From contig JAEKLQ010000060.1 in the NCBI GenBank assembly GCA_019509785.1, positions 1-39,587 of the forward strand: a stretch of DNA of 39,587 bases, written 5' to 3'. Shown here piece by piece: positions 1 to 39,587 of this stretch. Position 1 is the stretch's first letter. Every line of letters begins with the position of its first letter. The notes beneath the pieces were generated by a model, which made no database searches, was not told where the DNA came from, and worked only from the letters and a program-made list of their open reading frames with translations. The DNA is from Fibrobacterota bacterium (GTDB taxonomy: Bacteria; Fibrobacterota; Fibrobacteria; UBA11236). The position numbers were made by a program, and so were the translations under genes.

Positions 1-463
1 CGGTGGAACCCATGTGCCAAACGCCTTGGAAACCGTCCGCCGTACCGAATACCGCCGGCCCAGAAGAACTGTCCGCAGCGGAAGCTTTGCCCCAGTACGC
101 CCGCAAATGCAGGACTTGGCCCGCCTTGATGGAGGGCAGGCGCACCCAGATGGCGGCCTTGTGCCCGACCCCGTCCCAGGACTCGATTTGATAAGGAAGA
201 TGGGTACCGTCAATGGCGGCGAAGCGCAGATCCGATCCATCCGACTTGGCCTGGGTGAAAAGGTCGGCGGACTCCGCGCCTAAGGAAAGGGCCAAAGGGA
301 AGCCGGTAAGATCGGTGGTCACGTTGGCGCCGGCGGGCGATGCGTCCAATGCCAAATCGCGGGAGGAGGCCCAGGAGGCGTAATCCTCCCCGGCCCGGGC
401 CAACGCCGCCAGGGCCAACACCAGGCCCGGAACCCATCGCGCAGTCAGTCGATCGCCACCCAT
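1..463 (-). CDS. DUF2341 domain secreted protein, 5' part only (runs off left edge)
   Basis: An open reading frame enters from position 463 on the reverse strand and stays open to the window edge, so about 154 N-terminal residues are visible. It starts MGGDRLTARWVPG and has a signal peptide ending near ALARA before GEDYASW. The mature part reads like a DUF2341 domain: a strand with RDLALDAS, then DLTGFPLAL, then DLFTQAKSDGSDLRF, PYQIESWD, AAIWVRLP and LRAYWGK, ending GFQGVWHMGS. In this family DUF2341 is usually followed by a LamG/concanavalin-like domain, which would lie outside the window. DUF2341 is found in secreted surface proteins and is presumed to bind carbohydrate; no enzymatic role is established. 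An AAAGGGG ribosome site lies six bases before the ATG at 463; an in-frame ATG at 481 is an alternative. The gene is divergent from the DUF4114 gene at 755. Confidence 0.8.
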   Translation of the reverse strand, partial: MGGDRLTARWVPGLVLALAALARAGEDYASWASSRDLALDASPAGANVTTDLTGFPLALSLGAESADLFTQAKSDGSDLRFAAIDGTHLPYQIESWDGVGHKAAIWVRLPSIKAGQVLHLRAYWGKASAADSSSGPAVFGTADGFQGVWHMGST

Positions 464-754
464 GCGAACCCCTTTGCCCATTGCATTCCCGCGAACATAA
501 GCATCCGGCCCCCTCTTTCCAAGCCGATCCGGAACCGGTGTAGCGAACTTCCGAGAATTTCCGACCAAGGGTGTTTCCTGGGAGGCGGACTCCATGGCTC
601 GGTTTTTTTCCGGGCTCCGGTTCCGATGTCAGTTTCGGCCCAAATGGTTCCATGTCCCAACATTCGGATAGCGCATACGGATTCCCCGCCCTATCTTGGA
701 GCGCAAGCCGGCTTATTCCGTATCCAGGTTCCGATCCATCAGAAGGTATCCGCT
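464..754. other. Divergent intergenic region between two surface-protein genes
   Basis: This 291-base stretch separates the DUF2341 gene, read leftward, from the DUF4114 gene, read rightward, and must hold both promoters. I could not assign convincing -35/-10 pairs. AGAAGG at 741-746 is the likely ribosome site for the rightward gene. No ORF inside it looks like a real gene. Confidence 0.4.
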
Positions 755-3376
755 ATGCGCAGGTTAACCACCGTTCTTGCCCTTTTCGCCAGCACCGCCG
801 CGATGCGGGTTTCGGCCCAAGTCGACATCTTCCCCAAACCCTGGGCCAATCCGGCGCTTTGGTCGGTCGATACCTTATGGGTCGGCGCCTCGTTTACCCG
901 GACCACCCTCCATCCGGTCACGGTCAGTTTGAAAGGGAACGGAGCCGGCTGGACGGGGGACCTTTTCTTCATCGACCCCAAGACGGGAGTGGAAGATCGC
1001 CTTTTCGAAAATCATGACCCGGTGGGGACCACGGTGGTACTCAGCGATCGCCACGATATCCCCATTGGCGATACCCTTTACTTCGTGTATCGCGTCACCC
1101 AACCCGCAAGCGGGATCTACCCGTCGCCGGCCAGCATTCTGCCGAAGTACACGGGACCGAACATACCCGGCCAAAGCCGATACGTATCCACGCCTACCAA
1201 TCCGCAATACGGGCACCGCTGGTCGGTAGCGGGACGCGCCAACGACAGCATCGTCGAGTTCGGGTTCGAAGACAACGTCGAACCGGCGAACTCGGATTAC
1301 GATTTCGACGATATCGTCTTCCGCACCACCCTCTCCCTGGTCAACGATGAAGTGCCCGCCCAACTATCCTTCACCGACAAGGCCGGGACCAAGCTGGCTA
1401 ATGGGGCCTTCTATTCCCCCGCCAACGATTCCCTGTATCTGGTCTACAGCGACGACTACGTGAACGGCGACATCCGGAAGGAAGTGGTGGTGAAGATCAA
1501 GAACCGCCATGGAGCCGCGGCATCGGACAGCGAGAGTGTGTTCGTGCTTCCGCTGAGCCGCGACGGCAGTACGGGTACCTGGAAGGCCCGCCTGCCCATC
1601 GAAGAAGCCGGCGGGGTGCCGGGCGATGGGAAAGCGCAGGTGTATTGGCTGGGCGAAGTCAGCGCCTCCGTGAAGTCGCATAGCCGCCTCGGGCAACCGG
1701 ATGGGGGAACCGCGACGGCCACCTTGAACGTGGCCTATCCGGACAAGCCGGCGACCGTGAACGTACGCGCCTGTCCGGATACCTTGGCGGCCATCGGCAA
1801 TGCCACGACTTGCGTTACCGTGAAGGTAACCGACCAGAGCTTCACGCGCGGCCTGGACACGGTCTGGGCCGAAGTCCGCTGCGCTTCCGGGGACGTCCTG
1901 TCCCGGGTACCTCTTTTCGAGCAACCCGACGGCAGCTATAAGTCGGCCGACATCCCGAAAAACGGCGGGCCGGCCAATGCCGCCGATCAGGCGCTTTCCT
2001 GCAAAACGGCCGACGTGATCTCGGTTAGCTATACCGACGAAGTATACGGGCCTACGATTACCAAGGAAGTGAGTTGGAGCCTGGACCTGGCCCAGAGCGC
2101 CTACATCAAGGATAGCGATGGCGACGGCAGGGGCGACAAGGTATACGTCGTATTCGCGACCCCGGTGCCTGCCCCTCCCGCGACCGTGACCCCCATCTAT
2201 TGGAACCAACTGCTCGACGATCCCCAGCACGTCTTCAAGGGAAAACCCAATTCCATTAGCATCGACCCGGCGCGCCCTAGCGTGGTGATCATCGATCTTT
2301 CCAACGCCCCTTTCCCGAAGGGCCTGACCGGCATTCCCGCCGGAGCCCTGCCTCCCGTCCTTACCCTTCCAGCGGACAATGCCTTCGGCGGCCAGAAGCC
2401 CGTCATCGCCGACTCCATGGGGCCCATCCTCATCAAGGGGGAAATCCATCCCTTCAACGGCCAGGCCAGCGGCAATTCGCAATCGCTGAATGTCGATACC
2501 CTTAAGATTACCGTCTCAGAAAAGATGGCCACTCGTTCCGATTGGAAGGACCTGGTCCGGATGGGCGCCGCCTCGAACGGGCAATGTTCCGACTACCCCG
2601 CTACCCTTCAGATCGCTCCGTCCGCTCCGCCTACTGCGGATTCGTCGGGACTGATCTATACCCTCCTTCTGGGCGGCGATGCCGGGCCGCGGCCCATGGT
2701 CGGCGACTGCGTCTACCTGAACGTAAACGGAACCTACTCCGACCTGTCCGGCAACCTGCCTCCAGTCCATGGGGAAATCCTGACGGGAAATCTTCCCCCC
2801 CGACGCATCGAATTCCTGCAAGGCTATCCACCCGTGGCCGGCCTGGATCCGAACCTCCCGAGCTTCGCGGTCAGCAACGGCGATACCCATGCCAGCGGCC
2901 AATTCACGACGCAAGCCGGATCGAACTGGGTGGTGGAATGGATCCCTCCCGCCGATTGGCCCGCGGGGTACGTCCCCGGATCCTCAGTCTATTCCCCCGA
3001 GAAGCATGCCCCGGGCGACTCCGTAAAGCCGGGCCAGGACCCCGCCAAGAACGAAGGCATGCCTCAGGGCATAGGCGCCGTGCAAGTGGTTTCCACCGCC
3101 GAGTACGTCGCCGACGTTTCCATCTACAATAACCTGGGGAGTTGGATGAAGACCTTCTCGCAGGCATTCGGTTACCGAGGCGAGTTGGCCAACACGAAAC
3201 GCAGGGCGAAGAACGGCAAGGGCCTGGTCAGCTTTCTGGTCTGGGATCTGAAGGACGGGCGCGGGCAGAAAGCCGCCAACGGGGTTTATATCTGGAAAAT
3301 CCAGTTCCGCTTCAAGACGGGCAAGCAAGTGGTCCGCTACGTTCGCACCGGCGTGGCGCGAAGCCTTTCTAAATGA
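755..3376 (+). CDS. Large secreted DUF4114-type protein with FlgD-like C-terminal tail
   Basis: This is an 873-residue secreted protein. I place the start at 755 because MRRLTTVLALFASTAAMRVSAQ is a clean signal peptide and AGAAGG sits eight bases upstream; an in-frame ATG at 626 would only add an unconvincing leader. Around residues 168-190 the stretch FGFEDNVEPANSDYDFDDIVF matches the acidic DUF4114 core, which has alternating Asp and aromatic residues and probably binds calcium. The middle (about 200-760) is beta-rich and looks like successive Ig-like domains, with acidic DSDGDGRGDK resembling a calcium-binding thrombospondin-type-3 or dockerin-like loop. The last 100 residues (VSIYNNLGSWM, VWDLKDGRGQKAANGVYIWKI) resemble the FlgD-Ig/sorting-type domain at the C-terminus of many Fibrobacterota and Bacteroidota secreted proteins. 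A role in surface attachment or adhesion is inferred; no catalytic motif is visible. Confidence 0.75.
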   Translation: MRRLTTVLALFASTAAMRVSAQVDIFPKPWANPALWSVDTLWVGASFTRTTLHPVTVSLKGNGAGWTGDLFFIDPKTGVEDRLFENHDPVGTTVVLSDRHDIPIGDTLYFVYRVTQPASGIYPSPASILPKYTGPNIPGQSRYVSTPTNPQYGHRWSVAGRANDSIVEFGFEDNVEPANSDYDFDDIVFRTTLSLVNDEVPAQLSFTDKAGTKLANGAFYSPANDSLYLVYSDDYVNGDIRKEVVVKIKNRHGAAASDSESVFVLPLSRDGSTGTWKARLPIEEAGGVPGDGKAQVYWLGEVSASVKSHSRLGQPDGGTATATLNVAYPDKPATVNVRACPDTLAAIGNATTCVTVKVTDQSFTRGLDTVWAEVRCASGDVLSRVPLFEQPDGSYKSADIPKNGGPANAADQALSCKTADVISVSYTDEVYGPTITKEVSWSLDLAQSAYIKDSDGDGRGDKVYVVFATPVPAPPATVTPIYWNQLLDDPQHVFKGKPNSISIDPARPSVVIIDLSNAPFPKGLTGIPAGALPPVLTLPADNAFGGQKPVIADSMGPILIKGEIHPFNGQASGNSQSLNVDTLKITVSEKMATRSDWKDLVRMGAASNGQCSDYPATLQIAPSAPPTADSSGLIYTLLLGGDAGPRPMVGDCVYLNVNGTYSDLSGNLPPVHGEILTGNLPPRRIEFLQGYPPVAGLDPNLPSFAVSNGDTHASGQFTTQAGSNWVVEWIPPADWPAGYVPGSSVYSPEKHAPGDSVKPGQDPAKNEGMPQGIGAVQVVSTAEYVADVSIYNNLGSWMKTFSQAFGYRGELANTKRRAKNGKGLVSFLVWDLKDGRGQKAANGVYIWKIQFRFKTGKQVVRYVRTGVARSLSK

Positions 3377-3677
3377 ACCCTCTATTAATACCTGGGCATT
3401 TAAGAACTCGGACGAATCAGGTTTCCGATTAGGGTTTGGGGTCTGGAAACCCCAGCCCTAAAAAGGCGCTTATTTTCAACGATTTCAGAGGATTAACGTC
3501 TTTATCGCCTCCGACCCCAAGCAACTGGGGTCACAACACCCCAGCCTGTCTTTCTTCCATCCCTCCGTTTCACATACAATCGCCGTTCTGCGATTGGCAT
3601 CCCTCTTGCATTTACCTTGATTCAAGTTCGTTTCCGCCTTGGCGAAGCGTACGAACCCATAATACCAGGATCGAAGC
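3377..3677. other. 301-base intergenic region with two hairpins
   Basis: No gene is seen here. Two inverted repeats stand out. One has TGGGG at 3437-3441 pairing with CCCCA at 3450-3454, extended by AGGG at 3431-3434 against CCCT at 3456-3459. The other has GACCCCA at 3513-3519 pairing with TGGGGTC at 3526-3532 around a six-base loop. Neither is followed by a T-tract on the forward strand, so they are at best weak terminators for the DUF4114 gene. The part after about 3600 is less GC-rich and probably carries the promoter of the small gene at 3678, but I cannot name a clear -35/-10 pair. Confidence 0.4.
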
Positions 3678-4094
3678 ATGAAGCCTCTAATCGCAACCCT
3701 CGCTGTCGGAATGACCCTCGTCTCGGGCGCCTTCGCCCAAGGCAAGCCCGTCGACCCGGCCGCCCATGACAGCACCGGCAATGCCATCTCCAGCGCCAAG
3801 TTCGCCGAAGCCATGAAGCATATGCCTGCCGACGTGGCTGCCAAGATCGCTGCAGCCCGCGAAGCAGCAAAAGCCGCCAAAGCCGATATGGATGCGATGA
3901 AAGCCTCCGGCAAGACCCCCGATGAAATCAAGGCCGCGATCGCCGAGAAGAAGGCCGCCGCCCAATTGAATCTGCAGAAGGCCCTCGATGCCCTCAATGG
4001 ACTCCCCGACGACGCGAAGGAACGCACGACTAAAGCCAAGGAAGTCGTGTCCAAGCGCCTCGAGGATCGGAAAGCCGACGCCAAGAACCCTTGA
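3678..4094 (+). CDS. Small secreted Ala/Lys-rich helical protein
   Basis: This 138-residue protein is not one I recognise. Residues 1-20 (MKPLIATLAVGMTLVSGAFA) form a typical signal peptide, with cleavage before QGKPVD. The rest has low complexity and is strongly helical: Ala, Lys, Asp and Glu dominate, with runs such as AAKIAAAREAAKAAKADMDAM and EIKAAIAEKKAAAQLNLQKAL that would form one or two long amphipathic helices. There are no cysteines after the signal. A weak AGGA lies before the ATG. The next gene (4196) encodes a protein of identical length and similar design (signal peptide, charged helix, Lys-rich tail), so the two may be diverged paralogs. A clear terminator at 4111-4141 makes this a monocistronic unit. 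A periplasmic chaperone-like or structural role is possible but unsupported. Confidence 0.7.
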   Translation: MKPLIATLAVGMTLVSGAFAQGKPVDPAAHDSTGNAISSAKFAEAMKHMPADVAAKIAAAREAAKAAKADMDAMKASGKTPDEIKAAIAEKKAAAQLNLQKALDALNGLPDDAKERTTKAKEVVSKRLEDRKADAKNP

Positions 4095-4110
4095 TGTCGC
4101 TTTCCAAGAG

Positions 4111-4141
4111 CCCTCCCCGCAAGGGGAGGGCCCCCTTTTTT
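4111..4141 (+). terminator. Rho-independent terminator of the 3678 gene
   Basis: CCCTCCCC at 4111-4118 pairs perfectly with GGGGAGGG at 4123-4130 across a GCAA tetraloop, which is GNRA-type and very stable. It is followed by a run of C and then six T (4136-4141). It lies 16 bases after the stop codon at 4094. This is the most canonical terminator in the window. Confidence 0.85.
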
Positions 4142-4195
4142 CCGTATCTTGTCTTATAATATCCTGGCGAGAGAAACCGCAACCCGGCGCCGACC

Positions 4196-4612
4196 ATGAA
4201 CCTTCGCATCGCCTTCCTCCCCCTCTCCATCGCGGCCCTTCTGACGACCGCAACCTGGGCCGATGATCCCGCCTCGACTCCCGCGCAACAACCGGCCAAG
4301 CCCGCAGCGACCGAATCCCATGCGGCCACAGCGAAGCAAGACTACGACGCGATCTTTTCCGACATCCTCAAATCGCTCCCGCAGGATAAGCGGGCCCTGG
4401 TGGATTCGGCCCACGGCGCCAAGGGGAACGCCGCCGTACCGGCCCCGGGGCCCGTCGATCCGGATGCGGTCCGCAAGGCCGGAGAAGCCAAACGTTCCCA
4501 AGCCCTGCAAGCCTTGCCGCCCGAAGTGAAGGCTCGTGTTGACAAGGCCATCTCCGATCTCGATAATAGACGGAAGCAGAAACAGGCCGAATTCAAGGAA
4601 CTCGAAAAGTAA
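4196..4612 (+). CDS. Small secreted helical protein with Pro/Ala-rich linker
   Basis: This is a 138-residue protein of unknown family. The N-terminus MNLRIAFLPLSIAALLTTATWA is a signal peptide; the mature protein begins DDPASTPAQQPAKPAATES, a Pro/Ala-rich low-complexity linker. The C-terminal half (from about residue 48, DYDAIFSDILKSLPQDKRALVD) is helical and charged, ends in a Lys/Glu-rich stretch and contains no cysteine. LPPEVKARVDKAISDL recalls the LPDDAKERTTKAKEVV segment of the preceding 138-residue protein, which supports distant paralogy. The stop codon is seven bases before the start of the next gene (4620), so the two are probably co-transcribed. It is separated from the upstream gene by a strong terminator. 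Its function is unknown; periplasmic location is inferred from the signal peptide. Confidence 0.65.
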   Translation: MNLRIAFLPLSIAALLTTATWADDPASTPAQQPAKPAATESHAATAKQDYDAIFSDILKSLPQDKRALVDSAHGAKGNAAVPAPGPVDPDAVRKAGEAKRSQALQALPPEVKARVDKAISDLDNRRKQKQAEFKELEK

Positions 4613-4619
4613 CGACTTC

Positions 4620-5294
4620 ATGAAAGCCTTTACATTCCTGATGACCGCGGCCCTGGCGACAGCCTGGGCCGTCGACGTTTCCAACCCAGAGATCGGTTAT
4701 GCCGTCTCCCTGCCGGCCCATTGGAACCTGGCGCAATCCAAACCTTTGCAGGATTATTTCCGCGATAGCACGCGCGCCTACCACAGCCAGATATCCATTT
4801 TGCGCTACAGCATCGATAAGGCGACCTATCCGACGGCCGCGAGTTGGAGCCAGGCCCAATTCATCGCCTATAAGCTGAGCGTGGAGAACTCGGTTTTCCC
4901 GTACGGCGCGGTCATGTACTACGACTCTTCCCAGGTCGCCAAGATCGGGACGGTATGGGCCCCGGAAGCCTATTCGGTGATGTACCCCGCCGACGGCGAT
5001 CCGACCTATTGCGAGTATATCCGCTACGCCGCGGTGGGCAACTACGGTTACGAGATCTACGCTATCGGCGATTCCACCGACATGACCAACAACCTGGATT
5101 TCTATACCGGGGTGATCGCGACGCTCAAGTTCTCGACGCCGATCGAGGCTGTCGTCCAGGTCCCCGGCGCTCGACGGGCACCAGGCACTCCCGCCGAGCA
5201 TTGGTTCGACGCCATGGGACGCAAACGCGGCTCGATCGGCGCACCTAACGGGTTCCGTAGCGTCTCCCTCTGGTACCTCAAGCCCGGCGGCTAA
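4620..5294 (+). CDS. Secreted protein of unknown function
   Basis: This 224-residue protein starts at the ATG at 4620, where MKAFTFLMTAALATAWA is a signal peptide; an upstream in-frame ATG at 4536 lies inside the preceding gene and is rejected. The mature region starts VDVSNPEIGYAVSLPAHWNL, which resembles the opening of small beta-rich domains that describe a protein's fit to a membrane or ligand (PsbP/DUF1795-like 'polypeptide ... LP..W' pattern), but the match is loose. It then alternates short strands rich in Tyr. The C-terminus (EHWFDAMGRKRG, VSLWYLKPGG) looks like a degenerate FlgD or sorting-type tail. It sits seven bases after the preceding small secreted protein and likely shares its mRNA. 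A GC-rich inverted repeat (GCCCGGC at 5282-5288, GCCGGGC at 5295-5301) straddles the stop codon. I cannot assign a function. Confidence 0.65.
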   Translation: MKAFTFLMTAALATAWAVDVSNPEIGYAVSLPAHWNLAQSKPLQDYFRDSTRAYHSQISILRYSIDKATYPTAASWSQAQFIAYKLSVENSVFPYGAVMYYDSSQVAKIGTVWAPEAYSVMYPADGDPTYCEYIRYAAVGNYGYEIYAIGDSTDMTNNLDFYTGVIATLKFSTPIEAVVQVPGARRAPGTPAEHWFDAMGRKRGSIGAPNGFRSVSLWYLKPGG

Positions 5295-5393
5295 GCCGGG
5301 CCCCCGGCAGCTGAGACGGGCCCCGGGCGGCCGAACCTTCCCCGCGCGGAAGTGGCCTTCCCCTCCCCCAAAGAACTACAATTGCCCTTACGC

Positions 5394-6983
5394 ATGCTGA
5401 TCGGGGCGCATCGCCTATATGGCCTCCTGCTGGTTTGCCTGGTTGCCGTATCCGCCGCGCTTGCTTCGGAACCCGCCTATGCCGGGGAGGCCGCCCGGGC
5501 GGACAGCCTTTTGCGGGCGGGTAAACCGGAAGAAGCGCTCGCGCCCATCCTGGCGGCCCATGCCGCGGGCATGTCGGAGGACAGCTTGTACTGGATGTTG
5601 TCCGAAGCGGCTTGGCGCAAGGGGGCGCTCGATACGGCCATGGGATTCAATCTCGCCATCCGAACTCCTGCCAGCGAACCTTTCCGGGATTCGGTCTTAT
5701 TGCAAAGATATCGGCTCTATACTTCCGCCGGCCTCGCCCGTGATGCGGGGGCCTTGCGGGATTCCCTTCCGCAGGGCGTCCCCGGAAAAAGCCGGAGGCC
5801 GATCCGCCTCACCGCGCGCTTGGGATCGGGGTGGTTCGCGGAAAGGAACGAACCCGCCCGCATGGCTCCCTTCGGGGATCCCGTGGGTTACGCTCCTAAC
5901 GGCTTCGAGCATCGTTTGGGCGCCGGCATCGCCACGCCATTCGCCCGCTCGGCAAACGTCGATTGGATCGCGGAGCTTGATGTACAGGGTCTGAAGTCCT
6001 ACGCCAAGGATTCGATCGACTCCCGCGCGGTGGCGACCTTGCGCGAGGAAGGCTGGCTGACGCCCGGCCTTTCGATCGGCGCGGGGGCCGGCGGCGGCCG
6101 GGTGACCGGGAGCGGGTGGGTAAGCGACTGCAAGGGCGAGGCCTCCTGGCTATCTTTAAACCCGGGCGGATTTACCATGATGACGGCAGGCGTCGAATCG
6201 GAATGGAACGGGGAGGGCCGGAGCCGTTACCAAACGGCTTGGCTCGCCTGGTATCGCGACAATAGCCTGCGCACCGGGCGAGGTTTCAGTTATTCGGCCA
6301 GCCTGAGCGGATTCCGATCGGCATCCATCTCCGATGCCTCCAAAACGGGCCTCCTTTACGTGGACGACGTCCGCGCGGCCGCGCCTACGCATTACTCCGA
6401 TCCCGCCTACGCCAAGGCCATCAACCCGACTTCCAAGAAATTGGACTACCAGTTCTACACCCAGAACCCGGACTCGGCGGACGTCTCTTCGCGCTCGCCG
6501 CAATCCTTCCTGTCCATTTCGCCCCAGGCCACTTATGCCTGGCCGCTGCCCGGAAAGCTGGCCGCGGAAATCACCCTGGCCTTGTCCGGTTCCTGGTATC
6601 CCGAACCTTATCTGCGGGATTACGCACCCGTGCCCGCGGGCGCGCCCACGTTCCTGCCCGAGGCGTCGAAGGACTCCGCCGTCCTGGTACTGGTCCGCAG
6701 CCGCGCCGATGGCCGCGAATACGCCGGATACTTGCACCAGGTGAACGGGGGTTTCGAGGAAAGTTACGGGACCTCTCCGCTCCGGCGCGAAAGGCGGACG
6801 CGCCTGGAAGGACAGGGTAGCGCCCAAGCTACCCTGCGGCGCGCCTTCGGCCGCTGGGGGAATATCTCGCTTACCGCGGTCGCGAAACGTTACGCCTCCA
6901 ATCTGGAGAACGTTTCGCCCATCTGGATCCCGGCCTGGGACGCGGGGATTTCCCTTCAATGGAACGGGGCCTGGGAATGGTGA
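5394..6983 (+). CDS. Outer-membrane beta-barrel-like protein, first gene of signalling operon
   Basis: This is a protein of about 529 residues when started at the ATG at 5394; a GTG at 5352 is possible but would put 14 residues before the signal peptide MLIGAHRLYGLLLVCLVAVSAALA. Residues 25-130 are helical and TPR-like (ADSLLRAGKPEEALAPILAAH, EDSLYWMLSEAAWRKGALDTAM). From about residue 140 it changes to alternating strands rich in Gly, Tyr, Ser and Trp (LTARLGSGWFAERN, GAGIATPFARS, SGRGFSYSASLSGFRSAS-type segments) and ends SLQWNGAWEW, with a terminal aromatic residue as expected of an outer-membrane barrel. No family name can be given. Its 3' end overlaps the start of the TPR lipoprotein gene (6977) by seven bases. 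Together with the kinase and activator downstream, this suggests an envelope sensor or output of the operon. The barrel assignment rests on composition and strand pattern only. Confidence 0.65.
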   Translation: MLIGAHRLYGLLLVCLVAVSAALASEPAYAGEAARADSLLRAGKPEEALAPILAAHAAGMSEDSLYWMLSEAAWRKGALDTAMGFNLAIRTPASEPFRDSVLLQRYRLYTSAGLARDAGALRDSLPQGVPGKSRRPIRLTARLGSGWFAERNEPARMAPFGDPVGYAPNGFEHRLGAGIATPFARSANVDWIAELDVQGLKSYAKDSIDSRAVATLREEGWLTPGLSIGAGAGGGRVTGSGWVSDCKGEASWLSLNPGGFTMMTAGVESEWNGEGRSRYQTAWLAWYRDNSLRTGRGFSYSASLSGFRSASISDASKTGLLYVDDVRAAAPTHYSDPAYAKAINPTSKKLDYQFYTQNPDSADVSSRSPQSFLSISPQATYAWPLPGKLAAEITLALSGSWYPEPYLRDYAPVPAGAPTFLPEASKDSAVLVLVRSRADGREYAGYLHQVNGGFEESYGTSPLRRERRTRLEGQGSAQATLRRAFGRWGNISLTAVAKRYASNLENVSPIWIPAWDAGISLQWNGAWEW

Positions 6984-7648
6984 GCGGATTTTTCCGGCGC
7001 ATGGCGTTGGCGGCCTTCGCATGGGCCATGCTGTCGGGCTGCCGTTCGGATGAGATCGACAAGGGCCAGGCCTGCCTGGCCTTGGGCGATTATCCCATGG
7101 CGCAGCGTTTCTTCGCGCGCGCCGTGGAATCGGATCCCCGCGGCTACGAGGCCCGCCTCGGGCTAGGCCAAGCCCTTTTGCAAAAAGCCTATGCCGAAAA
7201 CGACAGCTCCGCTTTCGCCGAAGGACTGATGCAATTGGAGGCCTGCCGCACCCTGCGGCCCGCTTCCGATATCGGAGGGCTGCTTTCGGAAGCCTGGTTG
7301 GACCGGGCCCGCGGCCTGTTGCGTTCGAAGGATACCTTGGATGCCCTGGCCGCCCTATCCAAGGCCATCGATCGCGAACCGGGCGACCCGCGGCCCGTGA
7401 ACCTGGCGGGCATCGTTTACGGTAAGCTCGGCGATGCTGCCAAGGCGGAAGCCTTGTTCCGGAAGGCCCTGGGCCTCGATAGCGCCGACGCATCGGCGCA
7501 TTTCAACTTGGGGATGATCCGCTGGCAGGCCGGGGACGCGCGTGAGGCCCATGCCCATTGGCTCGCGGCCCTCAAGGCGCTTCCCGACGACGAGGACATC
7601 CTGTATTGGTTCGCCTTGGCGGAAAAGAAGCTACGGGAGTCCCCATGA
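6977..7648 (+). CDS. TPR-repeat lipoprotein
   Basis: This 223-residue protein starts at the ATG at 6977, which overlaps the upstream stop codon and is preceded by a GGGGCCTGGGA purine stretch. The N-terminus MVSGFFRRMALAAFAWAMLSGC is a lipoprotein signal with lipobox LSGC; the lipidated cysteine is followed by RSDE, so outer- or inner-membrane retention cannot be decided. The remainder is tetratricopeptide repeats: GQACLALGDYPMAQRFFARAVESDP, then DALAALSKAIDREPGDPRP, AGIVYGKLGDAAKAEALFRKALGLDS, and HFNLGMIRWQAGDAREAHAHWLAALKALP. TPRs scaffold protein contacts. Its place between a barrel-like protein and a membrane-anchored kinase suggests that it relays contact across the periplasm (inference). 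Its stop overlaps the kinase start as ATGA, so the two are translationally coupled. Confidence 0.85.
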   Translation: MVSGFFRRMALAAFAWAMLSGCRSDEIDKGQACLALGDYPMAQRFFARAVESDPRGYEARLGLGQALLQKAYAENDSSAFAEGLMQLEACRTLRPASDIGGLLSEAWLDRARGLLRSKDTLDALAALSKAIDREPGDPRPVNLAGIVYGKLGDAAKAEALFRKALGLDSADASAHFNLGMIRWQAGDAREAHAHWLAALKALPDDEDILYWFALAEKKLRESP

Positions 7649-9033
7649 TCCCCCGCCTCCCCAAAGGCTTCACCCACCCCATGGCCATCGGCGAAGGCTC
7701 GTTTTCTTCAGTCTACCGCGCACGTCAGCAAGTACTCGATCGTTGGGTGGCCATCAAGGTGCTCCACGAAAAGGACCCCGGCCTACGGCGCAAGCTGCTG
7801 GAAGAGGCGCGCACCCAAGCGAGCCTTTCCATGCCCGGCATCCCGGCGCTCTACGACGCCTTCGCGCGCGGACCCCAGGTCTTCCTGGTGATGGAATGGA
7901 TCAAAGGCGTGTCCCTGCAAGCCTTGCTCGCGCGGGGAGTGCCCCGCCCCGCCGATCGCGCGGCCTTGGCCACGGCCCTGGTCTCCGCCCTGGCCGAACT
8001 GCATCGGCGCGGTTTCGCCCATCGCGATCTGAAGCCCGCCAACGTCCTGGTCTCCGTTTCCCAGACCGTACACCTGGTCGACTTCGGCTTCGCCAAGAGA
8101 ATCGGGGAAGGCGGCATGTCCATGGCCGGAGTCGTGAAAGGCACTCCCGCCTACATGGCCCCGGAAATCTGGCGGGGCGATGCCGGTGCCGATTTGATGC
8201 GCGCGGATCTCTACGCCCTAGGCCGCGTCCTTTCCGAGTTGGACCCGGGCCCGCCCTGGAAAGAACTGGCAGCCCCCTTGCTTTCCCTGGAGCCTTCGGC
8301 GCGACCCGAATCGGCCGCCGCCCTGTGGGAAGCCTGGCGGGTCCCGCCCCCGGCGGTCTTCGCCGCGGGTTTCAAGGAGTCGCTGGAAAAGTCGGCCTCC
8401 GAGGCCTTATCCCGCCTGCTCTTGAAAGCCTCCCAGCAATTGCTGCTCGCGCGCCGCCGGGAGGAAGCCTATTGGCTGCTCGCGGAATGCCTGCAAGAGG
8501 ATCCCGAATACGCCGAGGCCTTGAAGCTGATGGAAGCATTCCCGCAGGTGGCGGGCGGCCGTTTCCGAAACCGCAAGGCTTGGGCCGTGGGCGTGGCCGC
8601 CGGGGTAGCCGCCGCCTTGGCGATAGGCTATTTCGCGGGGCGCGCCAGCGAACGCCATGATCGGGTCGCAGCGCCTAGGCCCCGGGGGGAAACCCGCGCG
8701 TTACTCCTGCCCGGGCGATCGGCCCGCAGCGCCGAGGAAGCAAGCCGCTTTCGCGAGGTTGGCGTCGGTTCATCGGGCGTCGGATCGGCTGGCGACGGGA
8801 CGCTTAGCGGCGGGGCCGGGCGCTTGTCCGGATGGGTCTTTCTGGATCCGGCCCTCCCCTGCGATAGCATACGGATCGACGGCAGGCTGCGGCCGGCTCG
8901 ATCCATGTCCCAAGGCTTGGCCTTGCGTCCCGGCGAGCACGCCATCGCCTGCGCCGCGTCCCCGCGTCCCGAACGATTCAATCTGCTGCCCTTCCAGCGC
9001 AAGATCCTGAAGCTTAAAGGTGGGCCCGGATGA
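7645..9033 (+). CDS. Membrane-anchored eukaryotic-type Ser/Thr protein kinase with periplasmic PEGA-like tail
   Basis: This is a 462-residue Hanks-type kinase. The start at 7645 is set by an ATGA overlap with the TPR gene and by the domain boundary; an ORF extension upstream lies in the neighbour. All catalytic landmarks are present: glycine loop GEGSFSSV (16-23), Lys38 in VAIK, catalytic HRDLKPAN (126-133), DFG (146-148) and GTPAYMAPE (166-174). The C-lobe is short. A helical, TPR-like stretch (about 240-300) precedes one transmembrane segment (about 313-331, AVGVAAGVAAALAIGYF). About 130 periplasmic residues follow, ending in a PEGA-like beta domain (LSGWVFLDPALPCDSIRIDG, GLALRPGEHAIAC). 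The architecture is a cytoplasmic kinase with an extracytoplasmic sensor. The next gene, an FHA-containing activator, overlaps it by ATGA and is the obvious phosphorylation target (inference). Confidence 0.92.
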   Translation: MIPRLPKGFTHPMAIGEGSFSSVYRARQQVLDRWVAIKVLHEKDPGLRRKLLEEARTQASLSMPGIPALYDAFARGPQVFLVMEWIKGVSLQALLARGVPRPADRAALATALVSALAELHRRGFAHRDLKPANVLVSVSQTVHLVDFGFAKRIGEGGMSMAGVVKGTPAYMAPEIWRGDAGADLMRADLYALGRVLSELDPGPPWKELAAPLLSLEPSARPESAAALWEAWRVPPPAVFAAGFKESLEKSASEALSRLLLKASQQLLLARRREEAYWLLAECLQEDPEYAEALKLMEAFPQVAGGRFRNRKAWAVGVAAGVAAALAIGYFAGRASERHDRVAAPRPRGETRALLLPGRSARSAEEASRFREVGVGSSGVGSAGDGTLSGGAGRLSGWVFLDPALPCDSIRIDGRLRPARSMSQGLALRPGEHAIACAASPRPERFNLLPFQRKILKLKGGPG

Positions 9034-10847
9034 GCGCGGCCACGCTGGGCCCGCGCCTGGTGCGCGAAACCGACGGCGAAATCGTCGCGCTTACGGGCCG
9101 CTTGTTGACTTTGGGATCGGCGTCCGAGTGCGGGCTACGCGTGCCCGGCCGTAAGGCGCCCCCCGTCGCCGGCCACGTGCTCTTCAAAGCCGGCGGCTAC
9201 CAATTGCAGGACCTCTCCCCCGAGCGCGTCATACGTTTGAATGGCGGGCCCGTGAACGGCCTGCAACCGCTGTCCGAGGGCGACCGGATCGAAATCGCAG
9301 GAACCGCCTTCACCTTCCGGTCGGATGCCGAAGCCTGGGCCCCCGCGGCCGCGAAAAGCGCTTCGCCCTTGGCCGAGCTTATCGAATGCGTGACGGGGCT
9401 GCTCGCCGAGAAGGGCCCCGACCTCTTTCCCGCCCTGGTCGCCAGCGTCTCGCGCTTGCTTCGCTGCGATGCCGCCCGCGTGGTGGAAGAGGATTCCGCC
9501 GGGGAACGCAGGACGCTCGCCCGTTACCCCGCGGGCGCGGGCTTGGATCGGTTCTCCCGGCGGGCCATCGAGTGGGCGAAGGAATCCCGCAGCGCTGTCC
9601 TGATGCAGGGCAGCGATTGGGAGGACGGCGACAGCATCAACTCCCTGCGCAAGAACGCCATCGGAACCATCCTCTGCGTTTGCCTGCGGGAAGGCGAAGT
9701 TACGGCCCTCGAAGATGATCCGATCGGTTATCTGTACCTCGATCGCCTGGGCGGATCGGACCCGTTCACCGAAGAGGATCGCGTCTTCTGCGAATCCCTA
9801 GGCCGCCTATTCGGGGCGCTCTTGACGCAACGGCGCGCCTTGGCCCGCCAGCAGGAATCCATCGCTCGCCTGCAACAGGCCCAAGCCGGACCCGCCCCGG
9901 GCATCATCCACGCGTCCCCGGCCATGACCGCCGCCCTGGATCTGGCGCGCAAGATGGCGCGCACCGGAGGCAACGTGCTTGTCCGGGGCGAGACGGGCAC
10001 CGGCAAGGAAATGCTGGCGCGCTTCCTGCACGCGCAATCGCCGCGCGCCGCCAAGCCCTTCCTGGCCATGAATTGCGGCGCCATTCCCGAGAACCTGATC
10101 GAAAGCGAACTCTTCGGGCACGAGAAGGGATCCTTCACGGGCGCCGACCAGCGGAAGATCGGTTTGTTCGAGGCCGCCGACGGCGGCACCGTTTTCCTGG
10201 ACGAGATCGGCGACTTGCCCTTATCCCTTCAGGTCAAGCTTTTGCGCATCCTTCAAGAAGGCGAAATCAACCGCATCGGCAATCCCAATCCCGTGAAGGT
10301 GGACGTGCGCGTGGTCTCGGCCACGCATCGCGATTTGGCCGCCGAGGTGGCGGGCGGCCGGTTCCGCCAGGATTTGTTTTTCCGCCTGTCCGTGCTGGAT
10401 CTCTCCCTTCCGCCTTTGCGCGAACGGGGCCAGGACGTGCTGTTGTTGGCCGAATACCTGCTGCGGAAATACTTGCAGCAATTCGGCTTGCCGGCGAAAA
10501 CCCTTTCCCAAAGCGCGCGCAACAAGCTGCTCGAATACGCTTTTCCCGGGAACGTGCGCGAACTGGAAAACGTGATCCAGAAAGCGATCCTTCTGTGCGA
10601 CGGCCCGTCCATCCGGGGAGAGGACCTGCAATGGCAAGCGGGCGGGAACGAGGCGCGGAAGCCGGGCGCCCTGCCCACTTTAAAGGAGGCGCGTTCCCGC
10701 GCCGAAAAGGAAGCCATCGCCGCCGCGTTGGATCGCAGCGGGGGCAACGTATCCCTGGCCGCCAAGCTCCTCGACGTCGATCGGAAATGGATGATGAAAC
10801 TGATGGAAGAGGCCGGCCTCAGCGCCGACGCCTACCGCAAGGGATAG
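9030..10847 (+). CDS. Sigma-54-dependent activator with N-terminal FHA and GAF domains
   Basis: This is a 605-residue enhancer-binding protein. Residues 1-100 form an FHA-like beta domain (LTLGSASECGLRVPG, LNGGPVNGLQPLSEGDRIEI). Residues 113-270 resemble GAF. The AAA+ domain has Walker A GETGTGKE (320-327), GSFTGA (367-372) as the sigma-54 contact loop (GAFTGA in most family members), Walker B VFLDEIGD (388-395) and the arginine segment FRQDLFFRL (445-453). The C-terminus has a Fis-type helix-turn-helix (GGNVSLAAKLLDVDRKWMMKLM). Such proteins open sigma-54 promoters. FHA domains read phosphothreonine, and the adjacent gene encodes a Ser/Thr kinase, so a kinase-to-FHA circuit is inferred. However, the usual FHA phosphopeptide residues look altered: the expected Arg of GR is Ser30, and the VSR-H motif reads VAGH. 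The domain may therefore bind without phosphate. It is the last gene of the operon. Confidence 0.93.
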   Translation: MSAATLGPRLVRETDGEIVALTGRLLTLGSASECGLRVPGRKAPPVAGHVLFKAGGYQLQDLSPERVIRLNGGPVNGLQPLSEGDRIEIAGTAFTFRSDAEAWAPAAAKSASPLAELIECVTGLLAEKGPDLFPALVASVSRLLRCDAARVVEEDSAGERRTLARYPAGAGLDRFSRRAIEWAKESRSAVLMQGSDWEDGDSINSLRKNAIGTILCVCLREGEVTALEDDPIGYLYLDRLGGSDPFTEEDRVFCESLGRLFGALLTQRRALARQQESIARLQQAQAGPAPGIIHASPAMTAALDLARKMARTGGNVLVRGETGTGKEMLARFLHAQSPRAAKPFLAMNCGAIPENLIESELFGHEKGSFTGADQRKIGLFEAADGGTVFLDEIGDLPLSLQVKLLRILQEGEINRIGNPNPVKVDVRVVSATHRDLAAEVAGGRFRQDLFFRLSVLDLSLPPLRERGQDVLLLAEYLLRKYLQQFGLPAKTLSQSARNKLLEYAFPGNVRELENVIQKAILLCDGPSIRGEDLQWQAGGNEARKPGALPTLKEARSRAEKEAIAAALDRSGGNVSLAAKLLDVDRKWMMKLMEEAGLSADAYRKG

Positions 10848-10877
10848 GGACGGCCTCGGGGCCTGCCGGCAAGCGCC

Positions 10878-11534
10878 CTACTTCGCTTCCGTGAAAAGGC
10901 CCGGGCGGTCCCGGCGCAAGCGCGCCACGATCATATTCCGGGCGCGATGCAAGCGTACCCGGACCAGGGTCGGTGTGATCCCGAGGGCCTCCGCCGCTTC
11001 TTCCCCGGTCATGCCTTCCACGTCCCGGAGATGCCAGGCCTCCCGGTACAGATCGGGAATACCCTGGGCCGCGGCCCGTACCTGCTTAATTAAAAGCGTC
11101 TGATGCGCATGCTCGTCCGGCCAAGGGTCCACGGCCTCGATGTCCAAGCTATGTTCCGGGGCCTGCTCGACGCCGTAACCCGGCTTGTATTTTTCCGAAA
11201 GGCGATCCATGACTTTATGATGCGCCAAAGAATACACCCAGGTGGTGAGGCGGGACTTGCCTTCGAAGCGCGGAAGGCTACGGTGGACCGCCAGGAAAGT
11301 CTCCTGCATAACGTCTTCGATGGCCTCGGTGTCGCGTAGCCAACGCCCGATGAACCGGATTAGGGGAAAGCGCAGATGGACGGTCAGATCGCGGAAAGCC
11401 CGATCCGCCACCGGAGGCCCGTTCCGTAAGGCTTTCAAGAAAGCGGGAGAATTGACCTCCGATGCGAGGTCCCGCGGCATTTCCGCCACCCTGACCTGGA
11501 CTTTGACCCCTATTTCCTCAACTACCACGACCAT
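10878..11534 (-). CDS. ECF-type RNA polymerase sigma factor
   Basis: This sigma-70 family factor has 218 residues from the ATG at 11534, preferred because AAAGGG lies seven bases before it; an ATG at 11555 adds seven residues without a ribosome site. Region 2 is clear (LIRFIGRWLRDTEAIEDVMQETFLAVHRSLPRFEGKS, then LTTWVYSLAHHKVMDRL). Region 4 is clear as well (IPDLYREAWHLRDVEGMTGEEAAEALGITPTLVRVRLHRARNMI). Region 3 is missing, as is usual for ECF factors. A 30-40 residue N-terminal extension (VVVVEEIGVKVQVRVAEMPRDLASEVN) is longer than usual. No anti-sigma gene is adjacent. The neighbours are the convergent sigma-54 activator (30 bases away) and the divergent TIGR02147 gene. The ECF subgroup and target promoters cannot be stated from the sequence alone. 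Confidence 0.9.
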   Translation of the reverse strand: MVVVVEEIGVKVQVRVAEMPRDLASEVNSPAFLKALRNGPPVADRAFRDLTVHLRFPLIRFIGRWLRDTEAIEDVMQETFLAVHRSLPRFEGKSRLTTWVYSLAHHKVMDRLSEKYKPGYGVEQAPEHSLDIEAVDPWPDEHAHQTLLIKQVRAAAQGIPDLYREAWHLRDVEGMTGEEAAEALGITPTLVRVRLHRARNMIVARLRRDRPGLFTEAK

Positions 11535-11666
11535 GTATTTCCCTTTTGAATCCATGCGGGACCCGTTTTACCGGACCTGGAACAAAACTACGCTTGCCGG
11601 CCCCGGGAGGAGCCGTCGGGGAAGCCATTTTCGTATACATTTGTTAACGGGAAAAGGAGGCCGAGG

Positions 11667-11699
11667 GGTATACTGAGGGCTTCCCGTCGGGTATACTGG
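11667..11699 (+). promoter_or_regulatory. Direct repeat of GGGTATACTG upstream of the TIGR02147 gene
   Basis: GGGTATACTG occurs at 11667-11676 and, with the first nine bases shared and the tenth also G, again at 11690-11699. The copies are 23 bp apart, about two helical turns. Each holds TATACT, a good -10 hexamer, and the palindrome GTATAC. A third GTATAC is at 11633-11638. No good -35 sits 17 bases before either TATACT, which suggests an activator-dependent promoter or repeated binding sites. Confidence 0.45.
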
Positions 11700-11739
11700 A
11701 TCTGCCGGCCCTCCGCGAAACGTCCGGCACACGAGTAAT

Positions 11740-12579
11740 ATGAGCAACGAGAATAAAGCGCCGGACGTACTGCATTACTCGAACTACCGCACCTACCTGG
11801 CGGATTATTACGAGTTCAAGAAATCCGATTCACCGATCTTTTCCCATCGCTACTTCGCGAAGAAGGCGGGGATCAGCAGCCCCAATTACCTGAAGATGGT
11901 CATGGATGGTAAGCGTAATCTCACCAAGAAATCCCTGGTCAAGTTCGCGGTGGCATTGGAACTCAAGGGAACGAGGGCCGAATTCTTCGAGAATCTGGTT
12001 TTTTTCAACCAAGCCGAGACGTTACCCGAGCGCAATGTGTATTATGGGAATATCTTACGGACGCGTGCCAAGGCCGGGCTGCGCAGGCTCGACGAAGCCC
12101 AGTTCCAGCTGTTCTCGGATTGGCGCCATATCGCGGTGCGCGAGTTGGCGGCCGCCAAGGGCTTCCGGCCGGATGCCAAGTGGGTGGCGAAGAAGATGGG
12201 GAAAGCCATCACGGAAAAGGAAGCGGAGGAATCCTTGAAGCTCTTGGCCATGCTCGGCCTGCTTAAGAAGACCGCCAACGGCTTCGCGCAAAGCGACGTG
12301 AACATCACTACCTCCGACGAAGTACGCTCCTTGCTGGTCAAGAACTACCATCACCAAATGATCCGCATGGCCGCCGCCTCTCTCGATACGCTGCCCGCTG
12401 CTAAGCGCGATATCTCCTCCATTACCATCCCCATCCATGCCAAGGATTTCGCGAAGGTGAAGGAACAGATCCAATTGATGCGGAAAGAGCTGTTGAACCT
12501 GGCGGCCGAACCCGGCGTGGGCGAGGACGTGGTGCAGGTGAACATCCAGCTTTTCCCCCTTACCGAGATGGGGGCCTGA
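11740..12579 (+). CDS. TIGR02147 family protein (Fibrobacter paralogous family)
   Basis: This 279-residue protein is typical of the TIGR02147/DUF4423 family, a large paralogous set known mainly from Fibrobacter and relatives. It opens with HYSNYRTYLADYYEFKK. A helix-turn-helix-like segment follows (FSHRYFAKKAGISSPNYLKMVMDGKRNLT, about residues 30-60), then FAVALELKGTRAEFFENLVFFNQA. A second winged-helix-like region comes next (EKEAEESLKLLAMLGLLKKTANGFAQSD, about 155-185), and finally HHQMIRMAAASLDTLPAAKRDISSITI and an alpha/beta tail. The whole reads as a DNA-binding regulator, but no ligand or target is known. The next gene starts four bases after its stop and encodes a GTEVGNP lipoprotein; this pairing suggests that the two act together, with the regulator and envelope protein as one module. 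An ECF sigma gene lies divergently upstream. Confidence 0.88.
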   Translation: MSNENKAPDVLHYSNYRTYLADYYEFKKSDSPIFSHRYFAKKAGISSPNYLKMVMDGKRNLTKKSLVKFAVALELKGTRAEFFENLVFFNQAETLPERNVYYGNILRTRAKAGLRRLDEAQFQLFSDWRHIAVRELAAAKGFRPDAKWVAKKMGKAITEKEAEESLKLLAMLGLLKKTANGFAQSDVNITTSDEVRSLLVKNYHHQMIRMAAASLDTLPAAKRDISSITIPIHAKDFAKVKEQIQLMRKELLNLAAEPGVGEDVVQVNIQLFPLTEMGA

Positions 12580-12583
12580 GGAA

Positions 12584-13309
12584 ATGCGTCAGCGTTTGGC
12601 GTGGCTGCTGGGAGCGGCCCTGGCCATTGCCGGGTGCGACGATCGCCGGGCCGGCACGGAGGTGGGGAACCCCGAGATCACGGTCACCGCCCGTTCCTCT
12701 ATCTTCAATGATTACGATTCCGTGGAAATATCCTCCCTGCATCTCATGATGATGGGAATGGACTACCTCCTTTCCGGGACGAATTCGGCCGTCGATTCGG
12801 GCGTCTGCTGGAAATACCCGGGCGGAACATTGTTGAACCTGGCCGACGATTACACGACCTTGAAGGATACGTCGGTCGAGGACGGCCACTGGTCGCGGAC
12901 CGAGATCGTCCTGCGCGCGCCGGATGGGGCCGCCGGGCTTCCCAACCCGGCAGATATCCGCACCTGGGACAATCCGCGTTACGTCAAATTCAACTACATC
13001 CGCGAATCGCAACGGGACACCCTTCCGGCGCTCTTCGAATGGCCTCAGGGGATGGAAATCCACCTCGTGTTCGGACCGGCGCAAGTGGACACTTGGCGCT
13101 GGGAGGGCCAAATCTGGGTTCCCTTCCAATTTTTCGCCACTCCCTGGAGCGACGCATTCAATATCACCAATCGGACTTGGACTTTCCGGAAGGACGGCCG
13201 GGGCGCGCGGTACATCCTGTTCTCTTCCCAGGAGAATCCGTCCACATGGGCGGACCTGTATGCGAGCCTACCACAATGCTTCGGGGCCGATTCCGTTATC
13301 ATCCGCTGA
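12584..13309 (+). CDS. Lipoprotein with GTEVGNP motif, partner of TIGR02147 gene
   Basis: This 241-residue lipoprotein has the signal MRQRLAWLLGAALAIAGC, with lipobox IAGC. Right after the lipidated cysteine comes DDRRAGTEVGNPEITVTA; a GT-x-x-GNP motif in this place is shared by lipoproteins encoded next to TIGR02147 genes, as I recall from the family. The rest is beta-rich and ends with a segment that looks like a compact globular domain (WTFRKDGRGARYILFSSQEN, WADLYASLPQCFGADSVIIR). Two isolated cysteines (CWKYPG, QCFGAD) could pair. GAGG overlapping the upstream stop serves as the ribosome site, and only four bases separate the genes, so they form one operon. Its function is unknown; a periplasm-facing surface or outer-membrane position is likely. 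Confidence 0.8.
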   Translation: MRQRLAWLLGAALAIAGCDDRRAGTEVGNPEITVTARSSIFNDYDSVEISSLHLMMMGMDYLLSGTNSAVDSGVCWKYPGGTLLNLADDYTTLKDTSVEDGHWSRTEIVLRAPDGAAGLPNPADIRTWDNPRYVKFNYIRESQRDTLPALFEWPQGMEIHLVFGPAQVDTWRWEGQIWVPFQFFATPWSDAFNITNRTWTFRKDGRGARYILFSSQENPSTWADLYASLPQCFGADSVIIR

Positions 13310-13370
13310 GCCTCCGGATCGGTACAGGCCCGGCAACCGCCCGGGCTTCCGGCCCGTATGCCTACTGCGG

Positions 13371-14195
13371 CTAGCCGATGCGGAGCGAGGTCATGGAGAC
13401 CGAACCGCCCATCACCTTATCGCTGAAGATCGCCGCGTCGTCGCCCTTCCCTTGCAGCGCCAAGGCGTATAGGAGCGGATAATAATGATCCGGGGTCGGC
13501 ACCGATAGGCGCACGGCTTCCCCCAACGATGCGTAATCGATCAAGGCAGCGTGATCGCGCGCCAGGATCAACTGGTTGAATTTGGCTTGCGCCTCCAAGG
13601 CCCAATCGAAGCCATAGGCTTCGCCCAGGCGATCGAAAGCGAGGCGGCGCAAGTTATGCACCATGTCCCCGCTGGCCAGGATCAAGACGCCGTTCTCCCG
13701 CAAGGCCGCGAGTTCGCGGCCCAGATCGTAGTGCCAAGGCGGGGGACGATGATAATTGATGCTCAGTTGCACGACGGGAACGTCGGCCTGCGGGTACATA
13801 CGCTTGATGACGCTCCAGGCGCCGTGATCCAAGCCCCAGTCCTGATCGGCCTGGACCTCCGCGCCTTTTACCAGCGAACTGGTTTGCCCGGCCAAAACGG
13901 GATCGCCGGGCGCGGGATAATCCACGGCGAATAGCTCCTCCGGGAAGCCGCCGAAATCGTGGATGGTGGGCGGCTTTTCCATGGCGGTTACGAAGCTCCC
14001 GCGGGTGAGCCAATGCGCCGAAATGCAGAGGATGGCGCGCGGCCTGGGCAGGGAAGCGGCGGTCCTCTCCCACTCCAAGGTGAATTCGTTGTCCTCCAAT
14101 GCGTTCATGGGCGAGCCGTGCCCCATGAACAGCACCGGCATCTTTTCCCCGGGGCCGAGCTTCGCGCTAGCTTGTTTCAGATGGGAGAGGTCCAT
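13371..14195 (-). CDS. ygiD: 4,5-DOPA-extradiol-dioxygenase-like protein (YgiD family)
   Basis: This 274-residue protein is a member of the LigB-type class III extradiol dioxygenase superfamily, YgiD branch. These enzymes bind one divalent metal and open catechol rings; E. coli YgiD shows DOPA 4,5-dioxygenase activity, though its natural substrate is uncertain. The expected motifs are present: MGHGSPMNALEDNEF (His26), ISAHW (His61), HDFGGFPEELFAVDYPAPGDP, LDHGAWSVIKRMYP (His124), QLSINY, SGDMVHNL and PTPDHYYPLLYALA near the end. Length matches the family (about 260-275). The gene stands alone on the reverse strand: its 3' end is 61 bases from the GTEVGNP lipoprotein gene, and its 5' end faces a divergent lipoprotein gene across 180 bases. 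Confidence 0.92.
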   Translation of the reverse strand: MDLSHLKQASAKLGPGEKMPVLFMGHGSPMNALEDNEFTLEWERTAASLPRPRAILCISAHWLTRGSFVTAMEKPPTIHDFGGFPEELFAVDYPAPGDPVLAGQTSSLVKGAEVQADQDWGLDHGAWSVIKRMYPQADVPVVQLSINYHRPPPWHYDLGRELAALRENGVLILASGDMVHNLRRLAFDRLGEAYGFDWALEAQAKFNQLILARDHAALIDYASLGEAVRLSVPTPDHYYPLLYALALQGKGDDAAIFSDKVMGGSVSMTSLRIG

Positions 14196-14375
14196 GGCAT
14201 TAAATATACGTTACAACAATCATCCTTTCTACGAATAATTTATTCAAGATCCCAAACTCCGCAAATCCTGCCAGGAATAAGCCTTCGCTCCCTAGGGGGA
14301 GCCTCCTCGCCATGCCGATAATGGTGAGTAGGAACGGGAGAAGGGTACACTTGGTTTAGTGACTCACCAGCTTGA
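14196..14375. other. Divergent intergenic region, AT-richer near the ygiD start
   Basis: This 180-base region carries promoters for ygiD (leftward) and the YCF48-type lipoprotein (rightward). TATATT, read on the reverse strand just upstream of the ygiD start, could be its -10 box, but no matching -35 is evident. A hairpin GCTCCC (14287-14292), loop TAGG, GGGAGC (14297-14302) lies mid-region without a T-tract. Its function is not clear. Confidence 0.35.
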
Positions 14376-16043
14376 ATGATCAGCCTTAAGCAAGAATCGG
14401 TTAGGCGATGGATGCGGCGTTATGCCGCGGGAATCCGCTTATCCTGGGCAACCCTCCTGTCGGCTTACCTTTTATCGGGGTGTCTTTTCGAGGTCCGCGA
14501 TCCGGATGCGAACGGCGTCGGCTACGCGAGCTTGGAACTGCGCCTTAAGCCCAGCGCCAACGCCCTGCTCAAGCGGGCGACGAATACGGATACCCTTTTC
14601 CGTTTGGATAGCTTGGTCATCCGGCTCAGCACCTCGGGCGAGTCGACTTTGGTCAATAGGTACCCCATCAGCGGACGCGCCGATACGGGCAATATCGTCA
14701 TCCCCGCGAAGACCTTCGCGCTCGCGCCCCTGCGCACCTGGAAGGCCGTCATCTATACCATCGATACCACGGCCAGCCCCGCCCGCGTCGATACCGTGCA
14801 TCGCGACTCGGTGACTTTCATCGTGAAACCGGGGGATACCACCTTCATCTCCAAGACGGTGAATCCGGTCTACGCCATCCTGCGCGCCAGGCTTGTTTCC
14901 AATAGCCCGGCCAGCCTGACCAATCCCGTGAAATACGTCCGCATCCGGGTGGACGGGGTCACCCGCGATTCCATGCCGGTGGGGCCCGCCTTGCGTTCGG
15001 TCGATATTCCCAGTACCACCACGGGGATCCTGGTCGGGGATTCGGGCACCATCCTGCGCACCACCAACGGGGGTTTGAATTGGACCGCTGCGACGAGCGG
15101 GACGACGGCCAACCTGTATGGCGTGAACATGCCGGGGACCAATGCCGGATTCGCGGTCGGGGCGGGTGGCGTGGTGGTGAAGACCACCACGGGGACTTCC
15201 TGGTCGACGGTGACGAGCGGTACATCCGCGAACCTGTATGCCACTTATTGGACCAGTACCACCAACGGATGGGCGCTGGGGGCGGGCGGGGTGATCCTAA
15301 AAACCAATGGCACTACCTTTACTCCCCAAACCAGCGGCACCACCCAGGATCTGAATGCCGCTTACTTCAGTAGCGCGAACAACGGCAATGCGGCCGGTAA
15401 CAATGGCGTTATCCTGCGCACCACCAACGGGGGCACGAATTGGACCGCGCAAACCAGCGGAACCACCCAGAAGCTGAACGCGATGCACTTCCCGGCCGCC
15501 GCGACCGGTTTCGTGGTCGGGAACGGCGGCGTCATCCTCAAGACGACCAATAGCGGAACCAACTGGACGGCGCTGACCAGCGGGACCACGGCGGATTTGA
15601 CGGGGATATACATGACCAGTACGACAACCGGAACCGCGGTCGGCAAGGGCGGCGTGATCCTGACCACCGCGGACGGGACCAGTTGGACTTTGCGCAGCAG
15701 CGGCACGGCTTCGGATTTCTACTGTGTGGGCTGGACCAGCAACAACAGTTCCGCGGTGGCTATCGGAGCCTATAGCGCCGTCAGCTTTACGACCACCAAT
15801 ACGTCCTTCGCCTTCCAGCCCTTCGGCACCAAGTCCTTCGACGTGCTCCTGGCCTACAAATACTTTACGCCCAACACCTCCCATACCTTGCTGATGGATG
15901 CCATCGATACCTTGGCCGGGGCCTTGCGCGGTTACGAGGCCACCAAAACCGTTCTCTTGTCCCCCGGCAAGGACACCACCATCACCCCCAATTCGAGTTT
16001 GTCCAAGTGCGGCTATAGCGGCCTTCCCGCTTGTACTCCCTAA
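14376..16043 (+). CDS. Lipoprotein with YCF48/BNR-type beta-propeller
   Basis: This 555-residue lipoprotein has lipobox LLSGC and starts MISLKQESVRRWM; the ATG at 14412 (MRRYAAGIRLSWATLLSAYLLSGC) is an equally good start. Residues about 45-210 are beta-rich with no recognised family. From about residue 214 six clear repeats of some 40 residues follow, each of the form xxxVGxGGVILKTTNGGTNWTxxTSGTTxxLxxxxF. A seventh, degenerate copy runs to about residue 485. This is the YCF48/BNR-like pattern, which usually folds into a seven-bladed propeller. YCF48 proper assembles photosystem II, but bacterial relatives are often surface or sensor proteins of unknown role; no photosynthetic function is implied here. 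The tail contains two cysteines (KCGYSGLPAC) that could form a disulfide. It is probably monocistronic. Confidence 0.83.
   Translation: MISLKQESVRRWMRRYAAGIRLSWATLLSAYLLSGCLFEVRDPDANGVGYASLELRLKPSANALLKRATNTDTLFRLDSLVIRLSTSGESTLVNRYPISGRADTGNIVIPAKTFALAPLRTWKAVIYTIDTTASPARVDTVHRDSVTFIVKPGDTTFISKTVNPVYAILRARLVSNSPASLTNPVKYVRIRVDGVTRDSMPVGPALRSVDIPSTTTGILVGDSGTILRTTNGGLNWTAATSGTTANLYGVNMPGTNAGFAVGAGGVVVKTTTGTSWSTVTSGTSANLYATYWTSTTNGWALGAGGVILKTNGTTFTPQTSGTTQDLNAAYFSSANNGNAAGNNGVILRTTNGGTNWTAQTSGTTQKLNAMHFPAAATGFVVGNGGVILKTTNSGTNWTALTSGTTADLTGIYMTSTTTGTAVGKGGVILTTADGTSWTLRSSGTASDFYCVGWTSNNSSAVAIGAYSAVSFTTTNTSFAFQPFGTKSFDVLLAYKYFTPNTSHTLLMDAIDTLAGALRGYEATKTVLLSPGKDTTITPNSSLSKCGYSGLPACTP
15015..15830 (+). 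repeat. YCF48-type coding repeats (six clear plus one degenerate)
   Basis: Tandem coding repeats of about 120-126 bases lie within the lipoprotein gene. The first and fourth copies share nearly identical DNA across CACCACCAACGGGGG and GAATTGGACCGC (around 15060-15085 and 15420-15445), whereas other copies have diverged. That is consistent with an old propeller duplicated blade by blade. Confidence 0.75.
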
Positions 16044-16077
16044 TCATTACCGCTTGCCCGCCATACTGACAGGCCGC

Positions 16078-16107
16078 GCCATCTTGGACGGCCTCCGCCA
16101 AAATGGC
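16078..16107. repeat. Inverted repeat after the YCF48-type lipoprotein gene
   Basis: GCCATCTTGG (16078-16087) pairs with CCAAAATGGC (16098-16107), nine of ten positions, around a ten-base loop. It lies 35 bases after the stop codon. There is no T-tract on either side, so it is only a possible terminator or mRNA-end structure. Confidence 0.4.
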
Positions 16108-16181
16108 AAAACTCGTTTGGAGCCAGGCGATAGGCGATTTTCTTAAACTATGCGGAAGATCCTGATAACCCGAGGTCCCCG

Positions 16182-17870
16182 ATGACCCCGCCCGACACCG
16201 GCCGGCCGACATCCGAAATCCCGAAGCCGAATCTGCCCCGCTCCATTCTGCGCCCGAAAATCCTCACGGCCTTCCGCGGTTACGACCGGCACGCGCTTTG
16301 GAACGACGTGTTGGCGGGCCTTATCGTGGGCATCGTCGCCTTGCCGCTGGCCATCGCGTTCGCCATCGCTTCCGGGGTCTCGCCCGAGAAAGGGCTGATC
16401 ACGGCGGTGGTGGCCGGCTTTCTCATCTCGGCCTTATCGGGAAGCCGGGTGCAGATAGGCGGCCCTACGGGCGCATTCGTGGTCATCGTATTCGGCATCG
16501 TCCAAAAGTACGGATTGGACGGGCTGATGATCTCCACCATGATGGCGGGGGCGTTCCTGATCGCCATGGGCTTCGCCGGCCTCGGATCCCTCATCCGCTT
16601 CATCCCCTACCCCCTCACGGTGGGATTCACCAGCGGCATCGCCGCCCTCATCGCCAGTTCCCAGGTGCGGGATTTCTTCGGCCTGCAGATGGAGAAGGTA
16701 CCCGCCGATTTCTTCCCCAAATGGTCCGCCTATTTCCACGCCGCATCGACCTTCAATCCCTGGGCGTTGGGCATGTCTCTGGCGAGCGTGGCCGTCATAG
16801 TCCTCTGGCCGCGGGTAACGTCCAAGTTACCCGGGTCGCTGATAGCGCTTCTGTTGGCGACCGCGGCAACGCAGCTTTTCCATTTGCCGGTGGAAACCAT
16901 CGCCTCGCGGTTCGGCTCCATCCCCTCCTCCCTCCCCATGCCCGCCTTGCCGCACTTGGATTGGGGCGCCGTGCAGGGACTGGTCCGGCCGGCCATGACC
17001 ATCGCCCTGCTGGCGGGCATCGAGAGCTTGCTTTGCGCGACGGTCGCCGACGGGATGATCGGTGGCCGGCATCGGCCCAACATGGAGTTGATCGCCCAAG
17101 GGGTGGCCAACCTGGCTTCGCCCTTGTTCGGCGGCATTCCCGCCACGGGAGCCATCGCCCGTACCGCCACCAACGTCAAGAACGGCGGGCGCACCCCCAT
17201 CGCCGGGATCGTGCACGCCCTGGTGCTCTTGCTCATCATGCTGGCTTGCGGCCGTTGGGCAGGCCTCATTCCCCTCCCCGCGCTGGCGGCCATCCTGGCG
17301 GTGGTAGCCTATAACATGAGCGAATGGCGTACCTTCATGGAGCTGCTCCGCAGCCCCCGATCGGATATCGCCATCCTCCTCACCACCTTCGTGCTTACGG
17401 TCGTGGTCGATCTCACCGTGGCCCTGGAGGCGGGCATGCTGGTCTCGCTGCTGGCCTTCTTGCGCCAGATGTCCGAGTCGGTGCGTATCGAAGCCCGCGC
17501 GTCTTCTCCCGGCGGGGCGGAGGATTGGAGCGCCGTACCGCTGCCCAAGGGAGTGGAGGTTTTCGACGTCCATGGACCCTTGTTCTTCGGGGCGGCCCAG
17601 CGCTTCGAGGAATCCATCAAGGAAACCGGGCGCAAACCCACGGCCATCATCGTGCGCCTCAGGGATGCGGGCCATATCGACGCCACCGGCCTGCATGCCA
17701 TCCGGCAATTGGCCGCCCATTGCCGCCATCATCGCATGCGCTTGCTGCTCGCCGGATTGCAACCGCAACCGCGCCAGGCCCTGGAAGACGCGGGCATGTT
17801 GGCTTCCATCGGGGCGGATAACCTGGTCTCCTCCGTGGCCGAGGCGGCCCGCTTGCTCTCGGAAGTCTAG
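16182..17870 (+). CDS. SulP family anion transporter with STAS domain
   Basis: This 562-residue inner-membrane protein belongs to the SLC26/SulP family. The N-terminal half reads as membrane segments beginning WNDVLAGLIVGIVALPLAIAFAIASGVSPEKGLITAVVAGFL, which contains the SulP signature, followed by ALSGSRVQIGGPTGAFVVIVF. The substrate region includes GGIPATGAIARTATNVKNGGRTPIAGI, typical of this family. The C-terminal STAS domain runs from about residue 450 (GVEVFDVHGPLFFGAAQRFEE, then AIIVRLRDAGHIDATGLHAI). SulP proteins move sulfate, bicarbonate, C4-dicarboxylates or other anions, and the substrate cannot be read from the sequence. GAGG lies seven bases before the start. No carbonic anhydrase or sulfate gene is adjacent, so the bicarbonate and sulfate options remain open. 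It converges with the DUF1080 gene 46 bases downstream. Confidence 0.95.
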   Translation: MTPPDTGRPTSEIPKPNLPRSILRPKILTAFRGYDRHALWNDVLAGLIVGIVALPLAIAFAIASGVSPEKGLITAVVAGFLISALSGSRVQIGGPTGAFVVIVFGIVQKYGLDGLMISTMMAGAFLIAMGFAGLGSLIRFIPYPLTVGFTSGIAALIASSQVRDFFGLQMEKVPADFFPKWSAYFHAASTFNPWALGMSLASVAVIVLWPRVTSKLPGSLIALLLATAATQLFHLPVETIASRFGSIPSSLPMPALPHLDWGAVQGLVRPAMTIALLAGIESLLCATVADGMIGGRHRPNMELIAQGVANLASPLFGGIPATGAIARTATNVKNGGRTPIAGIVHALVLLLIMLACGRWAGLIPLPALAAILAVVAYNMSEWRTFMELLRSPRSDIAILLTTFVLTVVVDLTVALEAGMLVSLLAFLRQMSESVRIEARASSPGGAEDWSAVPLPKGVEVFDVHGPLFFGAAQRFEESIKETGRKPTAIIVRLRDAGHIDATGLHAIRQLAAHCRHHRMRLLLAGLQPQPRQALEDAGMLASIGADNLVSSVAEAARLLSEV

Positions 17871-17916
17871 CCCGTCCTGGCGTTAGGCGAACGCGGCTCA
17901 GATGCCCGGATAGGAA

Positions 17917-18852
17917 CTAAGGGCCCGGATTCGTCTGCGGTTGCTCGAGGACCAGTTTCTTGATCCATACGTTGCGGAACCTCACGTCGCGCCCTTCGCT
18001 TTGCAGCTTCAGGCCGTAGACGGCTGGATCGTTATGCTCTTCGCCGCTATGGTTCGCGAGCCCCGCCGCCGCGCCCGTCAATTTCCGGTTATCGTGCACC
18101 AAGACGCCATTCCACCATACCGACATGAAGGGAGGTTCGGTCATGACGGAATCCTTGAAGCGCGCCCCGCGGAAGGTGATGTCGTAAGCCTGCCAGACGC
18201 CGTTGGCCCGATTGAGGTTGGCGACGGGGGCGTAGTCGTCTACGATGGCGCCCATATCGTGGAGGCCCGGAACCTTGGCGGCGGAAACGTCCCAGGATTG
18301 GATTTGCACTTCGTAACGGCTCGCCGCATAGACCCCGCTGTTGATATAGCCCGGTTCGCCGGGACCGGAAGGATCCGACGCATTGGGATTGGGCGCCGCG
18401 ATGTCGTACGGGGTATCGTACCCGCCCATGCCGATCCATTCCACGTGGATGCGGCAATCCTGGTATAGGCCGACTTTCGCCTGGATGTCGTCGTAGCCCC
18501 AGACCGTATTGCAACAGCTCTGCAGGGCCACGCGATTGGTGTCGTCCGGGTATTGCGGATCGCGGACGAGGCGGAACATGATATCGGAGGGCGTGAAGCG
18601 GGGCCAATCCTGCCAATTGGCTTGCAGTTCGGCCGCGGCGGCGGCCCGGCCGTGGGAGCCGTCGAAAAGCAGAACGGCCCCGTCGACGGGCGGCGCTCCC
18701 ACGTCCCGGGCCGGATCCGGAACATGCCCTTTCAGATCGGCGATCCGATCGGCGCAAGAAACCATGAGGATCGCAACATGCGGGATGATCAGGAGCGGGA
18801 TCAATCGGAGCGGAATCCAAAGCACGCTAGGCGCAAACCGAAACCGCATCAT
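17917..18852 (-). CDS. Lipoprotein with DUF1080 (3-keto-disaccharide hydrolase-like) domain
   Basis: This 311-residue protein starts MMRFRFAPSVLWIPL with a long hydrophobic signal ending in lipobox LMVSC. The domain is DUF1080, a concanavalin-like jelly roll now named for 3-keto-disaccharide hydrolase: VLLFDGSHG near residue 60, CRIHVEWIG, GYINSGVYAASRYEVQIQSW, HDMGAIVDDYAPVANLNRANGVWQAYDITFRGARF, then VWWNGVLVHDNRKLTG and GRDVRFRNVWIKKL. This order matches the family through to the C-terminus. Members hydrolyse 3-keto-glycosides in glycoside-oxidising bacteria, and many are uncharacterised. GGGGG precedes the ATG. No glucose-fructose-oxidoreductase-type gene is adjacent, although a sugar-exporter-like MFS gene lies immediately upstream on the same strand, with a 116-base gap. 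Either hydrolysis or plain carbohydrate binding is possible. Confidence 0.87.
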   Translation of the reverse strand: MMRFRFAPSVLWIPLRLIPLLIIPHVAILMVSCADRIADLKGHVPDPARDVGAPPVDGAVLLFDGSHGRAAAAAELQANWQDWPRFTPSDIMFRLVRDPQYPDDTNRVALQSCCNTVWGYDDIQAKVGLYQDCRIHVEWIGMGGYDTPYDIAAPNPNASDPSGPGEPGYINSGVYAASRYEVQIQSWDVSAAKVPGLHDMGAIVDDYAPVANLNRANGVWQAYDITFRGARFKDSVMTEPPFMSVWWNGVLVHDNRKLTGAAAGLANHSGEEHNDPAVYGLKLQSEGRDVRFRNVWIKKLVLEQPQTNPGP

Positions 18853-18968
18853 GCCCCCGCATATCCCTGCAGGCTACCGATTCGGCGCCTGCGGATGCTT
18901 ATAAAGTAGCCCGCTTCGCGCGCCCGCGGGAGAACTTTCCGCGCGTCGGGGGATCTTCCCGCGTCGGT

Positions 18969-20243
18969 CTAGCCGCTTGCGGTTCCGGGAGCGGCGCTGT
19001 GGGCGAATCCGCGGCGCAGATGCATGATGCCCCAGGCGAATGCGCAAAAGGCCGCGCAGACCCCATACACGCTCCGGTAACCGAACGCGGACCCCAAGGC
19101 CCCGAAGAGCAGGTATCCGGCGGTGGATCCGATGCGGGCCGCGGCGGAGTAAACGTTGGTGGCCGCGCCGGCTTGTCCCGGCATGAAGTCCTGGAAAAAG
19201 GTGATCGCCAATCCGCCGTTGACGGCGACCATGGCCGCGCTGAGCACTTGCAGGCAAAGGACTTGCCAAGGCGCTTGCGCCAGCCCCAGGCCCGCGTAAT
19301 AAACGACGGCCAGCAGGGCCGCCCAACGGATAAGCCGCGCCGTGGGAATGCGCGTCGCCAGCACGCCGGCATAATACATGAATGGCAGTTCGAAGATCGG
19401 GGCCAGGCTGTAAGCCGCGCCCACATTGGCTTCGGTGCCATGCAACACGTTCAGGATGAGCAAGGTCAGATTCATCATGCCCATGGTGGAACAGGACAGG
19501 ATAAGGACGAAGGCCATGAAATGTGCCAGGAAGCCGGGCAGGCGGAATGCCTTGGACAGGGGCAAGGCGGCCGCGGCGGCTTTCGACTTCTCCGAAGGCG
19601 GCAATCGTTCGACGCCGAAGGCGACGACCAAGGTGAAGACGACGAACAGTCCGGCGGCGGCGAGGTAGGTCCCGCCGAAGGACCATCGCGCCAAGAGGCG
19701 CGCGCCGATGGCCGGCCCGATCGTCCAGGCCAAGGCATAGCAGAGACGGAAAATGTTGATGAAGAAGGGCATCTCCCCGGGGGGAACGCCCCGCCGCGAA
19801 AGCAGGTCCCGGGCCAGGGCGAAGGTCTGCGAAAAGGCGACCGACGAGATCCCCAGGACCAGGCAGCTGATCGGGAGCAGGACCCAGGGATCCCGGATCA
19901 AGCCGTAGGCGACGTACCCCAAGGCCCCGGTCGTACCCCCCAGCAGCAAGACCGTCTTCCGGGAAAAACGCGTATCCGACCAGCCGGACAGCCGGACGGA
20001 AATGCCGATGCCGGCCAGGGCGTTGGCGGTCATGAACAAGCCGAAGGCCATGGGACTTAGGCCCAGGGCCCGGGTTCCGTACAGGGACGCGAAGGGAAGC
20101 ACCAGGGAATAGGCCATTCCCAAGACCACGTTGGCGGCGATTAGGATCCCGAATTCGGGATGCCTGGCGAGCAAGCTGAGTTTATTCATTTTCGTTTTAT
20201 CGATGGCGGCGGAATCGGGAACGGATGCGTGGCTGAAAGACAT
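18969..20243 (-). CDS. MFS transporter resembling SetA/SetB sugar exporters
   Basis: This 424-residue membrane protein has twelve predicted segments. The sequence begins after a short hydrophilic leader with NKLSLLARHPEFGILIAANVVLGMAYSLVLPFASLYGTRALGLSP. Several stretches resemble the sugar-efflux (Set) branch rather than general drug exporters: FINIFRLCYALAWTIGPAIG mid-protein, NLTLLILNVLHGTEANVGAAYSLAPIFELPFMYYAG, and ITFFQDFMPGQAGAATNVYSAAARIGSTAGYLLFG, which mirrors the E. coli SetA pattern of FQD-MPGQAG followed by a small-residue-rich helix. Set proteins export glucosides or lactose-like sugars. The pairing with the DUF1080 lipoprotein on the same strand is consistent with carbohydrate handling, but the gap makes one transcript uncertain. 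I use the start at 20243, where GGATAG precedes; M19 (20189) has no ribosome site. Confidence 0.85.
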   Translation of the reverse strand: MSFSHASVPDSAAIDKTKMNKLSLLARHPEFGILIAANVVLGMAYSLVLPFASLYGTRALGLSPMAFGLFMTANALAGIGISVRLSGWSDTRFSRKTVLLLGGTTGALGYVAYGLIRDPWVLLPISCLVLGISSVAFSQTFALARDLLSRRGVPPGEMPFFINIFRLCYALAWTIGPAIGARLLARWSFGGTYLAAAGLFVVFTLVVAFGVERLPPSEKSKAAAAALPLSKAFRLPGFLAHFMAFVLILSCSTMGMMNLTLLILNVLHGTEANVGAAYSLAPIFELPFMYYAGVLATRIPTARLIRWAALLAVVYYAGLGLAQAPWQVLCLQVLSAAMVAVNGGLAITFFQDFMPGQAGAATNVYSAAARIGSTAGYLLFGALGSAFGYRSVYGVCAAFCAFAWGIMHLRRGFAHSAAPGTASG

Positions 20244-20338
20244 GATATTCTATCCGGCCTGATTCGTCAAAATCGGGGATACCGGATTTTTCCCCCCTGG
20301 GCTGCAAACGTATCTTATGGAAAAGGCCTGGAGTGCTC

Positions 20339-21541
20339 ATGCATTTCAACCCGAAAACCGCCTTCACCCTGACGAAGGATAGCGCCAAGGCTTGGGGCGA
20401 GGACAAGGCCTCGCGCCTGGCCGCGGCTCTTTCCTATTACACCATCTTTTCCATCGCCCCATTGCTGGTCCTGGCGATCGCGGTGGCCGGTTTGGTGTTC
20501 GGACGGGATGCGGCCAGCAACCAGCTATTCGGGGAAATCCGGGGACTGGTCGGCGACCAAGGCGCGCAGGCCATCCAGACCATGGTGCAAAGCGTGAACC
20601 AAAAGGGCGGAAGCATCCTGGCCACCATCGTCGGGATCGTCACCTTATTGATAGGCGCATCGGGGGCCTTCGGGCAATTGCAGGATGCCCTCAACACCAT
20701 CTGGCAGGTGCAGCCGAAGCCCGGCCTGGGGATCAAGGGTTTCCTGCGGACCCGCTTCCTCTCCTTCTCGATGGTGCTGGTGATCGGCTTCTTGTTGCTG
20801 GTGACCCTGGTGATCAGCGCGGTCCTCTCGGCCCTCGGCCATTACCTGGAAGGCATCCTGCCGATTCCTCCCGCCCTCATGCAACTGCTTAACTTCGCCA
20901 TCTCCTTCGGGGTCACCGCCCTGCTTTTCACGCTCATCTACAAGGTGCTTCCGGACGTCACCGTACGTTGGCGGGACGTGTGGATCGGCGGATTCGTGAC
21001 CGCTTTCCTTTTCTCCATCGGCCGCTATCTCATCGGCCTGTACCTGGGGCGCGGCAGCGTGAGCTCCGCCTACGGGGCCGCGGGCTCCCTGGTCCTCATC
21101 CTGATCTGGATTTACTACTCGGCGCAAATCCTCTTCTTCGGCGCGGAATTCACCAAGGTTTTCGCCAACCGATACGGTTCCCACATCCAACCCTCGCCCT
21201 ACGCGGAACCCATCTCCGAACAGTCCCGCCGCGTGCAAGGCTTACCCAAACCCGCGAGCGTCAATCCTGTCAAGGCCAATCCGGCAACCGTCATGCGTAT
21301 GACCCCCGATCCTGCCGCGGAAAATCCCGCGCTCCGCCGGGCCCAACCGCAGTTGTTGGTTCTGCTGGGAGGCGCGATCGGATTCTTCGCCTTCCGACAA
21401 CTGAGCCGTCCCGGCGCGCGCGCCGCCTTGGCCGAATCGCTACGTCCCGGAGAAAAGCGGGTGCGCATATCCGATCTGGTATCCATCGCCTCCAGCGCGG
21501 CCTGGGTAATCAATCGGTGGCGCAGGCGAGGGACTCTCTAG
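20339..21541 (+). CDS. YihY/BrkB family inner-membrane protein
   Basis: This 400-residue protein starts at the ATG at 20339, where GGAG lies five bases upstream; the GTG at 20333 is an alternative. It has the characteristic YihY opening: a cytoplasmic helix with KDSAKAWGEDKASRLAAALSYYTIFSIAPLLVLAIAVAG, then GAFGQLQDALNTIWQVQPKPGLGIKGFLRTRFLSFSMVLVIGFLLLVTLVIS. Later segments are LLNFAISFGVTALLFTLIYKVLPDVTVRWRDVWIGGFVTAFLF and SVSSAYGAAGSLVLILIWIYYSAQILFFGAEFTKVFA. It has about six membrane spans. The family was once mislabelled ribonuclease BN; its function is unsettled. The last 110 residues are a hydrophilic, Pro-rich tail followed by a possible seventh hydrophobic segment (LLVLLGGAIGFFAFRQL), longer than in most members. 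It converges with the DMT transporter, with only one base between the stop codons. Confidence 0.93.
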   Translation: MHFNPKTAFTLTKDSAKAWGEDKASRLAAALSYYTIFSIAPLLVLAIAVAGLVFGRDAASNQLFGEIRGLVGDQGAQAIQTMVQSVNQKGGSILATIVGIVTLLIGASGAFGQLQDALNTIWQVQPKPGLGIKGFLRTRFLSFSMVLVIGFLLLVTLVISAVLSALGHYLEGILPIPPALMQLLNFAISFGVTALLFTLIYKVLPDVTVRWRDVWIGGFVTAFLFSIGRYLIGLYLGRGSVSSAYGAAGSLVLILIWIYYSAQILFFGAEFTKVFANRYGSHIQPSPYAEPISEQSRRVQGLPKPASVNPVKANPATVMRMTPDPAAENPALRRAQPQLLVLLGGAIGFFAFRQLSRPGARAALAESLRPGEKRVRISDLVSIASSAAWVINRWRRRGTL

Positions 21542-21542
21542 G

Positions 21543-22424
21543 TTAGATGAGCGCCAGGCCCAAGGCTCCCAGCATCAGGGCCGCGCCCTCCAACCTCCGC
21601 GCCATGACGCGCCGGCCCGAATCCGCCTCGTGGTCCCCGAACTTTTTCCCTGCCAGCCAGACGAAGATCACGCTGGCCACGCAACGCGTGTTGAAAACCA
21701 GGTTGACCAAAGCGGCCTGCCTGGATTCGCCGATGATCAAGGCCAATCCCAAGGTGATGAAAGCCATCGTCCCCGCGCCCAATGCGGTCCAGCCCGATTG
21801 GACCGCGGAAAAGCGGGAACGGCCGCGCGCGGGGACAAAAAGCAAAGGCAGGGAAAAGAGCGCTTGGGCGGTGAAGGCGTAAGCGGAAAAAGCGCGCGCC
21901 CCCCAAACCGCCGACCAGGCCTGCATGGCCACATCGAATGCGGCGAAGGCGATGGCGGCTAGGCCGGCCCACAAGGAGGTGGCCAAGATACGTTTGGGGC
22001 GGGCATCGGCCGGTCCAGGCTCGTTCAGGAAATGGATGGCCGCCACGCTCAGCGCCGCCGCCACCCAGAACTTCAGACCCAGGGACTGGCCTAAGGCGAG
22101 CCAAGCCAATAAGGCGACCACCAGAACCTTGGCTCCTTGCATCGGGATGGCGATGGAAAGATCGCCCTGGAACGATTTAAAGGCGGCGATTTGCCCTACG
22201 CAGAAAACGGCTCCCGCCCCCAATGGCTGCCACCAGGCCGCTCCCGGCGGCGGGCCGCGCAGGGGAAACAGCAATGGCAGGAAGACCGTGGCCACCGCGA
22301 AATCGCAAACGAGCACCAGCCCGAAGACATCCCGCCCTTTCTGCGTGGCGCGCTTGAGGGACAGGGCTCCGATGGGAAAAGCAAGCGCGGCCAATAAAGG
22401 CACTGCGATGGGGAGTAAGGCCAT
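21543..22424 (-). CDS. DMT/EamA-type transporter
   Basis: This 293-residue protein has about ten membrane segments in two repeats, as in the EamA drug/metabolite transporter superfamily. The first half includes LLAALAFPIGALSLKRATQKG, DFAVATVFLPLLF, AFKSFQGDLSIAIPMQGAKVLVVALLAWLALGQSLG, and the second starts ILATSLWAGLAAIAFAAFDVAMQAWSAVWG. Its substrate is unknown; relatives move amino acids, nucleobases or polyamines. The middle loop ALGQSLGLKFWVAAALSVAAIHFLNEPGP is typical. Its 5' end faces the unknown gene at 22490 across 65 bases, so the two divergent promoters are compressed into a very small space. The reverse-complement ribosome site is AGGGAA, close to the ATG. Confidence 0.87.
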   Translation of the reverse strand: MALLPIAVPLLAALAFPIGALSLKRATQKGRDVFGLVLVCDFAVATVFLPLLFPLRGPPPGAAWWQPLGAGAVFCVGQIAAFKSFQGDLSIAIPMQGAKVLVVALLAWLALGQSLGLKFWVAAALSVAAIHFLNEPGPADARPKRILATSLWAGLAAIAFAAFDVAMQAWSAVWGARAFSAYAFTAQALFSLPLLFVPARGRSRFSAVQSGWTALGAGTMAFITLGLALIIGESRQAALVNLVFNTRCVASVIFVWLAGKKFGDHEADSGRRVMARRLEGAALMLGALGLALI

Positions 22425-22465
22425 TTCCCTAAATAGGAAGGAATGGACCGGGCCCGCAAGGGAAT

Positions 22466-22489
22466 GGAGGAACCTATAGTTTATAGGAT
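22466..22489 (+). promoter_or_regulatory. Ribosome site separated from start by a small hairpin
   Basis: GGAGG at 22466-22470 is 19 bases before the ATG at 22490, too far for a normal ribosome site. Between them CCTATA (22473-22478) pairs with TATAGG (22482-22487) across GTT. Folding of this stem would bring GGAGG within about four bases of the start. The only other candidate, AGGA at 22485-22488, is too close. Confidence 0.35.
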
Positions 22490-23059
22490 ATGCTACCGGC
22501 CGAAACCTCGCGACAGTACCGGGCCTTTCTCGAATACCGCTTGCTCATGGCCCTGGACCGGCGCGCCATCGCGTATTGGGCGGACGTTACCCGCGTTTTG
22601 ACCGAAGCCTTATGCGGATTGGGGCGGCATCTAGGCTTCGCTGTTTCCGTCGAGAAGCGTTACGAAGGCGATGCGGGCGATGCGCTCAACCTGCGTAGCG
22701 ACGTGCATTGGCAGGGGGCGGATTCCCATCTTTGGGAAATCGATCGGACGGTGAAGAACGCCTCGGCGGCAAAACTATCGGCGGCCGGGCCGGGCGAAAA
22801 ATATTGGGTGCTGTGGGCGCGGGACAACGACCTCCTGTCGCTGGCACGGTACGATCTGGAGGGCATCAACGTCATCATACTGGGCCATGACGTCCGGAAG
22901 CTGGTATGGGATCGATTGGTATCGGAAAGGTACCAGAGGATCGGCTTACAGGCTTCCCTGGGCCGCGAAGGCCGCTACGAAGCCGCGAGGGCCCTGGATG
23001 CGGCGATGGAACGGAATCGGGATCCCGAAGTTCCGCCCTTCGATCGCGATCGTAGTTAA
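22490..23059 (+). CDS. Hypothetical cytoplasmic protein
   Basis: This 189-residue protein belongs to no family I recognise, and no signal peptide or membrane segment is visible. The first 55 residues are helical (YRAFLEYRLLMALDRRAIAYWADVTRVLTEALCGLGRHLGFAVSVEKRY). A compact alpha/beta part follows: LRSDVHWQGADSHLWEIDRTVKNASAAKL, then KYWVLWARDNDLLSLARYDLEGINVIILGHDV. The Asp71...Glu83-x-Asp85...Lys89/Lys95 arrangement between predicted strands, with a hydrophobic strand WVLWA after it, is reminiscent of restriction-endonuclease-like folds, but the usual E-x-K is E-x-D, so I do not assign nuclease function. It is flanked by a divergent transporter and a convergent thioesterase gene whose stop is five bases past its own. 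It may be monocistronic. Confidence 0.6.
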   Translation: MLPAETSRQYRAFLEYRLLMALDRRAIAYWADVTRVLTEALCGLGRHLGFAVSVEKRYEGDAGDALNLRSDVHWQGADSHLWEIDRTVKNASAAKLSAAGPGEKYWVLWARDNDLLSLARYDLEGINVIILGHDVRKLVWDRLVSERYQRIGLQASLGREGRYEAARALDAAMERNRDPEVPPFDRDRS

Positions 23060-23063
23060 GAGT

Positions 23064-23588
23064 CTATGAGTCCCTAAGGATTTTGATCGCCAGGGCGCGT
23101 TCACGAGCCGAGAACTCCGCCGGAAACCCTTCTTCGGAAAGGTGAACGCTCTCCAGGAATGCCAAGATATCCGCGGGATGCTTGGCAGGACGCCCGGTGT
23201 CCAGCCGTACGAAAACGTAATCGGTCCAAAGCAGGGTTTTCAGGCGCGTGTCGGCCGCATTATGCATCCGGCTTTCCACCATGGCGCCCTGATCGGTATA
23301 TCGCCGCAGGCTCGTCTTGATCAAGACCTCTTCCCCGCAATTGGCCGGGGCGAGATAGGCGATCTGGTGCCGGGCGACCACCCAACTGCATCCGGTTTCC
23401 CTTCCCTTGGCGAAGAGATCGAATCCGTAGGCGAGCTTGAGGTGATCCTCGCGGGCGTTGATGAAGTACTCGAGATACTTGGCGTTGTTGAGATGCCCGA
23501 AGGGGTCGCAATCCTGGAAGCGGATGGCGACCCGGCTCGCGGGCTGCTTTTCGATGGGCTCCGGCATAAGGTCCCAAAAGGTAGTCAC
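23064..23588 (-). CDS. 4-hydroxybenzoyl-CoA-thioesterase-family acyl-CoA thioesterase
   Basis: This 174-residue hotdog-fold protein begins at the GTG at 23588, giving MTTFWDLMPEPIEKQ (GTG read as Met); GGAGG lies exactly six bases upstream, much better than the in-frame ATG at 23567. The open frame extends further upstream to 23855 but without sense. The active-site signature is RFQDCDPFGHLNNAKYLEYFINARED, with the conserved Asp/His and Asn of the 4HBT group. It is followed by CSWVVARHQIAYLAPANCGEEVLIKTSLRRYTDQGAMVESRMHNA, typical of acyl-CoA thioesterases of YbgC or fatty-acyl type. Length is slightly above the 130-160 usual for the family. It would hydrolyse acyl-CoA or acyl-ACP in the cytoplasm. 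It converges with the unknown gene and is divergent from the His/Met-rich secreted protein at 23709. Confidence 0.92.
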   Translation of the reverse strand: MTTFWDLMPEPIEKQPASRVAIRFQDCDPFGHLNNAKYLEYFINAREDHLKLAYGFDLFAKGRETGCSWVVARHQIAYLAPANCGEEVLIKTSLRRYTDQGAMVESRMHNAADTRLKTLLWTDYVFVRLDTGRPAKHPADILAFLESVHLSEEGFPAEFSARERALAIKILRDS

Positions 23589-23708
23589 CTCGAACCTCCA
23601 TCCTTGGCGTCGCCGTCGATTGCCAATCCGGCAAGGATTATCCCATCCCTTCGCGCGCTTCCGGACCGGGGCATTGTAGTTTAACCCGGAACCTTTCCAG
23701 GAGAATCC

Positions 23709-24116
23709 ATGCGCGTCCCCTTCCGTATCCGATCCGCTTTCCCGGCCGGTGCCGCCTTGCTGTTGGCGGCGGGCCTGAGCGCCGCTATCGCCGGCCCCAA
23801 ATCCCCCTCCCCTACCGATTCGGCCGCCATCGTTCCCGCCGGTATGCATGCCCATATGGATTGCATGGCGGACTCGGCCGAAATGGGCAAGCTTCGGCAG
23901 ACCGTACAGGACGCATTAAAGTCGGGGGACAAGGCCAAAATGAAAGGCGCCTTGGAGAAGGTGGACGCCCATTTCGCCAAAATGCAGGACATGATGGAGC
24001 AGTGCAAGGCGGAGATTAAAAAGGCCGGCGGCGCCTCGATGGATCACGAGGGCGGAATGATGTGCGGAAAGGATCATGAAGGCGGAGGGGCTTCCAAAAG
24101 CGCAAATCACAAATAG
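23709..24116 (+). CDS. Small secreted His/Met/Cys-containing protein
   Basis: This 135-residue protein has a signal peptide (MRVPFRIRSAFPAGAALLLAAGLSAAIA) and an AGGAG ribosome site five bases before the ATG. The mature part has two metal-type clusters: GMHAHMDCMADSAEMG near residues 45-60 and MDHEGGMMCGKDHEGGG near the C-terminus. Between them is a charged, Ala/Lys-rich helix (MKGALEKVDAHFAKMQDMMEQCKAEIKKAGG). His, Met and Cys at this density in a periplasmic protein suggest copper or other soft-metal binding, but no known family matches. Its design resembles the small secreted helical proteins at 3678 and 4196, which lack these clusters. A hairpin with a T-tract 78 bases after the stop (24195-24223) could end its transcript. 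It is probably a single-gene unit. Confidence 0.7.
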   Translation: MRVPFRIRSAFPAGAALLLAAGLSAAIAGPKSPSPTDSAAIVPAGMHAHMDCMADSAEMGKLRQTVQDALKSGDKAKMKGALEKVDAHFAKMQDMMEQCKAEIKKAGGASMDHEGGMMCGKDHEGGGASKSANHK

Positions 24117-24194
24117 GGAAGATTATCGGGCTCCCACGCGAACCTCCGCTTGTTTTGCCCCTGGCTTCGGGGTAAATTTCCCTGCCTGAGGGTG

Positions 24195-24223
24195 ACGCAC
24201 CCCTGGTGCGTGGTTAAGTTTTT
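24195..24223 (+). terminator. Probable terminator between secreted protein and ACP operon
   Basis: ACGCACC (24195-24201) pairs perfectly with GGTGCGT (24205-24211) across the triloop CCT. TTTTT occurs at 24219-24223, seven bases after the stem. The spacing is looser than ideal, so termination may be partial. Confidence 0.6.
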
Positions 24224-24301
24224 CCGGCGCCCGCACCTTAAATTCCAGTTCCGCGGTCCAAGCCCGGGGAGGTCCCCCGGGGATTCGCGTAGGAGCATGT
24301 T

Positions 24302-24550
24302 ATGACCCGAACCGAACTGTTGCCCGCCGTGGCCCGAATCGCTTCTTCCGTGATCGGCGAAGAGGATCTGGACATCAAGCCGGAAACCGCTTTTGCTTCG
24401 GTGGAAGGCTGGGATTCCCTGAATCATCTCCACATCGTGGTCGGATTGGAAAAGGCTTTCGGGATCCGCTTCGCCGATTCAACGCGTCTGCAAAGCGCCA
24501 CTACGGTCGGGGATCTGCTCGACCTGATCGCGTCCACCCGCGGAAACTGA
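24302..24550 (+). CDS. Acyl carrier protein
   Basis: This is an 82-residue carrier protein. GWDSLNHLHIV contains the serine that receives 4'-phosphopantetheine (Ser in DSL), followed by the helix GLEKAFGIRFAD, and the N-terminal helix LLPAVARIASSVIG; length and helix order are typical. Pattern and size resemble small carrier proteins in polysaccharide-acylation and aminoacyl-transfer operons as much as DltC, which usually has a different run-up to the serine. It starts the operon: the MBOAT gene begins eight bases after its stop, then the adenylation gene. The carrier would shuttle an activated acid from the adenylating enzyme to the membrane acyltransferase. AGGAG lies before the ATG. The 185 bases upstream contain a GC-rich hairpin region (24264-24283). 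Confidence 0.92.
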   Translation: MTRTELLPAVARIASSVIGEEDLDIKPETAFASVEGWDSLNHLHIVVGLEKAFGIRFADSTRLQSATTVGDLLDLIASTRGN

Positions 24551-24558
24551 TCGCCCGC

Positions 24559-25959
24559 GTGGACTTCCTCTCCGTTCCCTTCCTTGGGCTGCAGGCCATC
24601 CTGCTCACGCTCTACTGGTTCACGCCGGATCGGCAATGGCAAAACCGCGTCTTATTGGGCGGTACCCTGTTTTTCCTCTTTTCCCTGGGCCGCGCCACGG
24701 CCTGCCTTCTCATCGCGTCGACCGCGCTGGAATGGATGATCGCCCTGCGCTTGGAGAAGGCGGCTTCGCCCCGGGGCCGCCAAGCCTGGTTATGGGCCAG
24801 CGTATTCCTGAACATCGGCGCGCTCGCCGCCTGCAAATTCGGGCGCTTCCTCCCGATCGACTTCGGCCTCTGGCGCATGCCTACCGAGTGGCTCAAGATG
24901 CTAGTACCAATCGGGCTTTCCTTTTGGACTCTGCAGAAGATGTCCCTGACCCTGGACGTCTATTTCCGCCGGCGCGCCGCCGAGAGGGATCTGACCGCAT
25001 GCCTGCTCTTCGCCGGGTTCTTCCCCACCGTGCTTTCCGGGCCCATCGAAGCATCCCGCAATTTCCTCCCGCAGTTGGAGAAGAAGCGGATCTGGGACGT
25101 CCGCCGCTTTTCGGAGGCCATCTGGCTGATCGCCCAAGGGGCTTTCTTGAAAGCCGTCATCGCCGACAACCTGGCCCCGGTGTCGGAAAACCTGCTCGGG
25201 CCGGGCGCGCACGGGATATCCGTAGTGCTGGGCGGCTACGCCTACGCCCTGCAATTGTTCGGGGACTTCGCGGGATATTCCTACATGGCGCGGGGGATCG
25301 CGCGCGCCTACGGCATCGATATCACCCAGAATTTCGTCGCGCCCTTCCTCACGCGTAACCTTTCCGATTTCTGGAAACACTGGCACGCGTCCCTCACCGC
25401 CTTCCTCAATGAAAACGTCTTCGCCCCGGTTTCCTTGCGCCTGCGAGGCCAGGGCACCGCGGGAATCGTGATCGCCATCTGGGCCACCTTCCTGGCGAGC
25501 GGGGTCTGGCACGGAACCGGTTGGCTCTACGTCGCCTACGGGGGCATCCACGCGCTCGGCATCTCCTTCCTCGCGACGACGCGGAACTGGCGCAAGAAAA
25601 TGGTCTCGCGATTCGGGAAAGAAGGCTGGTACGCGACGGCATGCATCATGCTTACCTTCCATTACGTAGTCATGAGCTTCCTGGTGTTCCGATCCCCGGA
25701 TCTGCATACCGCATTGGCCCAATTGGGAGCCGTATTCCGCGGGGGCTGGAGCCTATCCGGCCTGGAAATCGATTGGGCCACCTTGCTGCTTTCCGGCCTC
25801 GCCGTTTTCTGGCTGCAAAGCCGCGTACAGGCCGCCCGTGACGTCTTCTGGATCTTCGCGCGCCCGGTCTGGTTCCGCGTCGCCTTCTATCTGCTCCTGG
25901 GCTTCCTGCTGACGCGGTACTTCGCGCCGCCCGACCGCTTCATCTACTTCCAATTCTGA
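24559..25959 (+). CDS. MBOAT-family membrane O-acyltransferase (DltB/AlgI-like)
   Basis: This 466-residue protein starts with GTG at 24559, the only sensible start (VDFLSVPFLGLQAILLTLYWFTP). It has about ten membrane segments. The MBOAT core is obvious: ILVPIGLSFWTLQKMSLTLDVYF-type helix near residues 112-135, GFFPTVLSGPIEASRNFLPQLE, then GGYAYALQLFGDFAGYSYMARGIARAYGI, RNLSDFWKHWHASLTAFL and the catalytic-histidine segment ATFLASGVWHGTGWLYVAYGGIHAL. MBOAT enzymes of this type move an acyl group across or at the membrane: DltB takes D-alanine from a carrier protein, AlgI takes acetyl. The neighbours, a carrier protein and an adenylation enzyme, favour the DltB-like mechanism. The stop is four bases before the adenylation ORF's first ATG, so the operon is continuous. 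The acceptor polymer is not known. Confidence 0.93.
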   Translation: MDFLSVPFLGLQAILLTLYWFTPDRQWQNRVLLGGTLFFLFSLGRATACLLIASTALEWMIALRLEKAASPRGRQAWLWASVFLNIGALAACKFGRFLPIDFGLWRMPTEWLKMLVPIGLSFWTLQKMSLTLDVYFRRRAAERDLTACLLFAGFFPTVLSGPIEASRNFLPQLEKKRIWDVRRFSEAIWLIAQGAFLKAVIADNLAPVSENLLGPGAHGISVVLGGYAYALQLFGDFAGYSYMARGIARAYGIDITQNFVAPFLTRNLSDFWKHWHASLTAFLNENVFAPVSLRLRGQGTAGIVIAIWATFLASGVWHGTGWLYVAYGGIHALGISFLATTRNWRKKMVSRFGKEGWYATACIMLTFHYVVMSFLVFRSPDLHTALAQLGAVFRGGWSLSGLEIDWATLLLSGLAVFWLQSRVQAARDVFWIFARPVWFRVAFYLLLGFLLTRYFAPPDRFIYFQF

Positions 25960-26017
25960 CGCTATGACGATAACGACGCCGAGCCGGCCAACGGGGCTTG
26001 GGAATCGGGAGGGACGG

Positions 26018-27619
26018 ATGGCACCTAATCTGGCGCGGCACTTTTACTCGGCGGCGGCGCGAGCACCCCGGTACCCGGCCGTCCTCCATGAAGGCGGCAG
26101 CCTGGACTACGCGGGCTTGCGCGATCTCGCAGAAAGCCTGCGGGGCGGGCTCGCCGATGATCAGCGGCCCTTCGCCGCCGTGCTCTCGCCGAGAACGCCC
26201 TTCGCTTACGCCGCGGTGCAAGCGATCCTGGCGGAAGGCAAAGCCTATGTCCCCTTGAATCCGAAATTCCCCGCCGAACGCAATGCCTATATCCTGGAAA
26301 AGGCGGAGATCAGCACCCTCCTGGTCGGGTGGGAATGCCTCGAAAACGTGGCCGCCCTCGCGCCCCTGCTCCGCAGGCCGTTGCGGGTTTTGCTCCTGGA
26401 TACCCCGGCCGCTCCGGCCCAACCCGCCGTGGCCGGGCTCGATGGCCTGGAAATCCTACGCGTACCGATGCGCGCCGATCGCGAACCCGCCCCGCTGAAG
26501 GCCGCGGAATCGGGCGGAGGCTACGTGCTTTTCACCTCGGGCAGCACGGGAAAACCAAAAGGGGTCCGCGTCACCGGCGCCAACGTGGAATCGTACTTGC
26601 GTTCCTTCCAAGCCGCCTACCCCCTCTTTCCCGGGGACCGGGTTTCGCAATTGTTCGATCTCACCTTTGATTTGGCGGCCCATGATCAGTTCTCGACCTG
26701 GGCGGCGGGGGCGACCTTGGTTGCATTTCCGGAGAAGGCGCTGCTGGCCCCGATCCCTTTCGCCCGTAACCACGGTGTTACGGTATGGTTCTCGGTGCCG
26801 GCCCTGCCCGCTTTCCTGGAAAGCGCCCGGCAGGCCGCCGACGGGGCGCTGCCGGAAGTGCGCTTGAGCCTGTTCGCGGGCGAGAAGCTAACCCTCAACA
26901 CCTGCGCGCTTTGGCGGCGCATCGCGCCCAATTCCCGCATCGCGAATCTATACGGCCCGACGGAAGCCACCATCGCCATCACCCATTTCGAGTTGCTTCC
27001 GGGATTCCCTCCCGAAAGGGCCCTGCACGGCGGCGTCCCCATCGGGAAAACCTTTCCGGGGCAGGAAGCCGAGGTGCTTCGCGAAGACGGAAGCCTATGC
27101 GGATCCGGGGAGATCGGTAGCCTGTGGCTGGCGGGCGATCAAGTGGCCGAAGGCTACGTGGGCGACGAGGCCAAGACCGCGGAGCGTTTCCAGGCCCGCG
27201 GCGGGAAGATCTGGTATCGCACGGGGGACCTTGTCGCGCGGGATGACGAGGGTTATCTGCATTACCTGGGCCGCGAGGATTTCCAGGTCAAGGTGATGGG
27301 CTACCGCATCGAGTTGGGGGAAATCGAACATGCCCTCCTGGCCGCATCCGGGGCGGCCATCGCCCTCGCCGATGTCGCGCCTTTGCGCAACGGTTTGGAG
27401 GAAATCTACGGGGTGCTCCCGGCGGCATGCGCCCCCCGTCGGAAGGCCATCCTGGCGGGCCTGAAGGAGCGGTTACCAGCTTATATGGTCCCGCGCCGCG
27501 TCTTCTTCCGCGACGATATCCCCGTGAATTCCAACGGCAAGATGGATCGGCAGGCCCTTAAGGCCGTTCTCCTGGCCGAAGCCGCGGCTGCCGCCGATAC
27601 GATACCGGCGCCAGCTTAA
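26018..27619 (+). CDS. Acid-activating adenylation enzyme (DltA-like, AMP-forming)
   Basis: This 533-residue protein begins at the ATG at 26018, which has GGGAGGG five bases upstream; the first in-frame ATG (25964) would add 18 residues without a ribosome site. Motifs of the ANL/amino-acid-adenylation family are in order: LFTSGSTGKPKGV (171-183), FDLTFDLAAHDQFSTWAAGATLV, LSLFAGEKLTLNTCALWRRIAP, NLYGPTEATIAIT, YRTGDLVARD, DFQVKVMGYRIELGEIEHALL and, near the end, NSNGKMDRQALK with the catalytic lysine. It has no carrier or condensation domain, as in DltA. The enzyme would activate an amino or hydroxy acid with ATP and load it on the adjacent carrier protein. The substrate cannot be read reliably from the pocket by eye; D-alanine is only the default analogy. 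Its 3' end converges with the sigma gene, 13 bases away. Confidence 0.92.
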   Translation: MAPNLARHFYSAAARAPRYPAVLHEGGSLDYAGLRDLAESLRGGLADDQRPFAAVLSPRTPFAYAAVQAILAEGKAYVPLNPKFPAERNAYILEKAEISTLLVGWECLENVAALAPLLRRPLRVLLLDTPAAPAQPAVAGLDGLEILRVPMRADREPAPLKAAESGGGYVLFTSGSTGKPKGVRVTGANVESYLRSFQAAYPLFPGDRVSQLFDLTFDLAAHDQFSTWAAGATLVAFPEKALLAPIPFARNHGVTVWFSVPALPAFLESARQAADGALPEVRLSLFAGEKLTLNTCALWRRIAPNSRIANLYGPTEATIAITHFELLPGFPPERALHGGVPIGKTFPGQEAEVLREDGSLCGSGEIGSLWLAGDQVAEGYVGDEAKTAERFQARGGKIWYRTGDLVARDDEGYLHYLGREDFQVKVMGYRIELGEIEHALLAASGAAIALADVAPLRNGLEEIYGVLPAACAPRRKAILAGLKERLPAYMVPRRVFFRDDIPVNSNGKMDRQALKAVLLAEAAAAADTIPAPA

Positions 27620-27632
27620 CCGGGTCCGGCGC

Positions 27633-28520
27633 TCAAAGGAATTCCCGCAACCGGCGAGCGCGTATGGGATGGCGCAATCGCTCAAGCGCCTTGTCCTTGA
27701 TCTGGCGCACCCTTTCGCGCGACAGGTTGAAGCGGGCGCCGATTTCTTCCAGGGTCTGTTCCGAGCCTTTGCCGATGCCGAAGAAAAGCTTAAGGATGGC
27801 TTCTTCGCGTTGGTCGAGGGTTCCCAGTACGCTACGGATTTCGCGGTTCGCCGACTCTTCTTCCAACCCGCGTTCGGCGCTATAAGCCCCGTAATCGGCC
27901 AACCACGGCTCGGATTTGCCGGCGTCGCCGTGCGGGGATTCGAGGGACAAGGGTTGGACCCCTAAGGAATGGTATTCGGCCAAATCGGATTCGTCCACGG
28001 AGAGGCGTTCCGCGACTTCGGCCAAGTGCACGGCCCTTCCCAACTCCTGCTCAAGGCGCGCCGCGGTCCGCGTCATGCGTTGGAAGGCCCCGAAACGGCT
28101 TAAGGGAATCGGGATGGTGCGCGATTTCTCCGCCAAGGATTGCAGAATCGCCTGGCGGACCCACCAGACCGCATAGGAGATGAACTTGCAATTCTGGCGC
28201 TCGTCGAACCGCTCCGCCGCCCGGATCAATCCCAGATTGCCTTCGTTGATGAGGTCCGTCATCGGCAATCCATAATGGCGATAATTGCGGCAGACCGAAA
28301 CCACGAACTTGAGATTGGCGGTGACCAGATCGGTCAAGGCTTGCGGTTCGCCGGCGCGGATGCGCCGCGCCAAGGCAGCCTCTTCCGCCAGGTTCAAGGT
28401 CCGCGTTTTACCGATTTCCCTGAGATAGAGCGTCAATCCGGTTTCCTGCCCTAGGAAACGGAGACGGGGCTCGGTCCCTGATCGCCTGGGCTTGATCGCC
28501 TCTGCGCTGGGTTTTTCCAT
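27633..28520 (-). CDS. Primary-type (RpoD/RpoS-like) sigma-70 factor
   Basis: This 295-residue sigma factor lacks region 1.1, as is common in alternative primary-type sigmas and in Bacteroidota/Fibrobacterota-type housekeeping factors. Region 1.2 starts LTLYLREIGKTRTLNLAEEAALARRIRAG. Region 2 has LVTANLKFVVSVCRNYRHYGLPMTDLINEGNLGLIRAAERFD, with region 2.4 KFISYAVWWVRQAILQSLAEKSRTIPIPLSR. Region 3 has RLEQELGRAVHLAEVAERLSVDESDLAEY, and region 4.2 has TLEEIGARFNLSRERVRQIKDKALERLRHP. Every core motif is intact. It may be the housekeeping sigma or a group-2 paralog; with no other copy visible this cannot be settled. GGATGG precedes the ATG. The upstream 194 bases carry a near-perfect direct repeat and a palindrome. 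Confidence 0.93.
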   Translation of the reverse strand: MEKPSAEAIKPRRSGTEPRLRFLGQETGLTLYLREIGKTRTLNLAEEAALARRIRAGEPQALTDLVTANLKFVVSVCRNYRHYGLPMTDLINEGNLGLIRAAERFDERQNCKFISYAVWWVRQAILQSLAEKSRTIPIPLSRFGAFQRMTRTAARLEQELGRAVHLAEVAERLSVDESDLAEYHSLGVQPLSLESPHGDAGKSEPWLADYGAYSAERGLEEESANREIRSVLGTLDQREEAILKLFFGIGKGSEQTLEEIGARFNLSRERVRQIKDKALERLRHPIRARRLREFL

Positions 28521-28606
28521 AAGCCATCCGATTGTTTGGGTTTATCGGGTCACCCTGATCCGAGACTTTAAAATGGACATCGGCATCGGAATGATCAAGA
28601 GGAATC

Positions 28607-28644
28607 GCGATGCGGCGCGGAAGGGGAAATGCGATGCAGCGCGG
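28607..28644. repeat. 14-base direct repeat upstream of the sigma gene
   Basis: GCGATGCGGCGCGG at 28607-28620 recurs as GCGATGCAGCGCGG at 28631-28644, with one mismatch and the starts 24 bp apart. It lies about 90-120 bases upstream of the sigma factor start and could be tandem regulator sites. No known motif matches. Confidence 0.4.
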
Positions 28645-28693
28645 GCTTGACAAGCATTAATCCCCGACAGTTCCCGGAATTCAAGCGACGTGA

Positions 28694-28703
28694 GTTACGT
28701 AAC
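28694..28703. other. Perfect 10-base palindrome between beta-helix and sigma genes
   Basis: GTTACGTAAC at 28694-28703 is a perfect palindrome in the interval after the beta-helix gene's stop codon (28715). There is no T-tract on the reverse strand after it, so it is not an evident terminator. It might be an operator for the sigma gene downstream. Confidence 0.3.
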
Positions 28704-28714
28704 GGTCGGTATTT

Positions 28715-31057
28715 TTAATCCAGCAGGATCAGGCGCGACTCGGTTCGGCCTTGCCAGCGCACCCAAACGAGATACATCCCCGGAACAATGCCTTGCGTAA
28801 CCAAGCGCAAGTCGGCTCCGGTTTTGCTTTCGCCCAACGCGACCACGGCGCCGTGGAGATCGGTGATTCTCGCCAGGTAATCGCCCGCATGCGAGATGAC
28901 CAGAACGCCGCCCGCGTACCGCAAAGCGAACCTTCCCTCCGTCCGGCCGCCGGACCCTTGCCTACGCGGATCCCGGACCGCATCCGTCGAGGCGGCGAGC
29001 TTCCCGAAAGAATCCATCGGGAAATTCTTGAATCCGATCGCCAGGCATGGGGAGCCGGCCTTGACCGAATAGTCCCCCTTGGGCTCGTAGCCGGTCCATT
29101 GCTTGTTCACGTCGCTGAATTGGGCGTCCGCGAAGACCGAATGCACGTCCAGGCCAGCCGTGGTCCATTGCGGGAAGGTGTAATTCCCGTCGCTGCTGGT
29201 GATATGGCCGTTGGCGGCGATGCAGTTCGAATCGATGATCTTCACGCTACCCCGTACGCTCTGGGGCGTATTGGCGCCGGTCGCATAGAAGCCGATGTTG
29301 TACGGCGTCGTGGAAGTGAAAATATTATGGGTCATCACGTCCTGGGATCCCGTCCAGATACCGTGCATCTGCACAACAGCCTGCCCCACCAGGATGTTGT
29401 TGGTGTAGATGTTGTAACGATGCCATTGCATCTTGAGGCCGCCGCCGAAGAGCAGGTTGTTGTATTGCAGGTAATTGGATGATTGATCGTCCAGGTCGAT
29501 GCCGTAATTGCCCGCCTTGGTCTCGAAGCGGTTGTCATGGATGACGGTTTGCTTCCAGGCGTCCAGGGTGGTGGCGGAAGTGTCGTCCTGGAAGGTGAGG
29601 TTGCGATCGCGCCCCCAGGAATTGAAGGGGCCGTGATCGGAGGTCTCCAGCACCGAATTGTAAATCCAGTTATGCGCGATCTCATGTCCGCCGAAGCATC
29701 CGGTATTGATGTTGATGCCCGCGCGCGGGCAATCGTGGATGGTATTGTGGCGAACGGAATCCTCTTCGGTGATGCCTAGATTCACGGCGGCGCATTGCTT
29801 CTCGAACCTGCCGAAGCGGGCCATCAGGTTGTTATCGATGGTGATCTTGGCCCCATAGTCCTGGGTAAGCGGGCCCGGGGTGCGGTCGGTACAGGCCGCG
29901 GTGGAACCTTTGATGTTCGGGCAGCGGACCGCGCTGACAAGGCCGATGACGTTTACGCAAGAGGCGCCTCCGTCCAGGAAGGAATTCCCGGATACGACGT
30001 TGTTCCGGTTGTATCCATTCATGAAAATGCCGTTCCCGCCGATCTGATCAAAGGTGCACCCCTGCATGCGGATCCGTTCCGTGTTCAGCATATATACGGC
30101 CCCGGCCCGGACGATATGCCAATCGCTGTGCAGAAGCACTTCGTACGTCCCGCTGAATAAAGTCCGGTAGGTGTGGGTGAAGATCAAATTCTTGAACGTG
30201 ATATCCGTAACCCTGTTCTGCCCATCTCCCACCAGGCGGATCAATTCATCCTGGGAGGCCATTTCCAGGCGGGCCTTCGCCAAATCGGTTCCCGCCGGAG
30301 GGTAGAAGTAGAGCTGGCCCGTGGCCTTGCGGTAGAACCATTCCCCGGGCGCGTCCAGCTCCTCGAAGATATTCTCCACCATGCGATAGGTCGCGTGCAT
30401 GGTGTTGGCCTGGTTATTGTCGTTCACGTATTGCAGCGCCGGCGTACCATCGGCATTCTTGCCGGTGATGACGTAATCCAGGCCGCCCCATAGATTGACA
30501 TGCAGGGCGCGCACGTACCCTGGCCCCTCCTCCGGTTTGGCCCACCGGGCCGCCCGCGTCGCGCCGATGGCATCGGCGGCATATCCCTGAAGTTGCTTGG
30601 TGGAATCGAAGTTCGGGTATCGGCACATGATTTGGCGTTTGCCGTCCAGGAAAAGCTGATCCACCTTGAGGCCCGCGCCGATGTTCACCACCATGATGGA
30701 ACCGGTACCGGCTTTCCAGGTCAAGGTGTCGGGCAATTTGATCCCCCCGCTGATGACGGGTTTATCGTTCCCGAAAGCGGCGTAGGTAATGGCCGCGGAG
30801 GCGTTGCCCGAATTGGCGGGACCGAGCAGCAGCGGCGCGGAAAGGTAATAGGTGCCGGCGTGGAGGTAGATGGTGACCGGGCCCGCGGCCTTCGCCAGGT
30901 CGGCCTTATCCCGCGCGGCCGCCAGGGTCGCCAAGGGAGCGTCGGATGTCCCGGCCGCGGCATCATTGCCCGTGGGGGAAACATGGATTTCCGCGGCCTG
31001 GGTCCAGGCGGAGGCGAAAATCAAGATACCGAAGGAGCGCCGGAACCGTTTAATCAT
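28715..31057 (-). CDS. Large secreted right-handed beta-helix protein
   Basis: This 780-residue secreted protein has signal MIKRFRRSFGILIFASAWTQAAE, then EIHVSPTGNDAAAGTSDAPLATLAAARDKADLAK, the opening typical of pectate-lyase-like parallel beta-helix proteins. GPVTIYLHAGTYYLSAPLLLGPANSG and ITYAAFGNDKPVISGG continue it, and later segments (NIFEELDAPGEWFYRKATGQLYFYPP, TFKNLIFTH, GCTFDQIGGNGIFMNGYNRNNVVSGNSF, HNTIHDCPRAGININT, NWIYNSVLETSDHGPFNSWGRD) repeat the turn-rich pattern of a beta-helix. The EELDAPGEWFY segment recalls GH141-type glycosidases, so hydrolysis of plant-type glycans is possible but unproven. The last 90 residues (ARITDLHGAVVALGESKTGADLRLVTQGIVPGMYLVWVRWQGRTESRLILLD) form a sorting-type C-terminal domain. 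Its start overlaps the DUF6483-like gene's stop as ATGA with AGAGAGG just before, so it is translationally coupled to it. Confidence 0.85.
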   Translation of the reverse strand: MIKRFRRSFGILIFASAWTQAAEIHVSPTGNDAAAGTSDAPLATLAAARDKADLAKAAGPVTIYLHAGTYYLSAPLLLGPANSGNASAAITYAAFGNDKPVISGGIKLPDTLTWKAGTGSIMVVNIGAGLKVDQLFLDGKRQIMCRYPNFDSTKQLQGYAADAIGATRAARWAKPEEGPGYVRALHVNLWGGLDYVITGKNADGTPALQYVNDNNQANTMHATYRMVENIFEELDAPGEWFYRKATGQLYFYPPAGTDLAKARLEMASQDELIRLVGDGQNRVTDITFKNLIFTHTYRTLFSGTYEVLLHSDWHIVRAGAVYMLNTERIRMQGCTFDQIGGNGIFMNGYNRNNVVSGNSFLDGGASCVNVIGLVSAVRCPNIKGSTAACTDRTPGPLTQDYGAKITIDNNLMARFGRFEKQCAAVNLGITEEDSVRHNTIHDCPRAGININTGCFGGHEIAHNWIYNSVLETSDHGPFNSWGRDRNLTFQDDTSATTLDAWKQTVIHDNRFETKAGNYGIDLDDQSSNYLQYNNLLFGGGLKMQWHRYNIYTNNILVGQAVVQMHGIWTGSQDVMTHNIFTSTTPYNIGFYATGANTPQSVRGSVKIIDSNCIAANGHITSSDGNYTFPQWTTAGLDVHSVFADAQFSDVNKQWTGYEPKGDYSVKAGSPCLAIGFKNFPMDSFGKLAASTDAVRDPRRQGSGGRTEGRFALRYAGGVLVISHAGDYLARITDLHGAVVALGESKTGADLRLVTQGIVPGMYLVWVRWQGRTESRLILLD

Positions 31058-31746
31058 CGGAACCTCTCTTTCCCGTCTTCCAGTTCTTCGCGCGGGAGAT
31101 TCCCTTGCATAAGTTGCGCATCGCTAAGCGCGTCCATGCGGGCATAGAACATGCGTCCTTCCTGCTCGATCCCGGGAAATCCGGATGCCTTCAACCGGAA
31201 AAGGGCGTCTTCGGCTTTGCCGTACCGTCCCTTGCTTTCTTCGTACCGGAATAATTTCCGCAACAAGTCCGGGGGCAATTGCCAATCCGACAGCTTCGTC
31301 GCCAAACCGGCCAGATCGGTTTCGGCCCAATCCGGGAAATCCTCCGGGTCGGCCGCGGCCGCTTCCGCCATTAGCCCGAAGGCAAGCGAATATTTCACCC
31401 TCGCGATCGGATTTCCGTCGGCTTGTCCGGCCTCGGATCGCTCGGCAAGTCCCGCGTCGATCAAGAGCACCTTCGCGAGATTGAGGCCCTTGACCGCATC
31501 GAAAACCCCGTCCTTACTCAACCGGGCGATGAGGTCGCGATCGGAAAAAGTAAGCATCAAGCCGGCATCATGGGAAAGCGTATCGCGATAGAAGATCTCT
31601 ATCTCTTTGCGGGCTTCCTTGATCTCCCCGCGCTGGATGCGGGACATGATCTTCCCCACGAAGTTCGCGAACTCCTCGATCAGGCGCATGATGTAATCCT
31701 GCCCCTGCCCGCCTCCGGCCGTGGGAATAAAGGATTGCCTATCCAT
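31054..31746 (-). CDS. DUF6483-like cytoplasmic protein
   Basis: This 230-residue protein has no signal peptide or membrane segment. The segment GQGQDYIMRLIEEFANFVGKIMSRIQRGEIKEARKEIEIFYRDTL (about residues 14-58) matches my memory of the DUF6483 pattern DYIxRxIEQ, a family of unknown function that is helical and repeat-like. The C-terminal half (TKLSDWQLPPDLLRKLFRYEESKGRYGKAEDALFRLKASG) resembles a TPR-like helical hairpin set and ends LPREELEDGKERFR. Its 3' end overlaps the secreted beta-helix gene by ATGA, and its 5' end is 41 bases after the SGNH hydrolase gene, so it is the middle gene of a three-gene operon. A cytoplasmic helical protein between two secreted enzymes is unusual; it may be a chaperone or regulator (inference). 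Confidence 0.7.
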   Translation of the reverse strand: MDRQSFIPTAGGGQGQDYIMRLIEEFANFVGKIMSRIQRGEIKEARKEIEIFYRDTLSHDAGLMLTFSDRDLIARLSKDGVFDAVKGLNLAKVLLIDAGLAERSEAGQADGNPIARVKYSLAFGLMAEAAAADPEDFPDWAETDLAGLATKLSDWQLPPDLLRKLFRYEESKGRYGKAEDALFRLKASGFPGIEQEGRMFYARMDALSDAQLMQGNLPREELEDGKERFR

Positions 31747-31787
31747 CCGCTACCCCCCTCGGCTCCCGAACGCTCTTCCGGCGCCGA

Positions 31788-32615
31788 TCATGGCCCTATG
31801 CCCCGGCCGCGAAGGTCGCGCGCTCCGGGCGCCCCGGGCCCGAAGAAAAGCATTTCCCCATACGTTCCCGGATCCCGAAACCAAAATGCGCCGTTCCCGC
31901 CCGCGGATGCGCCTGCGCGCCCCGCGGCATCCCCACGGGCCAGGAAAGTAACGGATCCGATCAAATCGGCGGCCACCACGCGCTCATAAAGCAGCCTATG
32001 ACCATGATTATTGGTATGGATCCCGTCCCCGGAATTGAAGGCCTGGATATAGTTTCCCTGGGAATCCCCCAGGCTGTCGTAGAAATTCAGGGCCCGGGGC
32101 GCGTATCGGGTCATGATGCGATCGCGCAGGGCGAGGATCTTGTTACGCCCCGTGGCATCGAGCGCGCGCGGGAGCGGCGTGGTGATCCACAGCGGAATGC
32201 CCGCGCTCTCCGCCATGGCATGCAAGGTATCGTAATTTGACTCATACTCCGAGGCGGGATAACCGTTGGCGATGTCGTTGGTACCCATGCACAGCAGTAG
32301 AACGCGGGGATGAAGGGCAAGGGCCTTGGTGATGTTATGCGCCGGGTCAGGCTGCGAGCGGCCGGAAGGGGAGACGTATCCGGTAGGCATCAATTGAAAG
32401 GTGGTGTACCCGCTCACCGCCAGATTGGTCAAGGTCCAGGCGGGATTGCGGCTTTGCAGGTAATGGGCATAGCGCCCCGCGAAGGAGCTATCATAGGTAC
32501 TGGCGCCGGTACCGGAGGCCGTGGAAGCTCCCAGGAGGACGATGGTCCGTTCCTGGGCGAAAGCGCCTGCGAGGCAGGCCAGGAGGAATCCGCTGACGAA
32601 TGCCGCTCTTCCCAT
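31788..32615 (-). CDS. Secreted SGNH/GDSL hydrolase
   Basis: This 275-residue protein starts at 32615, where GGGGGA lies six bases before the ATG and MGRAAFVSGFLLACLAGAFA is a signal peptide. The open frame continues upstream to 32930 without coding character. SGNH blocks are present: block I reads LLGASTASGTGAS, with the nucleophile Ser in GAS instead of the usual GDS; block II-like NLAVSGYTT; block III LCMGTNDIAN (Asn, with Asp); and block V DGIHTNNHGH (Asp and His). The enzyme would remove acetyl or other ester groups, probably from polysaccharide, outside the cytoplasm. The last 50 residues are Gly/Ala-rich and look like a poor tail. It leads the operon with the DUF6483-like and beta-helix genes, which suggests joint action on a glycan. 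Confidence 0.88.
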   Translation of the reverse strand: MGRAAFVSGFLLACLAGAFAQERTIVLLGASTASGTGASTYDSSFAGRYAHYLQSRNPAWTLTNLAVSGYTTFQLMPTGYVSPSGRSQPDPAHNITKALALHPRVLLLCMGTNDIANGYPASEYESNYDTLHAMAESAGIPLWITTPLPRALDATGRNKILALRDRIMTRYAPRALNFYDSLGDSQGNYIQAFNSGDGIHTNNHGHRLLYERVVAADLIGSVTFLARGDAAGRAGASAGGNGAFWFRDPGTYGEMLFFGPGAPGARDLRGRGIGP

Positions 32616-32727
32616 GTCGTATCCCCCAGGGTTAAATATACCTCGACTCCCAATCGTACATACGATTACTAACGATGCGGCTATCCTATCGATGTCCAAA
32701 TCCGTCCTCGCCCGTTCGTCATTAGGT

Positions 32728-32761
32728 AGGCTTGCTAAGCCTGACCGGCAAAACCGGCTTA
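32728..32761 (+). promoter_or_regulatory. Alternative hairpins in the leader of the ECF42 operon
   Basis: AGGCTT (32728-32733) can pair with AAGCCT (32737-32742), and TAAGCC (32736-32741) can instead pair with GGCTTA (32756-32761). The two folds share the middle arm and so exclude each other. An inner CCGG (32745-32748 with 32754-32757) could add to the second. The ribosome site AGAGGAG is at 32772-32778, ten bases after. A role as a translational or attenuation switch is possible but unproven. Confidence 0.35.
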
Positions 32762-32783
32762 AATTTCCCAAAGAGGAGTTCTT

Positions 32784-33149
32784 ATGAAAGAGTATATGTT
32801 CCTGTTTCGCGGCCCCCGCAACGATCACAATAAAGTCCTGGACACTCCTGAGAAGTGGCAGGTGCATATGCAGAAATGGGCTGCCTGGATGGGCGAGCTC
32901 GCCAAGCAGGGGAAACTCGTTTCCGCCCAACCGTTGGAAACCGATTCCGGCAGGTTGGTGAAACCCGGAAAGCAGCCCGCCACCGACGGGCCCTTTATCG
33001 AAGGCAAGGATCTGATCGTGGGCGGCTACCTTATTTGCAAGGCGGAAAGTTATGAGGAAGCCGTGGCCATTTCCCGGGGTTGCCCCTCCCTGCAGGACTT
33101 CGATTCCGCTTTTGTGGAGGTACGCGTCGTCCAGGAATTGAAGCCCTGA
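32784..33149 (+). CDS. DGPF/YCII-domain protein, partner of ECF42 sigma
   Basis: This 121-residue cytoplasmic protein begins MKEYMFLFRGPRND and carries the family-defining ATDGPFIEGKDLIVGGYLI, including the DGPF motif. Length and fold (a ferredoxin-like dimer, by family) are standard. DGPF-type YCII proteins are encoded with ECF42 sigma factors, and here the downstream sigma gene starts inside the stop codon (TGATG), so the two are translationally coupled. In studied ECF42 systems the DGPF proteins are regulon members, and they are not thought to act as classical anti-sigma factors. AGAGGAG six bases before the ATG is a strong ribosome site. The leader has alternative hairpins. It is divergent from the SGNH hydrolase gene. 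Confidence 0.93.
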   Translation: MKEYMFLFRGPRNDHNKVLDTPEKWQVHMQKWAAWMGELAKQGKLVSAQPLETDSGRLVKPGKQPATDGPFIEGKDLIVGGYLICKAESYEEAVAISRGCPSLQDFDSAFVEVRVVQELKP

Positions 33150-34417
33150 TGGAACTCCCCGTGGCCGCCCGGCTTTTCCGCCAAGAAGCGGGAAAGATGG
33201 TGGCCATCCTGACCCGCATCCTGGGCACCCAGAACCTGGAAATCGCCGAGGATGCGGTGCAGGAAACCCTGCTGCAAGCCATGGAGACTTGGGCCAGGGA
33301 CGGGATTCCCGACAATCCTCCCGCCTGGCTCTATCGCGTGGCCCGGAACAAGGCCATCGACGTACTTCGCCGGCAACGGCACTCGGTCGCCTTCGATTTC
33401 GGCGACGGCGATCGCATCCTCCTCCATTCCGAATACACGCTGACGACCACCCTGGATACCCTCTGGAGCGAAAGTTCGGTCGAGGACGATATGCTGGGAA
33501 TGATGTTCGCGTGCTGCCATCCAGGCTTGGGAGAGGAAAGCACCATGGCCCTGATCCTCAAGACCCTGTGCGGGTTCAGTACCGCCGAGATCGCCCAAGC
33601 CTTCCTCGCCTCCGAGGACACCATCAGCAAGCGCTTGTACCGAGCCAAGGAGTTCTTCCGCAAAGAGAAGATCCGCCCGGCCCTTCCGCCCGACCACGAA
33701 CTGAAGCACCGTCTGGGCGCGGTCCTCCACTCCGTCTACTTGCTTTTCAACGAAGGTTATCTCTCCGGCAGCCACGATCATCCCATCCGGAAGGATCTGC
33801 TTGCCGAAGCCATCGGGCTGGGGAAATTGCTGGCCGACAATCCCCATACCGGGGATCCGCGCGCTTGCGCCCTCATGGCCTTGATGTGCTTCCATTCTTC
33901 CCGCAGCGCGAGCCGCATGACGCCGCAAGGCGATTTGGTGCTCTTGCCCCTCCAGGACCGCGCGTTGTGGGATGCCCGCCTTATTTCCGAAGGCTGCGAC
34001 TACCTGGATCGTTCCGCCACGGGCGAAACCATGACCGCCTATCACCTGGAGGCGGCCATCGCCTACGAGCATTGCCGGGCGCCTACTTTCGCCGACACCG
34101 ATTGGGTCCGCATCCTCCACTATTACCAATGGCTCTGCCGCATCGCCCCATCCCCGATGGCCGAGCTCAACCGCGTAGCGGTCCTTCTGCAGGCCGAGGG
34201 CCCGGCCGAAGCCCTGAGGGAACTCCAGGGTCTTCCGGATCAAGACGGCTTGCGCGGCCTACCGCTCTACCATGCCTTGCTCGGGGAGATCCATCTAGGC
34301 CTCGGGAACCGGCAGCAGGCGAGGTCGGGATACGAGACCGCGGCAGGGATGACCCAAAGCGAAGCGGGGCGCAAGGTGCTGGGGGAGAAGGCGCGGGCGG
34401 CCGGTCGGGTTGCATAG
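33149..34417 (+). CDS. ECF42-type sigma factor with C-terminal TPR-like extension
   Basis: This 422-residue sigma factor begins at the ATG at 33149, overlapping the DGPF gene's stop; an in-frame ATG at 33080 lies inside that gene. Region 2 reads LTRILGTQNLEIAEDAVQETLLQAMETWARDGIPDNPPAWLYRVARNKAIDVLRRQ. Region 4 reads MALILKTLCGFSTAEIAQAFLASEDTISKRLYRAKEFFRK. A long C-terminal part (about 200 residues) is alpha-helical and TPR-like: LHSVYLLFNEGYLSGSHDHPIRKDLLAEAIGLGKLLA, YHLEAAIAYEHCRA, HYYQWLCRIAPSPMAELNRVAVL and YHALLGEIHLGLGNRQQARSGYETAAG. This extension (DUF6596) and the adjacent DGPF gene define the ECF42 group. It controls, by analogy, a small regulon including its own DGPF partner. An unusual element is the lack of a separate anti-sigma gene. 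Confidence 0.95.
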   Translation: MELPVAARLFRQEAGKMVAILTRILGTQNLEIAEDAVQETLLQAMETWARDGIPDNPPAWLYRVARNKAIDVLRRQRHSVAFDFGDGDRILLHSEYTLTTTLDTLWSESSVEDDMLGMMFACCHPGLGEESTMALILKTLCGFSTAEIAQAFLASEDTISKRLYRAKEFFRKEKIRPALPPDHELKHRLGAVLHSVYLLFNEGYLSGSHDHPIRKDLLAEAIGLGKLLADNPHTGDPRACALMALMCFHSSRSASRMTPQGDLVLLPLQDRALWDARLISEGCDYLDRSATGETMTAYHLEAAIAYEHCRAPTFADTDWVRILHYYQWLCRIAPSPMAELNRVAVLLQAEGPAEALRELQGLPDQDGLRGLPLYHALLGEIHLGLGNRQQARSGYETAAGMTQSEAGRKVLGEKARAAGRVA

Positions 34418-34450
34418 GGAGCGATTCGTTTCGCTTCCCCGACCGGCTGT

Positions 34451-34479
34451 TTGCCCGACTCCGTATTGCCACTATACTG
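34451..34479 (+). promoter_or_regulatory. Sigma-70-type promoter of the Rrf2 gene
   Basis: TTGCCC (34451-34456) and TATACT (34474-34479) are exactly 17 bases apart. Transcription would begin near 34486, giving a very short leader of about 15 bases before the GTG at 34501, with no ribosome site. The same pattern, TTGCCG-17-TATACT, occurs at 36328-36356. Confidence 0.6.
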
Positions 34480-34498
34480 GATATAGCGTATATTCAGT
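34476..34498. promoter_or_regulatory. Palindromic operator overlapping the Rrf2 promoter
   Basis: ACTGGATAT (34476-34484) and ATATTCAGT (34490-34498) are inverted repeats with one mismatch and a five-base spacer, AGCGT. The palindrome covers the -10 box and the predicted start of transcription, three bases before the GTG. Rrf2 regulators bind such AT-rich dyads, so it is probably an autoregulatory operator. Confidence 0.55.
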
Positions 34499-34500
34499 AA

Positions 34501-34929
34501 GTGAGTTATTCTATTTCCGTTTCCAAGGCGATCCTCGTGGTTATTTTCATTTCCGACAAGATCCGCCAACGCATGTTCGATTTCATTTCGGCGCAAATGA
34601 TCTCCAAGGTGCTGAACATCCCGAAGCCGACCTTGGTGAAAATCCTCCGGAACCTGACGCATGCGGGAATCATCGAAACCAAGGAGGGGAAAAATGGGGG
34701 CATAAGGATCGCGAAACCTATCGGCAAGATCACTATCCTCGACGTATTCAACGCCATGGAACAGGAAAAGCCGCTTTTCCAGACCACTTTCAATATCGCT
34801 GCGGAAGGCAAGCGCCCAAGCAACGCCCAGAAATCCGTTGCCAACTTATTGGAGGCCTCCGAGAAGCAGATGAAACTCGCCTTGGCGAAAAAAACCATCC
34901 AGGACATCCTCGAAGAACTGGACGGATAG
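34501..34929 (+). CDS. Rrf2 family transcriptional regulator
   Basis: This 142-residue protein starts with GTG at 34501. The first residues (VSYSISVSKAILVVIFISDKI) match the position of the first Rrf2 helix, so later ATGs would cut the domain. The winged helix runs QRMFDFISAQMISKVLNIPKPTLVKILRNLTHAGIIETKEGKNGGIRIAKPIGKITILDVFNAME, which includes the GKNGGIRIAKP wing typical of Rrf2/IscR/NsrR. No cysteines are present in the region where IscR and NsrR bind iron-sulfur clusters, so it probably senses by another means or partner. The gene sits 83 bases after the ECF42 gene and has its own promoter and palindrome. The outer-membrane protein at 34994 follows 64 bases later and could be a target or co-transcribed. 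Confidence 0.92.
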   Translation: MSYSISVSKAILVVIFISDKIRQRMFDFISAQMISKVLNIPKPTLVKILRNLTHAGIIETKEGKNGGIRIAKPIGKITILDVFNAMEQEKPLFQTTFNIAAEGKRPSNAQKSVANLLEASEKQMKLALAKKTIQDILEELDG

Positions 34930-34993
34930 GGTTTTTTTGGTTCTATCTATATCTATTTAAGATTTAGTATGTATTGTATATAAAGAAAGGAAT

Positions 34994-35608
34994 ATGCGCA
35001 TGCACTTATTACTCAGGCACTTATTACTCAGGCACTTGGCTCTACTCGCCCTGGTCGCATCGTCCGCGGCCCGCCCATCCGCGCATGCGGCGGAGGCCGC
35101 GTCCCCGGCCTTCGCTGTGGAAATCGACCCGGCTACGCTGGCCTTCGCGGGTTACGGCATCCATATAAGGTTCGCCCCAAAGCGGTTGCCCGGCGTGACA
35201 ACGGGAGTCGGCGCATACGCCATGGATTTCCCGGATTTCCTGGTGGCGATGAATCCGGAAAACGCGGATGAAGGATGGAAGGCGCGTTTGGACATGGGAC
35301 TGGGCCTATTCTCGGAGTACCATTTCACGGCAATCAACCAGGGCTGGTTCGCGGGCACGCAGGCCGGCATCCAACGGTTCGCGATCGAAAAACGGTCCGT
35401 AGCCGGTACGGCGCGTTTCACCAATCTGCTCTTGATGGGTTATGGAGGTTACGCCTGGCGCGTTTTCGATTCCGGCTTCTACGTGAAGCCGTGGGCCGGC
35501 ATCGGCTATACCTCAACGCTCTCAGGGAAAACCGTAATCGGAGGCGCACGCTATGATGTGCTTCCGATAACCGGTATCGCCACCCTGCATCTGGGTTACA
35601 TGTTTTAA
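34994..35608 (+). CDS. Small outer-membrane-type secreted protein
   Basis: This 204-residue protein has two candidate starts, ATG at 34994 and ATG at 35000; AAGGA at 34986-34990 fits the second slightly better. The signal peptide is MHLLLRHLLLRHLALLALVASSAARPSAHA, with a duplicated LLLRH. The mature part is beta-rich: VEIDPATLAFAGYGIHIRFAP, GLGLFSEYHFTAINQ, WFAGTQAGIQRFAI, TNLLLMGYGGYAWRVFDSGFYVKPWAGIGYTSTL, and TGIATLHLGYMF at the C-terminus, with the final Phe expected of small outer-membrane barrels of about eight strands. No named family can be given, though it resembles small opacity-like proteins. The AT-rich interval before it (34930-34993) contrasts with the surrounding GC-rich DNA. 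Its stop overlaps the TetR stop by four bases. Confidence 0.75.
   Translation: MRMHLLLRHLLLRHLALLALVASSAARPSAHAAEAASPAFAVEIDPATLAFAGYGIHIRFAPKRLPGVTTGVGAYAMDFPDFLVAMNPENADEGWKARLDMGLGLFSEYHFTAINQGWFAGTQAGIQRFAIEKRSVAGTARFTNLLLMGYGGYAWRVFDSGFYVKPWAGIGYTSTLSGKTVIGGARYDVLPITGIATLHLGYMF
35002..35037 (+). repeat. 15-base tandem repeat in a signal peptide
   Basis: GCACTTATTACTCAG occurs at 35002-35016 and again, identically, at 35017-35031, with GCACTT starting a third copy at 35032-35037. It adds five residues (LLLRH) per copy in frame. Perfect identity suggests a recent slippage event. Confidence 0.9.
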
Positions 35609-36264
35609 CGCGGGCTTTGCGACTCCGGCCGGATGATGAATCCGGCCACCTGGGTCGCGAGTTCGATGGCCGAGGGCCAATCCAACGTAGGCTTGTTGAT
35701 TTGCAGAGAGATAATCCCGTGAATACCGGTCCATAGAAGCAGCGCCAGGCGTTGAGGATCTTCCGATACTCCTTTCGAAACCCTTTTCCTCAGGATCTCG
35801 GAAATCAGTTCTACCGAACGGTCTTGCATGGGACGGCCGAAGGTGGCCGCCCTCGGGTCATTCAAGCGAAGGATCACGCGGCCTTCGTACATAACCTTGT
35901 AGTGGCCGGGGCGTTCGAGCCCGAATCGAACGAGCGCCAATGAGCCGGCCAATAGCCTTTCCCAAGCGCCGCCGCCGGCTTTCGCCGCCTCTTCCTCGGC
36001 GTGCATCCGGATCGCGATTTGCTCGGCAAAAAGCCTTTCGAGCACCGCTAGGCGCAGCTCATTGAGGTCGGAAAAATGGAGGTAGATCGAGGGGGCTGCG
36101 ACCCTCGCTTCTTTAGCGACCGCCCTAAGCGAAAACAGTCCGTTGGACTCATTGTCCGCGAGAATTCTGATGGCGGCCTCGATGAGATCGCTGCGCAACT
36201 GATCGCCCTGTCCGCGGGCGTATTTCTGTCGCGGCTTTTGCTTTTGTTTCACGACCTTAGTCAT
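35605..36264 (-). CDS. TetR family regulator with WHG-type C-terminal domain
   Basis: This 219-residue protein opens with a Lys-rich arm (MTKVVKQKQKPRQKYARGQGDQLRS), then the TetR helix-turn-helix: DLIEAAIRILADNESNGLFSLRAVAKEARVAAPSIYLHFSDLNELRLAVLERLF. The C-terminal domain contains LALLLWTGIHGIISLQINKPTLDWPS, the WHG-like signature (here WTGIHG) of a TetR ligand domain (TetR_C_33). The ligand is unknown. The gene is divergent from the aldo/keto reductase at 36400, with a 12-bp inverted repeat in the intervening DNA, so it most likely represses that gene and itself. Its 3' end overlaps the outer-membrane protein gene by four bases, tail to tail. Confidence 0.93.
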   Translation of the reverse strand: MTKVVKQKQKPRQKYARGQGDQLRSDLIEAAIRILADNESNGLFSLRAVAKEARVAAPSIYLHFSDLNELRLAVLERLFAEQIAIRMHAEEEAAKAGGGAWERLLAGSLALVRFGLERPGHYKVMYEGRVILRLNDPRAATFGRPMQDRSVELISEILRKRVSKGVSEDPQRLALLLWTGIHGIISLQINKPTLDWPSAIELATQVAGFIIRPESQSPR

Positions 36265-36327
36265 TCATCTCCGCCCTATAGGATTTCGTTCCCCTTCGGA
36301 CACGGTCCCCGAGCATCGGAAATATAC

Positions 36328-36356
36328 TTGCCGCCATAGCCTAACATGTGTATACT
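36328..36356 (+). promoter_or_regulatory. Sigma-70-type promoter of the aldo/keto reductase gene
   Basis: TTGCCG (36328-36333) and TATACT (36351-36356) are 17 bases apart, the ideal spacing. Transcription would begin near 36363. The pattern is nearly identical to the Rrf2 promoter at 34451-34479. Both hexamers are covered or flanked by the inverted repeat at 36335-36374. Confidence 0.65.
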
Positions 36357-36374
36357 TACGGTTGTTAGGCTATG
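36335..36374. promoter_or_regulatory. 12-bp inverted repeat, probable TetR operator
   Basis: CATAGCCTAACA (36335-36346) and TGTTAGGCTATG (36363-36374) are perfect inverted repeats separated by 16 bases. The spacer holds the -10 box TATACT. The arm centres are 28 bp apart. The position, between the divergent TetR and reductase genes, and the overlap with the promoter both suggest repression by TetR. The wide spacing would suit two dimers or a looped or tetrameric complex. Confidence 0.65.
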
Positions 36375-36399
36375 TTGGCCGCCACGAAAGGGGAAACCG

Positions 36400-37275
36400 A
36401 TGGGAACCGAAGCAAAGCCGGGGGGAACGTTCACCTTCAAGGGAACTTCGCTGACGGTGAATCGAATCGGATTCGGTGGCATGTCGCTCGCGGGCCCCAT
36501 GGCATTCGGTCCGGCCAAAGACAAGAATGCCGTCTTGAGCGTCTTGAAAGAGGCGATCGGGCTCGGGGTAAACCATATCGATACCAGCGATTATTACGGC
36601 CCGCACATCGCGAACCGAACCATAAAAGAAGCGCTCTACCCCTACCCCGAAAACCTGGTCATCACCACGAAAGTGGGTGTCAAAAGAACGTCCGATAAGG
36701 GTTGGCCGAAAGCGCTTTCCGAAAGCGATCTGACCCGGGCCATCGAAGACAACCTCCGAAACCTGGATCGCGGTTTCATGGAGATCGTCAATCTGCGGGT
36801 GGGTGAAGCCATGGGCACGAACAAGGCTTCCATCGCCGAACCCCTAGGTGTCCTCGTGAAGCTCAAAAACAAAGGCCTTATCAAGAACATCGGGCTGAGC
36901 AACATCAGCCGCGAGCAATACGTGGAATCGAAGGGCATTACGGAAATCGTATGCGTGCAGAACCATTACAATATGGCCCTGAGAAACGAAGACGCCATGG
37001 TAGATGAACTCAACGCTGAGGGAATCGCGTTCGTTCCGTTTTTCCCGCTCGGCGGGTTCCGCCCTCTGCAATCGGAAATCTTGGATAAAGCGGCGGCCAC
37101 GCTGGGTGCGACAGCCCAACAAGTAGCGCTCGCGTGGCTACTGCAACGCTCCCCGAACATCCTATTGATCCCGGGTACTTCATCGGTCGGGCACCTGAGG
37201 GAGAACGTCAAGGCGGGATCATTGAAACTTCCCGCAGAGGTAGTGGAAGAACTGAACCAAGTCGGAAAGCGATAA
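36400..37275 (+). CDS. Aldo/keto reductase family oxidoreductase
   Basis: This 291-residue protein starts at the ATG at 36400, with AAAGGGG six bases upstream; the ATG at 36346 lies in the operator region. It is a TIM-barrel AKR: VNRIGFGGMSLAGP, VNHIDTSDYYGPHIANRTI (Asp61 and Tyr66), ENLVITTKVG (Lys91). The usual catalytic His is replaced: the strand reads MEIVNLRVGEAMG, with Asn131-Leu-Arg where Y-x-x-H is expected; this is seen in some AKRs of the YdbC type. The C-terminal cofactor region IPGTSSVGHLRENVKAG matches NADPH binding. It would reduce aldehydes or ketones. It is divergently controlled with the TetR gene and followed 50 bases later by an alpha/beta hydrolase gene that may share its transcript. 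Confidence 0.92.
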   Translation: MGTEAKPGGTFTFKGTSLTVNRIGFGGMSLAGPMAFGPAKDKNAVLSVLKEAIGLGVNHIDTSDYYGPHIANRTIKEALYPYPENLVITTKVGVKRTSDKGWPKALSESDLTRAIEDNLRNLDRGFMEIVNLRVGEAMGTNKASIAEPLGVLVKLKNKGLIKNIGLSNISREQYVESKGITEIVCVQNHYNMALRNEDAMVDELNAEGIAFVPFFPLGGFRPLQSEILDKAAATLGATAQQVALAWLLQRSPNILLIPGTSSVGHLRENVKAGSLKLPAEVVEELNQVGKR

Positions 37276-37325
37276 CCGCGGCTGAAAAATCGCGGCATTC
37301 CGAAAACGAAACCAGGAGAAGACGC

Positions 37326-38058
37326 ATGATGCCATTCGAAGCGAACGCCGATAAACCCGCCATCGTCCTGATCCATGGGGCCTGGGCGGATGGGTCGTGC
37401 TGGCAGGAGGTGATCCCCATCCTCCAGAAGTCGGGTTACCAGGTCGTTGCCGCGCAACTGCCCCTCGCGAATTTCGCCGAGGATATCGCTTTCGCGAAAA
37501 GGGTTATCGAGGGCCAAAAAGGCCCGGTGGTCGTGGTCGGCCATTCCTATGGCGGAGCCATCATGACCGAAGCGGCTGCGAAAAACCCCATGGTAAAAGC
37601 TCTGGTCTTCATCGCCGCTTTTTCCCCCGACGTCGGTGAATCCCTCCAATCCTTGCAAGCGGGATTCGCCCACATGCCCATCGGCGAGGCCATAGTTCCG
37701 GCGGCGGCAGGCTTCCTGTATCTCGATCCGGCGAAGTTCCATCCTGTTATGGCGCATGACCTTCCGGACAACCAAGCGGCGGTCCTGGCTGCCGTGCAAA
37801 GACCACTTTTCGGGGCGTCTTTCGTAACTCCCATTAATGTAGCGGCATGGAAAACCATCCCTAGCTGGTTCCTAATCTCGACCGAGGATCGCGCGATCGA
37901 TCCCGATCAGCAGCGAGCGGTACGGAGCCAAACGGATGGGCGCGCAGGTCATGGAGATCAACGCCAGCCATCTTTCAATGCTTTCCAAACCCAAGGAGGT
38001 TTCCGAAATCATCGAGGCAGCGGCGGATTGGGGGGAAACCGAAAGCCCTCGGCCGTAA
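37326..38058 (+). pseudogene. Alpha/beta hydrolase with apparent one-base frameshift
   Basis: The gene starts at ATG 37326 with AGGAG upstream. The first 196 residues are a normal alpha/beta hydrolase: AIVLIHGAWADGSCWQ, nucleophile GHSYGG (Ser74), KALVFIAAFSPDVGES, and the acid-containing strand WFLISTEDRAIDP. After GATCAGCAG the frame reads nonsense and runs on to 38333 through the opposite-strand lipoprotein gene. If one base (C, about 37914) is dropped, the protein continues as ERYGAKRMGAQVMEINASHLSMLSKPKEV and ends at TAA 38056-38058, giving a 243-residue enzyme with the catalytic His at about 215 in NASHLSML. Either the gene is a fresh pseudogene or the base is a sequencing error. It follows the aldo/keto reductase by 50 bases. 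The reaction is unknown; esterase activity is the family default. Confidence 0.9.
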
Positions 38059-38111
38059 GACCAAGGGCCTTCTGGTGGCGTCTTGGCGACGGGCCGTCGT
38101 GGCGACGGGAC

Positions 38112-39407
38112 CTAGTTCATCTTTTTGATTTCCGCAAGCTTGTATGTCAGGCTCCGGGCATCGCGGCCATCGGCGCTGGCGCCATAACCCCAGGGGACCG
38201 ACCCTTCTTCGCCCACCGTGGTTTTGCGCACGAACCCGTCGAAGATCGGCCTGCTCTTGTAATCCTGCAGGCTGAGGGAACCGTCCGCCCTGCCCACCGC
38301 GTAATAAATGATGGGAGGCTCCGAAGGCGGTAGGTTGCCATCGGTAGGATAGGACTGGGCCGTGCTCGCCACCACGTTATCGCCGATGAGGTATAGCTCC
38401 AGCCTCATGCCATAGGTTCCCTCGACCCCGACGCTCACCGCCTGCATCGAGAACTCGTAAGTTTCCCGCATCACGTCCTCCCCTTCGCGGTAGGGAACGG
38501 CCGTCGCCCTCAGGAAAGGGACATTGACCGAAGCGGATGAGTCCGGAGATCGGACGGAAGGATTGAAGCTCCGATTGCCATCCAACTGGGCCCAGAGAAG
38601 ATCCTCGGGGTTGAAGACGAGCAAGACGTTCCATTTTCCGGAAGGAACCTGCTTGACGATGGGGTGGTTATCGGAATCCATTCCCACCGTATCGGCGATG
38701 GTCGTGCCGCTATCCAGGTCGGCTTCCGTCAGTCGGAGCGGCTTGAGAAAGCGGAACCAGGTGATGGTGCTGTTCTTGCGGACCAAGGCGTCTTCCGCGG
38801 GGCCGTGCCGCAGGTCCTGGGCGGACTCGGTGACGTAATAGTCCACGTCGCTGCCGGGAAAGAAGTGCTGGCCGATGGGCCCATCATGGGTGAATATGGT
38901 ATCGCCTCCCGGCAACGGGATGGTGGCGCGGATTTTGAAAAAGGGAGACCAATCCAGTACGGCCCAGTAGTAGTCGCCGGTATCTCGGAGCGTGAAGGGT
39001 TTGCTGGAGGCGAGACAGGAGACGCTGTTCGGGTCGCAGAAATCGATGTAGTGCGGGCTCCAGGCCGGATCACGCACCGCGGCCTCGTCCAGGGTGCTGA
39101 TATCGCCGAGCTGCTGGGAAAAAAGCGTGAGTGAATTGCTCATGCCCGACATCGCGGTCCCATCGGTGGTGATATCCTTAGCGAGCCGGATATCGCCCAC
39201 GGCGACCTGAAAGCTTTCCAGGCCCGTGCTTCCGCTGGTGCCCACCTTCCCCAAGCCCGATTCCCCGCCGCTGATGGCGGGAACCAGGTGGATGCGGCCG
39301 GTCCCTGACCCGGAGCCCGAGTCGCCCGATGTGCCCGGGTCGAAGCATCCCGTTGCGAGCAAAACGGTAAGGCATCCCACAAAGGTCAATCTTCTATCCG
39401 TGCGCAT
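38112..39407 (-). CDS. Lipoprotein of unknown function
   Basis: This 431-residue lipoprotein starts at 39407, where GAGG lies four bases before the ATG and MRTDRRLTFVGCLTVLLATGC ends in lipobox ATGC; an ATG at 39479 would add a non-signal leader. The mature N-terminus (FDPGTSGDSGSGSGTGRI) is a Gly/Ser linker. The body is beta-rich, with STGLESFQVAVGDIRLAKDI resembling a conserved element of Fibrobacterota lipoproteins near the start. Later parts include YYWAVLDWSPFFKIRATIPLPGGDTIF and SGKWNVLLVFNPEDLLWAQLDGNRSF. Two cysteines (FCDPNSVSC) could pair. I recognise no named domain. It is convergent with the frameshifted hydrolase, and a GC palindrome (CGACGG-G-CCGTCG, 38087-38099) sits between the two stops. 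Confidence 0.7.
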   Translation of the reverse strand: MRTDRRLTFVGCLTVLLATGCFDPGTSGDSGSGSGTGRIHLVPAISGGESGLGKVGTSGSTGLESFQVAVGDIRLAKDITTDGTAMSGMSNSLTLFSQQLGDISTLDEAAVRDPAWSPHYIDFCDPNSVSCLASSKPFTLRDTGDYYWAVLDWSPFFKIRATIPLPGGDTIFTHDGPIGQHFFPGSDVDYYVTESAQDLRHGPAEDALVRKNSTITWFRFLKPLRLTEADLDSGTTIADTVGMDSDNHPIVKQVPSGKWNVLLVFNPEDLLWAQLDGNRSFNPSVRSPDSSASVNVPFLRATAVPYREGEDVMRETYEFSMQAVSVGVEGTYGMRLELYLIGDNVVASTAQSYPTDGNLPPSEPPIIYYAVGRADGSLSLQDYKSRPIFDGFVRKTTVGEEGSVPWGYGASADGRDARSLTYKLAEIKKMN

Positions 39408-39587
39408 GAAACCTCGTAAGGGCGGGAATATGGATTCTATAGGATGGGTATCGGCAAGAGCCGGGCCAGGGCCAAGCATCTTTTTGGATCGGCGTTTGCG
39501 TAATTCGGAGATTCAGCGGATCTTCAATCGACTTCCGACAGCATCTTAATAATCGCAAGCCAAGGGATCCTGGCGACCTCGAAAACA
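39408..39587. other. Right-end interval with no supported gene
   Basis: About 180 bases upstream of the last lipoprotein gene. It should contain its promoter on the reverse strand, but I cannot point to a convincing pair of boxes. Open stretches on both strands here show no recognisable protein features and are cut by the window edge. Confidence 0.4.

Follow-up and report, generated by a model that had tools for sequence, protein, structure and literature searches.

The window, which is the whole stretch of 39,587 nucleotides analysed here, carries three consecutive genes on one strand, encoding a carrier protein (ACP), an MBOAT O-acyltransferase and a stand-alone adenylation enzyme (Table 1). 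They are separated by 8 bases (ACP/MBOAT) and 4 bases (MBOAT/adenylase), and an AGGAG is found in the upstream sequence a few bases 5' of the ACP ATG. An earlier note on this DNA had read the three genes as one operon and had pointed to GWDSL in the ACP and SGVWHG in the MBOAT; the three open reading frames, their tight gaps and both motifs bear this out. No acceptor-polymer gene is linked to the trio. A gene for a small protein lies directly 5' of the trio, but it is not conserved with the trio.

Table 1. Features of the trio locus and of the other loci discussed in the text. Plain numbers are window positions; other positions carry the handle of their contig or locus.
Feature	Position	Strand	Remarks
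Small-protein gene	23709-24116	+	likely signal peptide; Met/His-rich C-terminus; no family match
ACP	24302-24550	+	82 aa; GWDSL; Pfam PP-binding 3.8e-8, above cut-off
Predicted phosphopantetheine site of ACP	24416-24418	+	codon of Ser39
MBOAT O-acyltransferase	24559-25959	+	466 aa; SGVWHG; Pfam MBOAT 3.7e-18, above cut-off
C-terminal acyl-shuttle hexapeptide of MBOAT, F461-I-Y463-F-Q-F466	25939-25956	+	predicted acyl-accepting Tyr463, codon 25945-25947
Stand-alone amino-acid-type adenylation enzyme	25964-27619	+	551 aa; Pfam AMP-binding 7.2e-56; NCBIfam amino-acid adenylation domain 1e-90
Secreted GDSL/SGNH gene	31788-32930	-	PF13472
Intergenic FIYNTY-stop reading	34964-34984	-	DltX-like by motif alone
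Homologue of the sisters' fourth protein, window genome	C70:32399-33133		GDS present; runs into contig end
Second MBOAT of the window genome, with AlgX/AlgJ-like candidate partner	L027:6716-9501 (G000:C55)		MBOAT ends FLYFQF
Second copy of the operonic SGNH protein in G001	L044:8162-9226 (G001:C175)		unlinked
A-ACP-MBOAT-SGNH	L075		acetate-CoA-ligase-like enzyme
Fatty-acyl-AMP-ligase-like enzyme-ACP-MBOAT	L074
MBOAT-SGNH with ACP, short AMP-ligase and SDR nearby	L083:332-5671; L069:2890-9497; L090:10001-14896		Myxococcales and Hyphomicrobiaceae MAGs
GNAT-ACP-SGNH-SGNH-MBOAT	L056:5778-11437		carrier has NWSSL in place of GWDSL
MBOAT (FxYxxF)-SGNH-FkbH-ACP among glycosyltransferase-like genes	L051:10001-14368		Aquimarina mytili; FkbH TIGR01686 above cut-off

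Among the 10 genomes of the family that were searched, clear MBOAT orthologues were found in two of the same genus, G003 (52% identity) and G001 (47%). Both sister genomes carry an operon in the order ACP-MBOAT-SGNH-adenylase, set in different gene neighbourhoods (18-19 kb read around each). Identities between the window and the sisters were 47-59% for the MBOAT and the adenylase (59% for the adenylase) and 51-56% for the ACP, in which W37-D38-S39 was invariant across the three orthologues. In a survey of 168 genomes from this phylum, the window genome (G000), G001 and G003 were the only ones in which the adenylase orthologue and the fourth, SGNH protein were detected at the thresholds used; remoter adenylation domains in other genomes scored far lower. 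The three trio MBOATs formed one clade in a tree (support 1.0), separate from 12 paralogues in the genus. Because the operon is kept in two same-genus genomes, we do not regard it as a chance arrangement; the trio stays linked in both sisters, and unlinked trio genes were not seen in these relatives. The Gram-negative-type cell supposed in the earlier note fits as well, as the sister operon is found in a Fibrobacteria bacterium, which is diderm.

The adenylase has the core motifs of adenylation enzymes and scored 304.5 bits against the NCBIfam AA-adenyl-dom model. Its residues 236, 237, 240, 276, 303, 305, 329, 337, 338 and 526 make up the pocket DLHFLALIAK, and the sister pockets read DVHFLALVAK and DVHFLALIAK. 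In comparison with AlmE (DLHLFCLIA), IdnL7 (DCFFLALIT) and Lactobacillus plantarum DltA (DLMVLCTVA), the window pocket has D, L, H, L, I and A in common with AlmE and D, F, L, A, L and I with IdnL7, and was nearest to these two. AlmE activates Gly, and IdnL7 accepts Gly, L-Ala and L-Ser but rejects D-Ala (PMC11253843). Asp236 of the adenylase stands at the alpha-amine ligand position of amino-acid enzymes. In the pocket alignment, Ala305 occupies the position of DltA Cys269, where the substitution C269A relaxes the preference for D over L (PMC4176424), and an Ala also replaces Cys316 of AlmE, one of the two selectivity residues of that enzyme. Since the pocket resembles those of AlmE and IdnL7 and has Ala305 at the DltA Cys269 position, Gly or L-Ala is the expected substrate, with D-Ala possible; the substrate may differ between the window and the sisters, in which Leu237 is replaced by Val. 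A fatty-acid substrate was rejected on the pocket residues. Of the amino or hydroxy acid that the earlier note had proposed as the decoration, the former is in keeping with the amino-acid pocket found on comparison with DltA, AlmE and IdnL7.

By overall score, the nearest adenylase relatives in the PDB were NRPS-like adenylation domains, as could be the case if the adenylase and the ACP served to make a small secondary metabolite, with the MBOAT gene between them by chance. We consider this highly improbable, given that three genomes retain these genes together although their surroundings differ, that the trio operon contains no gene for condensation, thioesterase or other NRPS functions, and that a carrier beside an MBOAT recurs in other phyla.

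Against the DltB equivalog model (TIGR04091), the MBOAT scored 167.2 bits (cut-off, 375), with a match confined to residues 35-377, the core. DltB was its only match in a sequence search of the PDB, and structures of DltB were also the best PDB matches in Foldseek (TM 0.67-0.69) for its AlphaFold2 model (pLDDT 92.2, pTM 0.91). The protein is approximately 90 residues longer, and the model places two C-terminal helices (406-426 and 437-454), which DltB lacks, beyond the DltB-like core. The end of the protein, FIYFQF, fits the acyl-shuttle motif FxYxxF, and F461, Y463, F466, His276 and His318 were invariant in 49 MBOAT sequences. In PatA, the Tyr of FxYxxF is auto-acetylated and the acetylated hexapeptide becomes the donor to PatB; in Dlt the motif lies on a separate peptide, DltX, and in other MBOATs on two extra helices (PMC12148441). 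Since FIYFQF and two extra helices are present as in PatA-type MBOATs, the window MBOAT is predicted to be of the self-shuttling type. No DltX candidate was found near the operon, the sole FxYxxF C-terminus there being that of the MBOAT itself. The earlier note had overlooked the C-terminal FIYFQF, which is central to the mechanism considered below, and its proposed likeness to Dlt is not supported at the MBOAT, where the DltB-equivalog cut-off is missed and the C-terminus is PatA-type.

The intergenic FIYNTY-stop reading in the window is probably a chance occurrence. The second MBOAT gene of the genome has an AlgX/AlgJ-like candidate partner directly 3'.

In G001 and G003, the fourth gene lies between the MBOAT and adenylase genes. 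Its product, of approximately 330-370 aa, begins with a hydrophobic helix and contains the motifs LLGDS and WDDxxHLK. An SGNH gene is absent between the MBOAT and adenylase genes of the window operon. In Pfam, the fourth protein gave only weak GDSL and DltD traces (sister SGNH against PF04914, E 0.049), and an SGNH profile found no match among PDB sequences; the likeness came from the fold search. The AlphaFold2 model of the protein, of moderate confidence (pLDDT 73.6), shows a single helix at the N-terminus together with an alpha/beta domain, and Foldseek matched it to SGNH enzymes, with Enterococcus faecium DltD (6pfx) at rank 3 and PatB (7tjb) at rank 40. Of 23 weak matches to the profile of the fourth protein in other MBOAT loci, 12 were MBOAT-adjacent ORFs, whereas such ORFs made up 122 of 1194 in the pool as a whole (P = 4e-7). 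In an alignment, its GDS serine and DxxH shared columns with those of 27 other MBOAT-adjacent SGNH proteins, which had been chosen for such motifs, so that the alignment is supportive rather than independent. The fourth protein is thus predicted, from sequence and model, to be a membrane-anchored SGNH protein that takes the position of DltD or PatB in those pathways.

The window genome encodes a homologue of the fourth protein on another contig (C70), unlinked to the trio and beside cytochrome oxidase genes. The gene is interrupted by the contig end and not by a stop, and its DxxH part lies beyond that end; a search for the rest of the gene with the SGNH C-terminal tail, run without a positive control, gave no match. 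The four SGNH copies share 45-50% pairwise identity, values that do not single out an origin for the C70 copy. The second, unlinked copy in G001 is located near genes for a polytopic membrane protein and an ABC sugar transporter. Pfam DltD (PF04914) had no match in the window genome, and the controls, Bacillus subtilis and Lactococcus lactis, gave matches. The secreted GDSL/SGNH gene 4 kb from the trio was also considered as a partner and was rejected, as it is on the opposite strand and not of the operonic type; it probably encodes an unrelated esterase, and its family, PF13472, is found in 13 other stretches of the genome. The description of the trio as a module without DltD therefore holds at this locus and fails for the system, given the SGNH gene in both sister operons.

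With the SGNH gene missing from the window operon and its sole homologue incomplete in the assembly, the trio could be a decaying remnant that lost the gene and whose pathway is dead here. This appears quite improbable: the three genes are intact and tightly spaced, their catalytic residues are conserved, and the C70 homologue ends without a stop. It is also unlikely that the MBOAT itself hands the amino acid on to a lipid or glycan acceptor, with no SGNH protein involved, in the manner of AlmG on Vibrio cholerae lipid A. The 4-base gap between the MBOAT and adenylase genes leaves no SGNH gene there, the pocket is nearest that of AlmE, and AlmEFG likewise consists of an adenylase, a carrier and one acyltransferase; however, AlmG is an LPLAT protein and not an MBOAT (PMC3783018), and no use is known for the intact FIYFQF in the absence of an SGNH acceptor (PMC12148441). 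A partner elsewhere and direct transfer were the two options that the earlier note had left. Direct transfer is disfavoured because the MBOAT retains the hexapeptide from which SGNH enzymes receive acyl groups. The SGNH gene in both sister operons, together with the unlinked homologue in the window genome, makes a partner elsewhere the better option.

Collectively, the trio probably belongs to an MBOAT-SGNH system that is fed by a carrier and adds aminoacyl groups to a polymer of the envelope or one that is exported. Judging from pocket and family, the adenylase would use ATP to activate a small alpha-amino acid, most likely glycine or L-alanine, and load it onto the phosphopantetheine of the ACP. 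By homology, the charged ACP would then dock on the MBOAT from the cytoplasmic side, in the way that DltC docks on DltB. With chemistry like that of PatA, the MBOAT would use His318 to move the aminoacyl group to its own Tyr463 at the outer face. From there, the membrane-anchored SGNH protein, for which the C70 homologue is the likely candidate in the window genome, would take the group onto its serine and join it in ester linkage to a hydroxyl group on a glycan or another polymer of the envelope. LPS and exopolysaccharide, put forward in the earlier note, would be candidate acceptors. The expected effect would be positive charges on the cell surface.

The Dlt system (DltA, DltB, DltC, DltD and DltX) carries out D-alanylation of teichoic acids in Gram-positive bacteria, PatA/PatB carries out O-acetylation of peptidoglycan, and AlmEFG carries out glycinylation of lipid A in Vibrio cholerae. 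Like Dlt, the proposed system has an adenylase to load an amino acid onto a small carrier, an MBOAT to move the load across the membrane and, in the sisters' operon, an SGNH protein for the last step. Unlike Dlt, it lacks DltX, whose hexapeptide is fused to the window MBOAT on the two extra helices; its pocket has H, F, A and L in place of M, V, C and T in DltA; and its host is diderm, not Gram-positive. The adenylase scored 222.5 bits against the DltA equivalog (TIGR01734; cut-off, 559.85). The term Dlt-like is thus apt for the logic of carrier loading and not for membership, since no cut-off for DltA, DltB or DltD was reached. With PatA/PatB and the alginate and cellulose acetylation pairs, the trio shares an MBOAT with a C-terminal FxYxxF and the catalytic His318 and, in the sisters only, a membrane-anchored SGNH protein encoded beside it. 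It differs from these pairs in that its operon has an ACP and an adenylase to supply an aminoacyl group, whereas PatA/PatB-type systems use an acyl-CoA donor and no carrier protein (PMC12148441). AlmEFG is also a Gram-negative adenylase-carrier-acyltransferase trio, and it differs in the acyltransferase family, as given above, and in having no SGNH partner. The trio is likely a hybrid that resembles Dlt in its donor half and PatA/PatB in its membrane half, and it falls outside the usual definition of either. A search of the open-access literature found no description of this combination.

According to the prevailing view, carrier-fed acylation goes with Dlt and DltX, and other MBOAT-SGNH systems are fed by acyl-CoA without a carrier (PMC12148441). 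The operon described here unites a carrier-loaded amino acid, as predicted, with a self-contained PatA-type shuttle. Should it be active, the operon would stand beside AlmEFG as a second way for Gram-negative bacteria to place amino acids on surface molecules, and the feeding of a donor to an MBOAT would be separable from the way in which the acyl group crosses the membrane. Two predictions are that Y463 is acylated from an ACP donor and that a small amino acid is present on a Fibrobacteria envelope glycan.

Outside Fibrobacterota, distribution was assessed from 80 related MBOAT loci of many phyla, which were found with a three-row alignment; a single-sequence scan of genome contigs had returned none. 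Nearly all 80 have an FxYxxF-type end. A carrier protein was encoded within 8 kb of the MBOAT in 8 of the 80, the sister operon (L049) among them, and the amino-acid-type adenylase occurred only in the Fibrobacteria operon among these carrier-linked loci. Carriers therefore appear to feed FxYxxF MBOATs outside Dlt, which runs counter to the general statement in PMC12148441; proximity is no proof of function, however, and some of the linkages are loose. In Aquimarina mytili, the gene order suggests that glyceryl-ACP feeds an MBOAT-SGNH pair that would decorate a polysaccharide. It is possible, and we propose it tentatively, that these loci represent a general, overlooked class outside Gram-positive bacteria, in which a relay of an FxYxxF MBOAT and an SGNH protein would be served by various carrier loaders and would transfer amino acids (Fibrobacteria operon), glycerate (L051), short acyl groups (L075) or fatty acyl groups (L074) onto surface polymers. 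In the MBOAT tree, the sister of the Fibrobacteria trio clade was the MBOAT of the GNAT-containing locus, L056.
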